Below, piece by piece: positions 1 to 48,374 of a DNA stretch of 48,374 bases. Made by a program: the position numbers and the translations under genes. Positions within the stretch are counted from its first letter, which is position 1, and each line of letters opens with the position of its first letter. The notes below the pieces were generated by a model, which searched no databases, was not told where the DNA came from, and saw nothing but the letters and a program-made list of their open reading frames with translations. This DNA comes from Deltaproteobacteria bacterium (lineage in GTDB: Bacteria > Desulfobacterota > GWC2-55-46 > UBA9637): positions 1 through 48,374 of the forward strand of contig JACRML010000006.1 in NCBI GenBank assembly GCA_016214995.1. Direction: 5' to 3'.

Positions 1-1258
1 ATAAATCTCCATCTGCAACTATCCTTAAATCAGCATAACTGTCTATGGTAAAATCTCTGTCAATATTCACATTGATAAAATGGGCATCTGCCTCATTTGC
101 GCCGGTTATACCATTTACAATAGTCTGAACGCTGTAGTCTGCATATATTTTTAGGTTTGTATTTTCCTGACCCCCGCTTAAGGACTGCGGGGGCAGGCCC
201 CTGACCACTGACCCCTGACTCCTGCTTTTTAATCCCACCGGTCCGGCAAAACCAGATGGCGCATTGGTGGTTTTTCTTACCGTCTCTTCATCTGCTAGAT
301 TTAACCACTCCGCATCAAGCAGTCTCTTCAACTTTGCCTCATTGAGTTCATAGTCGCCCCTTACAAGGGCTGCCACTACGCCTTTATCCGAATTATATAT
401 CAGGGTCTTAATCAGCTTTTGCGGCGTTGTCTTGAGAAATCCGCTTACATCCTCAACACTCTTTTTCCCCGGGGTTGAAACTTTTTCTAATAGTTTTCTG
501 TTTTCTGCCCCCTCGCCCCCTCGCCCCCTCGCCTCCTGTATTTTCGTTTCCGCCCTTTCTACATTTGCCGCATAACTGCATTTGTTACAACTTGCAATTG
601 AATCTTCACCAGTATCTGCCAGCACCATAAATTCGTGAGAAAACCTTCCGCCTATGGCACCGGTCTCTGCCTCTACAGCCCTGAATTTAAGTCCGCATCT
701 TTCAAATATACGGCAATATGTGTCGTACATGTTCTGATATTCTCTTTCAGCATCCTCTTCTGTTGCGTGAAATGAGTAGCCGTCCTTCATGATAAACTCT
801 CTGCCGCGCATAAGGCCAAACCTTGGTCTTATCTCATCCCTGAACTTTGTCTGAATCTGATAAATGTTTAGAGGGAGTTCCTTGTAAGAGCGGACCTCTT
901 TTCTGAGCATATCTGTCACAACCTCTTCGTGGGTTGGACCAAGACAGAAGTTTCTCTGATGACGGTCTTTTATCCTTAGAAGTTCTTTGCCATAGATATC
1001 CCATCTGCCGCTCTCCTGCCATAGTTCAGAGGGGACAACTATCGGCATGGAGACCTCCTGAGCGCAGGCCTTATTCATCTCTTCCCTTACTATAGTTTCT
1101 ACCTTTCTGATTACCTTGAGGCCCATGGGAAGATAGTTGTAGATGCCTGCCGCTACCTTTCTTATCATGCCAGCCCTTATCATAAGCATATGGCTTACAA
1201 TCTCTGCATCAGAAGGGGCTTCTTTGAGTGTTGGTAAAAACATTTTAGAAAATCGCAT
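1..1258 (-). CDS. proS: Prolyl-tRNA synthetase, C-terminal part outside window
   Basis: Charges tRNA-Pro with proline in the cytoplasm. About 419 N-terminal residues are visible. The protein opens with [19 protein letters not shown], has the GPTHEE and [17 protein letters not shown] class II catalytic core, and then enters the bacterial-type insertion (editing) domain, where the window ends. The ATG at 1258 gives the usual ProRS N-terminus. Two repeat-derived stretches interrupt the insertion-domain region in frame: an octamer array at about 507-540 and a palindromic element at about 169-230. Both read through without stops. It lies 79 bp downstream of the PpiD-like gene on the same strand and may be co-transcribed with it. 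Identity is certain; whether the inserts affect editing is unknown. Confidence 0.95.
169..230. repeat. Palindromic CCCCCGC/GCGGGGG element with heptamer tail inside proS
   Basis: On the minus strand it carries GGGGTCA-type heptads followed by a core of CCCCCGCAG, a short centre and TTAAGCGGGGG. The same composite occurs in the pmbA gene (about 21997-22073), and its core recurs in the methyltransferase gene at 19570-19590. It is translated in frame as a Ser/Gly/Gln/Pro-rich loop of about 20 residues in ProRS. Confidence 0.75.
507..540. repeat. Octamer tandem array (TCGCCCCC) inside proS
   Basis: Three to four copies of the 8-bp unit TCGCCCCC. On the minus strand they are translated in frame as an Arg/Gly/Glu-rich linker ([11 protein letters not shown]) in the ProRS insertion domain. 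Confidence 0.75.
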
Positions 1259-1279
1259 GAAATAAACTCCGATTATTTA

Positions 1280-1330
1280 ATATGCAAGAGACAAGATTTT
1301 TCTTGCTTCTTGCCTCTGACCTCTTGATTC
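1280..1330. repeat. Heptamer-type array between ppiD-like gene and proS
   Basis: A purine-rich arm (AAGAGACAAGA) is followed by a pyrimidine-rich arm of CTTGCTT / CTTGCCT / CTGACCT / CTTGATT heptads, so the arms can pair. It fills the short gap between the two minus-strand genes. Confidence 0.55.
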
Positions 1331-1337
1331 CATGAGC

Positions 1338-3284
1338 TTACATTGACCCCTGATTTATCTCTATCTTTGCCTTCGAGCGAATTTCATTTAACCATTTATC
1401 CAGGGCCTCCTGCTGTTTTTGTTTAAGAAGGCTATTTTTGATTTCATCCTTTTTTGCCGCAAATTCAGTCTGTTGAGCTTCCTGGCCTTCTTTAAATTTT
1501 AATATATAAAATTTCTCACCCTGGCGAACAGGCTGGCTGTAGTAAGGAGACCCTTTGCTCAGAGAGAATATATCTGCCTTATCTTCCACATCTATGTTGA
1601 TAATTGGTATAATACCTTGGGCTTTTGCAAAAAACCCGCTTTCGCCTATAACATAACCTTCTTTTAAGGCAACCTTCTGAATATCCTCTCCTTGTTTAAG
1701 CTTCTTAAAAACAGCGTCGGCAGCCTCTTTTGCCTTTTCCTTAACCTTCTCTTTTGCAAGGGCAGTTTTAACAGAACTTGCTGCCTCTTCATAGGTTGGT
1801 GCATGCTCGTTTTTCCTGTCCAGAATCTTTATAATATAAACACCGCTCTCAGTTTTAACAACACCGCCTATCTCGCCTGCCTTCAGAGAAAAGGCTGTTT
1901 TTTTGAGTTCTGTGTTTCTGGCAAGTTCTATTTTTACATCCCTTTCTGAGAAAGGCCCGGTTTCTATCACTTGAAGTTTTTTCTTTAAAGCTTCATCCTT
2001 CAGCTCTTTTTTCCCAGAGGTAACAGCCTTTTGAATTTCAGAGGCCATATCCAGAGCCAATTTTTTAGCGCCTGCTTTTTTCAGGTTTTCTTCTATTGTA
2101 TTCTTTGCCTCTTTAAAAGGTATAAGCCTTGCTTCCTTTACATCATCAACCTTAATGATGTGATAGCCAAATTCACTTTCTACTATGGCGCTTATCTCTC
2201 CTTTCTTAAGAGAAAAGGCTGCATCTTCAAAAGTTTTTACCATTTCTCCATGTTTGAAATAACCAAGTGAGCCGCCTCGGATGCCTGAGGCCTTATCATC
2301 CGAATATTTTTTGGCAAGTGCGGCAAAGTCTTCGCCTTTTCTGGCCAATGAGAGTATCTCCTCTGTCTTTTTTCTTGCTTCTTCCTTTGCCTTCTTCATA
2401 TCCGATGTGCCTGACGCCGGTCCATGATTAGTTTTATCAGTGGCAGGCCGTATAAGTATATGCCTTGCAGAAACTTCTTTCTGCGTCTGAAATTCATTTA
2501 AATTCTTTTCATAGTATTCCTTTAATTCTGCTTCCGAAACCTTTACTGCCGGCTGATAATCTTTAAATGGGATAGAGAGATAGACTGCATTTATTCTTGT
2601 CGGCACCTTAAATAATTCCTTTAATGCCTCTTTGCTCTTTTCAAAGTATGTTTTTGCCTCCTCATCTGTAACAGATACATTTTTTTCAAACCTTGCCCCA
2701 TCTATTGTAAGATACTGAAGATTGACCTTTTTGTTTTCGCTGGCAAACTTATCTTCTATTTCTTTATCGGTAATGCTTATTACATCGGTTATATTTTTAT
2801 GAAGTTTTTGGATAACGAGACTATCTTTTACACCCTGTTCATATTCGCCTGGCAATATGTGGTTTGCCTTTAATACTTGAAGATATTGCTCCTTATTAAA
2901 TACACCGTCCTTTTGAAATGCTGCAACAGTCTCTATTATCTTTTGAATCTCTTCTGTTGAAACAGCGATGCCCTGTCTTTTTGCTTCCTGAAGCTGAAGG
3001 GCTGTGTTTATAAGCATCTGTATGGTGTTCTGTTTTAGATTCATCTTTTCCAGAAGCTCATCGTTGAATTGGTCTTTAAATATATTTCTATAATAGTTTA
3101 TCTGCTGCTGATACATTTTGGCATATTCTGTTGCAGTTATGTATTTACCATTTACACGGGCCGCTATAGTGCTTTTATCTACCCGGAAACTTCCGATACC
3201 CCAGAATATAAAAACAAGGATTATTGCCCCCAGGACTGTAAATATAATCCACGACCTCTTTCTCTTTCTCAGAACTTTAAGCAT
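1338..3284 (-). CDS. Membrane-anchored periplasmic peptidyl-prolyl isomerase (PpiD/SurA-type)
   Basis: A periplasmic folding factor for exported and outer-membrane proteins. The 648-residue product has a charged N-terminus (MLKVLRKRKRSW), one membrane segment at about 12-32, a SurA-N-like helical region to about 190, and a clear parvulin domain at about 275-380 (SARHILIRP ... GGSLGYFKHGEMV ... FGYHIIKV). A second, degenerate parvulin repeat lies at about 455-510 (FSLKAGEIGGVVKTESGVY). An upstream in-frame start at 3332 is possible, but ATG 3284 is preceded by GGAGG at the right distance and gives a normal anchor. It has its own promoter at 3315-3343. The last codons run into a TCAGGGGTCA repeat-like tail. 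PpiD-like is the best name; true PpiD orthology is unproven. Confidence 0.85.
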   Translation of the reverse strand: MLKVLRKRKRSWIIFTVLGAIILVFIFWGIGSFRVDKSTIAARVNGKYITATEYAKMYQQQINYYRNIFKDQFNDELLEKMNLKQNTIQMLINTALQLQEAKRQGIAVSTEEIQKIIETVAAFQKDGVFNKEQYLQVLKANHILPGEYEQGVKDSLVIQKLHKNITDVISITDKEIEDKFASENKKVNLQYLTIDGARFEKNVSVTDEEAKTYFEKSKEALKELFKVPTRINAVYLSIPFKDYQPAVKVSEAELKEYYEKNLNEFQTQKEVSARHILIRPATDKTNHGPASGTSDMKKAKEEARKKTEEILSLARKGEDFAALAKKYSDDKASGIRGGSLGYFKHGEMVKTFEDAAFSLKKGEISAIVESEFGYHIIKVDDVKEARLIPFKEAKNTIEENLKKAGAKKLALDMASEIQKAVTSGKKELKDEALKKKLQVIETGPFSERDVKIELARNTELKKTAFSLKAGEIGGVVKTESGVYIIKILDRKNEHAPTYEEAASSVKTALAKEKVKEKAKEAADAVFKKLKQGEDIQKVALKEGYVIGESGFFAKAQGIIPIINIDVEDKADIFSLSKGSPYYSQPVRQGEKFYILKFKEGQEAQQTEFAAKKDEIKNSLLKQKQQEALDKWLNEIRSKAKIEINQGSM

Positions 3285-3314
3285 AAAAACCTCCGATAGA
3301 ATTTTGAAACAAAA

Positions 3315-3343
3315 ATAATAACCAACCTGCAAGAGAAATTCAA
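3315..3343 (-). promoter_or_regulatory. Sigma70-type promoter of the PpiD-like gene
   Basis: Read on the minus strand: TTGAAT, a 17-bp spacer, then TATTAT. This places the start of transcription close upstream of ATG 3284. Confidence 0.55.
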
Positions 3344-3382
3344 CCTTTTTTAAATAGGTTAATATTTATTAATAAAAAAAAC

Positions 3383-3411
3383 TTGACAGAAAGTAATGTT
3401 TTTGATACTTT
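3383..3411 (+). promoter_or_regulatory. Promoter of the cold-shock gene
   Basis: TTGACA at 3383-3388, followed by GATACT at 3404-3409 (15-bp spacing) or TACTTT at 3406-3411 (17-bp spacing). It gives a leader of roughly 190 nt before the cold-shock ORF, and is arranged divergently from the PpiD-like promoter. Confidence 0.55.
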
Positions 3412-3472
3412 AGCTATGAAGTATGAGTATGCAGGAGTTGTTTCATATTAGTGGTAGTTATTGACGATTGTG

Positions 3473-3516
3473 AGGCCGTGGAAGGCTTGTAAGAATCTTC
3501 CACGGCCTTTATTTTT
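3473..3516 (+). terminator. Strong terminator-like hairpin in the cold-shock leader
   Basis: AGGCCGTGGAAG pairs perfectly with CTTCCACGGCCT over 12 bp around a 12-nt loop, followed by TTATTTTT. It lies between the promoter at 3383 and the start codon at 3607, so it would act as an attenuator or as the end of a short RNA of about 100 nt. Confidence 0.6.
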
Positions 3517-3533
3517 GCAATCCTGCTTATTCC

Positions 3534-3581
3534 AAAACAGCCCCGACGTATATCGGGGTGACCTTGCAAAAGGGCTGTTTT
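3534..3581 (+). promoter_or_regulatory. Second structured element in the cold-shock leader
   Basis: AAAACAGCCC pairs with GGGCTGTTTT and encloses an inner hairpin CCCCGACGTATATCGGGG. It lies directly before the AAAGGAGG ribosome-binding site. It could be a temperature-sensitive leader fold or an inserted palindromic repeat; the sequence alone does not decide. Confidence 0.4.
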
Positions 3582-3606
3582 GATCTTTTGAAAGGAGGTA
3601 ATAAGC

Positions 3607-3807
3607 ATGGCTAAAGGTAAAGTAAAGTGGTTCAATGACACTAAAGGCTATGGCTTCATACAGCAGGAGTCAGGCGAAGATGTTTTTGTCCACTACACAG
3701 CTGTCAGCGGTGAAGGCTTCAAGAGCCTGAAGGAAGGCGATGAAGTTGAGTTTGACATAACTCAAGGCCCCAAAGGGCCTCAGGCGTCTAATGTTGTAAA
3801 GATATAA
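3607..3807 (+). CDS. Cold-shock domain protein (CspA family)
   Basis: A 66-residue single OB-fold protein that binds single-stranded RNA and DNA and melts mRNA structure. It has the RNP1-like KGYGFI and RNP2-like VFVHY motifs, full family length and no extra domain. The start is fixed by AAAGGAGG just upstream of ATG 3607. Its leader is long and structured, as is common for cold-shock mRNAs. A 27-bp perfect hairpin follows and probably ends the transcript. Family assignment is certain; cold induction is only inferred. Confidence 0.95.
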
Positions 3808-3830
3808 ATCTCTAACCCATTAAGCGCACT

Positions 3831-3886
3831 TACCCCCCAACCCACCCATTCCCCTCCAAGGAGGGGAATGGGTGGGTTGGGGGGTA
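3831..3886. repeat. 27-bp perfect inverted repeat after the cold-shock gene (terminator-like)
   Basis: The arm at 3831-3857, beginning TACCCCCCAACCCACCC, is exactly complementary to 3860-3886, with only AA between them. TTTGTTTG follows, so it can terminate transcription. The same CCCCTCC..GGAGGGG / GGGTGGGTT vocabulary recurs inside the type III res gene at 38932-39032, which marks it as a dispersed palindromic element used here between genes. Confidence 0.75.
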
Positions 3887-3926
3887 TTTGTTTGTAATTC
3901 CATTCAAAGTTTGCTATTCTTTGCCA

Positions 3927-5123
3927 ATGGAATTCCCATCCAGGCGCATACTAACAATTTCACAACTTACAGAAGAAATAAAAACCATACTTGAGGCAAA
4001 CCTCTATTATGTGTGGATAGATGGAGAGGTTTCTAATTTGAGGTCTCCCATGTCAGGTCATATCTACCTTACCTTAAAGGACGAAGGGGCACAGATAAGG
4101 GCTGTTATATTTAAAGGACAGGCAAGATTTATGAAATTTAAGCCGGCCGATGGTCTTCATGTGATATGCAGAGGCATGGTCAGCGTTTATAAAGAAAGAG
4201 GTGAGTATCAGCTTATACTGGATTATATTGAGCCCAAAGGTGTTGGGGCATTGCAACTTGCGCTCGAACAGTTAAAAGAAAAGCTTGCAAAAGATGGTTT
4301 GTTTAATACTGAGCGAAAAAGGCCTCTTCCCATTTTGCCCCAAAAGATAGGCATTGTTACATCTCCGACAGGAGCGGCCATCATGGATATTCTTAAGGTT
4401 TTCGAAAGAAGATTTGCCAATATAGGCATTCTTATTTATCCTGTAAGGGTGCAGGGCATAGAATCGGCAAAGGAAATATCGCAGGGCATCCTGGAGCTTA
4501 ACGAAATAGCAGGCATTGATGTGATTATTATTGCAAGGGGCGGCGGCTCCCAGGAAGACCTCTGGGCCTTTAATCAAGAGATTGTGGCAAGGGCAATTTA
4601 TAATTCAGATATACCTGTTGTTTCAGCAGTAGGGCATGAAATAGATTTCACAATCGCAGATATGGTTGCTGATTTGAGGGCGCCAACACCGTCTGCCGCC
4701 GCTGAGATGGTTATACGTTCAAAGCAGGAACTTAAGGAAAGAGTGGCTGCAACCGCTCTTCAGTTGGCCTTATGTCTAAGAAATATCGTATCTGATAAGA
4801 GGATTTTCCTCCACCGATTGGAACGGGGGCTTATTGACCCGTCCAGGAGATTAAAGGATATAAGATTAAGACTTGGAGACATGACGGATAGACTAACCAT
4901 TGCGATGTCCCATTCTCTTGAGATAATAAAAAAGGATTGTCAGCACATTATGGAAAGGTTAAATATTTTGAGCCCATTGAATATACTTGAAAGAGGCTAC
5001 AGCATCACAAGAAAGTTTCCATCCATGACTGTGCTGCGTGATTCAAAAGATATTGAAGCAGGCGATGATGTAAATATAATGCTTGCGAAGGGAGAGATAT
5101 ACTGTAAGGTGACAAAAGTCTGA
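3927..5123 (+). CDS. xseA: Exodeoxyribonuclease VII large subunit
   Basis: Catalytic subunit of the single-strand-specific exonuclease used in mismatch repair and damaged-DNA processing. The product is 398 residues from ATG 3927 (MEFPSRRILTISQLTEEIK). An N-terminal OB-fold (about 10-110; WIDGEVSNLRSPMSGHIYLT) is followed by the exonuclease core with IIIARGGGSQEDLWAFN and VGHEIDFTIADMVADLRAPT, then a coiled-coil tail. A TTG at 3888 is in frame, but it lies directly beside the 27-bp hairpin and would add a non-conserved extension, so ATG 3927 is preferred although no strong ribosome site precedes it. xseB follows after 47 bp. Confidence 0.93.
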   Translation: MEFPSRRILTISQLTEEIKTILEANLYYVWIDGEVSNLRSPMSGHIYLTLKDEGAQIRAVIFKGQARFMKFKPADGLHVICRGMVSVYKERGEYQLILDYIEPKGVGALQLALEQLKEKLAKDGLFNTERKRPLPILPQKIGIVTSPTGAAIMDILKVFERRFANIGILIYPVRVQGIESAKEISQGILELNEIAGIDVIIIARGGGSQEDLWAFNQEIVARAIYNSDIPVVSAVGHEIDFTIADMVADLRAPTPSAAAEMVIRSKQELKERVAATALQLALCLRNIVSDKRIFLHRLERGLIDPSRRLKDIRLRLGDMTDRLTIAMSHSLEIIKKDCQHIMERLNILSPLNILERGYSITRKFPSMTVLRDSKDIEAGDDVNIMLAKGEIYCKVTKV

Positions 5124-5170
5124 ATCTGTGTAACCGCATTTTAAAATCGGTGCAATCATGAGGTATAATT

Positions 5171-5401
5171 ATGGCAGAGATAAAGTTTGAAGACGCATTG
5201 AAAAGGCTTGAAGAGATTGTGGATACCCTTGAAAAGGGAGAGCTTTCGCTGGATAAGTCTTTGAAAATCTTTGAGCAAGGGGTAAGGCTTTCAAGGTTAT
5301 GCAACAAGATGCTGGACAAGGCTGAAAAAAAGGTTGAGATACTTATGCGGGATGAAAAAGGAGAGCTTGAGGCCAAACCATTTGAAACAGAAGGAGAATA
5401 G
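5171..5401 (+). CDS. xseB: Exodeoxyribonuclease VII small subunit
   Basis: A 76-residue helical partner that binds the coiled-coil arm of XseA. The typical FEDALKRLEEIVDTLEKGEL and LDKSLKIFEQGVRL segments are present, and length is normal. It lies between xseA and ispA, the common bacterial order, and its stop is two bases before the ispA start, so it is surely co-translated with ispA. Confidence 0.93.
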   Translation: MAEIKFEDALKRLEEIVDTLEKGELSLDKSLKIFEQGVRLSRLCNKMLDKAEKKVEILMRDEKGELEAKPFETEGE

Positions 5402-5403
5402 GC

Positions 5404-6309
5404 TTGAACTTAAATAAATACCTGCAAGAGAGAGAAGATATTGTAAATAAAGAGCTTGATGGTCTCCTGCCAAAAGAGGATGAATTTCCGCAAAGGCTGC
5501 ACAAGGCAATGAGATACAGTGTATTTACTGGCGGGAAGCGGATCAGGCCTATCCTTGTTATAGCCGCTGCAGAAGTTTTTGGAAAAACCGCGAGTGATGT
5601 TATTAACACAGCCTGTGCCATTGAATTGATACATACATATTCATTGATACATGACGACCTTCCGGCTATTGATAACGATGATTTAAGACGCGGTATGCCA
5701 ACAAATCACAAGATATTTGGAGAGGCGATGGCGATACTGGTGGGTGATGCACTTTTGACAAAGGCATTTCAGATAATCAGTCAGAAGTCAGAAGGAGGTA
5801 GGGTGGGCTTTGCCCACCATCAACCTTTGGCTTTAATAAAGGTCATTCACGAGATAGCAAAGGCTGCCGGTTCTACAGGCATGGTCGGAGGGCAGATTGT
5901 AGATATTGAGTCGGAAGGAAAAGAGGTTGCGTTCCCTGTTCTTGAATATATTCATATCCACAAGACAGGTGAATTGATACTTGCAAGCTGCAGGGCAGGG
6001 GCCATCATGGCAAATGCAGGTGATAAAGGAATTGAGGCAATAACACGATACGGCGAGGCTGTCGGCCTTGCCTTTCAGATAGCCGATGATATACTTGATG
6101 TAGAAGGGAATAAAGAAGATGTGGGGAAAAATGTCGGGGGGGATGCTAAAAAAGGCAAGGTTACCTATCCATCTGTTTTGGGTATTGATGAATCAAGAAA
6201 GAGGGCAATGGAGTTGGTAGATATTGCAATAGCAGCGCTTGAGGGTTTTGATGAAAAGGCAGAACACTTGCGGGCAATTGCAAGGTATATCGTGGAAAGG
6301 AAAAAATAA
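5404..6309 (+). CDS. ispA: Polyprenyl diphosphate synthase (farnesyl/geranylgeranyl type)
   Basis: Condenses IPP with allylic diphosphates to give C15/C20 prenyl diphosphates for quinones and undecaprenyl carriers. The 301-residue product has both aspartate-rich motifs (LIHDDLPAIDNDD and FQIADDILDVEGN) and GGKRIRP near the N-terminus. It starts at TTG 5404 with AAGGAG in the end of xseB. Residues about 125-142 (SEGGRVGFAHHQP) are not part of the family: they come from a repeat (about 5779-5826) combining AGAAGTC heptads with a GGTGGGCTTTGCCCACC palindrome, inserted in frame in the region between the two catalytic motifs. Chain length cannot be set from sequence alone. Confidence 0.92.
   Translation: MNLNKYLQEREDIVNKELDGLLPKEDEFPQRLHKAMRYSVFTGGKRIRPILVIAAAEVFGKTASDVINTACAIELIHTYSLIHDDLPAIDNDDLRRGMPTNHKIFGEAMAILVGDALLTKAFQIISQKSEGGRVGFAHHQPLALIKVIHEIAKAAGSTGMVGGQIVDIESEGKEVAFPVLEYIHIHKTGELILASCRAGAIMANAGDKGIEAITRYGEAVGLAFQIADDILDVEGNKEDVGKNVGGDAKKGKVTYPSVLGIDESRKRAMELVDIAIAALEGFDEKAEHLRAIARYIVERKK
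5779..5826. repeat. In-frame repeat insertion in ispA
   Basis: Two AGTCAGA heptads followed by the palindrome GGTGGGCTTTGCCCACC. It is translated as part of the prenyl synthase, as about 15 residues absent from typical family members. Confidence 0.65.
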
Positions 6310-6313
6310 GGAA

Positions 6314-6388
6314 ATTTACGAATTACGATTTACGAATTATGATTTAAAATCTGAAATCGTAAATCTGAAATCGTAAATCTGAAATCGT
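6314..6388. repeat. Heptamer hairpin array ending at the dxs start codon
   Basis: The left arm is TTACGAA/TTACGAT/TTATGAT heptads and the right arm is alternating AAATCTG and AAATCGT heptads; the arms are partly complementary. The array fills the whole ispA-dxs gap and touches the dxs ATG, so no ribosome-binding site lies next to it. The nearest AAGGA overlaps the ispA stop at about 6308-6312. Confidence 0.75.
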
Positions 6389-7204
6389 ATGTCCAAATTA
6401 TTAGATACCATAAACAATCCCGACGACTTAAAGAAACTGCCTGCTGAAAAACTGCCTGCGCTTGCCCATGAAATAAGGGAAGAGATTGTAAACGGCATAT
6501 CAAAAACAGGAGGGCATCTGGCATCCAGCCTTGGCGCTGTGGATATTGCAGTTGCTATCCATTATGTATTTAATACGCCTGATGACAAGGTTGTCTGGGA
6601 TGTGGGTCATCAGGCATATGCGCATAAGATTTTAACAGAAAGAAGAGAGGCGTTTAAAACTATTCGTCAATTGGGAGGCATAAGCGGTTTTCCCAAACCA
6701 TCTGAAAGCATATATGATGCCTTTGGTGTTGGACATTCTTCCACATCGATATCTGCTGCTATGGGTATGGTTGTTGCGAGAGATTTAAATCATGAGAATT
6801 ATAACGTTATAGCTATTATTGGAGATGGTTCTTTAACGGCTGGTCTTGCATTTGAGGGGTTAAACCAGGCTGGCCATCTTAAAAAAGACATTATTGTTGT
6901 ACTAAATGACAATGAGATGAGCATATCTCAAAATGTTGGCGCCCTCTCTTCTTTTTTGAGCAGAAAGATTACGGGGAGATTGGCAACAAGACTAAAAAAA
7001 GAGGCAGAGGGATTTTTTATATCCATCCCGCGCATAGGAAGCAGACTCGTATCTTTTGCAAAAAGGGCAGAGGATTCACTTATAGCACTGCTTACATCGG
7101 GTATGCTGTTTGAAGGTCTAGGCTTCCATTATATAGGTCCGATAGACGGCCACGATATAGAAGAACTTATAAGCACATTAAGCGATGCCAAGGATCCTGA
7201 CTAA
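6389..7204 (+). CDS. dxs: 1-deoxy-D-xylulose-5-phosphate synthase, N-terminal part (frameshifted)
   Basis: Dxs makes DXP from pyruvate and glyceraldehyde 3-phosphate, the first step of the MEP pathway. This reading frame holds the thiamine-diphosphate-binding half, with [14 protein letters not shown] and [11 protein letters not shown] all intact. It ends at [20 protein letters not shown], then PD and a stop. Family members continue here with about eight more residues, then the TKKGKGY block, which is instead in another frame (next entry). So about 20-26 bp appear to be missing, with a frame change. This is either a real inactivating deletion or an assembly error. It follows ispA, with a repeat array instead of a proper ribosome site. 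Confidence 0.88.
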
Positions 7205-8267
7205 AAAAGGGAAAGGGTATTTGCCAGCCGAGCAAGAACCGGTACTGTTTCACGGCATTGGGCCGTTTGAAAAAGAAACCGGCAAACCCATAAAGCCTAA
7301 AAAGCAAACCATCACCTACACCGAAGTTTTTGGCAAAACGCTTGCTCTTCTGGCTGAAAAAGACAAGAGGATTGTTGCCATAACCGCTGCCATGCCTGAA
7401 GGGACAGGGCTTGATGAATTTGCGAAAAGATTTCCGGATAGATTCTTTGATGTTGGCATAGCAGAGCAGCATGCCATAACATTTGCAGCGGGTTTGTCAA
7501 AGCAGGGTTTTATTCCTGTTGTAGCTATATATTCCACCTTTCTACAGAGGGCGTATGATGAGATACTTCATGATATATGCCTGCAAAATCTTCCTATAGT
7601 TTTGGCGATTGATAGGGGAGGGATAGTTGGCGCTGACGGGGCAACACACCACGGCCTGTTTGATTTATCATATCTTCGTCATATACCAAATATAATTATC
7701 ATGGCTCCAAAAGATGAAGATGAATTGCGGCATATGCTGAAAACTGCTGTTGAATGCGGAAAGCCGGCGGCAATCCGCTATCCGAGGGGAGAGGGATATG
7801 GCCTTGATGCTTCCCGGCCATTAAAGAAAATACCTATAGGTCAGGCAGAGATTTTACGGGATGGTAATGATGCAGCGATACTAACAATAGGCTCAACTGT
7901 TTATCCGGCAATGGAGGCTGCCCTCAGACTGGAAAATAAGGGAATAAGGATAACTGTGGTCAACAGCCGTTTTGTAAAACCGCTTGATGAGGAGCTTATA
8001 CTTTCTCTTGCCAGGAAAACGGCTAAAATTATCACCATAGAGGAAAACAGCCTGCAAGGCGGTTTCGGCAGCTCAGTTCTTGAGCTTCTTGAGGCGAACG
8101 GTGTAACAGATTGCAAGGTTAAAAGGATTGGAGCAGCTGATGAGTTTATAGAACATGGCTCACAAACAGAATTAAGAAGGCTTCTTGGTCTTGATGCGGA
8201 TGGAATAGAAAAGACAATTACGGAGATGATGAGGGATAGTGTCAGCGAAAGAAAAAGGGCGTATTGA
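7185..8267 (+). CDS. dxs: 1-deoxy-D-xylulose-5-phosphate synthase, C-terminal part (frameshifted)
   Basis: This 360-residue frame resumes Dxs at [16 protein letters not shown] and holds the pyrimidine-binding domain ([35 protein letters not shown]) and the C-terminal transketolase-like domain. An ATG at 7185 precedes the stop of the first frame at 7204, so translational restart could produce it as a separate chain, but the strand joining the two halves would still be missing. All catalytic segments are otherwise intact, so the break is recent or artefactual. The 3' end overlaps the tlyA start by 29 bp. Confidence 0.88.
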
Positions 8268-8976
8268 TAGGCTTTTGGTAGAACGAAGACTTGTTGAAAG
8301 CCCTGAGAAGGCATTGGCCATTATCATGGCAGGCAGGGTGCTGGTGCATGGCAATGTCATTGATAAGCCTGGGACAGAGGTTAAGCAGGATGCAGAAATA
8401 GTTATCCTTGAAGACAGTCCTTATGTAAGCAGAGGCGGATTAAAACTTGAAGGGGCATTGAATTATTTTCATATAGAAGTGAAAGACTCAACTGTTATAG
8501 ATGTTGGGGCATCAACCGGCGGTTTTACGGACTGTTTATTGAAAAAAGGGGCTAACAAGGTTTTTGCAGTTGATGTGGGGAAAGGGCTTTTGGATTGGCG
8601 GTTGAGGAACGACAAGAAAGTTGCGGCGCTGGAAGGGCGAAATATAAGATATCTTGAATTTAAGGATATTGGGGAAAAGGTTGATATTGCTGTAATAGAT
8701 GTTTCCTTTATCTCGTTAGAAAAGGTTATTCCAAAGACAAGGGAATTTCTCAAAGAGAAAGGGAAAATCCTTGCTTTGATAAAACCGCAATTTGAGGCAA
8801 AAAAAACAGAGGTTGGGGAGAAGGGGATAATAAGAAATCCAGCAATACATAAGATGGTTGTTGATAGGATTAGGGTATTTTGTTTAGAGGCAGGTTTTGT
8901 TGTAAAAGGTGTTTGCGAATCAGCGATAAAAGGGGCAAAGGGCAACAGTGAATTCTGGATATGTCTGGAGGCATAA
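8239..8976 (+). CDS. tlyA: TlyA-family rRNA 2'-O-methyltransferase / hemolysin A-like
   Basis: A 245-residue protein with an N-terminal S4 RNA-binding domain (about 8-65; [20 protein letters not shown]) and an FtsJ-like Rossmann methyltransferase domain ([15 protein letters not shown] as the SAM site, then [16 protein letters not shown], then LIKPQFEA). Family members 2'-O-methylate rRNA in ribosomal subunits; hemolysin is a historical name. The GTG start at 8239 has GAGGG upstream and overlaps the end of dxs, so it is the last gene of the xseA-xseB-ispA-dxs-tlyA run, an order common in bacteria. Confidence 0.88.
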
Positions 8977-9313
8977 TTTAACATACCTGATTATATAGAT
9001 TATCAAGACAGATTACCCGACCGTAAAATAGCGATTAAAAACCTCGCTACTTTACAAACTGGTGATTTGCCTGCCATACTTCGTTATCGGCCAATTTTTG
9101 TTCCTCACTGTATCGGTGAACATGCGGTTGCGTCACAAAAATGGCCTCTGCCTCGTCTGACAGGCAACTTGCCAGTTTTCCCAAAAATCAATGTCTATTT
9201 TTGGGACCCGAATTGAGCATAACCGAATCAACTCCTCAAAATCAATTTGCGCCAACAAAAAGGAGGCGTAAGTGTCTACACCTCTTTTTTGCGCGGACCA
9301 TATTGATCTTAAA
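8977..9313. other. Intergenic stretch without recognised gene
   Basis: No convincing coding sequence was found. It contains small inverted repeats, TAGCGA...TCGCTA near 9028-9050 and CCCAAAAAT...ATTTTTGGG at 9180-9205. The second resembles a CAGACATTGATTTTTGGG segment near 25290-25310, so part of it is dispersed repeat. Overlapping short open frames here match nothing I know. Confidence 0.5.
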
Positions 9314-9424
9314 TTACAGGAGGAAAAAGCCGCCTATCAGTATTGCGGCGGTAAAAAGGACCGCGAGCGCAATATATGCCTCCTCCGCGTGAAGCAATTC
9401 TTTATCGTCCCAATGGAGCAACAT
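9314..9424 (-). CDS. 36-residue single-pass membrane protein
   Basis: Not a family I recognise with certainty. It starts at ATG 9424 with a strong AAGGAGG about 10 bases upstream. The first 17 residues (MLLHWDDKELLHAEEAY) are acidic and polar; the rest (IALAVLFTAAILIGGFFLL) is one hydrophobic span ending at the stop. The clean ribosome site and the sharp polar/hydrophobic split argue for a real gene. The shape recalls small accessory subunits of respiratory complexes (CcoQ/CydX-like), but there is no such complex nearby. Confidence 0.5.
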   Translation of the reverse strand: MLLHWDDKELLHAEEAYIALAVLFTAAILIGGFFLL

Positions 9425-9588
9425 AGATATCACTTCCTCCTTATTTTAATATTACACCACTGTATCGGCAGAATTGCACTTTGTGAGATGAAACCCCAAC
9501 GACGTTAAACCGCTTAGCTTGATTTTTATATGTGCCCCATGTATTCTTACTGGAAAATACCCAAACATATCCAAGGAGGATATTTTAT

Positions 9589-11856
9589 TTGCAAAACCAC
9601 ATTGAAAAGAAACCTATTGTTTTTATATTGTTATCATTTGCATTAATCCTTTTTAGCTTACAGATGGACTCTTTTTTATATATATTTCATGGAACAACAT
9701 TTGGCAGCTTGGCACAATTTTTCAGCATAGTAGGGGATGGAATAACTCTTGCCGGGATATGTATCTTTCTCTTTGTGTTAGGGATTATATCAAAAAAAGA
9801 GCATGTCCGTAATAGTGGTATGTATGGCTTGATGGCTCTTTTGGCATCAAGCTTTTTCCTCCATCTATTTAAGATAACATTTGAGAGACCGAGGCCTAAC
9901 TTTAGTAATACAGACATTCTTTTCCCCCTGGGGAATCCGTCTATCTTTGACTTCACCGGCAGGTTTAATTCATTTCCGTCAGGTCATACAACAGTATCCT
10001 TTGCCCTTGCACATACACTGTCAATATCATATCCAAGACTATCCCCGTTTTTTTATTTTGTAGCAGCACTGGTTGGTCTCTCCAGAATCTATCTTGGCTC
10101 TCATTATCCTTCAGATGTTGTTGGCGGGGCAATAATAGGAATATTGGTCAGTATGTTTTTATTTAGCGGGGTCAAAAAACACTGGAAGGCAGGGTTTTTC
10201 TTCAGCATTGCGGTATTTCTATCATTCTTTAAGTTGGGCGGCCTTCTGCTCTTTGATACAGATGAGGCTGCATATTCGGCGGCAACAAGAGAGATGCTTG
10301 AAACCGGCAATTACATTACGCCAACTTTCAATTATGAACCGTTCTACGATAAACCTATCCTTTTTTACTGGCTTCAGGCTGTTGTCTTTAAACTCTTCGG
10401 TGTAGGAGAGTTTTCTGCAAGGTCTGTCTCCGCCTTATTTGGAGTCGGTCTTTTGGCAATCACCTTCTTTTTTGTAAAGCGGCTTTATGGGCAAAGGGCA
10501 GGAATCATTGCAGGTATGTGTCTCCTGGTAAATTTAGAATTTTTTGTTTACACCCATGCCGCAGTTTTAGATATGCTGTTAACTTTCTTTATAACAGCGT
10601 CTCTTTATAGTTTTTATCTCGGCTTGCAGCAAAATAAGCCTGTGCTTGAGCGCCTTAATCAAGGGGATAAATCCTCACATCTCGTATCTCAAACCCCGCA
10701 TGACAATTACTGGTATTTTTTGTCGTGGGTTTTTGCCGCCATGGCAGCCTTGACAAAAGGCGTAATAGGTGTGCTCTTTCCAGCAATGATTATCTTTATA
10801 TATCTTATATCGGCAAGGGAATTAAGAGAAATAAAAAAGCTGTTGACCCCAAAATTTGTACTCATATTTTTAGCAATTGCCTCTCCCTGGTATATAGCCC
10901 AGTTCTCTATAAACGGGTGGGAATTCTTCGATGCATTTGTACTAAAGCACCATTTTAAAAGATATACCGGAGTTATTACAGGGCAGAGCGGTCCGATATA
11001 TTACTATATAGCAGTTATGCTTGTCGGTTTTTCCCCCTGGGTTGCCTTCCTGCCGAATGTCCTTTACAAGGGGTTTAAGGAAAAAGGGATATATCTCTTC
11101 GGCACAGTTTGGTTCTTAGCAATTTTCATTTTTTTCTCTCTTGCCGGAACAAAGGAGCCCAGTTATATCCTGCCTCTGTTTCCGATAACGGCAATTACAA
11201 CAGGTCTTATAATAACTGACCTTATGGAAAAAAAGGTGACGAAGATATGGTTATACATATCCTCCGGTTTTCTTATCATTGTTTCTATGATAATGGCAGT
11301 GATGTACTTCTCTGTTCCAGCAATAATATCCTCATTTCTGCCAAAAGAACTGACAGTCGGGGTAATATTTCCGCCCTCTATCTTTTTCTGGGGAGCAGGT
11401 GTATCCTGCCTAATAGTTGCCATGCTGGGTATTGCGATGATAAGGAAACAGCATATTTTTATTGTGGGAGGTATGACAGCAGCTACTATTGTATTGCTTA
11501 TATTTATAAGGGTGTATGCTGCGCCGTTCGTCAACATCTATATGCAAAAAACGATTTATCAATATTCTACCTATGCCGGAAAGAATTTAGGAACAGATGG
11601 AACGCTTGCAACCTATGAGATAAATCAACCGAGCATAGCCTTCTATAGCAGAAGAAAATTTCTTAAACTCGAAGGTGAGGGAGGGATGAAAGAGCTTGCG
11701 CTCTTAGGAAGCTCTCGTAAGGGTGTTTTGGTGATAACAAAGAAAAAATATATAGAAGAACTGAAGCAAGGGGATAGTTGGAGATTGGTAGCTACAGACG
11801 GCAGGTACGCAATTTTGGCGAACAAGCTGATACCGCAAAATGACTTTTCATGGTAA
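9589..11856 (+). CDS. Fusion of PAP2 lipid phosphatase and ArnT/GT39-type glycosyltransferase
   Basis: A polytopic inner-membrane protein of about 755 residues. Residues 1-200 carry the PAP2 phosphatase signature in order: KITFERPRPN, FPSGHTT and SRIYLGSHYPSDV. From about 215 onward it is a GT39/PMT_2-type enzyme (FDTDEAAYSAATREMLETGN, YDKPILFYWLQAVVFKLFG), the fold of ArnT, which moves a sugar from undecaprenyl phosphate to a lipid or protein acceptor. Many hydrophobic spans follow, with a soluble C-terminal tail. TTG 9589 is chosen over GTG 9532 because AAGGAGG at 9573-9579 precedes it. Both activities look intact. Joining them in one chain suggests acceptor dephosphorylation or lipid-carrier recycling coupled to glycosyl transfer; that is inference. 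Confidence 0.85.
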   Translation: MQNHIEKKPIVFILLSFALILFSLQMDSFLYIFHGTTFGSLAQFFSIVGDGITLAGICIFLFVLGIISKKEHVRNSGMYGLMALLASSFFLHLFKITFERPRPNFSNTDILFPLGNPSIFDFTGRFNSFPSGHTTVSFALAHTLSISYPRLSPFFYFVAALVGLSRIYLGSHYPSDVVGGAIIGILVSMFLFSGVKKHWKAGFFFSIAVFLSFFKLGGLLLFDTDEAAYSAATREMLETGNYITPTFNYEPFYDKPILFYWLQAVVFKLFGVGEFSARSVSALFGVGLLAITFFFVKRLYGQRAGIIAGMCLLVNLEFFVYTHAAVLDMLLTFFITASLYSFYLGLQQNKPVLERLNQGDKSSHLVSQTPHDNYWYFLSWVFAAMAALTKGVIGVLFPAMIIFIYLISARELREIKKLLTPKFVLIFLAIASPWYIAQFSINGWEFFDAFVLKHHFKRYTGVITGQSGPIYYYIAVMLVGFSPWVAFLPNVLYKGFKEKGIYLFGTVWFLAIFIFFSLAGTKEPSYILPLFPITAITTGLIITDLMEKKVTKIWLYISSGFLIIVSMIMAVMYFSVPAIISSFLPKELTVGVIFPPSIFFWGAGVSCLIVAMLGIAMIRKQHIFIVGGMTAATIVLLIFIRVYAAPFVNIYMQKTIYQYSTYAGKNLGTDGTLATYEINQPSIAFYSRRKFLKLEGEGGMKELALLGSSRKGVLVITKKKYIEELKQGDSWRLVATDGRYAILANKLIPQNDFSW

Positions 11857-11863
11857 AAACTTC

Positions 11864-11981
11864 ACAGGCTGTTGAAAAAGTTACCAACAGCCTTGATTAC
11901 ACAGATAAAGAATCAGATTACACAGATTAAAACTCCTTGAAATATCTGTGTAATCAGAGATTGTTGAGTTTTTCAACAAGC
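11864..11981. repeat. GATTACACAGATT-type dispersed hairpin repeat, copy 1
   Basis: Begins ACAGGCTGTTGAAAAAG and ends GTTGAGTTTTTCAACAAG, with several GATTACACAGAT / ATCTGTGTAATC units between, so it can fold on itself. Related copies lie at 31056-31171, 41482-41618 and 41850-41991. It lies between the convergent fusion gene and enoyl-CoA hydratase gene. Confidence 0.8.
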
Positions 11982-12010
11982 TCTTCAAAAGCCTTATAAA
12001 ACAGTTTGCA

Positions 12011-12760
12011 TCACTTATCTTTGAAAACAGGCCGCCTCTTCTCCAGAAATGCCTTGATGCCTTCGTCCTTATCTTCTGTAGTGCAAACCTCGCCAAAGAG
12101 TTTATCCTCATCTTCAATGCCGCATACTGCTTTAAGGCATGAACTTACTGCCACTTTGCCCTTCATTATTATTTTGTCGGCAATTCTCCTTGCCTCGTCC
12201 ATCAACTTCTCCGGCATAACCACCTTATTTAAAAGGCCCATTGCCAACGCTTCATGAGCTGTAATCTTATCTCCTGTAAGTAATAGCTCTATGGTTTTAC
12301 CTCTGCCGATGAGTCTTGGAAGTCTTTGTGTTCCGCCAAAACCAGGTATAAGACCCAGATTGATCTCAGGCTGGGAAAACCACGCATTTTCTGAGGCAAT
12401 CCTTATATGACAGGACATGACAAGTTCATTGCCTCCGCCGATGCACCCGCCATTTATAGCAGCAATCACAGGAATAGTTGAGGATTCAATAAGGTTCATC
12501 AACTCCTGCCCATTTTTTGCAAAGGCTTCACCATCCTTGCTCGTTTTGATTTCACTAAGTTCTTTTATATCAGCACCGGCACAGAATATTTTGCCTCCCC
12601 CGGTTATGATTATAACTTTAATGTTCCCGTTCTTATTTAATTCCGACAAGGCGGCTTTTAGCCTGGATATCAATTCGCGCGCGAGTGTATTTACAGGCGG
12701 GTTGTTAATTTTAAATATTGCAAGATTATTTTCTGTAATTATATCCAATAATTCACTCAT
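12011..12760 (-). CDS. Enoyl-CoA hydratase / crotonase family protein
   Basis: A 249-residue crotonase-fold enzyme that hydrates 2-enoyl-CoA in fatty-acid or butanoyl-CoA metabolism. The oxyanion-hole segments GGKIFCAGADIKEL and NGGCIGGGNELVMS are present, and both glutamates expected of true hydratases are there (GGGNE and QPEINLG), followed by GFGGTQRLPRLIG. ATG 12760 gives the standard N-terminus (MSELLDIITENNLAIFKINN); the frame stays open 72 codons upstream but that part is non-conserved. It is a lone gene convergent with the preceding fusion gene and divergent from nrdJ. Substrate is not predictable. Confidence 0.87.
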   Translation of the reverse strand: MSELLDIITENNLAIFKINNPPVNTLARELISRLKAALSELNKNGNIKVIIITGGGKIFCAGADIKELSEIKTSKDGEAFAKNGQELMNLIESSTIPVIAAINGGCIGGGNELVMSCHIRIASENAWFSQPEINLGLIPGFGGTQRLPRLIGRGKTIELLLTGDKITAHEALAMGLLNKVVMPEKLMDEARRIADKIIMKGKVAVSSCLKAVCGIEDEDKLFGEVCTTEDKDEGIKAFLEKRRPVFKDK

Positions 12761-12904
12761 AAATATATCCCAATTACCATGAAGTATAGCAAAGAAAGGA
12801 AAGTAGTCAACCCTTAATCCAAAAAATGCAGTTGTATTTTTTTGACAAGGCTCCCGAAAAGCAATACATATTTTCGGGTGCGACAGGCAGGCGCTACTTT
12901 TCTC

Positions 12905-12932
12905 TTGACAGCACAATATATTGTGGTATAGT
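12905..12932 (+). promoter_or_regulatory. Promoter of nrdJ
   Basis: TTGACA at 12905-12910, a 16-bp spacer, then TATAGT at 12927-12932. The spacer is itself the first NrdR box, so repressor binding would block RNA polymerase. Confidence 0.65.
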
Positions 12933-12958
12933 AGAGCCTTATCCACAATATATGCTAT
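12911..12958 (+). promoter_or_regulatory. Tandem NrdR boxes
   Basis: Box 1 GCACAATATATTGTGG (12911-12926) is close to the NrdR consensus ACACWATATATWGTGT. Box 2 CCACAATATATGCTAT (12943-12958) is a weaker copy. Their starts are 32 bp apart, three helical turns, the usual spacing of NrdR box pairs. They lie in front of a ribonucleotide reductase gene, as expected for this repressor. Confidence 0.75.
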
Positions 12959-13040
12959 ATTTACCTTTAAAAACAAGCACTTGTATATCCAATATCATTT
13001 GTCAGACTATACTTAAAACAATTGTTTATAAGGAGGCGCT

Positions 13041-15530
13041 ATGGACGTAGAGCAAAACATTTTTGGAGAGAACTTCAAGGTTAGGGGCATAAAAAAGAAA
13101 GTATTGCTTGGGACGCAGAGACAAAAAAGATTAGTTCCGCAGCTTGCGCCGAATGCCTTGAAGGTGTTGGAAAAACGGTATCTCAAAAAAGACCTGAACG
13201 GCAACCCTATAGAAACCCCTGAGGCTATGCTGAGACGGGTGGCAGAAAATATAAGCCAGGCAGATAGATTCTACGACCAAAAGGCAGATGTTTCCGCAAC
13301 CGCAGAGGTTTTTTATGAGATGATGGCCTCTTTGGAATTTATGCCAAATTCCCCAACTCTTATGAACGCTGGCCGGGATTTGCAGCAGCTATCCGCCTGT
13401 TTTGTTCTTCCGGTAGACGATTCCATGGAAAGCATATTTGAGGCTGTTAAACATACGGCCATTATTCACAAATCAGGCGGCGGCACAGGTTTTTCATTTT
13501 CAAGACTCAGACCATCTGGCGATGTGGTAGGTTCAACCTCCGGTATATCATCAGGCCCGATATCATTCATGACCGTATTTGATTCAGCCACAGAGGCCAT
13601 AAAGCAAGGCGGCACAAGGCGCGGAGCAAATATGGGAATCCTGCGTATAGACCATCCTGATATACTGCATTTTATAACCTGCAAACAAGATAACAACAAG
13701 CTAAACAATTTCAATATCTCTGTTGCAATTACAGAAGACTTTATGAAGGCTGTGGAGGCAGATAGAGAATATGAACTCAAGAGCCCCAGAACAGGAAAGA
13801 TGGCAGGAAAATTAAACGCAAAGGAGGTGTTTGAAAAGATAGTAAATATGGCATGGAAAAACGGCGACCCGGGCATAATCTTTATAGACAGGATAAACAG
13901 GGATAATCCAACTCCTCATATAGGCGCTATAGAATCAACAAATCCATGCGGAGAACAGCCTTTGCTTCCGTACGAGTCCTGCAATCTCGGCTCTATAAAT
14001 CTGGCAAAGATGGTAAGAAGACAGGGGTCAGGGGTCAGGGGTCAGGGGTCAAGTGAAACTAAAAATCCATCCCTTGAACCCTCGAATCCTCGAACCCTTG
14101 AATCCTTTCATTATGAAATTGATTGGGATAAACTTGAATATGTTACAAAAGAGGCGGTTCACTTCCTTGATAATGTAATTGACATGAATAGGTATCCAAT
14201 TCAACAGATAGAAAAGATGACAAAGGGCAACCGCAAGATAGGTCTCGGTGTAATGGGCTTTGCAGATATGCTCATAAGGCTTGGCATTCCGTATGATTCT
14301 GACGAGGCTATAAAGACGGCTGAAGATGTTATGGGCTTTATCCATGAAAAAGGGAGAGAGGCGTCTCAGGAGCTTGCGGAAAAGCGCGGCGCATTTCCAA
14401 ACTATGAAGGCTCTATCTATAGCGACGGCGGCAAAGTAAGAAATGCCACGGTAACTACAATTGCCCCTACCGGCACAATCTCCATAATCTCAAACTGCTC
14501 GTCAGGCATAGAGCCTATATTTGCGCTGGCATATACCAGAAATGTTTTGGACGGCGCAGAGCTCGTTGAGGCAAATCCATTATTTGAGGAAATTGCCAAA
14601 GAGCGCGGTTTCTACAACCCTGAGATATTGAAGCAGATTGCAAAGAGCGGCGGTCTTCATGATGTGGCTGGTGTGCCGGATGATATAAAGAGGTTGTTCG
14701 TTACTTCTCATGATATTGTCCCGGAGTGGCATTTAAAGATGCAGGCTGCGTTTCAGGAATATACGGACAATGCGGTCTCAAAGACAGTTAATTTCCCGAA
14801 TGAGGCAACTGCTGAAGATGTGGCAGAAGTTTACCAATTAGCATATAAGTTGGACTGCAAAGGTGTTACGGTTTACAGGGACGGTTCGCGGGATGTGCAG
14901 GTGCTGAATAAGGGGCAGAAGAAAGAGTCAGAGAGTCAGAGAGTCAAAGAGTCAGAAGAAACCCACATCCCACATCCCACATCCCACATCCCAGTTTTTC
15001 TTACCCCCAAGCCGCGCGGCGAGGTTACATTTGGCGCAACAAGAAAGATGAAAACAGGTTGCGGAAATCTTTATGTAACCATAAATGAGGATGAAGAAGG
15101 ATGGCCGTTCGAGATATTCACGCAAATAGGCAAGACAGGCGGATGTGCGGCATCTCAGTGCGAGGCCATAGGAAGAATGGCATCTCTTGCCTTGCGGAGC
15201 GGCATTCAGCCGGAGGATATTGTAACACAGATGCGCGGCATAAGCTGTCATGTGCCTATGGGTTATGGCAAGGAAAAAATACTGTCATGCTCAGATGCTG
15301 TTGCCAGGGCTATGGACTGGTATGTGAATTACAAGAGGCAGTTAACTGTGAACAGTGAACAGTTGAACGTTAATCATGGGCAGTTTATGACATATGGCTC
15401 ACAGTTTACAGTTCACAGCTCACACTTTACAGATGTTTTGCAGAGAGGCGCTTGCCCGGATTGCGGCGCGCAGATGCAGTATGAGGAGGGGTGCGCCAAG
15501 TGCAACTGCGGGTATTCGGACTGCGGGTGA
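13041..15530 (+). CDS. nrdJ: Adenosylcobalamin-dependent (class II) ribonucleoside-diphosphate reductase
   Basis: Reduces ribonucleotides to deoxyribonucleotides with a B12-generated thiyl radical, without oxygen. The 829-residue product has the RNR core (FMPNSPTLMNAGRDLQQLSACFVLP, in part), KSGGGTGFSFSRLR, GGTRRGANMGIL, ESTNPCGEQPLLPYESCNLG at about 298-317 and TIAPTGTISIISNCSSGIEP. The tail has an extra domain and a cysteine-rich zinc-ribbon-like end (CPDCGAQM ... CNCGYSDCG) typical of NrdJ. AAGGAGG precedes ATG 13041. Three in-frame repeat-derived segments (about residues 329-355, 628-650 and 767-797) interrupt it; they fall at loops and spare the catalytic cysteines. Control is probably by NrdR. 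Confidence 0.93.
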   Translation: MDVEQNIFGENFKVRGIKKKVLLGTQRQKRLVPQLAPNALKVLEKRYLKKDLNGNPIETPEAMLRRVAENISQADRFYDQKADVSATAEVFYEMMASLEFMPNSPTLMNAGRDLQQLSACFVLPVDDSMESIFEAVKHTAIIHKSGGGTGFSFSRLRPSGDVVGSTSGISSGPISFMTVFDSATEAIKQGGTRRGANMGILRIDHPDILHFITCKQDNNKLNNFNISVAITEDFMKAVEADREYELKSPRTGKMAGKLNAKEVFEKIVNMAWKNGDPGIIFIDRINRDNPTPHIGAIESTNPCGEQPLLPYESCNLGSINLAKMVRRQGSGVRGQGSSETKNPSLEPSNPRTLESFHYEIDWDKLEYVTKEAVHFLDNVIDMNRYPIQQIEKMTKGNRKIGLGVMGFADMLIRLGIPYDSDEAIKTAEDVMGFIHEKGREASQELAEKRGAFPNYEGSIYSDGGKVRNATVTTIAPTGTISIISNCSSGIEPIFALAYTRNVLDGAELVEANPLFEEIAKERGFYNPEILKQIAKSGGLHDVAGVPDDIKRLFVTSHDIVPEWHLKMQAAFQEYTDNAVSKTVNFPNEATAEDVAEVYQLAYKLDCKGVTVYRDGSRDVQVLNKGQKKESESQRVKESEETHIPHPTSHIPVFLTPKPRGEVTFGATRKMKTGCGNLYVTINEDEEGWPFEIFTQIGKTGGCAASQCEAIGRMASLALRSGIQPEDIVTQMRGISCHVPMGYGKEKILSCSDAVARAMDWYVNYKRQLTVNSEQLNVNHGQFMTYGSQFTVHSSHFTDVLQRGACPDCGAQMQYEEGCAKCNCGYSDCG
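14024..14106. repeat. Heptamer array 1 inside nrdJ
   Basis: Four exact GGGGTCA heptads (14024-14051), followed by a pyrimidine-rich series with about 7-bp period (CCTTGAA, CCCTCGA, ATCCTCG). In frame, it encodes an RQGSGVRGQGSS-type loop just after the catalytic NLGSINL segment. Confidence 0.85.
14924..14993. repeat. Octamer/heptamer array 2 inside nrdJ
   Basis: GAGAGTCA units with 8-bp period, then four CCCACAT heptads. In frame, it encodes a Lys/Glu/Ser linker followed by HIPHPTSHIP between the barrel and the C-terminal domain. Confidence 0.85.
15341..15432. repeat. Heptamer hairpin array 3 inside nrdJ
   Basis: The left arm GTTAACTGTGAACAGTGAAC and the right arm of CAGTTTA/CAGTTCA/CAGCTCA heptads are complementary. 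In frame, it forms a polar linker just before the C-terminal cysteine cluster. Confidence 0.85.
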
Positions 15531-15537
15531 TAAGTAT

Positions 15538-15921
15538 ATGAGCACAGTATTGCCACAGGAAATTCAGAAAATAAAAACGGTTTTGGAGGACATGCGGAAA
15601 AAGGGCATTATCCTTCTCGCATATCTTTATGGCTCGTACGCTGGTGGAAATCAGCATGGCCGTTCAGATATAGATATTGCCGTTTATTTAAACACAAAGA
15701 CCGAAGATAAATCTATAGAGGCAATTGACAGATTACTGATGGCAGTTGACAGGGATGTCGAGATTCTCCAACTCAATGACCCTGACGAATCTCCATTTGT
15801 AATGCAGGAGGCATTGAAGGGCATTCCCCTTGTGGAACCGGATGAAGAAACACTCTACAGGCTTTATGATTATGTCTTGCACGAAACCGAGAGTATAAGA
15901 TTCAAGAGAGGGTTTGCCTAA
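15538..15921 (+). CDS. MNT-type minimal nucleotidyltransferase
   Basis: A 127-residue Pol-beta-superfamily protein with GSYAGGNQHGRSDIDIAVYL: the GS motif, and the SDIDI metal ligands spaced normally, and a later acidic strand (VEILQLNDP). Such proteins usually act as antitoxins that AMPylate a HEPN toxin encoded next door. No HEPN gene is visible on either side, so it may be an orphan or work with the unknown protein at 16098. The ATG is at 15538, seven bases after the nrdJ stop; an upstream frame through the nrdJ tail is not credible. Confidence 0.75.
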   Translation: MSTVLPQEIQKIKTVLEDMRKKGIILLAYLYGSYAGGNQHGRSDIDIAVYLNTKTEDKSIEAIDRLLMAVDRDVEILQLNDPDESPFVMQEALKGIPLVEPDEETLYRLYDYVLHETESIRFKRGFA

Positions 15922-16060
15922 TTGAAGGTTTGCCTTACACTGTAGTTGCCCAATTCATTGGACGTATTTAAAAACGCCGATAAATCGGCAGACTACAATT
16001 GCCTTGCATATGGGACATTTTTGAACGTGAATGGTATAGTTGAATTTAAGAGGAGTTGAT
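15922..16060. other. Intergenic palindromic repeat
   Basis: Contains TGTAGTTGCCCAATTCATTGG, a GCCGATAAATCGGC hairpin and a closing GACTACA, so the outer TGTAGT/ACTACA ends pair. It looks like a dispersed repeat. No coding sequence was seen, and in particular no HEPN partner for the MNT gene. Confidence 0.45.
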
Positions 16061-16083
16061 AAATAAATTTGTCCCTTTTCCCC
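16061..16083 (+). repeat. AAATAAATTTGTCCC motif, left copy
   Basis: AAATAAATTTGTCCC followed by TTTTCCCC. It is nearly the reverse complement of 17237-17261, so the unknown gene at 16098-17225 is enclosed by a pair of inverted repeats. Confidence 0.65.
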
Positions 16084-16097
16084 TTCAGGAGGAAGCC

Positions 16098-17225
16098 ATG
16101 AGAAGAATGGAGTTACCATCGGCTATTAGAATACTTCAAGAGCAGGCGGAGCGGTATAACCGTCTACATAGAGCCGCTTGCCTGGACATGTATGAGCAGA
16201 TGGAGAAGACTTGGGCGCCGCTCCGTCACCATTTGGAACTAATGGAAAGAATTAAAATAGATAACGCAGCTTTCCGTGCGCATGAGATTGCCGTCTCGCA
16301 TCAGCGGTTAGTGGACATGGCTCAGAAAGCCAGAGAAAACTTCCAATGGGTAGAGGATATTAGAAACGCACATAGCAGTTGGATAGAGAATATAAGGCCG
16401 CTGCAAGATAGCCTTATGAGCTTGCGGGCATCCATTGAACCTTCCTTAACTGAAATTTCTCGATATTTTATTGCTTCGGAAAGGCTGTTTGCGGGTATTG
16501 ACTTCAGTGCCATCAGTCAAGTATATACATTACCAGTTAGCTTTGTTTTGCGCACCCAAAATGCGTTTGCAAATCTGACACAAAGCTATGAGAAACTCGT
16601 CGGTTCCATAAAGACACTCCCTGAACTTATTGAGCTTCCGTCATATGCATTGCCAAGCGCCGGCCGAGAGATTTTTGTGGCTGGTTATGCAATAAAACGG
16701 ATATGCCCTCTAACTATTGAAACAGAAGACGAGGGAGATTTAGATGAATCTTTCCTTGTTACAAAGACAGAACAAGAAGTTTCAGGCTCCTTGGAGCTTT
16801 TAAGAAGAGTTAGCCCTGCTTTGGTAAAGCCCTACTTAGGAGCACGCGAAGCTTTTAATAGCGATAACGCGGATAGAGAAAGACATATTTTCACCTCATT
16901 GCGGGAGCTATGGAACCATCTCCTTCGACAGTTGGCTCCTGATGAGAAAGTTATTAATTGGCGGCCTAAAGACAAGAGCGAGTATTTATGTAAGGGAAAG
17001 CCTACCCGAAAGGCACGTATTCTCTATATCTGCCGTGACATTAATCATGCACCACTTTCTGACTTTATCGACCACGATACCATATCATTTATATTGCTTA
17101 TCGAGTTCCTAAATCGCTTTCATGAACTTGAGATAAAGATATCAGAAGAACAGCTTAAAGCCATCATATTGAAAACAGACTCATGGCTTACGTATATCCT
17201 GAATATCTACAGAGAGGTAGAATAA
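16098..17225 (+). CDS. Hypothetical protein with possible pPIWI-associated nuclease-like C-terminus
   Basis: A 375-residue protein. ATG 16098 is chosen over TTG 16056 because AGGAGG lies five bases upstream. The first ~200 residues are helical and charged with long heptad-like stretches (MYEQMEKTWAPLRHHLELME). The C-terminal ~110 residues contain SLRELWNHLLRQLAPDEKV, GKPTRKARILYICRDINH and LLIEFLNRFHEL. From memory this block resembles the family called predicted pPIWI-associating nuclease. No classical nuclease motif is obvious. It stands alone between inverted AAATAAATTTGYCCC repeats in front of two R-M modules, so a defence role is plausible. The family name is tentative. Confidence 0.5.
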   Translation: MRRMELPSAIRILQEQAERYNRLHRAACLDMYEQMEKTWAPLRHHLELMERIKIDNAAFRAHEIAVSHQRLVDMAQKARENFQWVEDIRNAHSSWIENIRPLQDSLMSLRASIEPSLTEISRYFIASERLFAGIDFSAISQVYTLPVSFVLRTQNAFANLTQSYEKLVGSIKTLPELIELPSYALPSAGREIFVAGYAIKRICPLTIETEDEGDLDESFLVTKTEQEVSGSLELLRRVSPALVKPYLGAREAFNSDNADRERHIFTSLRELWNHLLRQLAPDEKVINWRPKDKSEYLCKGKPTRKARILYICRDINHAPLSDFIDHDTISFILLIEFLNRFHELEIKISEEQLKAIILKTDSWLTYILNIYREVE

Positions 17226-17236
17226 TTCTTACCGGA

Positions 17237-17261
17237 GGGAGAAAAGGGGGCAAATTTATTT
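17237..17261 (-). repeat. AAATAAATTTGCCCC motif, right copy
   Basis: GGGAGAAAAGGGGG then CAAATTTATTT, inverted relative to the copy at 16061-16083 and in the same orientation as the copy at 18881-18898. Confidence 0.65.
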
Positions 17262-17284
17262 CCTTATCATAACGGAAGAAGAAT

Positions 17285-18163
17285 ATGAAAATATCAGCAA
17301 ACATAATTTTAGGCGACTGTAAAGACGAACTGGAAAAGTTAGGCGATAATTCTATTGACCTGATTTTTACATCTCCGCCTTATGCAGACAGTCGTAAAAA
17401 TACCTACGGGGGCATTCATCCTGATAGGTATGTTGAATGGTTTTTGCCCATATCAGAGCAACTTTTAAGAGTATTGAAGCCAACAGGCACCTTTGTTTTG
17501 AATATCAAAGAAAAGGCTGCTAACGGCGAGCGGCACACTTATGTTATGGAATTGATTTTAGCAATGCGCAAGCAAGGCTGGCTTTGGACAGAAGAATTTA
17601 TATGGCATAAAAAAAATTGTTATCCGGGCAAATGGCCGAATCGTTTTCGTGACGCATGGGAAAGACTTTTACAATTTAATAAAACGACAAAATTTAATAT
17701 GTATCAGGAAGAAGTTATGATTCCCGTCGGCGATTGGGCAAAAGGCAGATTAAGAAACCTGAGTGAAACAGACAAAAAACGAGACAATGCTAAAAATGGG
17801 AGCGGCTTTGGAAAAAATGTTTCAAACTGGCTCAATCGGCAGATGGTTTATCCTACAAATGTTTTGCATTTGGCCACAGAATGTAATAATAAGAATCACA
17901 GCGCTGTATTTCCTGATGAATTGCCAGAATGGTTTATAAAGCTCTTCACTAAAGAAAAAGACACTGTTTTAGACCCGTTCATGGGTTCCGGGACAACAAT
18001 TTTTGTTGCAAAAAGGATGTTAAGGAATTCAATAGGGATTGAGATACTTCCTGAATATTATAAGATGGTAAAAAGTGAGATTGAACCGCTTGCGTATTAT
18101 CTGTGCGAGCCAAAAGTAAAATATGAAAAAAATAAAACTGCGAGATGTAACCAGATACGTTGA
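17285..18163 (+). CDS. Type II DNA methyltransferase (R-M module 1)
   Basis: A 292-residue beta-order amino-methyltransferase: the catalytic TSPPYADS comes first (about residue 30) and the SAM-binding DPFMGSGTT at about 229-237. SPPY is frequent in N4-cytosine enzymes but does not exclude N6-adenine. It overlaps the next gene by 41 bp in another frame, a tight modification/restriction coupling. It has GGAAGAAG before ATG 17285. Length is complete. Recognition site is unknown; if the neighbour is truly PmeII-like, the pair protects and cuts the same site. Confidence 0.85.
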   Translation: MKISANIILGDCKDELEKLGDNSIDLIFTSPPYADSRKNTYGGIHPDRYVEWFLPISEQLLRVLKPTGTFVLNIKEKAANGERHTYVMELILAMRKQGWLWTEEFIWHKKNCYPGKWPNRFRDAWERLLQFNKTTKFNMYQEEVMIPVGDWAKGRLRNLSETDKKRDNAKNGSGFGKNVSNWLNRQMVYPTNVLHLATECNNKNHSAVFPDELPEWFIKLFTKEKDTVLDPFMGSGTTIFVAKRMLRNSIGIEILPEYYKMVKSEIEPLAYYLCEPKVKYEKNKTARCNQIR

Positions 18164-18860
18164 AGAAAACATAGGGACTTTTCATCAGCAACGTATTGCC
18201 AGCATAGATGCTCTCAAGCTGTCACAAGTCCTCAAAAGAAAAAATCCATACCTGTTTAAGGCGAAACATATGTTGACTGCCGAACAGATTGTTAAGGGGT
18301 TTGTTGATGCACATATTTCTTCTAACGAAGAAACCATCTTTGGCGATTGGTTAGAAGGTCTTGCGATATTTATCAATAAGAAGGTCTTAGGTGGTTGGAA
18401 GTCAGGAATTCCAGGCATTGATCTTGAGTTTGATAAAAATAAGGTCAGATATATTGTTAATATCAAATCCGGCCCAAACTGGGGCAACAGCCGTCAAATC
18501 AGAGACATGATAGCCAATTTTAATTCTGCACGAAAAACATTAAGGACAAGCAACTCCAAGCTTCAAGTAGAAGCAGTCAATGGCTGCTGTTACGGACGAG
18601 ACAGACATCCGTACAAAAAAGCAAATTATTACAAATATTGCGGTCAGCAGTTTTGGGAATTTGTATCCGGCGATCCTGATTTATATTTAGAGATAATTGA
18701 ACCGCTTGGACACAAGGCCAAAGAAAAGAACGAAAGCTTTATGAAATCGTATTCCCAGATGATAAACAAATTCACCAGAGAATTTGCGAATGGCTACTGT
18801 AAAGACGATGGTTCTATTGACTGGGGCAAGTTGGTCCATTTCAACTCTGCAATGGCATAA
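18123..18860 (+). CDS. Type II restriction endonuclease, PmeII-like
   Basis: A 245-residue protein beginning KLRDVTRYVEENIGTFHQQR, with KRKNPYLFKAKHMLTAEQIV, then FGDWLEGLAIFI, GIDLEF (about 97-102) and YIVNIKSGPNWGNSRQ (about 110-125). The D...xIK arrangement followed by GPNWGN matches, from memory, the PmeII family of PD-(D/E)xK-like restriction enzymes. It overlaps the methyltransferase before it by 41 bp, the normal order of an R-M cassette. It cuts unmodified DNA in the cytoplasm. The family name is from recall; a restriction function is well supported by context. Confidence 0.72.
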   Translation: MKKIKLRDVTRYVEENIGTFHQQRIASIDALKLSQVLKRKNPYLFKAKHMLTAEQIVKGFVDAHISSNEETIFGDWLEGLAIFINKKVLGGWKSGIPGIDLEFDKNKVRYIVNIKSGPNWGNSRQIRDMIANFNSARKTLRTSNSKLQVEAVNGCCYGRDRHPYKKANYYKYCGQQFWEFVSGDPDLYLEIIEPLGHKAKEKNESFMKSYSQMINKFTREFANGYCKDDGSIDWGKLVHFNSAMA

Positions 18861-18868
18861 CCGAAAAT

Positions 18869-20389
18869 ATGAGAGAAAATGGGGCAGATTTATTTTCCTC
18901 GCATGATTTTACAACCATGAAAAGCATAAGAGCTAAAATATACGCAGAAACATCTGAATCCTGTTGTATCGCAACTCTGAGCCAATGCAGAAGTTGCAAG
19001 GAGAAAGATAGCTGTCTTATTTTGAGAGACCAGCTTTCTTTTTACAACCGTTTAGGCATATCCCGGATTGATGATGCCATAGACTCCAATTCTTTAAATA
19101 GCATAAAGCACCTGTGGAAAGATTCGGCCAGAACAAAGAGATACGACCCAAGTTGGAATTTTTCGGAAGATAATACCCGCGCTTATACCCATGCCATCCA
19201 CCCCTATCCTGCAATGATGATTCCGCAAGTGGCGGGAAGACTCATTGATATGTATGCGAAGCCAAAAACTGTTGTATTAGATCCCTTCTCTGGTTCCGGC
19301 TCTGTCCTGTTAGAGGCATTTATACGAGGCTATGATTCTTACGGCATTGATATTAATCCCCTTTCACTTTTGATAAGCAGGGTTAAAACAACGCCGCTTA
19401 ATCATAAAGATTTGCAAATAGAGTTGAAAAAAATACTAAAAAAAGCATCTCTTATAACGAATACAAAAAAACCTAACTTTTTTAATATTGATTATTGGTT
19501 TAAACCGGAAGTTGCATCTCAACTGACAGCATTGCAGGCAGCGATAAATTCAATTGACGATAAACCTGTCCCCGCAGGCTTTAAGCGGGGAAAGATAAAA
19601 GATTTTTTCAAGGTTGTGTTTAGTTTTACGGTAAGGGCGGCCTCTAATACAAGAAATGGCGAATTTAAGCTATACCGTATTGATGACGATAAACTAAAAA
19701 ACTACAGCCCAGATGCATTTGAAATATTCACGAAAAGGGCTGAGGAGAATATCGCATCCATGTCTGATTTATGGGAAAAATATAGTAGGAGTAAAACCAA
19801 AGTAAATATTTTAAATGAAGATGCCCGTCACAGAACGAGCATTAAAGACAGAAAGGTTGATATTGTAGTAACCTCTCCCCCTTATGGTGATTCAAAAACT
19901 ACCGTTGCCTACGGTCAGTTTTCAAGGCTCTCTTTACAATGGTTAGGATTTGAAGGAAATGATATAGATGTAGATAATCGGTCTTTAGGGGGACGATTAG
20001 ATGTTAAAAATCTTCACTTGGGATATACATCTCCAAATTTGAGATATGCCTTAGATTTAGTCTCACGAGCTGACAAAAAAAGGGCAAGAGAAGTTCTATC
20101 TTTTTATATTGATTTGAACAAGTGTTTCATGGAGCTATGCCGAGTTATAAAGAAAGGCGGCATCCTGTGCATGGTTGTCGGCAATAGAACTGTAAAAGGG
20201 ATTCAACTGCCAACCGATGAGATATCAGCGGATTTTGGAGAGTCTACTGGTTTTAGACATATAGAGACTATTATCAGAAAAATTCCTAACAAGAGAATGC
20301 CTTCAAAAAACAGCCCTACGAATGAGCCCGGCGTTTTAGGTTCAACCATGACTGAAGAATATATTGTAATAATGGAAAAGATTAAATGA
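18869..20389 (+). CDS. Type II DNA methyltransferase (R-M module 2, MvaI/BcnI partner)
   Basis: A 506-residue methyltransferase with motif order I then IV: DPFSGSGSVLLEAF at about 137 and VTSPPYGDSKTTVAYGQFSR at about 335. A cysteine cluster near the N-terminus (SQCRSCKEKDSC) may bind metal. The SPPY motif agrees with N4-cytosine methylation, the type known for MvaI/BcnI partners. The first residues from ATG 18869 are encoded by an AAATAAATTTGCCCC-type repeat, so ATG 18917 (MKSIRAKIYAE) may be the real start; neither has a good ribosome site. A palindromic element is inserted in frame at 19570-19590 (VPAGFKRGK). The stop overlaps the next start (ATGA). Confidence 0.83.
   Translation: MRENGADLFSSHDFTTMKSIRAKIYAETSESCCIATLSQCRSCKEKDSCLILRDQLSFYNRLGISRIDDAIDSNSLNSIKHLWKDSARTKRYDPSWNFSEDNTRAYTHAIHPYPAMMIPQVAGRLIDMYAKPKTVVLDPFSGSGSVLLEAFIRGYDSYGIDINPLSLLISRVKTTPLNHKDLQIELKKILKKASLITNTKKPNFFNIDYWFKPEVASQLTALQAAINSIDDKPVPAGFKRGKIKDFFKVVFSFTVRAASNTRNGEFKLYRIDDDKLKNYSPDAFEIFTKRAEENIASMSDLWEKYSRSKTKVNILNEDARHRTSIKDRKVDIVVTSPPYGDSKTTVAYGQFSRLSLQWLGFEGNDIDVDNRSLGGRLDVKNLHLGYTSPNLRYALDLVSRADKKRAREVLSFYIDLNKCFMELCRVIKKGGILCMVVGNRTVKGIQLPTDEISADFGESTGFRHIETIIRKIPNKRMPSKNSPTNEPGVLGSTMTEEYIVIMEKIK
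18881..18898 (-). repeat. AAATAAATCTGCCCC motif, third copy
   Basis: GGGGCAGATTTATTTTCC, preceded by GAGAGAAAAT, closely matches 17237-17263. It lies at the junction of the two R-M modules and overlaps the possible first codons of methyltransferase 2. Confidence 0.6.
19570..19590. repeat. CCCCGC...GCGGGG palindrome inside methyltransferase 2
   Basis: CCCCGC, nine bases, then GCGGGG; the centre AGGCTTTAA matches the cores of the elements in proS and pmbA. It is translated in frame as PAGFKRG. Confidence 0.65.
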
Positions 20390-21090
20390 CTCTAAAAGAA
20401 ATAGAGCGTAAACTTCGTACCTTAAAAACAATGGGATACATCCCAACGGTTAGAAAGGGTTCAACTGGAGTAGGGCATACCTTTGAGCAAAAAATGGGAT
20501 TGCCCGAAACTAATATTCCTGTTCCTGATCTCGGCGGAAGGGTGGAGATTAAAACAACGCGAAGAGACGCTTCTTCTCCTGTAACACTATTTTGCTTTAA
20601 TAGAGGAGTCTGGCATATCTCTCAAAAGGAATTGATAGAAAAATATGGATATATTGACGATTCAGGTAGAAAGGCTTTAAAGAATATAGTTTATACTGGG
20701 AGACAAATATCACAAGGATTAAGCCTTATAATTGATGATGCAAATAACAAGGTAAGCCTAAAAGACGAGAATGGAAAACTATTGGCAACATGGGATGTTT
20801 TCGTCATGGTAGGGAAATTAGTGTCAAAGCTCAGCAAGGTTCTCTTCGTTATTGCAGATAGACGATTCGATGCGAATGGAGAGGAAGAGTTTTTATACAA
20901 GGAAGCATATATACTTACCGATCCCATACCAAGAAATTTTATAAATGCCTTTAAGTCCGGCAAGGTTGGAATTGATTTGAGAATGCATCTTAAAGAAAAC
21001 GGCACGGTAAGAAACCGAGGAACTGCATTTAGAATTAAAGAAGCAGACTTATGGGATTTATACTCTAACAGCAGAAATCTTGGAATTTAA
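20386..21090 (+). CDS. MvaI/BcnI-family restriction endonuclease
   Basis: A 234-residue enzyme of the MvaI_BcnI fold. It has GHTFEQKMGLPE, then VPDLGGRVEIKTTRRDASS (about 45-63), which supplies the acidic residue and the ExK-type catalytic core, and TLFCFNRGVW. MvaI/BcnI relatives cut CCWGG/CCSGG-type sites; the exact site here is not deducible. ATG 20386 overlaps the methyltransferase stop by four bases, so the two are translationally coupled. Confidence 0.82.
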   Translation: MTLKEIERKLRTLKTMGYIPTVRKGSTGVGHTFEQKMGLPETNIPVPDLGGRVEIKTTRRDASSPVTLFCFNRGVWHISQKELIEKYGYIDDSGRKALKNIVYTGRQISQGLSLIIDDANNKVSLKDENGKLLATWDVFVMVGKLVSKLSKVLFVIADRRFDANGEEEFLYKEAYILTDPIPRNFINAFKSGKVGIDLRMHLKENGTVRNRGTAFRIKEADLWDLYSNSRNLGI

Positions 21091-21123
21091 TTTGGGAAAT
21101 GGTTTTAATTAAATTCCCCCAAA

Positions 21124-21393
21124 ATGAAAAATAATACCAAATACATATTTGCATGCTTCAAAGAACGAAATGGAGAGTATGAATATTGCCATAAATCAAT
21201 TCATGAATTGCCGGATAAACGAGTAACAACTGCAAACCGATTTCTGAAGAATTATGCAAAAGGCTTTTATGGTGGCGAAGCCGAAAGTGCTGATGGTGGA
21301 TATTATTTTCATGGAGGGGAAGTATTTGTTGAAGTAGATTCTTGGAAATTTATAAGTGAAGAAGATTATCATATTCTAAAATTATATTTATAA
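21124..21393 (+). CDS. Small hypothetical protein
   Basis: An 89-residue soluble protein (MKNNTKYIFACFKERNGEY) rich in Tyr, Glu and Lys, with YAKGFYGGEAESADGGYYFHGG in the middle. I recognise no family. It starts 33 bp after the MvaI-like gene in the same direction and ends the first defence island. It could be an accessory protein or an unrelated cargo gene. Confidence 0.55.
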   Translation: MKNNTKYIFACFKERNGEYEYCHKSIHELPDKRVTTANRFLKNYAKGFYGGEAESADGGYYFHGGEVFVEVDSWKFISEEDYHILKLYL

Positions 21394-21541
21394 ACATTTA
21401 AATCTCAGCAAATAATTCAGACAGAGAACGTAAGTATTGCTTTATTCGCATGTGAAAATAGTCGGCAAGTTTTTATTTTGACATCTCTATTTTTCAGTGA
21501 TAGCATTTTTTAAACTTATAGAAGGAGATTTATAAAAGGAA

Positions 21542-21991
21542 GTGATACGAAAAGCAAAACTAAGCGATGTCAAGGACATCTATAAACTTATAGAAATATT
21601 TGCCAATAAGGGAGAGATGCTGCACAGGCCGTTGACTGATATATATGAAAATCTCAGGGATTTTTATGTGTATGAGGAAAATAGTGTTCTTATCGGCGCA
21701 TGTGCTTTGCATATAAGCTGGGAAGATATAGGAGAGATAAGGTCTCTGACTGTAAGTGAAGAGGCGGGCGGAAAAGGCATAGGCACTATTCTTGTGAATG
21801 CGTGTCTTGATGAGGCAAGGTCTCTCGGTATTCCAAAGATATTTGCACTTACATACAAGCCGGGATTTTTTGAAAAGGTTGGATTTAAGCCCATAAACAA
21901 GGCAGCCCTACCGCATAAGATATGGGGCGAGTGTGTGAAGTGTTTTAAGTTTCCGGATTGTGATGAAAATGCGATGATGATAGAACTATGA
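21542..21991 (+). CDS. GNAT N-acetyltransferase (short ArgA/N-acetylglutamate synthase type)
   Basis: A 149-residue single GNAT domain. The acetyl-CoA loop is in LTVSEEAGGKGIGTILVNAC, followed by ALTYKPGFFEKVGFKPINK and a tail with HKIWGECVKCFKFPDCDE, which is typical of the short amino-acid N-acetyltransferases that open arginine synthesis. The GTG start at 21542 uses GAAGGAGA 14 bases upstream; a second AAGGA is too close. The stop overlaps the next gene by four bases. The ArgA-like role is the best guess; the gene is away from other arg genes here. Confidence 0.75.
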   Translation: MIRKAKLSDVKDIYKLIEIFANKGEMLHRPLTDIYENLRDFYVYEENSVLIGACALHISWEDIGEIRSLTVSEEAGGKGIGTILVNACLDEARSLGIPKIFALTYKPGFFEKVGFKPINKAALPHKIWGECVKCFKFPDCDENAMMIEL

Positions 21992-23400
21992 AAGAAAAGT
22001 CAAAAGTCAAAAGTCAGAAGTCAGAAGACAGGGGCCTGCCCCCGCAGGCGTTAAGCAGGGGTCAGGGGTCAGAGACAATAGAAGGCCTTTCCAAGGCATT
22101 GAAAAATAAGGTTGATGCCTGGGAGATATTCTATTCCTCACAGAGGGGGCTTTCTGTTGAGGCAAAAGACGGCAAGGTGGATGCCTTCAAGGTTTCTTCA
22201 AACGAAGGAGTTGGGCTAAGGGTTTTAAAGAATAAGAGGATTGGCTTTTCATTTACCAGCGTGCTGTCAAAAAGCTCTATGAAAGAATTGCTGGAAAATG
22301 CTGTTGCAGCAAGTAAAGGGGTTGAATCTGATGAATTTTTATCCGTGACATCACCTCAACAGGGGGTGGGCAAAGATCTGCTGCTTTTTGATTCATCGCT
22401 GGATAAGACATCGGAAGAGGATAAAATACGGAAGGCAATCGGTCTTGAACAGGCTGCAAAGGGTTTTGACCCGAGGGTCTCAAAGGTGAGAAAGGCAAGC
22501 TACGGCGAGTCTTTTTTTGAAAGCAGGTTAATCAATTCAGTGGGTGTTGATGTAATAAATAAAGCTACATTTGTTTCTTCCAATATTATGGCAGTCGCAG
22601 AAGAGAGAGGGGATTCGCAGATGGGCTGGGAAATGGACATGAGTCATTTTGCAAAAGATGTGGATGTGGTAAAGGTTGGCAGGGATGCTGCAAAAAGGGC
22701 AGTAGGTATGCTTGGCGCCAGGACGATAAAGACTGTAAAATGTCCTGTCGTCATAGAGAATATAATTGTGGGAGAATTTCTGGAGATAATTGCCCCATCT
22801 TTCCATGCTGATAATCTTTATAAAGGGAAGTCCATGCTCAAGGGAAAGAAAGGTAAAAAGGTGTTTAGCGATAAGGTTAGTATATGGGATGACGGCCTTT
22901 TGCCAAACGGATGGAGCACATCTGAATATGACGGCGAGGGTGTTCCAAGGCAAAAAACCTCCCTTGCCGGCAGAGGGGTTTGCCTGAATTATTTATATGA
23001 TACATACTGGGCAAAGAGGGAAGGGGCAGCCTCCACAGGGAATGCGGCAAGGTCTAATTTTAAATCTATCTCAACTATCGGTGTATCCAATTTTTATATG
23101 GAAAAGGGAGTAAAGGATTTAAACGGCCTTTTAAGGCAGATGGACAGAGGTCTTCTTCTTACAAATGTACTTGGGGCGCATACTGCAAATCCAATAACAG
23201 GCGACTTTTCATTTGGCGCAGACGGCCTTTGGGTGGAAGGGGGCAGGATCAGCCACCCTGTGAGAGGGACTGCAATATCAGGCAATATGCTTGAATTGTT
23301 TTCTAAAATAGAGATTGTAGGCGCAGACTTGAGATTTATCGGCGGAGTCGGCGCCCCGAGCCTGCTGATAAGCGAGATGGAAATAAGCGGTTCCAATTGA
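21988..23400 (+). CDS. pmbA: PmbA/TldD-family metalloprotease-like protein
   Basis: A 470-residue protein of the TldD/TldE (PmbA) family, which forms a cytoplasmic peptidase complex. The conserved segments WEIFYSSQRGLSVEAKDGKV, SNEGVGLRVLKNKRIGF, the C-terminal GAHTANPITGDFSFGADGLW and RGTAISGNMLELFSKI are present. No HExxxH was seen, so it is the PmbA-like rather than the TldD-like subunit; no partner gene lies adjacent. The first ~28 residues after ATG 21988 are translated repeat (heptads plus a palindrome) and replace the usual short N-terminus. It is coupled to the GNAT gene by an ATGA overlap. Confidence 0.88.
   Translation: MKEKSKVKSQKSEDRGLPPQALSRGQGSETIEGLSKALKNKVDAWEIFYSSQRGLSVEAKDGKVDAFKVSSNEGVGLRVLKNKRIGFSFTSVLSKSSMKELLENAVAASKGVESDEFLSVTSPQQGVGKDLLLFDSSLDKTSEEDKIRKAIGLEQAAKGFDPRVSKVRKASYGESFFESRLINSVGVDVINKATFVSSNIMAVAEERGDSQMGWEMDMSHFAKDVDVVKVGRDAAKRAVGMLGARTIKTVKCPVVIENIIVGEFLEIIAPSFHADNLYKGKSMLKGKKGKKVFSDKVSIWDDGLLPNGWSTSEYDGEGVPRQKTSLAGRGVCLNYLYDTYWAKREGAASTGNAARSNFKSISTIGVSNFYMEKGVKDLNGLLRQMDRGLLLTNVLGAHTANPITGDFSFGADGLWVEGGRISHPVRGTAISGNMLELFSKIEIVGADLRFIGGVGAPSLLISEMEISGSN
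21997..22073. repeat. Heptamer plus palindrome element at the start of pmbA
   Basis: AAAAGTC and AGAAGTC heptads are followed by GGGGCCTGCCCCCGCAGGCG and TTAAGCAGGGGTCAGGGGTC. The second half is the same composite as the proS element at 169-230. It encodes most of the N-terminal extension of the PmbA-like protein. Confidence 0.85.
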
Positions 23401-23402
23401 AT

Positions 23403-24062
23403 ATGGACGATAAGATAGAAAATATTATTGCTAATGCAAAGATATTTAGCTCCTTAAACGAGAGCGATATAAAGGCTCTATCTAAAATGGGCGATAGGAG
23501 GCATTGGCAGAAGGGGAGTCAGATTATCAGTGAGGGCGATGAGGGAAATGCTATTTATCTCATCCTTTCCGGCAAGGTAAAGGTAGTTCTGTATGGGGAA
23601 GAGGGAAAAGAGATTGTATTGTCGGTTATGAACAAGGGTGATGTGTTTGGGGAGATGGCTCTTTTTGACAGAGAGCCGCGGTCTGCAAATGTTGAAGCAA
23701 TAGAGGATGCAGAGTGTTTTATAATCCACGGCAACAATCTTCTCAAATATATTGAGAATCATCCGGCGGTGGCACTGAATTTCTTATCGCACCTTTCGCG
23801 CCGGCTAAGAGAGGCAGATAGGAAAATAGGCGGCCTGGCTCTTCTGGATGTTTGCGGAAGGATTGCCCATACCCTTTTAGGCATTGCAAATGCCAGTGAT
23901 GACATACAGGAGAAGGGGGATGTAACTATTGAAAGGTTGACCCATGAAGAGATAGCTGCTATGATAGGTTCATCCAGAGAGGTAGTGAGCAGGGCATTAA
24001 AGAAGATGGTAGAGGAAGGATATGTAAAAGTAGAAAAAAAGAGATTTATACTGCACATATGA
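23403..24062 (+). CDS. Crp/Fnr-family transcription regulator
   Basis: A 219-residue regulator. A cyclic-nucleotide-binding-like beta-barrel (about 12-130, GNAIYLILSGKVKVVLYGEEG, in part, and GDVFGEMALFDREPRSANVE) is joined by a long helix to a winged helix with LTHEEIAAMIGSSREVVSRA. It lacks the N-terminal cysteines of FNR, so it is not an Fe-S oxygen sensor; the barrel has the GEMALFDREPRSA phosphate-binding loop of Crp-like proteins. ATG 23403 is two codons after a TTG that overlaps the pmbA stop; it forms one transcript with the genes before it. Targets are unknown. Confidence 0.85.
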   Translation: MDDKIENIIANAKIFSSLNESDIKALSKMGDRRHWQKGSQIISEGDEGNAIYLILSGKVKVVLYGEEGKEIVLSVMNKGDVFGEMALFDREPRSANVEAIEDAECFIIHGNNLLKYIENHPAVALNFLSHLSRRLREADRKIGGLALLDVCGRIAHTLLGIANASDDIQEKGDVTIERLTHEEIAAMIGSSREVVSRALKKMVEEGYVKVEKKRFILHI

Positions 24063-24234
24063 AGGAATGTTGGATATTTACCCCCGTGACTTATGTTACA
24101 GACTGTTATTGACGGAGATGATAGATTAAGCCAAGCCGGAAGTTTAATGGTTGGTTTAAAAAGTTTGCAAAAATACCGCCAATAATAATACCTTAAAATA
24201 GATATTAATTTTTACTTTTTATGGATAAAAAGAC

Positions 24235-24263
24235 TTGACAACTTAAGCCTTGTATGGTATTGA
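24235..24263 (+). promoter_or_regulatory. Promoter of the M23 peptidase gene
   Basis: TTGACA at 24235-24240, a 17-bp spacer, then TATTGA. It lies about 45 bp before the AGGAGG and TTG start of the peptidase gene. Confidence 0.5.
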
Positions 24264-24307
24264 AATCATTAATTTTTATTAAGATATTAAGAAAGGAGGG
24301 TTAAAAA

Positions 24308-25210
24308 TTGAAAAAAAGTTTTTTTACCGTTTTTATTGTTCCCCAGGACCCTTCTCATATCCGAAAGTTTAAACTCCCAGGTAAGCTTTTGAAAGCTATA
24401 GCCATTACCCTTGCAATCTCTTTTGCTGGACTTTCGTATGTGCTTTTTGACTACGCCAAATTGAAATTACAAACTCATGAGCTCAATGGACTGAGAAAGG
24501 AAAATGCCGAGCAAAAGATACAATTGCAGGCATTTGCAAGCAAAATGATTGACGTAGAATTTCATATGGCTAAGTTGAAGCAGTTTGACAAAAAACTAAG
24601 AATTATTACGAATATGGAAGTACCTGCTGGTTCTAATCAGATGCTTGGTATCGGAGGAGCATCGCCTGAAGAGGACATGGCTACGTTAGGCAGTATCAAA
24701 GATGGATTGATAAAACAAATGCACTCAGATCTCGATCAGTTGAAGACAGAGGCAATGACACAGGAAAAAAGCTTTACAGAACTTCATGAATATCTTTTTA
24801 AACAGACATCTCACTTTGCCTCCACCCCCGCTATATGGCCTGCGAGGGGATGGGTTACCTCCACTTTTGGCTACCGCATATCGCCGTTTACCGGGTTAAG
24901 GCAGATGCATGATGGGTTTGATATTGCAAACGCTGTTGGCACCAATGTATTTGCACCCGCAGACGGCATAGTAAGCAAGGTTGACAGGGAAAATGGCCTC
25001 GGGAAAAATATCGGCATAAATCATGGTTATGGCATCATTACAAAATATGGCCATCTCTCTGAGATATATGTGCATGTCGGTAAACGGGTTAAAAGGGGAG
25101 ACAAAATTGCTGCTGTCGGAAATACCGGCAGAAGCACAGGGCCGCATTTGCATTATGAAGTGCTGGTGAATGGGATTCATGTTAATCCTGAAAAATATAT
25201 TTTAAATTAA
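24308..25210 (+). CDS. Membrane-anchored M23 (LytM-type) peptidoglycan endopeptidase
   Basis: A 300-residue envelope protein: one N-terminal membrane helix (about 28-48, LLKAIAITLAISFAGLSYVL), a coiled coil (about 52-160), then an M23 domain. The zinc-site motifs are intact: MHDGFDI (H...D) at about 202-208 and GPHLHYEV near 280. It cleaves peptide cross-links in peptidoglycan from the periplasmic side, or activates amidases. TTG 24308 follows AGGAGG. It has its own promoter and a terminator after it, so it is a single-gene unit. Confidence 0.9.
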   Translation: MKKSFFTVFIVPQDPSHIRKFKLPGKLLKAIAITLAISFAGLSYVLFDYAKLKLQTHELNGLRKENAEQKIQLQAFASKMIDVEFHMAKLKQFDKKLRIITNMEVPAGSNQMLGIGGASPEEDMATLGSIKDGLIKQMHSDLDQLKTEAMTQEKSFTELHEYLFKQTSHFASTPAIWPARGWVTSTFGYRISPFTGLRQMHDGFDIANAVGTNVFAPADGIVSKVDRENGLGKNIGINHGYGIITKYGHLSEIYVHVGKRVKRGDKIAAVGNTGRSTGPHLHYEVLVNGIHVNPEKYILN

Positions 25211-25233
25211 ACCAACTGTTTTTTTCTTAAATA

Positions 25234-25270
25234 AACCCTGCCGAATCATGCGGCGGGGTTTTGTTTTTAC
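25234..25270 (+). terminator. Intrinsic terminator after the M23 peptidase gene
   Basis: ACCCTGCCG pairs with CGGCGGGGT around AATCATG, with one G-U pair, followed by TTTTGTTTTT. Confidence 0.8.
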
Positions 25271-25636
25271 AACGTTTCCATTTTCCCAAAAACAGACATT
25301 GATTTTTGGGTTTCTAACAAGGGTTGACTTTTACCACTTAACTACGCTATTTTATAACAATAAATTATTGCAGAATTTAACAATGTGTGGCGGTGCTATT
25401 ATTGCTCAGCCATTGACAGATTGAGTCTAACGAAAACCCCTAAAACTGTTATTGAGAATGAAGCGAAGCAATCTTGCTTCTATGTAAATAATACATAGGG
25501 GAGACCCGCGTAATCTCCCCGTCGGGAGGAAGAATAAGCCTCTTCCCTGCAATGTTTACGCTTCCGGTAATGACAATCAAAGCTGGTTTTTCAAGGGTTC
25601 TCAAAGTATGTATTTTGTTAAAGCGAACTGTTATTT
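25271..25636. other. Intergenic repeat-rich stretch
   Basis: No gene seen. It holds a CCCAAAAACAGACATTGATTTTTGGG-type hairpin near 25290 and, at about 25450-25580, a palindromic element with ATGAAGCGAAGCAATCT, GGGGAGACCCGCGTAATCTCCCC-type and GGGAGGAAGAATAAGCCTCTTCCC-type stems (given here in pieces), ending GCTTCCGGTAATGAC. The last resembles the mod-gene element at 34675-34749, with a longer centre. Confidence 0.5.
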
Positions 25637-26272
25637 ATGGAAAAGGCCAGATATATCGCGCTAGAAGGACCCATAGGGGTTGGAAAGACTAGCCTTACGG
25701 AGTTTTTAGCAAAGGAGTTTCAGGGGAGGGCTTTATTGGAAGATGTTGATAATAATCCTTTCCTTGGCAGTTTTTATAAAGATAGAAAAAATTATGCATT
25801 TCAAACCCAGCTATTTTTTCTTTTAAGCAGATATAAACAGCAAAAAGATTTGGGGCAGCAGGAACTTTTTAATTCTACGATTGTCGCAGATTATCTCTTT
25901 GCAAAGGATAAGATATTTGCTTATCTAAATCTTGATGAAAATGAACTGTCATTGTATGAACAGATATACCGGCTGCTGGATGCGAGGATACCCAAACCAG
26001 ACTTGGTAATCTATCTTCAGGCCCGAACTGAAGTGCTGATTGAAAGAATAAAGAAAAGGAATAAGGACTACGAAAAGAATATAGAAGTGGATTATATTGA
26101 GAGGCTGGTTGATGCGTATAACAGATATTTTTTTTACTACACAGATACGCCGCTTCTTGTGGTAAATACATCAGATATAGATTTTGTTGATTCACCTGAT
26201 GACCTGTCTAATATGGTAAATGAGATAAGGTCTATAAAAGGAGGAGTACAACACTACATACCGGTAAGGTAA
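25637..26272 (+). CDS. Deoxynucleoside kinase
   Basis: Phosphorylates deoxynucleosides in the salvage pathway. The 211-residue product has a P-loop GPIGVGKTSL, the substrate-binding QTQLFFLLSRYKQQ, the DYLFAKDKIFA segment, and the lid arginines in RIKKRNKDYE. Length is normal for the dCK/dGK family. It precedes the panB-panC-panD genes, an order known from Deltaproteobacteria-type genomes. No strong ribosome site lies before ATG 25637. Which deoxynucleoside is preferred cannot be read from the sequence. Confidence 0.87.
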   Translation: MEKARYIALEGPIGVGKTSLTEFLAKEFQGRALLEDVDNNPFLGSFYKDRKNYAFQTQLFFLLSRYKQQKDLGQQELFNSTIVADYLFAKDKIFAYLNLDENELSLYEQIYRLLDARIPKPDLVIYLQARTEVLIERIKKRNKDYEKNIEVDYIERLVDAYNRYFFYYTDTPLLVVNTSDIDFVDSPDDLSNMVNEIRSIKGGVQHYIPVR

Positions 26273-26289
26273 GAAAGAAAGGACGACGG

Positions 26290-26346
26290 ACGATTTTCGA
26301 ATTACGAATTAAATCGAAAATCGGCAATCGTAAATCGTAAATTATT
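26290..26346 (+). repeat. 57-bp direct repeat, copy 1
   Basis: Identical to 26410-26466, offset by exactly 120 bp. Within it, CGATTTTCGAATTACGAATT can pair with the AATCGGC/AATCGTA/AATCGTA heptads, so each copy is itself a heptamer hairpin. Confidence 0.85.
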
Positions 26347-26409
26347 AATAATGCCGCTTGGATTCAGATTTTTGAACCGGGACGGAAGGACAAATAGGAA
26401 TTACGACTT

Positions 26410-26466
26410 ACGATTTTCGAATTACGAATTAAATCGAAAATCGGCAATCGTAAATCGTAAATTATT
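26410..26466 (+). repeat. 57-bp direct repeat, copy 2
   Basis: Second copy of the unit at 26290-26346, between the kinase gene and panB. The 63-bp spacer between copies holds no gene. Confidence 0.85.
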
Positions 26467-26472
26467 TTGTTG

Positions 26473-26508
26473 GCCTTCTGAACCTGGTTCGGAAGGCTTT
26501 TTTATTTG
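26473..26508 (+). terminator. Intrinsic terminator upstream of panB
   Basis: GCCTTCTGAACC pairs with GGTTCGGAAGGC nearly perfectly, followed by TTTTTTATTTG. It separates the kinase transcript from panB although the genes share direction; panB starts only about 15 bp later, so it could also act as an attenuator. Confidence 0.75.
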
Positions 26509-26522
26509 AATTGGAGAATAAA

Positions 26523-27317
26523 GTGAAAAAAATAACAATCCTTGACATCATAAAAATGAAAGCGGAGGGCCAAAAAATCCCTGTGCTGACAGCCTATGAT
26601 TATCCAACGGCAAAAGTGCTTGACGAGGCAGGCATACCGCTTATTTTAGTAGGGGATTCGGCAGGCATGGTGTTTGCCGGTTATAAGAATACTTTATCTG
26701 TGACAATGGATGAGATGAGGTATCACACAAAGGCTGTTGCAAAAGGCAGCAAAAATGCGCTTATTGTGACGGATATGCCGTTTTTGTCCTATCAGGTATC
26801 AATTGAAGAGGCTAAGAAAAATGCAGGATTGCTCGTAAGGGAAGGTGCAGAGGCTGTTAAACTTGAGGGCGGTTTGATTATGGCGGACACCATCAATGCT
26901 ATAGTGGATATGGATATACCTGTTATGGGACATATTGGCCTTACGCCGCAGTCTGTTCACAGGATGGGTGGCTACCGAGTTCAGGGTAGAGAAAAAAAAC
27001 AGAGGAAAAAATTGTTAAATGATGCAAGGGCAGTGGAGAGAGCAGGGGTGTTTTGTGTTGTTCTGGAAGGAATGCCTACGGATCTGGCAAAGGAGATAAC
27101 TGAGACAATATCGGTTCCGACCATAGGCATAGGCGCCGGACCTTATTGTGACGGACAGGTTCTTGTTATTCATGATGTTTTGGGTTTATATGATGATGTT
27201 CAGCCAAAGTTTATTAAAAGGTATGCTAACTTAAAAGAAAGCATATCAACCGCCGTAAACGAATATATAGATGATGTAAAAAAAGGCAGGTTTCCGGGCA
27301 GAGAACATAGTTTTTAA
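26523..27317 (+). CDS. panB: 3-methyl-2-oxobutanoate hydroxymethyltransferase
   Basis: First step of pantothenate synthesis: adds a hydroxymethyl group from methylene-THF to 2-oxoisovalerate. The ~264-residue product has the family segments VLTAYDYPTAKVLDEAGIP, LVGDSAGMV, LVTDMPFLSY-type strand (IVTDMPFLSYQ), VKLEGG, MGHIGLTPQSVHRMGGYRVQ and TIGIGAGPYCDGQVLV. A TTG at 26511 is in frame, but GGAG at 26513-26516 overlaps it and lies six bases before GTG 26523, which is therefore the start. panC and panD follow in order. Confidence 0.95.
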   Translation: MKKITILDIIKMKAEGQKIPVLTAYDYPTAKVLDEAGIPLILVGDSAGMVFAGYKNTLSVTMDEMRYHTKAVAKGSKNALIVTDMPFLSYQVSIEEAKKNAGLLVREGAEAVKLEGGLIMADTINAIVDMDIPVMGHIGLTPQSVHRMGGYRVQGREKKQRKKLLNDARAVERAGVFCVVLEGMPTDLAKEITETISVPTIGIGAGPYCDGQVLVIHDVLGLYDDVQPKFIKRYANLKESISTAVNEYIDDVKKGRFPGREHSF

Positions 27318-27321
27318 TACA

Positions 27322-27402
27322 ACAGGCAATGGGTGATAGGTACAAGGCAAGAGGGAAAAGATAATTAAATCTATTGCCTATAGCCCATCGCCGATAGCCT
27401 TT
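27322..27402. repeat. Heptamer hairpin array between panB and panC
   Basis: The left arm GGCAATGGGTGATAGG is complementary to the right-arm heptads ATTGCCT, ATAGCCC, ATCGCCG, ATAGCCT. It ends eight bases before the panC ATG, which has no separate ribosome site. Confidence 0.8.
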
Positions 27403-27409
27403 AGTTTTT

Positions 27410-28252
27410 ATGAAACTCATAACCGATATAGAAGAGATGCAAGCATTCTCAAATCATGCAAGAAAGATGGGTAAGTCAATTGCCTTTGTTCCTACAATGG
27501 GTTGTCTTCACGATGGCCATGCAAGCTTGCTTAAAAAGGGGAAGGAATTGGGAGACATACTTGTTATGTCAATCTTTGTTAATCCTATTCAATTCGGGCC
27601 AAGGGAAGACTATGCATCATACCCCAGGGATTTGAAAAGAGATTTGGCGATAGCAGAAGCCAATAAAGTAGATGTGGTTTTTAACCCTGCCGCAGAGGTG
27701 ATGTATGCTCAAGGTTTTCAGACATATGTTGATGTGGCATATTTGAGCAAGCATCTGTGTGGTCTTTCAAGGCCGGGGTATTTTAAAGGTGTGGCAACAG
27801 TAGTTGCGAAACTCTTCACTATTGTAAAAGCTCAAATTGCCATATTTGGTGAAAAAGATTATCAGCAGCATCTGATAATCAAAAAAATGGTTAAAGATTT
27901 AAATATGGATGTAGATGTTGTTGGTATGCCGATTGTAAGGGAGATTAATGGTTTGGCTATGAGTTCTCGGAATAACTATCTAAACAATGACGAAAGAAAG
28001 GCAGCCCTCTGTCTTTATACTGCGCTTATGAAAGGAAAGGAGTTGTTTGAAAATGATATCAAAGAATCAGGTATAATTTTGCAAGAGATGAGAAGTATCA
28101 TAGAAGCCGAACCATTGGCAGTGATAGATTATATTAACGTCTGTGATATAAATACGTTGGAAGATTTAGATAAGATTCAGGATACTGCGCTTTTGGCATT
28201 GGCAGTGAAGATTGGGAAGGCCAGGCTTATAGATAATTGTATATTAGGCTGA
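27410..28252 (+). CDS. panC: Pantothenate synthetase (pantoate-beta-alanine ligase)
   Basis: Joins pantoate and beta-alanine with ATP to give pantothenate. The 280-residue product has [19 protein letters not shown] (HIGH-type nucleotide motif), [50 protein letters not shown] and [18 protein letters not shown] (KMSKS-like). ATG 27410 follows a repeat array rather than a clear ribosome site. It stands between panB and panD as a complete beta-alanine/pantoate branch. Confidence 0.95.
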
Positions 28253-28302
28253 TGGTATTTCCCTTCAGCCCTAAGTTTTTTAAAAGGAGGATAAGGCCGT
28301 AT

Positions 28303-28689
28303 ATGCAGAGGATGATGCTTAAATCAAAGATACATCGGGCAACAGTAACTGATGCGAATGTTGACTATGAAGGCAGCGTAACGTTGGATCAGGAACTAAT
28401 GGAACGAGCAGAAATCTTACCGTATGAACAGGTTCATATATACAATATAACAAACGGGACAAGGTTTCAAACATATGCAATAAAAGGCGACCGTGGCAAA
28501 GGAGAGGTCTGTATTAATGGTGCTGCCGCCCATCTGGCAAAAAAAGGTCATATTGTAATCATAGCTACTTATGCGAGCATGGAAGATGTTGAGGCAGCGA
28601 ATCATCAGCCGATACTTGTATATGTAGATGAGAAAAATCGGATAAAGACTACTAATATTGGCACGGTGATAAAAGCATGGATATCATGA
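28303..28689 (+). CDS. panD: Aspartate 1-decarboxylase (pyruvoyl enzyme)
   Basis: Makes beta-alanine from aspartate for PanC. From ATG 28303 the 128-residue product begins [20 protein letters not shown], the standard PanD start, with AAGGAGG at 28284-28290. The self-cleavage site is YEGS (Gly-Ser), which generates the pyruvoyl cofactor; Y-x-x-x-x-NG and NGAAAHL are also conserved. A longer frame upstream from 28237 overlaps the panC end and is not needed. The stop overlaps the DUF502 gene. Confidence 0.95.
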
Positions 28690-29336
28690 TAAAGGCAGTA
28701 AAGGCAAGTTTCAAAAAATATTTTATCACAGGGTTTTTGGTAGTTGTACCGCTTTATCTGACTATTTATATTTTTAGCCTTATAGTCGGCTACATGGATA
28801 CCATTTTGAAATTCCTTCCAAAGCCGCTTCAGCCAGATACATACCTGTCGTTTCATATACCAGGCCTTGGAGTGATATTTACCATAGCCATTATTTTCAT
28901 CATCGGCCTTCTTACAACAAATCTGCTTGGTAAAAAATTGGTTGCTATGGGAGACGGCATCCTTGCCAGAATACCCTTTTTCAGGAGCATTTATAAACCT
29001 ATAAAACAATTTATGGAAACTTTTTTTGTGGCAGGTTATTCAGGTTTTCGTAAGGTCGTTCTTGTGGAATTTCCAAGTAAGGGTATGTATTCAGTAGGTT
29101 TTCTTACCGGTGTTGCTGCCGGAGAGGTTCAGGCCAAGGCCGGCATGGAGAAGGTTGTCAATGTGTTCCTCCCGACAACTCCCAATCCCACCACCGGTTT
29201 TTACATCATTATTCCAGAAAGGGACATAATCCCGCTAGAGATGTCTGTTGAGGATGCATTTAAACTGATAATAACTGGCGGTATGGTAAGCCCTGAAAAT
29301 ATTAAGGGAGAGAGATTGCCGGTTCAGAAAGGATAA
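28677..29336 (+). CDS. DUF502 family membrane protein
   Basis: A 219-residue inner-membrane protein with two hydrophobic spans ([19 protein letters not shown] and [20 protein letters not shown]) and a soluble C-terminal part that includes [20 protein letters not shown] and [14 protein letters not shown]. This pattern defines DUF502; the function is unknown, and plant relatives link it to membrane proteins. ATG 28677 overlaps panD by 13 bp (a second ATG at 28686 overlaps its stop). It ends at a bidirectional terminator. Confidence 0.85.
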
Positions 29337-29349
29337 ATTCTTATCACAA

Positions 29350-29390
29350 AAAAACAGGGAAGGATTATGGCAGAATCTTTCCCTGTTTTT
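29350..29390. terminator. Bidirectional intrinsic terminator
   Basis: AAAAACAGGGAAGGATT pairs with AATCTTTCCCTGTTTTT with one G-U pair. It has T-runs on both strands, serving the DUF502 gene (plus) and the cytochrome operon (minus), whose last stop codon it touches. Confidence 0.85.
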
Positions 29391-29724
29391 ACTTATTTGC
29401 TGCATGACACTTGTTGCAGTGGTATAATGGAAATGCCTTTTCGCTGTTGTGGCAATCGGCGGAACCGCAGAACTTACCGTCTATATTTTTCTGCATGGTA
29501 ATGTCATTTGCCCCGCGTTTATCCTTGAATATCTTTGGGTGGCAAATATCACATTTGTAAAGCTCTTCATGTTTGGAGTGAGGGAATACTGCCGGAGTTA
29601 CTCCAGCCTTTTTCATACTTCCTGCTTTGTCGTCAAATACCATATCTCCAAATTTGGTAACACCAAAACCGTCAGAGGATATGATAATAACAACAAAAAC
29701 AGCAAATAATATCGTGCTTGTCAT
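29389..29724 (-). CDS. Periplasmic triheme c7-type cytochrome (third of three)
   Basis: A 111-residue exported protein. A signal-like hydrophobic segment (MTSTILFAVFVVIIISSDG) is followed by FGDMVFDDKAGSMKKAGVTP and heme motifs CDICH, CGSADCH (a four-residue spacing, CX4CH) and CNKCH, with FPHSKHEEL supplying extra histidines for axial binding. It moves electrons in the periplasm. ATG 29724 lies four bases after the previous stop, so it is co-translated. The in-frame start at 29787 would lie inside the upstream gene and is rejected. Confidence 0.85.
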   Translation of the reverse strand: MTSTILFAVFVVIIISSDGFGVTKFGDMVFDDKAGSMKKAGVTPAVFPHSKHEELYKCDICHPKIFKDKRGANDITMQKNIDGKFCGSADCHNSEKAFPLYHCNKCHAANK

Positions 29725-29728
29725 TATT

Positions 29729-30484
29729 CTATTTTTTTGCAGGCGCCGGTGCAGTTGGCGCTGCGGCTGCCTTTTTAGGTTGAACATGACACCTTGTGCA
29801 ATCAGTTAATGGAAATGCTATTTTGCCATGACATCTGCCGCAAAATTTGCCGTTAGCAATATCTACCATGGTCATATTGTTCTGTCCTTTTGCAGGAACA
29901 AAGATTTTGGGATGGCAAACGTCACACTTCAGCCACCATGTATGTATATAGTGAGGATAAACCACATCGTTGATAAAGTCGCTTTTGGTCTCTATTACTA
30001 CATTCATATCCATTGCCGGCATTTCTTCTTCTGTCTCGTCGAGGGAATGCCTCGGCGCAATGACATTATTCTTTACAGCTTTTGCCCAATCCACAAGGCC
30101 GTATTTATCTTTTGGAAGCACTGCGGCTGCCATAGCTGCGGGATGCCAGCCAGCCCCTGCTTTAACTGCCTCGCTTGCGGGTCCTGATTTGGTTGGGTCG
30201 CCTGTGCCGGCCAACTCACCCTTAGTGTTCAAGTATAATATATTCTTAGGGTCCTTTGGATCAAGGACTTGGGTTGTTGTTGTTTTTTTTGCAGCAGGTT
30301 TTGCTGGTTCTGCTTGTGCCGGTGCAGCAGGTTTTGTTTCCTTAGCAGGTGTGCTTGTTGTTGTTTCCTTCTGTGCGGGTGATGCCGCCAGAACAGGTTT
30401 GAAACCTATATGGCCCACAAAGACAATGAGCGCAATCATAAGACTTATCTTATAGAAAAATTTTATTGAAAAAAGGCTCTTCAT
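29729..30484 (-). CDS. Periplasmic triheme c7-type cytochrome with long Pro/Ala-rich N-region
   Basis: A 251-residue exported protein. A signal/anchor segment (ISLMIALIVFVGHIGFKPVLA) is followed by a low-complexity Pro/Ala/Lys/Thr region (about 37-75), a ~90-residue extension and a C-terminal triheme domain with CDVCH, CGRCH and CTRCH. YPHYIHTWWLKC supplies likely axial histidines. A second Ala/Pro-rich stretch ends the protein. AAGGAGG directly abuts ATG 30490 but is six bases from ATG 30484, so 30484 is the start. It forms an operon with the cytochromes on either side. The low-complexity part may be a tether; that is inference. Confidence 0.83.
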   Translation of the reverse strand: MKSLFSIKFFYKISLMIALIVFVGHIGFKPVLAASPAQKETTTSTPAKETKPAAPAQAEPAKPAAKKTTTTQVLDPKDPKNILYLNTKGELAGTGDPTKSGPASEAVKAGAGWHPAAMAAAVLPKDKYGLVDWAKAVKNNVIAPRHSLDETEEEMPAMDMNVVIETKSDFINDVVYPHYIHTWWLKCDVCHPKIFVPAKGQNNMTMVDIANGKFCGRCHGKIAFPLTDCTRCHVQPKKAAAAPTAPAPAKK

Positions 30485-30521
30485 GTCCATCCTCCTTATG
30501 TGTTTTATAATTTAAATTTAT

Positions 30522-30884
30522 TTACTTTGCCACCGGTGTATAAGGTGGTACAGGGCCATCCCATGAATGGCAACGGTCACAATAGAGAGGTTCCCATGCA
30601 ACCATACCATTATGACACTTTCCACAGAACTTACCATTCATTATGGAATTCATATTGATGTCATTAGCCCCTCTTTGCAAAATAAAAATATCCTCATGGC
30701 ATACCTTGCATTTAAACCGAATCCTGTGAAACCAATGAGGAAATAGGACAGGCTTAACGTTGGCCTTTTGCATACTCTCAGTTTTTTTACCCAGTACTAT
30801 ATCGCCGTATTCAGCATAACCTATCTCAGCAGCAACAACTACAGCAATAAACAGCAATGACACATAAAATAATATTTTCTTCAT
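30522..30884 (-). CDS. Periplasmic triheme c7-type cytochrome (first of three)
   Basis: A 120-residue exported protein: signal peptide MKKILFYVSLLFIAVVVAAE, then YGDIVLGKKTESMQKANVKP, FPHWFHRIRFKCKVCH, CGKCH and CDRCH. The same layout as the gene at 29389, so they are paralogues. GGAGG precedes ATG 30884 by eight bases. It is the first gene after the promoter at 30938-30965. It probably carries electrons between inner-membrane and outer-membrane partners not in this window. Confidence 0.87.
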   Translation of the reverse strand: MKKILFYVSLLFIAVVVAAEIGYAEYGDIVLGKKTESMQKANVKPVLFPHWFHRIRFKCKVCHEDIFILQRGANDINMNSIMNGKFCGKCHNGMVAWEPLYCDRCHSWDGPVPPYTPVAK

Positions 30885-30937
30885 TCTGCTTGTCCTCCAT
30901 TTCTTTAAAATTAAATTTTAAAATAAAACGAGTTGTG

Positions 30938-30965
30938 AATATAACATTTGTGATAGTATTGTCAA
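30938..30965 (-). promoter_or_regulatory. Promoter of the cytochrome operon
   Basis: On the minus strand TTGACA (30960-30965), a 16-bp spacer, then TATATT (30938-30943), about 50 bp before the first cytochrome ATG. Confidence 0.65.
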
Positions 30966-31055
30966 GACAAAAATTAACAAAATTTAACAAAGCATACTAT
31001 GTATTTTGCAAAAGTTGAAAATAGTCACATGGTGTGTTATAAATGCGGAAAACTG

Positions 31056-31171
31056 AAACAAGGAAAAACGATTTCACAGATTGCAAAAGCAGATTACACA
31101 GATTCAGGGATTCGGGCAAAAATAGCGTTTTAATCTGTGTAATCGTTTTTCAATAATCTGTGTAATCAGTT
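31056..31171. repeat. GATTACACAGATT-type repeat upstream of aspS
   Basis: GATTTCACAGATT, GATTACACAGATT and AATCTGTGTAATC (twice) form complementary arms. It is related to copies at 11864, 41482 and 41850 but lacks their GGCTGTTGAAAAAG ends. It fills most of the 307-bp gap between the cytochromes and aspS. Confidence 0.7.
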
Positions 31172-31191
31172 ATATATAAGGAGGCATTCAA

Positions 31192-32985
31192 TTGTCAGAG
31201 AATCTTGGGAATTGGAAAAGGAGCTGCTACTGCGGGGATTTGACTGACAGCAACACAGGCAGCGAGGTAATCCTTATGGGATGGGTGCAGAGGAGGAGAG
31301 ATCACGGTGGTTTAATATTTATAGATTTACGTGACAGAGAGGGCTTTGTGCAGATAGTTTTTAATCCTGCTGTAAACGAATCATCACATGAAAATGCCCA
31401 TCATATAAGGGCAGAGTTTGTTCTTGCAATAAAGGGCGTTGTTTCTAAAAGACCTGCCGGCACAGAAAATCCAGCATTAAAAACAGGGGAGATAGAGGTG
31501 CTTGTTAAAGAACTGAAGATACTCAATGAATCAGAGACGCCGCCATTCTTGATAGATGATGAGACAGATGTTGCCGAAAGTGTCAGACTTAAATACCGTT
31601 ATCTTGATTTGAGAAAACCAAGCCTGCAAAAAAATCTTATCCTTCGGCACAAGGTCTGTAAGATTACGAGGGATTATCTCTGCGAAAGGCATTTTCTTGA
31701 GATAGAGACGCCGATTCTTACCAAAAGCACACCAGAGGGGGCAAGAGACTATCTTGTTCCGAGCAGATTAAATCCAGGGCATTTCTTTGCATTACCGCAG
31801 TCACCTCAGTTGTTTAAGCAAATCCTCATGGTTTCCGGCTTTGACAGGTATTTCCAGATTGTAAGATGTTTCAGAGACGAAGACCTCCGTTCTGACCGAC
31901 AGCCTGAATTTACGCAGATAGATGCTGAGATGAGTTTTGTGGACAGGGAAGATGTGATGGGGCTTATGCAGGGTCTTATTGCAGAGATATTTAAAAATGC
32001 CGTTGGCATAGAATTGGGCTTGCCGTTTCCAAGGATTACCTATACTGATGCAGTTGGAAGATACGGCCTTGATAATCCTGATACGAGATTTGGATTGGAA
32101 TTGAAAGATATTACTGCCATTGTGAAAGATTCAGGCTTCAAGGTCTTTGCCGATGCTGCTAAAAAAGGCGGCATAGTAAAGGCGCTTAATGCAAAAGATT
32201 GTGCAGAGTTTTCCAGAAAAGAGCTTGATGAGCTTACAGCGGTTGCCAATTCCTACGGTGCAAAGGGTCTTGCATGGGTAAAGATTACCGGAGAAGGTTG
32301 GCAGTCTCCTATAGCAAAGTTTCTTACAGATGATGAAAAAGGAAAAATTGTAAAGTCCCTTGATGCAAAGACAGGGGATTTACTCTTATTTGGCGCAGAT
32401 ATTCCCAAGACAGTCAATACAGCCCTCGGAAGGGTTAGATTAGACCTTGCCAAAAGGCTCAACCTTATTCCAAAGGATACATTTAATCTTGTCTGGGTTA
32501 CTGATTTTCCGCTTCTTGAATATGATGATGAGGGAAAAAGGTTTGTTGCAGTGCATCACCCGTTTACCGCGCCGATGGATGAGGATATAGAAAAACTTGA
32601 TACGGCGCCTCTTGAAGTAAGGGCAAAGGCTTATGATTTGGTGTTGAACGGAACTGAGATAGGCGGAGGAAGCATAAGGATTCACCGGCAGGATATTCAG
32701 GCCATGATATTTAAAAAACTTGGCATCAACGAAGAAGACGCAAGGCAGAAGTTCGGTTTTCTCCTCGATGCACTTTCCTTCGGCGCGCCGCCGCATGGCG
32801 GCATTGCCTTCGGCCTGGACAGACTTGTTGCAATTCTCTGCGGCGCTGAATCAATCAGGGATGTGATTGCATTCCCAAAGACCCAGAAGGCCACCTGTCT
32901 TATGACCGATGCGCCGTCGCCTGTAGATAAAAAGCAGTTGGATGAACTGTTTTTAAGGTTGAAAATGCAGCAGAAAGAAGTTTAA
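31192..32985 (+). CDS. aspS: Aspartyl-tRNA synthetase, probably non-discriminating type
   Basis: A bacterial class IIb enzyme of 597 residues: an anticodon OB-fold (about 15-105; [20 protein letters not shown]), a catalytic core with FLQIETP-like motif 1 ([20 protein letters not shown]), [20 protein letters not shown], the GAD insertion (about 290-410) and [17 protein letters not shown]. The RRDHGG histidine and the RPAGTENP glycine match the residue pair linked to non-discriminating AspRS, which also charges tRNA-Asn; this would require a GatCAB amidotransferase. TTG 31192 has TAAGGAGG seven bases upstream. The mod gene follows after 18 bp. Confidence 0.95.
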
Positions 32986-33003
32986 TGGTCTGGAGCAAAA
33001 AAG

Positions 33004-34950
33004 ATGGATGGCGAATCCCTTGATACAAAGCAGGACAGACTGCAAAGGCTGAAAGAGATTTTCCCTGAACTCTTTGCAGAGAGCCAATTAGATTGGGAAA
33101 AGCTCAAGGCCGCTTTTGGCGATGACATCAACTTTGCAAATGAGCGCTATGTATTGAATTGGGCGGGAAAGTCTGATGCCTTTAAAGTTTTACAGCAGCC
33201 AACTACCGCTACACTGAAGCCCATCCCCGAAGAATCAATAAACTTTGACACAACCCAAAATCTCTTTATTGAAGGCGAAAATCTGGAAGTGTTGAAGATT
33301 CTGCAAAAGGCTTATTACGGCAAGGTAAAGTGCATCATCATTGACCCGCCTTACAACACAGGAAGCGACAGTTTTATTTACCCCGACAGATTCAGCGAGA
33401 AGAAAGAGGATTACCTAAAGCGCATCGGCGATAAGGACGAGGAAGGCTTTCTGATGAAGGAGGGTCTATTCCGCAAGAACAGCAAGGACAGCGGACACTA
33501 TCACAGCAACTGGCTCAGCATGATGTATCCACGGCTTTTTCTTGCCAAGAACCTTCTGCGCGATGATGGAGTAATATTCGTTCACATTGACGACAACGAG
33601 GTTCACAACCTGCGGCTCGTGATGAATGAGATATTTGGGGAAGAGAATTTAAGAAATGTTTTTGCTGTTCGGAGATATGATAAAAATCTAAACAGACAAT
33701 TTATTGAATCAGGACTTCAAACATTTAATGTAGGTTTCGAATATGTTCTTTGTTATTCAAAAGGTAGTGAGTTTTCATTTAATCCAATTCTAAAAGAAAG
33801 TGATGAGGAAAGGCAAAATTTTGGTTATTGGAAAGGCTTTTGGAATGATGCCGATAGACCAACAATGCGATTTGATATTTTAGGGTTTGCACCTGAAGGC
33901 GGGCAGTGGAAATGGAATGAAGAAAGGTCTTTAAAAGCAGTAGATAATTACAAGACATTTATTAAAGAGTTTTCCAAAGAAATGACTTTAGAAGAATATT
34001 GGGAAAAGACAGGAAAAGAATTAGAATTTATTAGGAGAAATCCAGAAGGAAAAGGTAAGAATAAAGGAGTTGAAAATTGGATACCACCTTCAAAGGGAAA
34101 ACTTAGAAACACAAACTGGACAGATTTATTTGCTTCAAAAAATACGAATGAGGCTGAAGGGTTATTTGATTTTCCGAAAAATCCAGAAGTGATTAAGAAT
34201 TTCCTAATTGGTGCAACAGATGAAGAAGATATTATCCTCGACTTCTTTGCCGGCTCCGGCACCACAGCCCAAGCCGTTTTAGAACTCAACAAAAAAGACG
34301 GCGGCAACCGCAAATTTATTTTGGTGCAAATGCCTGAGTTATGTGATGAAAACAGCGAGGCTTTCAAGGCAGGTTATAAGACCATTGCGGATATAGGAAA
34401 AGAGCGCATCCGCAGGGTTATAAAGAAAACCGAAAAGGAGAAAAAAGAAAAACCTGATTTGTTTGCTGACGGCAAGCTGGATTTGGGGTTCAAGGTATTC
34501 AGGCTTTCTCCCTCCAGCTTTAAAATCTGGCGTAGCCAGGAAATCACAGAAGAGAACCTGGAACAGCAGCTCGACGCATTTACTAACCCCGCCCGGCCCG
34601 GAGCCGAAAAAACAAATATGCTGTATGAACTAATGCTCAAGGCAGGGTATGAATTAACCAGCCCCATCCGCTATGTCATTGCGAGTAAAGCGAAGCAATC
34701 TCCAAAAGGCAAAAAGATTGCTTCGGGTTCTGCAAACCCTCGCAATGACGGTATCGGCTTCTACAGCATCAACAACAACGAACTCATCATTGCATTGGAT
34801 GCGATGAATGAAAAACTTGTTGAGCAAATTATTGCCGCCAAGCCGCAAAAAGTTATCACCCTCGATAGCTTATTCACAGGGAACGACCAGCTTAAAACCA
34901 ATACAGTCCTGCAAATGCGCGATGCAGGGGTGGATTTTAAGACGATATGA
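33004..34950 (+). CDS. mod: Type III restriction-modification system, Mod N6-adenine methyltransferase
   Basis: A 648-residue subunit that recognises and methylates the target site and guides Res. Beta order: IIDPPYNTGSDSF at about 113-125, then DFFAGSGTTAQAVLEL at about 414-429. The central recognition part (33640-34220) is visibly richer in A/T than both flanks, as if exchanged. A 75-bp palindromic element with 11-bp inverted ends is inserted in frame near the C-terminus (34675-34749). GGAG precedes ATG 33004. Its partner res lies 3.8 kb downstream, separated by inserted defence genes. Catalytic motifs are intact. Confidence 0.92.
   Translation: MDGESLDTKQDRLQRLKEIFPELFAESQLDWEKLKAAFGDDINFANERYVLNWAGKSDAFKVLQQPTTATLKPIPEESINFDTTQNLFIEGENLEVLKILQKAYYGKVKCIIIDPPYNTGSDSFIYPDRFSEKKEDYLKRIGDKDEEGFLMKEGLFRKNSKDSGHYHSNWLSMMYPRLFLAKNLLRDDGVIFVHIDDNEVHNLRLVMNEIFGEENLRNVFAVRRYDKNLNRQFIESGLQTFNVGFEYVLCYSKGSEFSFNPILKESDEERQNFGYWKGFWNDADRPTMRFDILGFAPEGGQWKWNEERSLKAVDNYKTFIKEFSKEMTLEEYWEKTGKELEFIRRNPEGKGKNKGVENWIPPSKGKLRNTNWTDLFASKNTNEAEGLFDFPKNPEVIKNFLIGATDEEDIILDFFAGSGTTAQAVLELNKKDGGNRKFILVQMPELCDENSEAFKAGYKTIADIGKERIRRVIKKTEKEKKEKPDLFADGKLDLGFKVFRLSPSSFKIWRSQEITEENLEQQLDAFTNPARPGAEKTNMLYELMLKAGYELTSPIRYVIASKAKQSPKGKKIASGSANPRNDGIGFYSINNNELIIALDAMNEKLVEQIIAAKPQKVITLDSLFTGNDQLKTNTVLQMRDAGVDFKTI
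34675..34749. repeat. 75-bp GTCATTGCGAG element inserted in frame in mod
   Basis: The ends GTCATTGCGAG and CTCGCAATGAC are perfect inverted repeats; inside are AAAGCGAAGCAATCT and AGATTGCTTCGGG. The length is a multiple of three (25 codons), so the mod frame stays open. Looser relatives lie at about 25450-25580 and 41719-41850. Confidence 0.85.
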
Positions 34951-34953
34951 GTC

Positions 34954-35571
34954 GTGAGCATACATATCGGCATGAAACTGGAAGGTCTGAGGAGGATAGA
35001 TGTGCCTGAGATTGACAAGGCGGCTTTCAGGGAAGCAATAATCAATGCCTTCTGCCATAGGGATTATCGTGAGTTTGATTCTGTTAATATCGCTGTTTTC
35101 AAAGACAGGATAGAAATAAGAAGTCCGGGACTGCTTTATGGCGGCCTGACCATAGAGACTATCAGGACAAAGATGGTTTCAGAAAGAAGAAACGAGTTGA
35201 TTGCCGAGATGCTTCACCGTGTTCATTTTATAGAGAAATGGGGACGAGGAATCAAGTTGATACTCTCCAAAGAACCTGATGCCGAATTCAGCGAGGTAGG
35301 GACAAAGTTTATTACTACATTTAAGCGCAGGAGTTATTTTGAGGGCAAAAAAGGATTTGAAAAATTGGGTGAAAATCTTACCCAGAAAACTACCCAGAAA
35401 ATCATAGAAGCTATTACTAAGAAATCAGATGTTACTCAAAAAGAACTTGCAACGGTTATAGGAATAACCGAAGATGGCGTAAAATACCATATAACCAGAC
35501 TTAGGAAAAAAGGATTGCTCAAACGCATCGGTCCAGACAAGGGCGGTTACTGGGAAGTGGTGAAGAAATGA
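34954..35571 (+). CDS. Truncated AlbA_2/RecG-like ATP-binding protein with winged helix
   Basis: This 205-residue frame matches only the C-terminal half of the family once annotated as RecG-like/Schlafen AlbA_2 ATP-binding proteins. It has VPEIDKAAFREAIINAFCHR and IEIRSPGLLYGGLT, which is the GHKL-type ATP-binding part, and a winged helix (QKELATVIGITEDGVKYHIT). The N-terminal AlbA_2 domain of ~200 residues is missing. It starts at GTG 34954, three bases after the mod stop. It reads as a remnant joined to mod by recombination, though it could still be translated. Related proteins sit in R-M and defence loci. Confidence 0.7.
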   Translation: MSIHIGMKLEGLRRIDVPEIDKAAFREAIINAFCHRDYREFDSVNIAVFKDRIEIRSPGLLYGGLTIETIRTKMVSERRNELIAEMLHRVHFIEKWGRGIKLILSKEPDAEFSEVGTKFITTFKRRSYFEGKKGFEKLGENLTQKTTQKIIEAITKKSDVTQKELATVIGITEDGVKYHITRLRKKGLLKRIGPDKGGYWEVVKK

Positions 35572-35581
35572 AAAACGTTAA

Positions 35582-35692
35582 GAGGATGCCAAGAAAAGGG
35601 TGATTCATGATAGGGAGTTTGAGAGCGATTTTGATAGGGAAGTGAAGAAGGTGATGGGAAGTAAAAAAAGGAACGTGAAAAAAGAACAATAA
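35582..35692 (+). pseudogene. Probable remnant of a RhuM-family C-terminus
   Basis: An open stretch of 36 codons after a stop, reading EDAKKRVIHDREFESDFDRE then VKKVMGSKK. The FESDFDREVKK pattern recalls, from memory, the end of RhuM-type virulence/toxin-associated proteins. No start codon with a ribosome site and no N-terminal part are present. It is most likely a fossil of a former insertion between mod and the SPARTA genes. Confidence 0.4.
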
Positions 35693-35760
35693 CAAAAGAA
35701 AACCCAACACTGTATTACAAATAAGGGTTGCATAGGTGGGTTTTAAGACGGTATAACCCC

Positions 35761-37173
35761 ATGAAGAGAGAAACTATTTTTATTAGTCACGCTGCCCCTG
35801 AGGATAACGAATTTACAATTTGGTTAGCCTCAAGGCTACAAATGCTGGGTTACAAGGTATGGGTTGATAAAAGTGCATTACTTGGTGGTGAGAAATTCTG
35901 GCAAGAAATTGACAATGTTATTCGTAATGAAGCCTGCAAATTTATCTTAGTTTATTCCAAAAATATTTGCGATCAAAAACCCGGTAAACTTAAACCTGGT
36001 ATTTCAAAAGAGCTACATCTTGCTGAAAGTGTTGCTTCTGAAAATGGTTTTAAGGATTTTCGTGTCTTATTAAAAATTGATGACTCCGCCTTTAATCTTT
36101 TTATTGGTGCTAATGAATTAACTCATATACCATTCAATGAAAATTGGGCTGACGGTTTAAATCAACTCATAAAAAAACTTGATAAAGACGGAATCAAACC
36201 TATTGAAAAAGATAAAGACCAAGGTTTTGGCGAATGGTATGAAAACAAATATATAACTCAAAATGGTATTATTCCAAAAGAAGAATTGTATTACACAAAC
36301 TGGTGGCCTATAGCAACCCTACCCGAGAACTTTTACATTTTTCAATTTCAAACAGAACAACAAGCAATGTTAATTTATAGGCAGGAACAAAAATTTCCTG
36401 TAGGTAAAATAACAAATCACTTATGCTCATTTAACCCTGATATTTCTACTGAAATAGAGCAAAACGGTCAGACATTAAATATCAAACCGCTAAACCGATT
36501 TGAAATAAAAATAAATGATGTTCTATTAGGTTTTGAGAGGACTGAATTTCCAAACCAAAGAGATGCAGAAAATCATTTTAAACAGTTGCTAAAAAGGATA
36601 TTTCATTTGTTTATGAAAAACAGAGGAATGTTTTGGTATGAAATGTCAAATAAGAAATTAGCATATTTTTTTACGCCAACTAATCTTCGTGGTTTGAAAG
36701 TTAAATATGAGTACCCATACAGAAATCCCGAAAGGAAAAAGAAAACTAAAAACCTCATTGGAGTTTACAAGAACATTTGGAAGTGGCATTACGCTGTCTC
36801 AATCAAACCTATTTTATTCCCTATCATTGGTTATAGCCTTAAGAGCCATTTGACCTTTACAGATGACGGCTTTAAAGTTTGGGAGGATAAAGACAAAATT
36901 CATTCTCATCGTAGAAGCAAAGGGAAAAACTTTTACAATGAAGAATGGCGAGATATGCTTTTTGCCTTTCTTAACGGGTTATGCAATTCCGAAGGGAGAA
37001 TTGAGATAAAATTAAAAGAAGACTTCATTCTTAGTATGCAACCTTGGACTGAATTATACTGGGCAGATTTCGGATACTACGAACCAAAAGACAAAGAAAG
37101 ACAAGGCTTATTATCAGATTATATTGAAGACGAAACTGAAATGGATAACATGGAAGGAATAATACCTGAATAA
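35761..37173 (+). CDS. TIR-APAZ effector subunit of a SPARTA-type short Argonaute system
   Basis: A 470-residue protein. The N-terminal TIR domain (about 4-140; IFISHAAPEDNEFTIWLASR, YKVWVDKSALLGGEKFWQEI, CKFILVYSKN) has Glu49 in the place of the catalytic NADase glutamate. The rest (about 190-450) is an APAZ region, with ELYYTNWWPIATLPENFYIF, WHYAVSIKPILFPIIGYSLK, HRRSKGKNFYNEEWRDMLFA. It ends in an acidic tail (DYIEDETEMDNMEGIIPE), like the autoinhibitory tail known in SPARTA. In that family guide/target binding by the pAgo partner assembles TIR and destroys NAD+. ATG 35761 is preferred to TTG 35728. Its stop overlaps the pAgo ATG by one base. A/T content is higher than in the neighbouring R-M genes. 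Confidence 0.9.
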   Translation: MKRETIFISHAAPEDNEFTIWLASRLQMLGYKVWVDKSALLGGEKFWQEIDNVIRNEACKFILVYSKNICDQKPGKLKPGISKELHLAESVASENGFKDFRVLLKIDDSAFNLFIGANELTHIPFNENWADGLNQLIKKLDKDGIKPIEKDKDQGFGEWYENKYITQNGIIPKEELYYTNWWPIATLPENFYIFQFQTEQQAMLIYRQEQKFPVGKITNHLCSFNPDISTEIEQNGQTLNIKPLNRFEIKINDVLLGFERTEFPNQRDAENHFKQLLKRIFHLFMKNRGMFWYEMSNKKLAYFFTPTNLRGLKVKYEYPYRNPERKKKTKNLIGVYKNIWKWHYAVSIKPILFPIIGYSLKSHLTFTDDGFKVWEDKDKIHSHRRSKGKNFYNEEWRDMLFAFLNGLCNSEGRIEIKLKEDFILSMQPWTELYWADFGYYEPKDKERQGLLSDYIEDETEMDNMEGIIPE

Positions 37174-38696
37174 TGTTTAAACAAAAACTAATTCATATAC
37201 CTGAACCAAAATTAACTTTTGGATATAATCAGAAGCTATCTGACCCACGAGATGGCATAACCCTTTTTGGGCCATTTACAATATCTAAATTGGTTGGACA
37301 GGTGAATATTGGAATAATTGGGCCAGAGGAGCAAAGAAATTATGTGAGAGAGTATCTTCAAAAAATTCATCGACCAGTTTTTAGTGTGAACCTTGATGAA
37401 GCAAGGCCATATTTCCCTGGATTAGAAGCTGCATTTGGAATTCACTTAAACTTTAATGCAATCCGGGAAATTGATATTCCGCGAGAAGACATTGATAAAT
37501 ATTTAAAGTATTCGGACAGCCATCAAAGGGTTTTTCATCTCTCAAATCTTTATTCTTATAAGCTCATTAAATATTACGATCAAGAAGACCTTTCCGTAAC
37601 TGTTTGGTTTGTTGCTATCCCTGACGAGATTTACCAACTTGGAAGACCAAAGTCAAAAATTCTAAAATCAGAATCTAATATCAGTATAGGATTAAGCAAA
37701 AAGGAAAGAATCTCAAATGAACAATTCCTTTTTAAAGAAATGAATGAACTTAAAGAGGCTTATAATTTTGAGGTCAATTTTCACAACCAACTTAAAGCCA
37801 AACTACTAACTGATAAAGTGGTTACACAAATTATCAGGGAAAGCACTATTGCATACAACACTATTTGGACAGATAAAAATAAAATCAACTACGCAAAACT
37901 TTTTGATACAGCCAAAGCTTGGAATATTTCTACAACACTTTATTACAAAGTGGGTGGAATACCATGGAAATTGGGCGATGTAAGACATAAGGTTTGTTAC
38001 TTAGGTTTAGTTTATAAACAAATTGAGGACAAGGATAACAGAAAAGCTTGTTGTGCAGCGCAAATGTTTTTGGACTCGGGAGATGGGATGGTATTCAGGG
38101 GGAATATAGGCCCTTGGTATAATCCTAATACAAAGGAGTTTCATCTTTTAAAAAAAGATGCTATTGAATTACTCTCAATGTCTTTAGAGTCATTTGCGGA
38201 AAAATCAAAAGAAATAACTGGTAAGTTTGAATACCCTGCTGAAGTTTTTATTCACGCCAAAACTTACTTTGATGATGAAGAATGGGAAGGATTTTGCGAA
38301 GCGGCGGAAGGTAAAAGCAAAATTATCGGTGTTAGAATAAGAGAGGACAGCAGTTTCAAATTATACAGGGATTTTGACTATTGCATACCGAGAGGTTCGG
38401 CACTGCTACTAAAAGAGAACTTTGCCTATTTATGGACTAAAGGATTCATACCAAGAATTCAAACACAACTTGGATTAGAAACACCAAATCCTTTAAGCGT
38501 AGAAGTAACCAGAGGGGCAAAGGATATAGAGACCGTTTGCAAAGACATTTTAGCACTTACAAAACTGAATTATAACGCCTGCATTTTTGCAGATGGTTCA
38601 CCTGTCACATTAAGATTTGCTGATTCGATAGGAGAAATTTTAACCGCAGGTAAGAACATAAAATCAGAAGTTTTGCCATTCAAACATTATGTTTAA
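37173..38696 (+). CDS. Short prokaryotic Argonaute (MID-PIWI), SPARTA type
   Basis: A 507-residue pAgo without N and PAZ domains: MID region about 1-260, PIWI about 265-507. The Argonaute hallmark YYKVGGIPWKLGDV lies at 257-270, followed by the first PIWI strand CYLGLVYK, where Val280 stands in place of the first catalytic Asp, so slicing is not expected. EVFIHAKTYFDDEEWEGF and the C-terminal PVTLRFADSIGEIL are typical. It is translationally coupled to TIR-APAZ (TAATG overlap). It should load a short RNA guide and sense complementary DNA, then activate TIR. The family assignment is strong; guide preference is inferred from relatives. Confidence 0.9.
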   Translation: MFKQKLIHIPEPKLTFGYNQKLSDPRDGITLFGPFTISKLVGQVNIGIIGPEEQRNYVREYLQKIHRPVFSVNLDEARPYFPGLEAAFGIHLNFNAIREIDIPREDIDKYLKYSDSHQRVFHLSNLYSYKLIKYYDQEDLSVTVWFVAIPDEIYQLGRPKSKILKSESNISIGLSKKERISNEQFLFKEMNELKEAYNFEVNFHNQLKAKLLTDKVVTQIIRESTIAYNTIWTDKNKINYAKLFDTAKAWNISTTLYYKVGGIPWKLGDVRHKVCYLGLVYKQIEDKDNRKACCAAQMFLDSGDGMVFRGNIGPWYNPNTKEFHLLKKDAIELLSMSLESFAEKSKEITGKFEYPAEVFIHAKTYFDDEEWEGFCEAAEGKSKIIGVRIREDSSFKLYRDFDYCIPRGSALLLKENFAYLWTKGFIPRIQTQLGLETPNPLSVEVTRGAKDIETVCKDILALTKLNYNACIFADGSPVTLRFADSIGEILTAGKNIKSEVLPFKHYV

Positions 38697-38710
38697 AGAG
38701 TAATGAAAAT

Positions 38711-41437
38711 ATGAAACTCCACTTCGACAGCAATCAGGAATACCAGATAGATGCCATCAAAGCCGTCACGGATATTTTAGAGGGACAGCCTTTGAGCGGC
38801 GTGGATTTTGAATTTTCTTTGACCGCAGCAGGGGCGTTGCTTTCCGAAAACGGCGTGGGGAATAGACTGACACTAACTGAGGAGCAGGTTTGGGAAAATG
38901 TAAGGAGGATACAGCAGCGAAATGAGATACACAACCCACTAACCCCCTTTATTAAGGGGGAAAACACACCCCCGACCCCTCCTCAAGAGGAGAATAAAAA
39001 TCCCCTCCTTGGAGGGGCAGGGGTGGGTGGGTTACAGGGCATGAATTTCTCCGTAGAGATGGAGACAGGCACAGGCAAGACTTATGTGTATCTACGGACC
39101 ATCTATGAATTGAATAAACTTTACGGTTTTAAAAAGTTTGTAATTGTAGTCCCTTCCATCGCTATTCGTGAAGGTGTTTTGAAAAATCTGCAAATCACCC
39201 ATGAACATTTTCAGAGCCTCTACGATAAGACACAGATAAACTACGATGTGTATGACAGCAAGAAGGTTTCCAATCTAAGAGGCTTTGCTGCCGGCAATGC
39301 CATTCAGATTTTGGTTATAAATATTGACGCCTTTGCCAAAGATGAAAACATCATCAACAAGCCCAACGACAAGCTCACAGGTAAAAAGCCCATTGAATTC
39401 CTCCAGAGCACTAACCCGATTGTGATTGTGGATGAGCCGCAGAATATGGAAACGGAGAACCGTAAAAAGGCGATTGGAAATCTAAATCCGCTTTGCACCC
39501 TTCGCTATTCCGCTACGCATACCAATCTTTATAATCTGGTCTATTCTCTCAATCCCGTAAGGGCCTATGATTTAGGTCTTGTAAAACAAATAGAAGTTGA
39601 TTCAGTAGTAAGCGAGAATGCAATGAATGAGGCATTTATTCAGTTGGAAAACATAAATGCAGCCAAGACCAAAATTACCGCGAAAATCAAGATTGACTGT
39701 AACACGGATAAAGGAGTTGTGAAGAAATCCGTTACTGTCAGGGCGGGTGATGATATTTATAAGCTCAGCAAAGAGCGGGAGATTTACAAAGAGGGTTTCA
39801 TCATTGATGAAATTGACGCAGGCGGCGGCGCTATTACCCTCACCAATGGTTTGACGCTTTCAAAAGGCGAAACACAGGGCGGGATGAATGATGAGGTTAT
39901 GAAGTTTATGATTCGCAGGACTGTTGAAGAACATATCAAAAAAGAGCGGGTTTATAAAGACAAAGGCATTAAAGTCCTTTCGCTGTTTTTTATAGACAAG
40001 GTTAAAAATTACAGGGAATATGACGCAAACGGAAATCAGGCAAAAGGCAAGTTTGCCGGATGGTTTGAAGAGATTTATCAGAAGGAGGTCGCCAAGCCTG
40101 TTTTCAGAGGTTTGCTGCCGTATGCCGTTGATAATGTTCACAACGGCTATTTCTCGCAGGACAGCAAAGGCAGAGTGAAAGATACGGAAGGAGAAAGTCA
40201 GGCGGACTATGACACATACAAACTCATAATGCAGGACAAAGAAAAACTGCTTGACCCTGAGACTCCGCTCCGCTTTATATTCAGCCACTCTGCATTGCGG
40301 GAGGGATGGGACAACCCGAATGTGTTTCAGATATGCACTTTGAACGAGACCAAGTCTGAAATCAAGAAGAGGCAGGAGATAGGCAGGGGCTTGCGTCTGT
40401 CAGTTAATCAAGAGGGGCAGCGAATATTTGACCGCAACATCAATAAATTAACGGTTGTGGCCAATGAACGTTATGAAGACTTTGCCAAGGCATTGCAAAA
40501 AGAGATACAGGAAGACTGCGGGGTTGATTTTACAGGCAGAGTGAAGAACAAAGGAGACAGAAAAAAGGTTAATTTTCGCAAAGGTTTTGAGGCAGACCAG
40601 AAATTCCTTGAGATTTGGGAGAAGATAAAATTTCAGACGAGATACTGTGTTGATTACAAGACTGACGAGTTGATTACGTTGGCTGCAAAGGCTGTTAAGG
40701 ATATGCCTGAAACCAAGAAACCTTCTATTCGCGCCATTACTCATGGGTTAACGATAACAGGAGAAGGAGTCGGCGGAATTTTAGTTCGTGATGCAGGAAT
40801 AGACTATGGGACAGAAGGGTTTGAGATGCCGGATATGCTTGCCTACATCCAGTCAAAGACAGAGTTGACGCGGCGCACAATCCTTGAAATACTTAAGAAG
40901 TCCGGCAGGATGAGCGAGGCGTTGCTCAACCCGCAGCTCTTTATGGACAACGTTGTAACAGCCGTTAAATCAGCTCTTTATGGGTTGATGGTGGACGGCA
41001 TCAAATACGAAAAAATCGGCGGCAAGGTTTATGAAATGGCATTGTTTGATGACAAGGGTTTTGAAATTTACCTTGATGACTTTACGCATCATGTCAAGAA
41101 ACCTGAGAAAACCGTTTATGAGAACTACATCCCCCTTGATTCATCCGTAGAAAATCAGTTTGCCAGAGACTGTGAGAGCAGCGAAAATATCGAGTTCTTC
41201 TTCAAACTACCGAATTGGTTCAGGATAAACACGCCCATAGGCATGTATAACCCAGACTGGGCAATAGTCTTCAAGGGAGAAAAGAAAATATATTTTGTGG
41301 CTGAGACAAAAGGCAAGGGACAGGAATTGAGAGGCAGCGAAGATATGAAGATAGCTTGCGGCAAGGCCCACTTTGAAAAGTTTGAAGATGTGATTTATAA
41401 GAGGGTTTCATCTGTTTCCGAGTTAAACGGGCGATAG
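38711..41437 (+). CDS. res: Type III restriction-modification system, Res helicase-nuclease
   Basis: A 908-residue restriction subunit. The SF2 helicase has EMETGTGKTYVYL (Walker A, about 116-128), VIVDEPQNM (box II, about 237) and FSHSALREGWDNPNVFQICT, then KRQEIGRGLRL (motif VI). The C-terminal nuclease is intact: NPDWAIVFKGEKKIYFVAET (about 846-866), the PD...ExK-type site. Residues about 75-107 are translated repeat (38932-39032) just ahead of the Walker A motif. It starts 14 bp after the pAgo stop with a weak ribosome site. Together with Mod it cleaves DNA at unmodified, head-to-head sites. Confidence 0.92.
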   Translation: MKLHFDSNQEYQIDAIKAVTDILEGQPLSGVDFEFSLTAAGALLSENGVGNRLTLTEEQVWENVRRIQQRNEIHNPLTPFIKGENTPPTPPQEENKNPLLGGAGVGGLQGMNFSVEMETGTGKTYVYLRTIYELNKLYGFKKFVIVVPSIAIREGVLKNLQITHEHFQSLYDKTQINYDVYDSKKVSNLRGFAAGNAIQILVINIDAFAKDENIINKPNDKLTGKKPIEFLQSTNPIVIVDEPQNMETENRKKAIGNLNPLCTLRYSATHTNLYNLVYSLNPVRAYDLGLVKQIEVDSVVSENAMNEAFIQLENINAAKTKITAKIKIDCNTDKGVVKKSVTVRAGDDIYKLSKEREIYKEGFIIDEIDAGGGAITLTNGLTLSKGETQGGMNDEVMKFMIRRTVEEHIKKERVYKDKGIKVLSLFFIDKVKNYREYDANGNQAKGKFAGWFEEIYQKEVAKPVFRGLLPYAVDNVHNGYFSQDSKGRVKDTEGESQADYDTYKLIMQDKEKLLDPETPLRFIFSHSALREGWDNPNVFQICTLNETKSEIKKRQEIGRGLRLSVNQEGQRIFDRNINKLTVVANERYEDFAKALQKEIQEDCGVDFTGRVKNKGDRKKVNFRKGFEADQKFLEIWEKIKFQTRYCVDYKTDELITLAAKAVKDMPETKKPSIRAITHGLTITGEGVGGILVRDAGIDYGTEGFEMPDMLAYIQSKTELTRRTILEILKKSGRMSEALLNPQLFMDNVVTAVKSALYGLMVDGIKYEKIGGKVYEMALFDDKGFEIYLDDFTHHVKKPEKTVYENYIPLDSSVENQFARDCESSENIEFFFKLPNWFRINTPIGMYNPDWAIVFKGEKKIYFVAETKGKGQELRGSEDMKIACGKAHFEKFEDVIYKRVSSVSELNGR
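38932..39032. repeat. In-frame palindromic repeat inside res
   Basis: Several short stems: CCCCCTTTATTAAGGGGG, CCTCCTCAAGAGGAG-type and TCCCCTCCTTGGAGGGG, enclosed by AACCCACT and GGGTGGGTT. It is the same vocabulary as the hairpin at 3831-3886. It is translated as NPLTPFIKGENTPPTPPQEE and following residues. Confidence 0.8.
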
Positions 41438-41481
41438 TTTCTAATGCATGGGGTTGTCTGAAATACTTCTCATATTCTTTT

Positions 41482-41618
41482 AACAGGCTCTTGAAAAAGG
41501 CATCAACAGCCTTGGTTACACAGATTAGGAAAAACGATTACACAGATATTTCAATGGGTTTTAATCTTTGAAATCTAATCTTTTATCTGTGCAATCAAAG
41601 TTTGTTGAGTTTTTCATG
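41482..41618. repeat. GATTACACAGATT-type repeat, copy A after res
   Basis: About 137 bp, nearly identical to 41850-41991, from AACAGGCTCTTGAAAAAGG to TTGTTGAGTTTTTCATG. It starts 44 bp after the res stop. With the copy upstream of aspS it flanks the block aspS-mod-SPARTA-res. Confidence 0.85.
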
Positions 41619-41849
41619 TTAATTGTTAATAAGCGCCGAGTGTAATGATGACCATTTTGTATATTGACAGATATAAGATAAATGTTATACTTGGTCAAAA
41701 TTAGAACGTCGGCAAGGCCACAAAAAGCCCTGTTCGTTAGTTATTGTGAGAAGCGGAAGGATTGTAGGAGAGGGGTTTGCACCCTAAACCGGAGACCACA
41801 GGGGACTCCCATTCACAATGACCGTAGTTTGGGTTTTTCCGCTATGAGC
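41619..41849. other. Spacer between the two large repeats, with palindromic element
   Basis: No gene recognised. About 41735-41830 looks like a relative of the GTCATTGCGAG family: TTATTGTGAGAAGCGGAAGG at one end, GGAGACCACAGGGGACTCC inside and ATTCACAATGACC at the other end. An open frame over this region is composed of repeat only. Confidence 0.5.
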
Positions 41850-41991
41850 TACAGGCTGTTGAAAAAGGCACCAACAGCCTTGATTACACAGATTAGGAAA
41901 AACGATTACACAGATATTTTAATGAGTTTTAATCTGTGAAATCTAATCTTTTATCTGTGCAATCAGAGTTTGTTGAGTTTTTCAACAAACT
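41850..41991. repeat. GATTACACAGATT-type repeat, copy B before the envelope operon
   Basis: From ACAGGCTGTTGAAAAAGGC to GAGTTTTTCAACAAACTG, differing from copy A at a handful of positions. It ends just before AGGAGG of the FlgT-like gene and may carry its upstream signals. Confidence 0.85.
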
Positions 41992-42019
41992 GCTAATACA
42001 AGGAGGTATAAAAAAAATT

Positions 42020-43693
42020 ATGAGACAGAAAACGGTTAGTTTGTTTATCGTACTATTATTGGCTCTTATGTTTCAACAGCCTGCCAGTGCTGAATCACAG
42101 GTTGTAAGCGCTACAGGTGTTGCACCGTTCACTCCCGGCAGCGAGGCAAAGGCAAAGGACATGGCTATTCAGGATGCAATGAGAAAGGCGGTTGAACAGG
42201 CAGTCGGGACAATGGTCGCATCAGAGACAGTGGTTGAGAATTATCAGCTTATACGGGATAGCGTCCTTACCAAGACGCAGGGGTATATCCAAAAATATGA
42301 TGTGGTCAGTGCAGGGCCAAAAGGCGGTCTGTATGAGGTTACCATATCTGCAACTGTGGCTGTTGAAAACCTGAAAACCGATTTGGCCGCCCTCGGGCTT
42401 TTACATGCAAGGGTAGAGAAGCCGAGGGTTTTATTTATGATTGCCGAACAGAATATAGGCCAGGAATATTATGTATTCTGGTGGTATGGAAAGAGCGAGT
42501 TTAAGGGTCAGCATTTTGATATGGCTGCGTCTGAGACTGCCATGAAAGAAGAGTTTATAAACAAGGGCTTTAATATTGTTGACATTTCAGTTGCTACGGG
42601 TAAAATTGACATATCAAATGCCTATCGCATTGCTGATTTGACAGACACAGGGGCAAAAGAAATAGGAAGGAAGCTTGGTGCAGAGGTTGTTATAAAGGGA
42701 AAGTCCCTTGCAAAGGCTGGTCCAAGAACACCCGGCAGCAGCGTTGGCTCGTATATTGCCGATATTACCGCATCGGCCATTCGTGTGGATAACGGGGCTG
42801 TGCTGGCGTCGGCCAGAGGTCATGGTGTGAGCAGAAATATTTCAGAGGTGACAGGCGGAACAGAGGCTCTGGAAAGGGCTGCCAGGGAGCTTTCAGGCAA
42901 GATGATAGACCAGATTACCGCTAAGTGGAGCCAGGAGGTTCAGAGCGGCGGCCTGATTCAGATAACAGTGCGGGGTATTGAAGAATATTCCGACCTCGCT
43001 GCTTTTAAGGATGCGGTAAAGGCGCAGATAAGGGGCGTTAATGCAGTTTATCAAAGGAACGTGGAAGGCGGGGAGGCTACAATTGAGGCGGATTATAAGG
43101 GGAACGCCCAGCAGCTTGCAGATGAAATTTCAAAAAAGAAATTTAAAGAAATTCCAAAACTTAAGGTGACAGGCGCAACAACCAATACCATTGATATTAG
43201 CTTCGGAGGGGCAGCGGCACCACCGGTAAAACCTGTAGAAATGCCACAGGCTCCAACAGCTCCGGCGACTAAAGCAGCTCAACCTTCTGAAGACAGGCAC
43301 TGGATACAGCCGGATGACTATTTTATTTCGGAAAGACCTTATGAGCATGGGTGGATATATGTCTCATTGGCAAAGATGAAACAGTCATCAACAGCCAAAA
43401 CCAAGGGTGAGGCACAGTTCTTCCGCCTTCATGATTCCAAAGACCTCTGGATTAAGTATTTCTGGAAAACGCGGTTTGCTGAAGAGACGGATATACAGAT
43501 AGGAGCTCTCGTGATTTGCTTTGAAGGTAACAACCGGGATAATATCTATCGTGCACCTGAAAATAAAAATAGTGCGCGCGCCGCTAACTGGTTTATGGGG
43601 CGGGTGACAGACACATCAGATCTTTATAAGGGTGCGGTACGGATTGACACATACAGTTGTTCGCCGGAAGCTATACGGGTTCCCATACAGTAG
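42020..43693 (+). CDS. Exported FlgT-like protein
   Basis: A 557-residue secreted protein with signal peptide MRQKTVSLFIVLLLALMFQQ and likely cleavage after ASA. Residues about 27-130 match the FlgT N-terminal type (VSATGVAPFTPGSEAKAKDM, DAMRKAVEQAVGTMVASETV). This is followed by a middle domain with IGRKLGAEVVIKGKSLAKAG, a Pro/Ala linker (about 400-425) and an unrecognised C-terminal domain (about 430-557) rich in aromatic residues. FlgT proteins build outer-membrane-associated rings. ATG 42020, not the longer frame from 41936, because the signal peptide starts there and AGGAGG lies upstream. First gene of the envelope operon. Confidence 0.78.
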   Translation: MRQKTVSLFIVLLLALMFQQPASAESQVVSATGVAPFTPGSEAKAKDMAIQDAMRKAVEQAVGTMVASETVVENYQLIRDSVLTKTQGYIQKYDVVSAGPKGGLYEVTISATVAVENLKTDLAALGLLHARVEKPRVLFMIAEQNIGQEYYVFWWYGKSEFKGQHFDMAASETAMKEEFINKGFNIVDISVATGKIDISNAYRIADLTDTGAKEIGRKLGAEVVIKGKSLAKAGPRTPGSSVGSYIADITASAIRVDNGAVLASARGHGVSRNISEVTGGTEALERAARELSGKMIDQITAKWSQEVQSGGLIQITVRGIEEYSDLAAFKDAVKAQIRGVNAVYQRNVEGGEATIEADYKGNAQQLADEISKKKFKEIPKLKVTGATTNTIDISFGGAAAPPVKPVEMPQAPTAPATKAAQPSEDRHWIQPDDYFISERPYEHGWIYVSLAKMKQSSTAKTKGEAQFFRLHDSKDLWIKYFWKTRFAEETDIQIGALVICFEGNNRDNIYRAPENKNSARAANWFMGRVTDTSDLYKGAVRIDTYSCSPEAIRVPIQ

Positions 43694-43723
43694 AATAGAT
43701 GAGATAAAAGGAGGGGTGTTTGT

Positions 43724-45238
43724 ATGAAAGAAGTCAGAAGTCAGAAGTCAGAAGTCAGAAGCAAGAAGTTAGAAGCGAGGAAAAAATCTTGCCTCTTGTC
43801 TCTTGTCTCTTACCTCTTCTTTTCCTGCTTACTGCTTACTGTTTTCATCGGCTGCGCCTTGCCGAGGCCGCATATCCCTCCCAACCCTGCCAATCCCATA
43901 AAAATAGTGGCCGTGCTTCCCATGGTAAATCAGACCAATGATGTGGAGGCCCCTGAAAAAGTGAGAGAGATATTTACCGCTAAATTGCCGGAGCGGTGTT
44001 ATATTCATAAACCTATCCAGGAGGTGAATCAGATACTCAAGGATGAACTTGGTATCACGCTTGGTTCACAGCTTGATATGACCAATCCGCAGGAACTGGG
44101 CAAGAAGCTCGGGGTGGATGGTGTTATATATGGTGCGCTCTTCAACTTTGAAGAAAAGACTACCGGTGTCCTGAATATCAGAAGAGTGAGGGCAGGCTTC
44201 AAGCTGGTTGATACCAAGACAGGAACGGTGGTATGGGGAAGAGGCCAGGGTGTCAAGAGTGAAACAAGGATGACTGAAGGCGCTGCAGGCACCGTGGCTG
44301 GTGCGGCATCCGGGGTTAGCAAATATCAGGATGTAAAAGAGGGGAAAGATACTAAGGATGTAGGCGATTATGTTGGGGTGCAGGATTGGCACAACCTGCC
44401 GCCGGAAAAGGCCATGAGCGAAAAGCTTGGGCAGAGCGGGTTTGTTGCAGGCCTTGCTGCCGGTTTGGCAGAGAAAACCGTTAGAAAGGCAACAGGCACA
44501 TTTCTGAAGCATGAATCAGAATCCATGACAGACATGATACTTAATACTCTGCCGGCTGGGCCTGGCTCAGCTTTATGCGGTGGAACAGCTGTTGCCTCGG
44601 TTCCGATGCTGCCTGCAATACCTGAACCGAAAATGCCGGAATTCAGTATTCCGGGTTATTTTGAATTCGGCAAAAGGGATTTTACTGCCGACATGATTAT
44701 GACATCTATAGTCAAGTCAAATAATGAAAAGATGACATTTGACGCTAAGCTTGCAAAACTTGGAGAAAAATTCAGAAGCGAAATGGATATGGCAAAGGCG
44801 CTCAAGGCAAGAGGGGGTGAGATGCCGCCAGGTTTCGGCAGAAATGTATTTATAACAAGGCCGGATTTGAAGCTGGATTATATAATATATCCTGATAAAA
44901 ATAAATATATGGAATTGGCTATCAAAGAAGAAAAATATGAAAAGCCGAAGATTGAAAAAAAGAAGATTGGGTCAGAGAAGATAGACGGCCATCCCTGTGA
45001 TAAATATTGGGTCAGGATTACCGAAAAGGATGGGAGCAGCGAGGAAGGCTATCTTTGGGAGGCAACAGACCTCGGCAGGTTTGTCATAAGGGCTGAGATG
45101 GAAAACAAGGATGCAAAGACTGTTGTGGAACTAAAGAATATAAAACTTGTGAGTCCGCCCAAGGCCCTTTTTGAGGTGCCGCAAGGATATATCAAGGCAT
45201 CCGGTATGATGGAGATTTTCATGGAGGAGAGAAGGTAG
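43724..45238 (+). CDS. Lipoprotein: GNA1162/DUF799-like domain fused to a DUF4412-like domain
   Basis: A 504-residue lipoprotein. The signal peptide has an unusual origin: n-region KEVRSQKSEVRSKKLEARKK and h-region LLSLVSYLFFSCLLLTVFIG, ending at a lipobox-like FIGC, are all encoded by heptamer repeats. Residues about 55-190 (KIVAVLPMVNQTNDVEAPEK, LGKKLGVDGVIYGALFNF) resemble the GNA1162/DUF799 lipoproteins, related in fold to CsgG. Residues about 330-500 (DFTADMIMTSIVKSNNEKMT, HPCDKYWVRITEKDG) resemble DUF4412. Family names are from memory. It follows the FlgT-like gene, with AGGAGG before ATG 43724. Confidence 0.7.
   Translation: MKEVRSQKSEVRSKKLEARKKSCLLSLVSYLFFSCLLLTVFIGCALPRPHIPPNPANPIKIVAVLPMVNQTNDVEAPEKVREIFTAKLPERCYIHKPIQEVNQILKDELGITLGSQLDMTNPQELGKKLGVDGVIYGALFNFEEKTTGVLNIRRVRAGFKLVDTKTGTVVWGRGQGVKSETRMTEGAAGTVAGAASGVSKYQDVKEGKDTKDVGDYVGVQDWHNLPPEKAMSEKLGQSGFVAGLAAGLAEKTVRKATGTFLKHESESMTDMILNTLPAGPGSALCGGTAVASVPMLPAIPEPKMPEFSIPGYFEFGKRDFTADMIMTSIVKSNNEKMTFDAKLAKLGEKFRSEMDMAKALKARGGEMPPGFGRNVFITRPDLKLDYIIYPDKNKYMELAIKEEKYEKPKIEKKKIGSEKIDGHPCDKYWVRITEKDGSSEEGYLWEATDLGRFVIRAEMENKDAKTVVELKNIKLVSPPKALFEVPQGYIKASGMMEIFMEERR
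43727..43855. repeat. Heptamer hairpin array encoding a signal peptide (gene 43724)
   Basis: The left arm has GAAGTCA x4, then GAAGCAA, GAAGTTA, GAAGCGA. The right arm has CCTCTTG, TCTCTTG, TCTCTTA, CCTCTTC, then GCTTACT x2. The arms are broadly complementary (purine versus pyrimidine). Codons 2-43 of the lipoprotein lie inside it. Confidence 0.9.
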
Positions 45239-45245
45239 AAATAAA

Positions 45246-45304
45246 ACAGGTTAAGGTTGAGGTTAAGGAAGGACAAATAAAAAATCTTCTCAACCTCAAC
45301 CTGT
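45246..45304. repeat. Hexamer hairpin array between the two lipoprotein genes
   Basis: AGGTTA/AGGTTG units on the left and CTCAAC units on the right pair across an A/T-rich centre. Period six here rather than seven. Confidence 0.8.
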
Positions 45305-45330
45305 ATTTTATAAAAAAGGAGGAAAAGAAA

Positions 45331-46284
45331 ATGAAGTATGTAATGAAAAGGGTTGGCTGTATGTTGTTTTCACTCTTTGCCCTGTATGTATTTACAGGTT
45401 GTACACCCACTATGACAGGGGCAGTAAAGCAGGATACCACATTAACCGGGGAGGGTAAAAGACTTGAAGAAGAGGGACTAAAGTATTCAGGACCAGAGTA
45501 TACCATAGGCATCATCACTTTCAAAAACAAGACAAGGACGCCTGGTCTTGAACAACCGGCAACAGATACATTGGCTACAATCGTAAAATCAGCAGGTCTT
45601 GAACCCATAATGCTTACCGAAGATGAAATGAGAGAGCAGGAAGAGATGATTAAGCTGCAGCAGACAGGCGCGGTAAAGAAGGGAAAGAAAGATGCGGCAG
45701 AGGGGTTTGAATCCATTGACTTCCGTGTATCAGGCTCTATTACGGCGTATTCAGAGGTAGAAGAGGGGTCTGATGTTTTAATTGTACAGTCAAAAACTCA
45801 GGTAGCAAGGGTTCAGGTTGATTATGGTTTGGTTGATATAGCTACCGGCAAGAGGCTTTTACAGAAATCAGGAGCCGGTGAATATAGAAAGAAAACAGGC
45901 GGCGTGCTTGGGTTTGGTTCGAAATCCAGCGCAGATGTTGGGCTGCGTGACGGCGCATTGAGGGATGCCCTTATCAAGGCAATGGGTGAGATGATTAAAG
46001 AATTAAACAGCAGACCGTTCCAGAGCAAGATAATGCTCGTTGAGGGAAAGGCAATAATGTTCAGGGGTGGAACAAAATCAAAGCTGGAAGCCGGCACGAA
46101 GCTTGGGGTATATAGACCTGGTGCAGACATGGTTGATCCAGATACAGGCCGGGTTATCGGCAAAAGAGAAAAACAGATCGGCGAGATAATGTTTACAAGC
46201 CATCAGAATGAAAAAGTCTCAGAAGGCACCGTTTCATCCGGCATGGGTTTTCAGGCAGGAGATATTGTAAGGGCGATAAAATAA
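45331..46284 (+). CDS. CsgG-like outer-membrane lipoprotein
   Basis: A 317-residue lipoprotein: signal MKYVMKRVGCMLFSLFALYV ending in the lipobox VFTGC. The CsgG/HfaB-like core has YTIGIITFKNKTRTPGLE, SIDFRVSGSITAYSEVEEGS, VQVDYGLVDIATGKRLLQKS and LRDALIKAMGEMIKELNSRP. The C-terminal part (GGTKSKLEAGTKLGVYRPGA ... VSSGMGFQAGDIVRAIK) resembles the FlgT C-terminal domain. CsgG forms an export pore for curli; CsgG-like proteins elsewhere only form periplasmic rings. AAGGAGG precedes ATG 45331. Confidence 0.8.
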   Translation: MKYVMKRVGCMLFSLFALYVFTGCTPTMTGAVKQDTTLTGEGKRLEEEGLKYSGPEYTIGIITFKNKTRTPGLEQPATDTLATIVKSAGLEPIMLTEDEMREQEEMIKLQQTGAVKKGKKDAAEGFESIDFRVSGSITAYSEVEEGSDVLIVQSKTQVARVQVDYGLVDIATGKRLLQKSGAGEYRKKTGGVLGFGSKSSADVGLRDGALRDALIKAMGEMIKELNSRPFQSKIMLVEGKAIMFRGGTKSKLEAGTKLGVYRPGADMVDPDTGRVIGKREKQIGEIMFTSHQNEKVSEGTVSSGMGFQAGDIVRAIK

Positions 46285-46287
46285 AGG

Positions 46288-46376
46288 CAGGTTAAGGTTG
46301 AGGTCAAGGTTAAGGAAAGACAAAATAATAAATAGGTTTTTCTCAACCTAAACCTTAACCTCAACCTATATTTTAA
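46288..46376. repeat. Hexamer hairpin array before the TPR-SLH gene
   Basis: GGTTAAGGTTGAGGTCAAGG on the left, and CTCAACCTAAACCTTAACCT on the right, pair over most of their length. It is a close relative of 45246-45304. Confidence 0.85.
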
Positions 46377-46391
46377 AAAGGAGGTATCAAT

Positions 46392-47663
46392 ATGAAAGTC
46401 AGGAGTCAGGAGTCAGAAATTAGAAGTCAGAAGTTAGAAGTAAGAAACAAGAAAAAATCTTGCATCTTGCATCTTGCATCTTGCATCTTACTGTTCACTG
46501 CCTTTTATGGTTGTGCAAAGCCTATTGCCAAATGCACAACTCCGGAGGATAACCCGCCGCATCATTATGCCAGGGGCATGGAGCTTCTGGAGCAGGGTAA
46601 GATTGGCGATGCGGAGACAAAGTTTGAGAGGGCATTGTATTGTGATGGAGGGTATAGTCCGGCGCATGGTGGTTTAGCTATGGTCAATGCTGAAAAGGCA
46701 AAGACTCAAAAGGAACCAGGCTATCGTCAGACAGATACCGGTAAGGCAATGGACCACCTAAAACATGCGAAGAAACTTGCAAATACAAAAGAGGACGAGT
46801 TTGCATATCATGTTGCCGGCCTGAGGGTTGCTACAGCGTTGAAGACCAAAGGGTGGCTCGATGACGCAGAAGACCACGCTAAGGATGCAATGAAGCTCAA
46901 TGTGGATGAGCGCAAGCTTATCTATTATGAAGGCAAGGAGGCTGCCCCGTATTTTATGGGTGTTGCCTATCTTGAGGCAAGAGAGTTTCAAAAGGCAAGG
47001 GATAAATTCAGTGAAACTCTTAATATGAAGAGAGAAGGCAAATGGAACGAAAAGGCAGATAAAGGATGGAAACGGGTAGATAAGATAGTTAGGGCAATGG
47101 GAGGTATTACACTTGGCGATGTAGGTAAGGAGATAGCCACGAGGGAATCTGTGAACAGGGGTGATATGGCGGCGCTTTTGGCGGATGAGCTAAAGATAGA
47201 TAAGCTATTTGCGGGAAGGATTCCTGTAAAAAGCGAGATAGATAAACTCAAGGCGGAGTTTACTCCGGCAGATGTGCTGAACCACCACTTTAAGGAAGAG
47301 GTGCTTACTATGATGAAGTGGGGGATAAGGGGGCTTGAGCCGCAATATGATCAGACAACAAAGGCAAATCTCTTTAAGCCTGATAATGGTGTAACAAGAA
47401 AGGAATTTGCCCTTGTATTGGAAGATATACTGGTAAAACTTACCGGTGATGAAAAAATTGCAACTGCCTATTTTGGTCAGGAGAGGTCGCCGTTCCCAGA
47501 TGTGCCGGCTACAGCCCCGTGGTACAATGCAGTGATGAATATGACCACAAGGGGACTTATGGAGCCAGAGCTTTCAGGTGAATTCAGGGTGAATGACCTT
47601 GTAGACGGCGCGGAGGCTATACTGGCTATAAGGGTTTTAAGACAGAGGATGAATATTTATTAA
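46392..47663 (+). CDS. TPR lipoprotein with C-terminal SLH-like region
   Basis: A 423-residue lipoprotein. The signal peptide (KVRSQESEIRSQKLEVRNKK, then SCILHLASCILLFTAFYGC) is again repeat-encoded and ends in a lipobox-like FYGC. TPR-like repeats cover about 55-235 (ARGMELLEQGKIGDAETKFE, PYFMGVAYLEAREFQKARDK). Residues about 250-423 contain S-layer-homology-like pieces (VNRGDMAALLADEL, VTRKEFALVLEDIL, SPFPDVPATAPWYNAVMNMT). SLH modules bind cell-surface polymers. AAGGAGG precedes ATG 46392. It is one of five neighbouring envelope genes. Confidence 0.78.
   Translation: MKVRSQESEIRSQKLEVRNKKKSCILHLASCILLFTAFYGCAKPIAKCTTPEDNPPHHYARGMELLEQGKIGDAETKFERALYCDGGYSPAHGGLAMVNAEKAKTQKEPGYRQTDTGKAMDHLKHAKKLANTKEDEFAYHVAGLRVATALKTKGWLDDAEDHAKDAMKLNVDERKLIYYEGKEAAPYFMGVAYLEAREFQKARDKFSETLNMKREGKWNEKADKGWKRVDKIVRAMGGITLGDVGKEIATRESVNRGDMAALLADELKIDKLFAGRIPVKSEIDKLKAEFTPADVLNHHFKEEVLTMMKWGIRGLEPQYDQTTKANLFKPDNGVTRKEFALVLEDILVKLTGDEKIATAYFGQERSPFPDVPATAPWYNAVMNMTTRGLMEPELSGEFRVNDLVDGAEAILAIRVLRQRMNIY
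46396..46500. repeat. Heptamer hairpin array encoding a signal peptide (gene 46392)
   Basis: The left arm is GTCAGGA/GTCAGAA/GTTAGAA/GTAAGAA heptads; the right arm is CTTGCAT repeated four times, then CTTACTG. The frame runs through both arms. The arms differ in unit sequence from the array at 43727-43855 but have the same design. Confidence 0.9.
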
Positions 47664-47745
47664 AAGGCAGGCGATAGGCAATAGGTTATAGGCAATAGGT
47701 AAAATGAAAACCTATAGCCCATTGCCCATTGCCCATAGCCTGTAT
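47664..47745. repeat. Heptamer hairpin array before the LPP20-like gene
   Basis: GCGATAG, GCAATAG, GTTATAG, GCAATAG on the left; CTATAGC, CCATTGC, CCATTGC, CCATAGC on the right. A near relative lies between panB and panC (27322-27402). Confidence 0.85.
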
Positions 47746-47763
47746 TAAACAAGGAGGTTCCTT

Positions 47764-48374
47764 ATGAAGAGATTTATATTTATGCTTTCATTTTTATTTT
47801 TGGCAATACCTGTTGTCGTAAAGGCACAACAGCCGCCGCAGCTTGTAACAGACCAAACTCAAGCCTTTATAAAAGGCGGGTTTGTGGTAAAAGGCGAGGG
47901 GGTGCCTAAAGAAGGCGTTACACACCCTGGCCAAAAGGAGCTGACTGCTAAAAGGGCGGCAATGGTGGTTGCACAAAGGAATATGGCAGAAGTTTTGAAT
48001 GGTGTAAGAATTTCCGGCCAGACCACTGTTAAGGACGCGGCGTTGGAATCGGATCAGATCAGGAGTACAGTTGAAGGGATCATAAAAGATCTAAAAATTA
48101 TTTATGAATCATACGACCAGTTAAAAGAGGTTGCCATTGTTTATATTTCTGTAGGCATTGATGGACCTAATGGTCTGACAGGCCAGCTTTTGCCGCAGAT
48201 GTTGCCTACGTTTCCGCCGGCTCCTGCATACGCTCCTCCTGCAACTTTGCCGCCGGCGCCGCCGCAGCCTTATGATGCCCTGATACTGGACATAAAAGAG
48301 CATCAATTCAAGCCAGCGCTTATAAACAGGATACTGGCTCAGAACGGCGAGATACTTTATGACCCTACCAAGAT
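47764..48374 (+). CDS. LPP20-like exported protein, C-terminal part outside window
   Basis: The first ~203 residues are visible. Signal peptide MKRFIFMLSFLFLAIPVVVK, no lipobox cysteine. Then QAFIKGGFVVKGEGVPKEGV and KRAAMVVAQRNMAEVLNGVR, which look like the LPP20/FlgT-N fold with alanine-rich helix. A Pro/Ala-rich linker (about 140-170) follows and a further domain begins (ALILDIKEHQFKPALINRIL) as the window ends. AAGGAGG precedes ATG 47764. Its place in the operon and its fold suggest it works with the FlgT- and CsgG-like proteins upstream. Confidence 0.75.
   Translation, partial: MKRFIFMLSFLFLAIPVVVKAQQPPQLVTDQTQAFIKGGFVVKGEGVPKEGVTHPGQKELTAKRAAMVVAQRNMAEVLNGVRISGQTTVKDAALESDQIRSTVEGIIKDLKIIYESYDQLKEVAIVYISVGIDGPNGLTGQLLPQMLPTFPPAPAYAPPATLPPAPPQPYDALILDIKEHQFKPALINRILAQNGEILYDPTK

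Follow-up and report, generated by a model that had tools for sequence, protein, structure and literature searches.

The closest described case of a repeat-derived signal peptide is that of Yersinia, in which the RU-2/YPAL element forms part of the signal peptide of YPO1552, while orthologues elsewhere carry unrelated signals (Delihas 2007, PMC2759123, PMC2229807). That case concerns one gene and one fixed element of ~168 bp, in contrast to the many genes, heptamers and several lineages, with turnover between sister genomes, described here. Direct repeats of 7 bp, TAACTGA and other heptamers, are also known from bacteria, and their translation has been considered (MacGregor 2015, PMC4679880); the heptamer family CAGTTAT found in this work is the TAACTGA word on the opposite strand. 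Those repeats, however, are mostly intergenic, lie upstream of starts and consist of one heptamer (PMC4679880), and a text search of that article returned no mention of signal peptides. In the parts of PMC2229807 that deal with them, Rickettsia palindromic elements are in-frame insertions into conserved genes including guanylate kinase (Gmk), which bears an array here too; they are fixed elements of 105-146 bp with no heptamer array, and a concentration in signal peptides is not mentioned in those parts. PARCELs are palindromic tandem coding repeats tied to membrane-targeted proteins (PMC2996958), but their repeat unit is an amphipathic domain of 25 residues within the body of the protein, unlike the signal-peptide arrays considered here. 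In the literature searched, which included few subscription journals, no description of heptamer arrays supplying signal peptides across a genome was found, the Yersinia RU case being the nearest. Repeat-derived signal peptides and heptamer repeats in bacteria each have precedents of their own; what looks new is the scale, the turnover of heptamers and the frame tolerance.

The sequence requirements of signal peptides are generally considered loose. Conserved exported proteins whose signals consist of simple 7-base words differing between sister genomes amount to a natural repeated experiment, in which the minimum information required for an export signal becomes testable and which offers a route from non-coding repeats to functional protein segments. 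Here we analysed a stretch of 48,374 nucleotides (the window) from an uncultured Deltaproteobacteria bacterium, starting from a prediction that a heptamer hairpin encodes the signal peptide of a lipoprotein gene at position 43724 and may create secretion signals de novo. The genome carrying the window is designated G000 and its relatives G001-G007, with G002 as its sister; a small tree grouped G000 and G002 with full support. The genomes are draft assemblies, and the genes were called with a simple longest-ORF caller.

Results and discussion

Two putative lipoprotein signal peptides encoded by heptamer arrays

The gene at 43724 (P0001) has the following features:

43706-43716, forward strand: Shine-Dalgarno-like AAAAGGAGGGG, read directly
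43724-45238, forward strand: P0001, lipoprotein gene with GNA1162-like and DUF4412 domains (Pfam, 3.1e-12 and 2.5e-8)
43729-43775, forward strand: n-region array, purine-rich heptamer GAAGTCA/GAAGCAA (AGAAGTC, 6.7 copies)
43787-43818, forward strand: first part of the h-region, pyrimidine-rich heptamer array CTTGTCT/CTTACCT (TCTTGCC/TCTTGYC-type, 4.6 copies)
43825-43841, forward strand: end of the h-region, second pyrimidine heptamer CTGCTTA, 2.4 copies
43853-43855, forward strand: lipobox Cys codon, residue 44

Three period-7 runs, spanning codons 2 to ~40, encode the N-terminus of P0001 (MKEVRSQKSEVRSKKLEARKKSCLLSLVSYLFFSCLLLTVFIGC) ahead of the GNA1162-like/DUF4412 body, as the original prediction had it. 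The purine arm of the GAAGTCA type yields the Lys/Arg n-region, and the pyrimidine units CTTGTCT and GCTTACT yield the Leu/Ser/Cys/Val h-region, again in line with what was proposed; the GCTTACT units, taken earlier for a complement of the GAAGTCA arm, turned out to be a separate pyrimidine heptamer. The lipobox Cys that was expected directly after the array is present, but lies four codons beyond the array end. The RNA hairpin predicted for this gene did not exceed dinucleotide shuffles in stability (z -0.27), and an RNA hairpin was discarded on this count as the functional feature at 43724. The start codon is credible, with a strong ribosome site (AAAAGGAGGGG) upstream and no better start downstream. 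A search for a start further into the gene that would give an ordinary signal peptide returned only a TTG at codon 25, which has neither a ribosome site nor a charged n-region and was rejected.

A second lipoprotein gene (P0002) shares this design, running from a purine array through a pyrimidine array to the lipobox:

46380-46384, forward strand: Shine-Dalgarno GGAGG
46392-47663, forward strand: P0002, second lipoprotein gene, with TPR and SLH domains (Pfam)
46397-46454, forward strand: n-region array, purine-rich heptamer
46457-46489, forward strand: h-region array, pyrimidine heptamer ATCTTGC, 4.7 copies
46512-46514, forward strand: lipobox Cys codon, residue 41

No credible start was found downstream of the P0002 array, and its RNA hairpin was moderately more stable than shuffles (z -2.24). 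A lipoprotein signal of the Sec pathway, as in PROSITE rule PS00013, has a charged n-region, an uncharged h-region and a lipobox ending in Cys, which the old rule places at residues 15-35. Both genes fit the layout, with a positive n-region, an uncharged h-region and a lipobox Cys; by eye and hydropathy, the n-regions are Lys/Arg-rich and the lipobox ends read ...SCLLLTVFIGC in P0001 and ...CILLFTAFYGC in P0002. The Cys residues, at 44 and 41, fall outside the range of the old rule. A home-made hydropathy rule served to call signal peptides, and arrays inside genes were classified by eye; on this basis, the n-region had a median of 23 residues in array signals versus 4 in plain ones, and h-region hydropathy was similar. 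From their occurrence in conserved exported families that keep the n/h/c layout, we infer that array peptides probably direct export. For annotation, this is a warning that N-termini such as 'VRSQKSEVRSQ' and 'LASCLLPLASC' can be real.

Reading of heptamer arrays: frame and arm order

Because 7 mod 3 = 1, the three frames of a perfect heptamer array all translate into a single heptad, which is EVRSQKS for GAAGTCA, LASCLLP for CTTGCCT, LASCILH for CTTGCAT and TVYCLLF for ACTGTTT. When all 16,384 heptamers were translated, all-purine words had a mean charge of +1.75 per 7 residues and were strongly hydrophilic, and all-pyrimidine words were uncharged and hydrophobic, which agrees with the idea that the purine-then-pyrimidine order accounts for the charge and hydropathy pattern of array signals. 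Among 51 two-armed elements (L041-L060, L067-L086, L107-L126 and the window), 27 were clearly polarised, all with the purine arm 5' and none reversed. With the purine arm first and the pyrimidine arm second, the n-region is therefore followed by the h-region. Since the elements are palindromic, the purine-first order is the same on either strand, and natural examples of the reverse orientation are found in a LysM-type lipoprotein of a Deltaproteobacteria MAG and in a protein of a Nitrospinota MAG.

The expectation that any frame would give the same mix of residues is exact for perfect arrays but fails for real elements, in which an uncharged hydrophobic 11-mer appeared in just 12% of six-frame readings, against 6% in random genome DNA. 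The sequence of real elements is thus biased towards a signal yet insufficient alone, and signal creation in a random frame was rejected on these figures. The same peptide in every frame could explain how 7-bp repeats survive in genes.

Abundance and distribution of the arrays

In 371 kb of G000, on contigs picked partly for having arrays, 74 runs of period 7 and 57 of its multiple 14 were detected, and no other period exceeded 8 runs; after shuffling, there were no period-7 runs. Tandem 7-bp units are hence present far beyond chance and beyond other periods, as is characteristic of bacterial heptanucleotide repeats (STRR/LSSR). An array-blind sample of 473 kb, about a quarter of one genome, was taken in two draws, each made up of the initial 20 kb of numbered contigs. 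When its arrays were classified by eye, 13 genes had one in the signal peptide, 24 arrays lay elsewhere in genes and 20 were intergenic; the purine-pyrimidine build is common to many unrelated secreted genes. With 84 signal-like genes identified by the hydropathy rule, array density was 1.2-2.1 per kb in signal-peptide DNA, as opposed to 0.40 per kb in intergenic DNA and 0.058 per kb in the remaining coding DNA. Signal-peptide DNA was 13-24-fold denser in arrays than coding DNA (P 4e-14 to 6e-11, depending on the assumed signal length) and 3-5 times denser than intergenic DNA.

Arrays are not special to signal peptides. Many were found in frame in cytosolic genes, among them TrpA, TrpB, HisG, FabD, Gmk, CobQ, HemC, CarB, cytidylate kinase and ribonucleotide reductase, mostly at N-terminal or internal positions. 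Within the window, further arrays are:

6316-6386, no strand assigned: heptamer hairpin just 5' of the ORF at 6389, of the different heptamer family TTACGAA / AAATCGT
14022-14051, forward strand: CAGGGGT array, in frame inside the ribonucleotide reductase gene
14924-14993, forward strand: arrays of AGAGTCAG and of CCCACAT, also in frame within that gene
15339-15432, forward strand: CAGTGAA / TCACAGT arrays inside the ribonucleotide reductase ORF
21995-22031, forward strand: purine heptamer array coding in frame for the N-terminal part of a TldD/PmbA-type cytosolic protein, where it is not a signal peptide
26290-26462, no strand assigned: two intergenic hairpins of the heptamers TTACGAA / AAATCG, nearly identical to each other
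47669-47740, no strand assigned: intergenic heptamer hairpin GGCAATA / GCCCATT

The arrays in cytosolic enzymes are the main reason why an explanation by pure tolerance stays alive: arrays would land at random and survive in signals as the most sequence-tolerant coding segments, giving only passable signals. That N-termini and loops of such enzymes contain in-frame arrays with the same peptides is what this would predict, as is a six-frame capacity of real elements just twice that of random DNA. A density in signal-peptide DNA that exceeds even the intergenic one speaks against it.

The dispersal of palindromic elements at many places also recalls a classical mobile element, that is, a MITE- or REP-like hairpin moved by a Y1/RAYT-type transposase, and Y1_Tnp genes are present in 8/8 family genomes, with 12 matches in G000. 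Such an origin appears unlikely, as an array lay within 400 bp of only 1/7 Y1_Tnp genes checked, compared with a baseline of 22% of genes, and RAYT/Y1 transposase, whose gene is flanked by the repeats in REP/RAYT systems, was dropped as a candidate mover on this count. MITE, RPE and RU elements have a constant sequence and terminal inverted repeats; here, there is no fixed sequence, as many unrelated heptamers of variable array length occur, and common ends were not found. Array ends are not sharply defined on the scale of a target site duplication. Reverse transcriptase was likewise rejected as a source, RVT_1 being present in only 3/8 family genomes, with one copy each.

Two further features of G000 were observed. 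In TrpA, TrpB, HisG and FabD, array-coded N-terminal extensions directly follow the start (L048 4630-6695, L049 17163-17870, L050 1217-2221), and adjacent genes occur in runs with array-coded signals, as if by local spread (L060 4079-6110, L058 5446-6175, L052 11429-12323, L056 10100-10654).

Turnover of heptamers and frames among orthologues

P0001 has plain signals in G001, G004, G006 and G007 (e.g. MKNAKKTFYLSLLLSVLWIAGC), a GAAGTCA array in the sister G002 and, in the same place in G005, a different array, GAAACGG/CCCCGATT. For P0002, arrays are found in G000, G006 and G007, and plain, mutually similar signals (MKRFSAVWLLFLGLLVAYGC and the like) in G001, G002, G004 and G005; in the alignment of G000 with G002, the flanks are conserved and the signal DNA alone differs, which is a replacement of signal DNA and no simple insertion. 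Between conserved flanks, PilQ carries AATTTCG/TTTACTG in G000 versus AAGTCAG in G002, and the heptamers of a cytochrome c gene also differ between these two genomes. CcmH has TTACGAT, AATTTCA, TGCTTAC, CAAACTG or ACTATTC, depending on the genome. No orthologue with the same residues encoded by repeat-free DNA was found in the comparison.

A survey of repeat and signal-peptide overlap in 14 orthologue groups showed period-7 runs in 52/77 signal regions, a fraction that is no genome-wide rate given that the groups were selected for an array in G000, versus 1/77 mature stretches of equal length; other periods were almost absent, and the period-7 detector also catches a few runs just 5' of the start, as for P0002 in G001. 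As a control, seven G000 genes with plain signals had a period-7 run in 1/26 sequences of relatives. By hand count, with G000 and G002 left aside, the array groups had arrays in 29/54 (Fisher P 6e-6 against the control). Array occupancy is therefore a property of particular genes, with the heptamer changing in place. This concentration across species again tells against pure tolerance, which we regard as a serious possibility that falls short of being the favored one.

The original prediction that a repeat may create secretion signals de novo, making formerly cytosolic proteins secreted, fared badly in this comparison. Array peptides do have an n/h layout, and the array N-termini of FabD and others look partly signal-like. 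In the groups examined, however, array-free orthologues nearly always had ordinary signals, contradicting de novo creation there, and a pre-existing signal was therefore replaced; moreover, the array-bearing CcmH, PilQ, PilP, LolA, OEP and periplasmic binding proteins belong to constitutively exported families. De novo creation is thus highly improbable, and the process is better described as one in which existing signal peptides are replaced and turn over. The phenomenon itself is more general than could be seen from the window.

Frames turn over as well, through compensated frameshifts. Between G000 and G002, P0001 has gaps of 13 and 7 nt and 42 aligned nt in different frames, with both products charged-then-hydrophobic despite the difference; CcmH behaves alike, with two 1-nt gaps and 31 nt shifted. 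Tandem repeats directly after the start of surface-type genes, with a unit that is no multiple of 3, are reminiscent of known phase-variable loci, in which the copy number of the heptamer would switch surface lipoproteins on and off by frameshift. We consider such a contingency locus very unlikely: array units are degenerate, indels between the sisters are compensated, and no frame-shifted array occurred in the orthologue set, which was compared between genomes.

A phylum-wide search with the consensus array peptide gave strong matches in G000 and its sister G002 only, and weak ones in 9 other genomes. The GAAGTCA version is thus local, relatives using other heptamers.

Probable replacement of existing signals

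We estimate a probability of roughly three in four that arrays replaced the n- and h-regions of existing signals in a subset of exported genes, followed by heptamer turnover under frame tolerance. The starting point is a genome with many short 7-bp-period arrays, intergenic and in frame in genes, often two-armed, with a purine-rich arm, an A-rich spacer and a pyrimidine-rich arm. Such an array would take over the n- and h-regions; the ribosome site and first codons before it, and the lipobox or cleavage site after it, would be retained. The replacement can work because the only requirements of a signal are positive charge and, after it, an uncharged run of hydrophobic residues, with purine heptamers providing Lys/Arg/Glu/Ser heptads and pyrimidine heptamers Leu/Cys/Ala/Val heptads. 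With the same heptad in every frame, an array would tolerate internal indels whose net length is divisible by three, and a signal once array-coded would tend to remain an array while its heptamer is swapped, presumably through recombination between arrays and through slippage or template switching. A more far-reaching proposal, in which frame-independent arrays form a standing supply of interchangeable signal modules, recombined across loci and species and kept for tuning or diversifying export with no frame risk, is speculative and seems rather unlikely.

Two other repeat arrangements were encountered outside G000. In a Nitrospinota MAG, the heptamer hairpin is nested in an outer hairpin of CACGGAT-containing ~10-bp repeats (L062 1290-1316, L064 821-847, L065 5483-5509). 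In G003, a lipoprotein relative of the GNA1162-like type contains, close to the N-terminus, a long ATTC tetranucleotide repeat in frame (HSFIHSFIHSFI) that resembles a contingency locus (L018 reverse strand, G003:C213 near 612). The ribonucleotide reductase gene of the window (13041-15530) contains at least 5 heptamer or octamer arrays of differing words within a single open frame.
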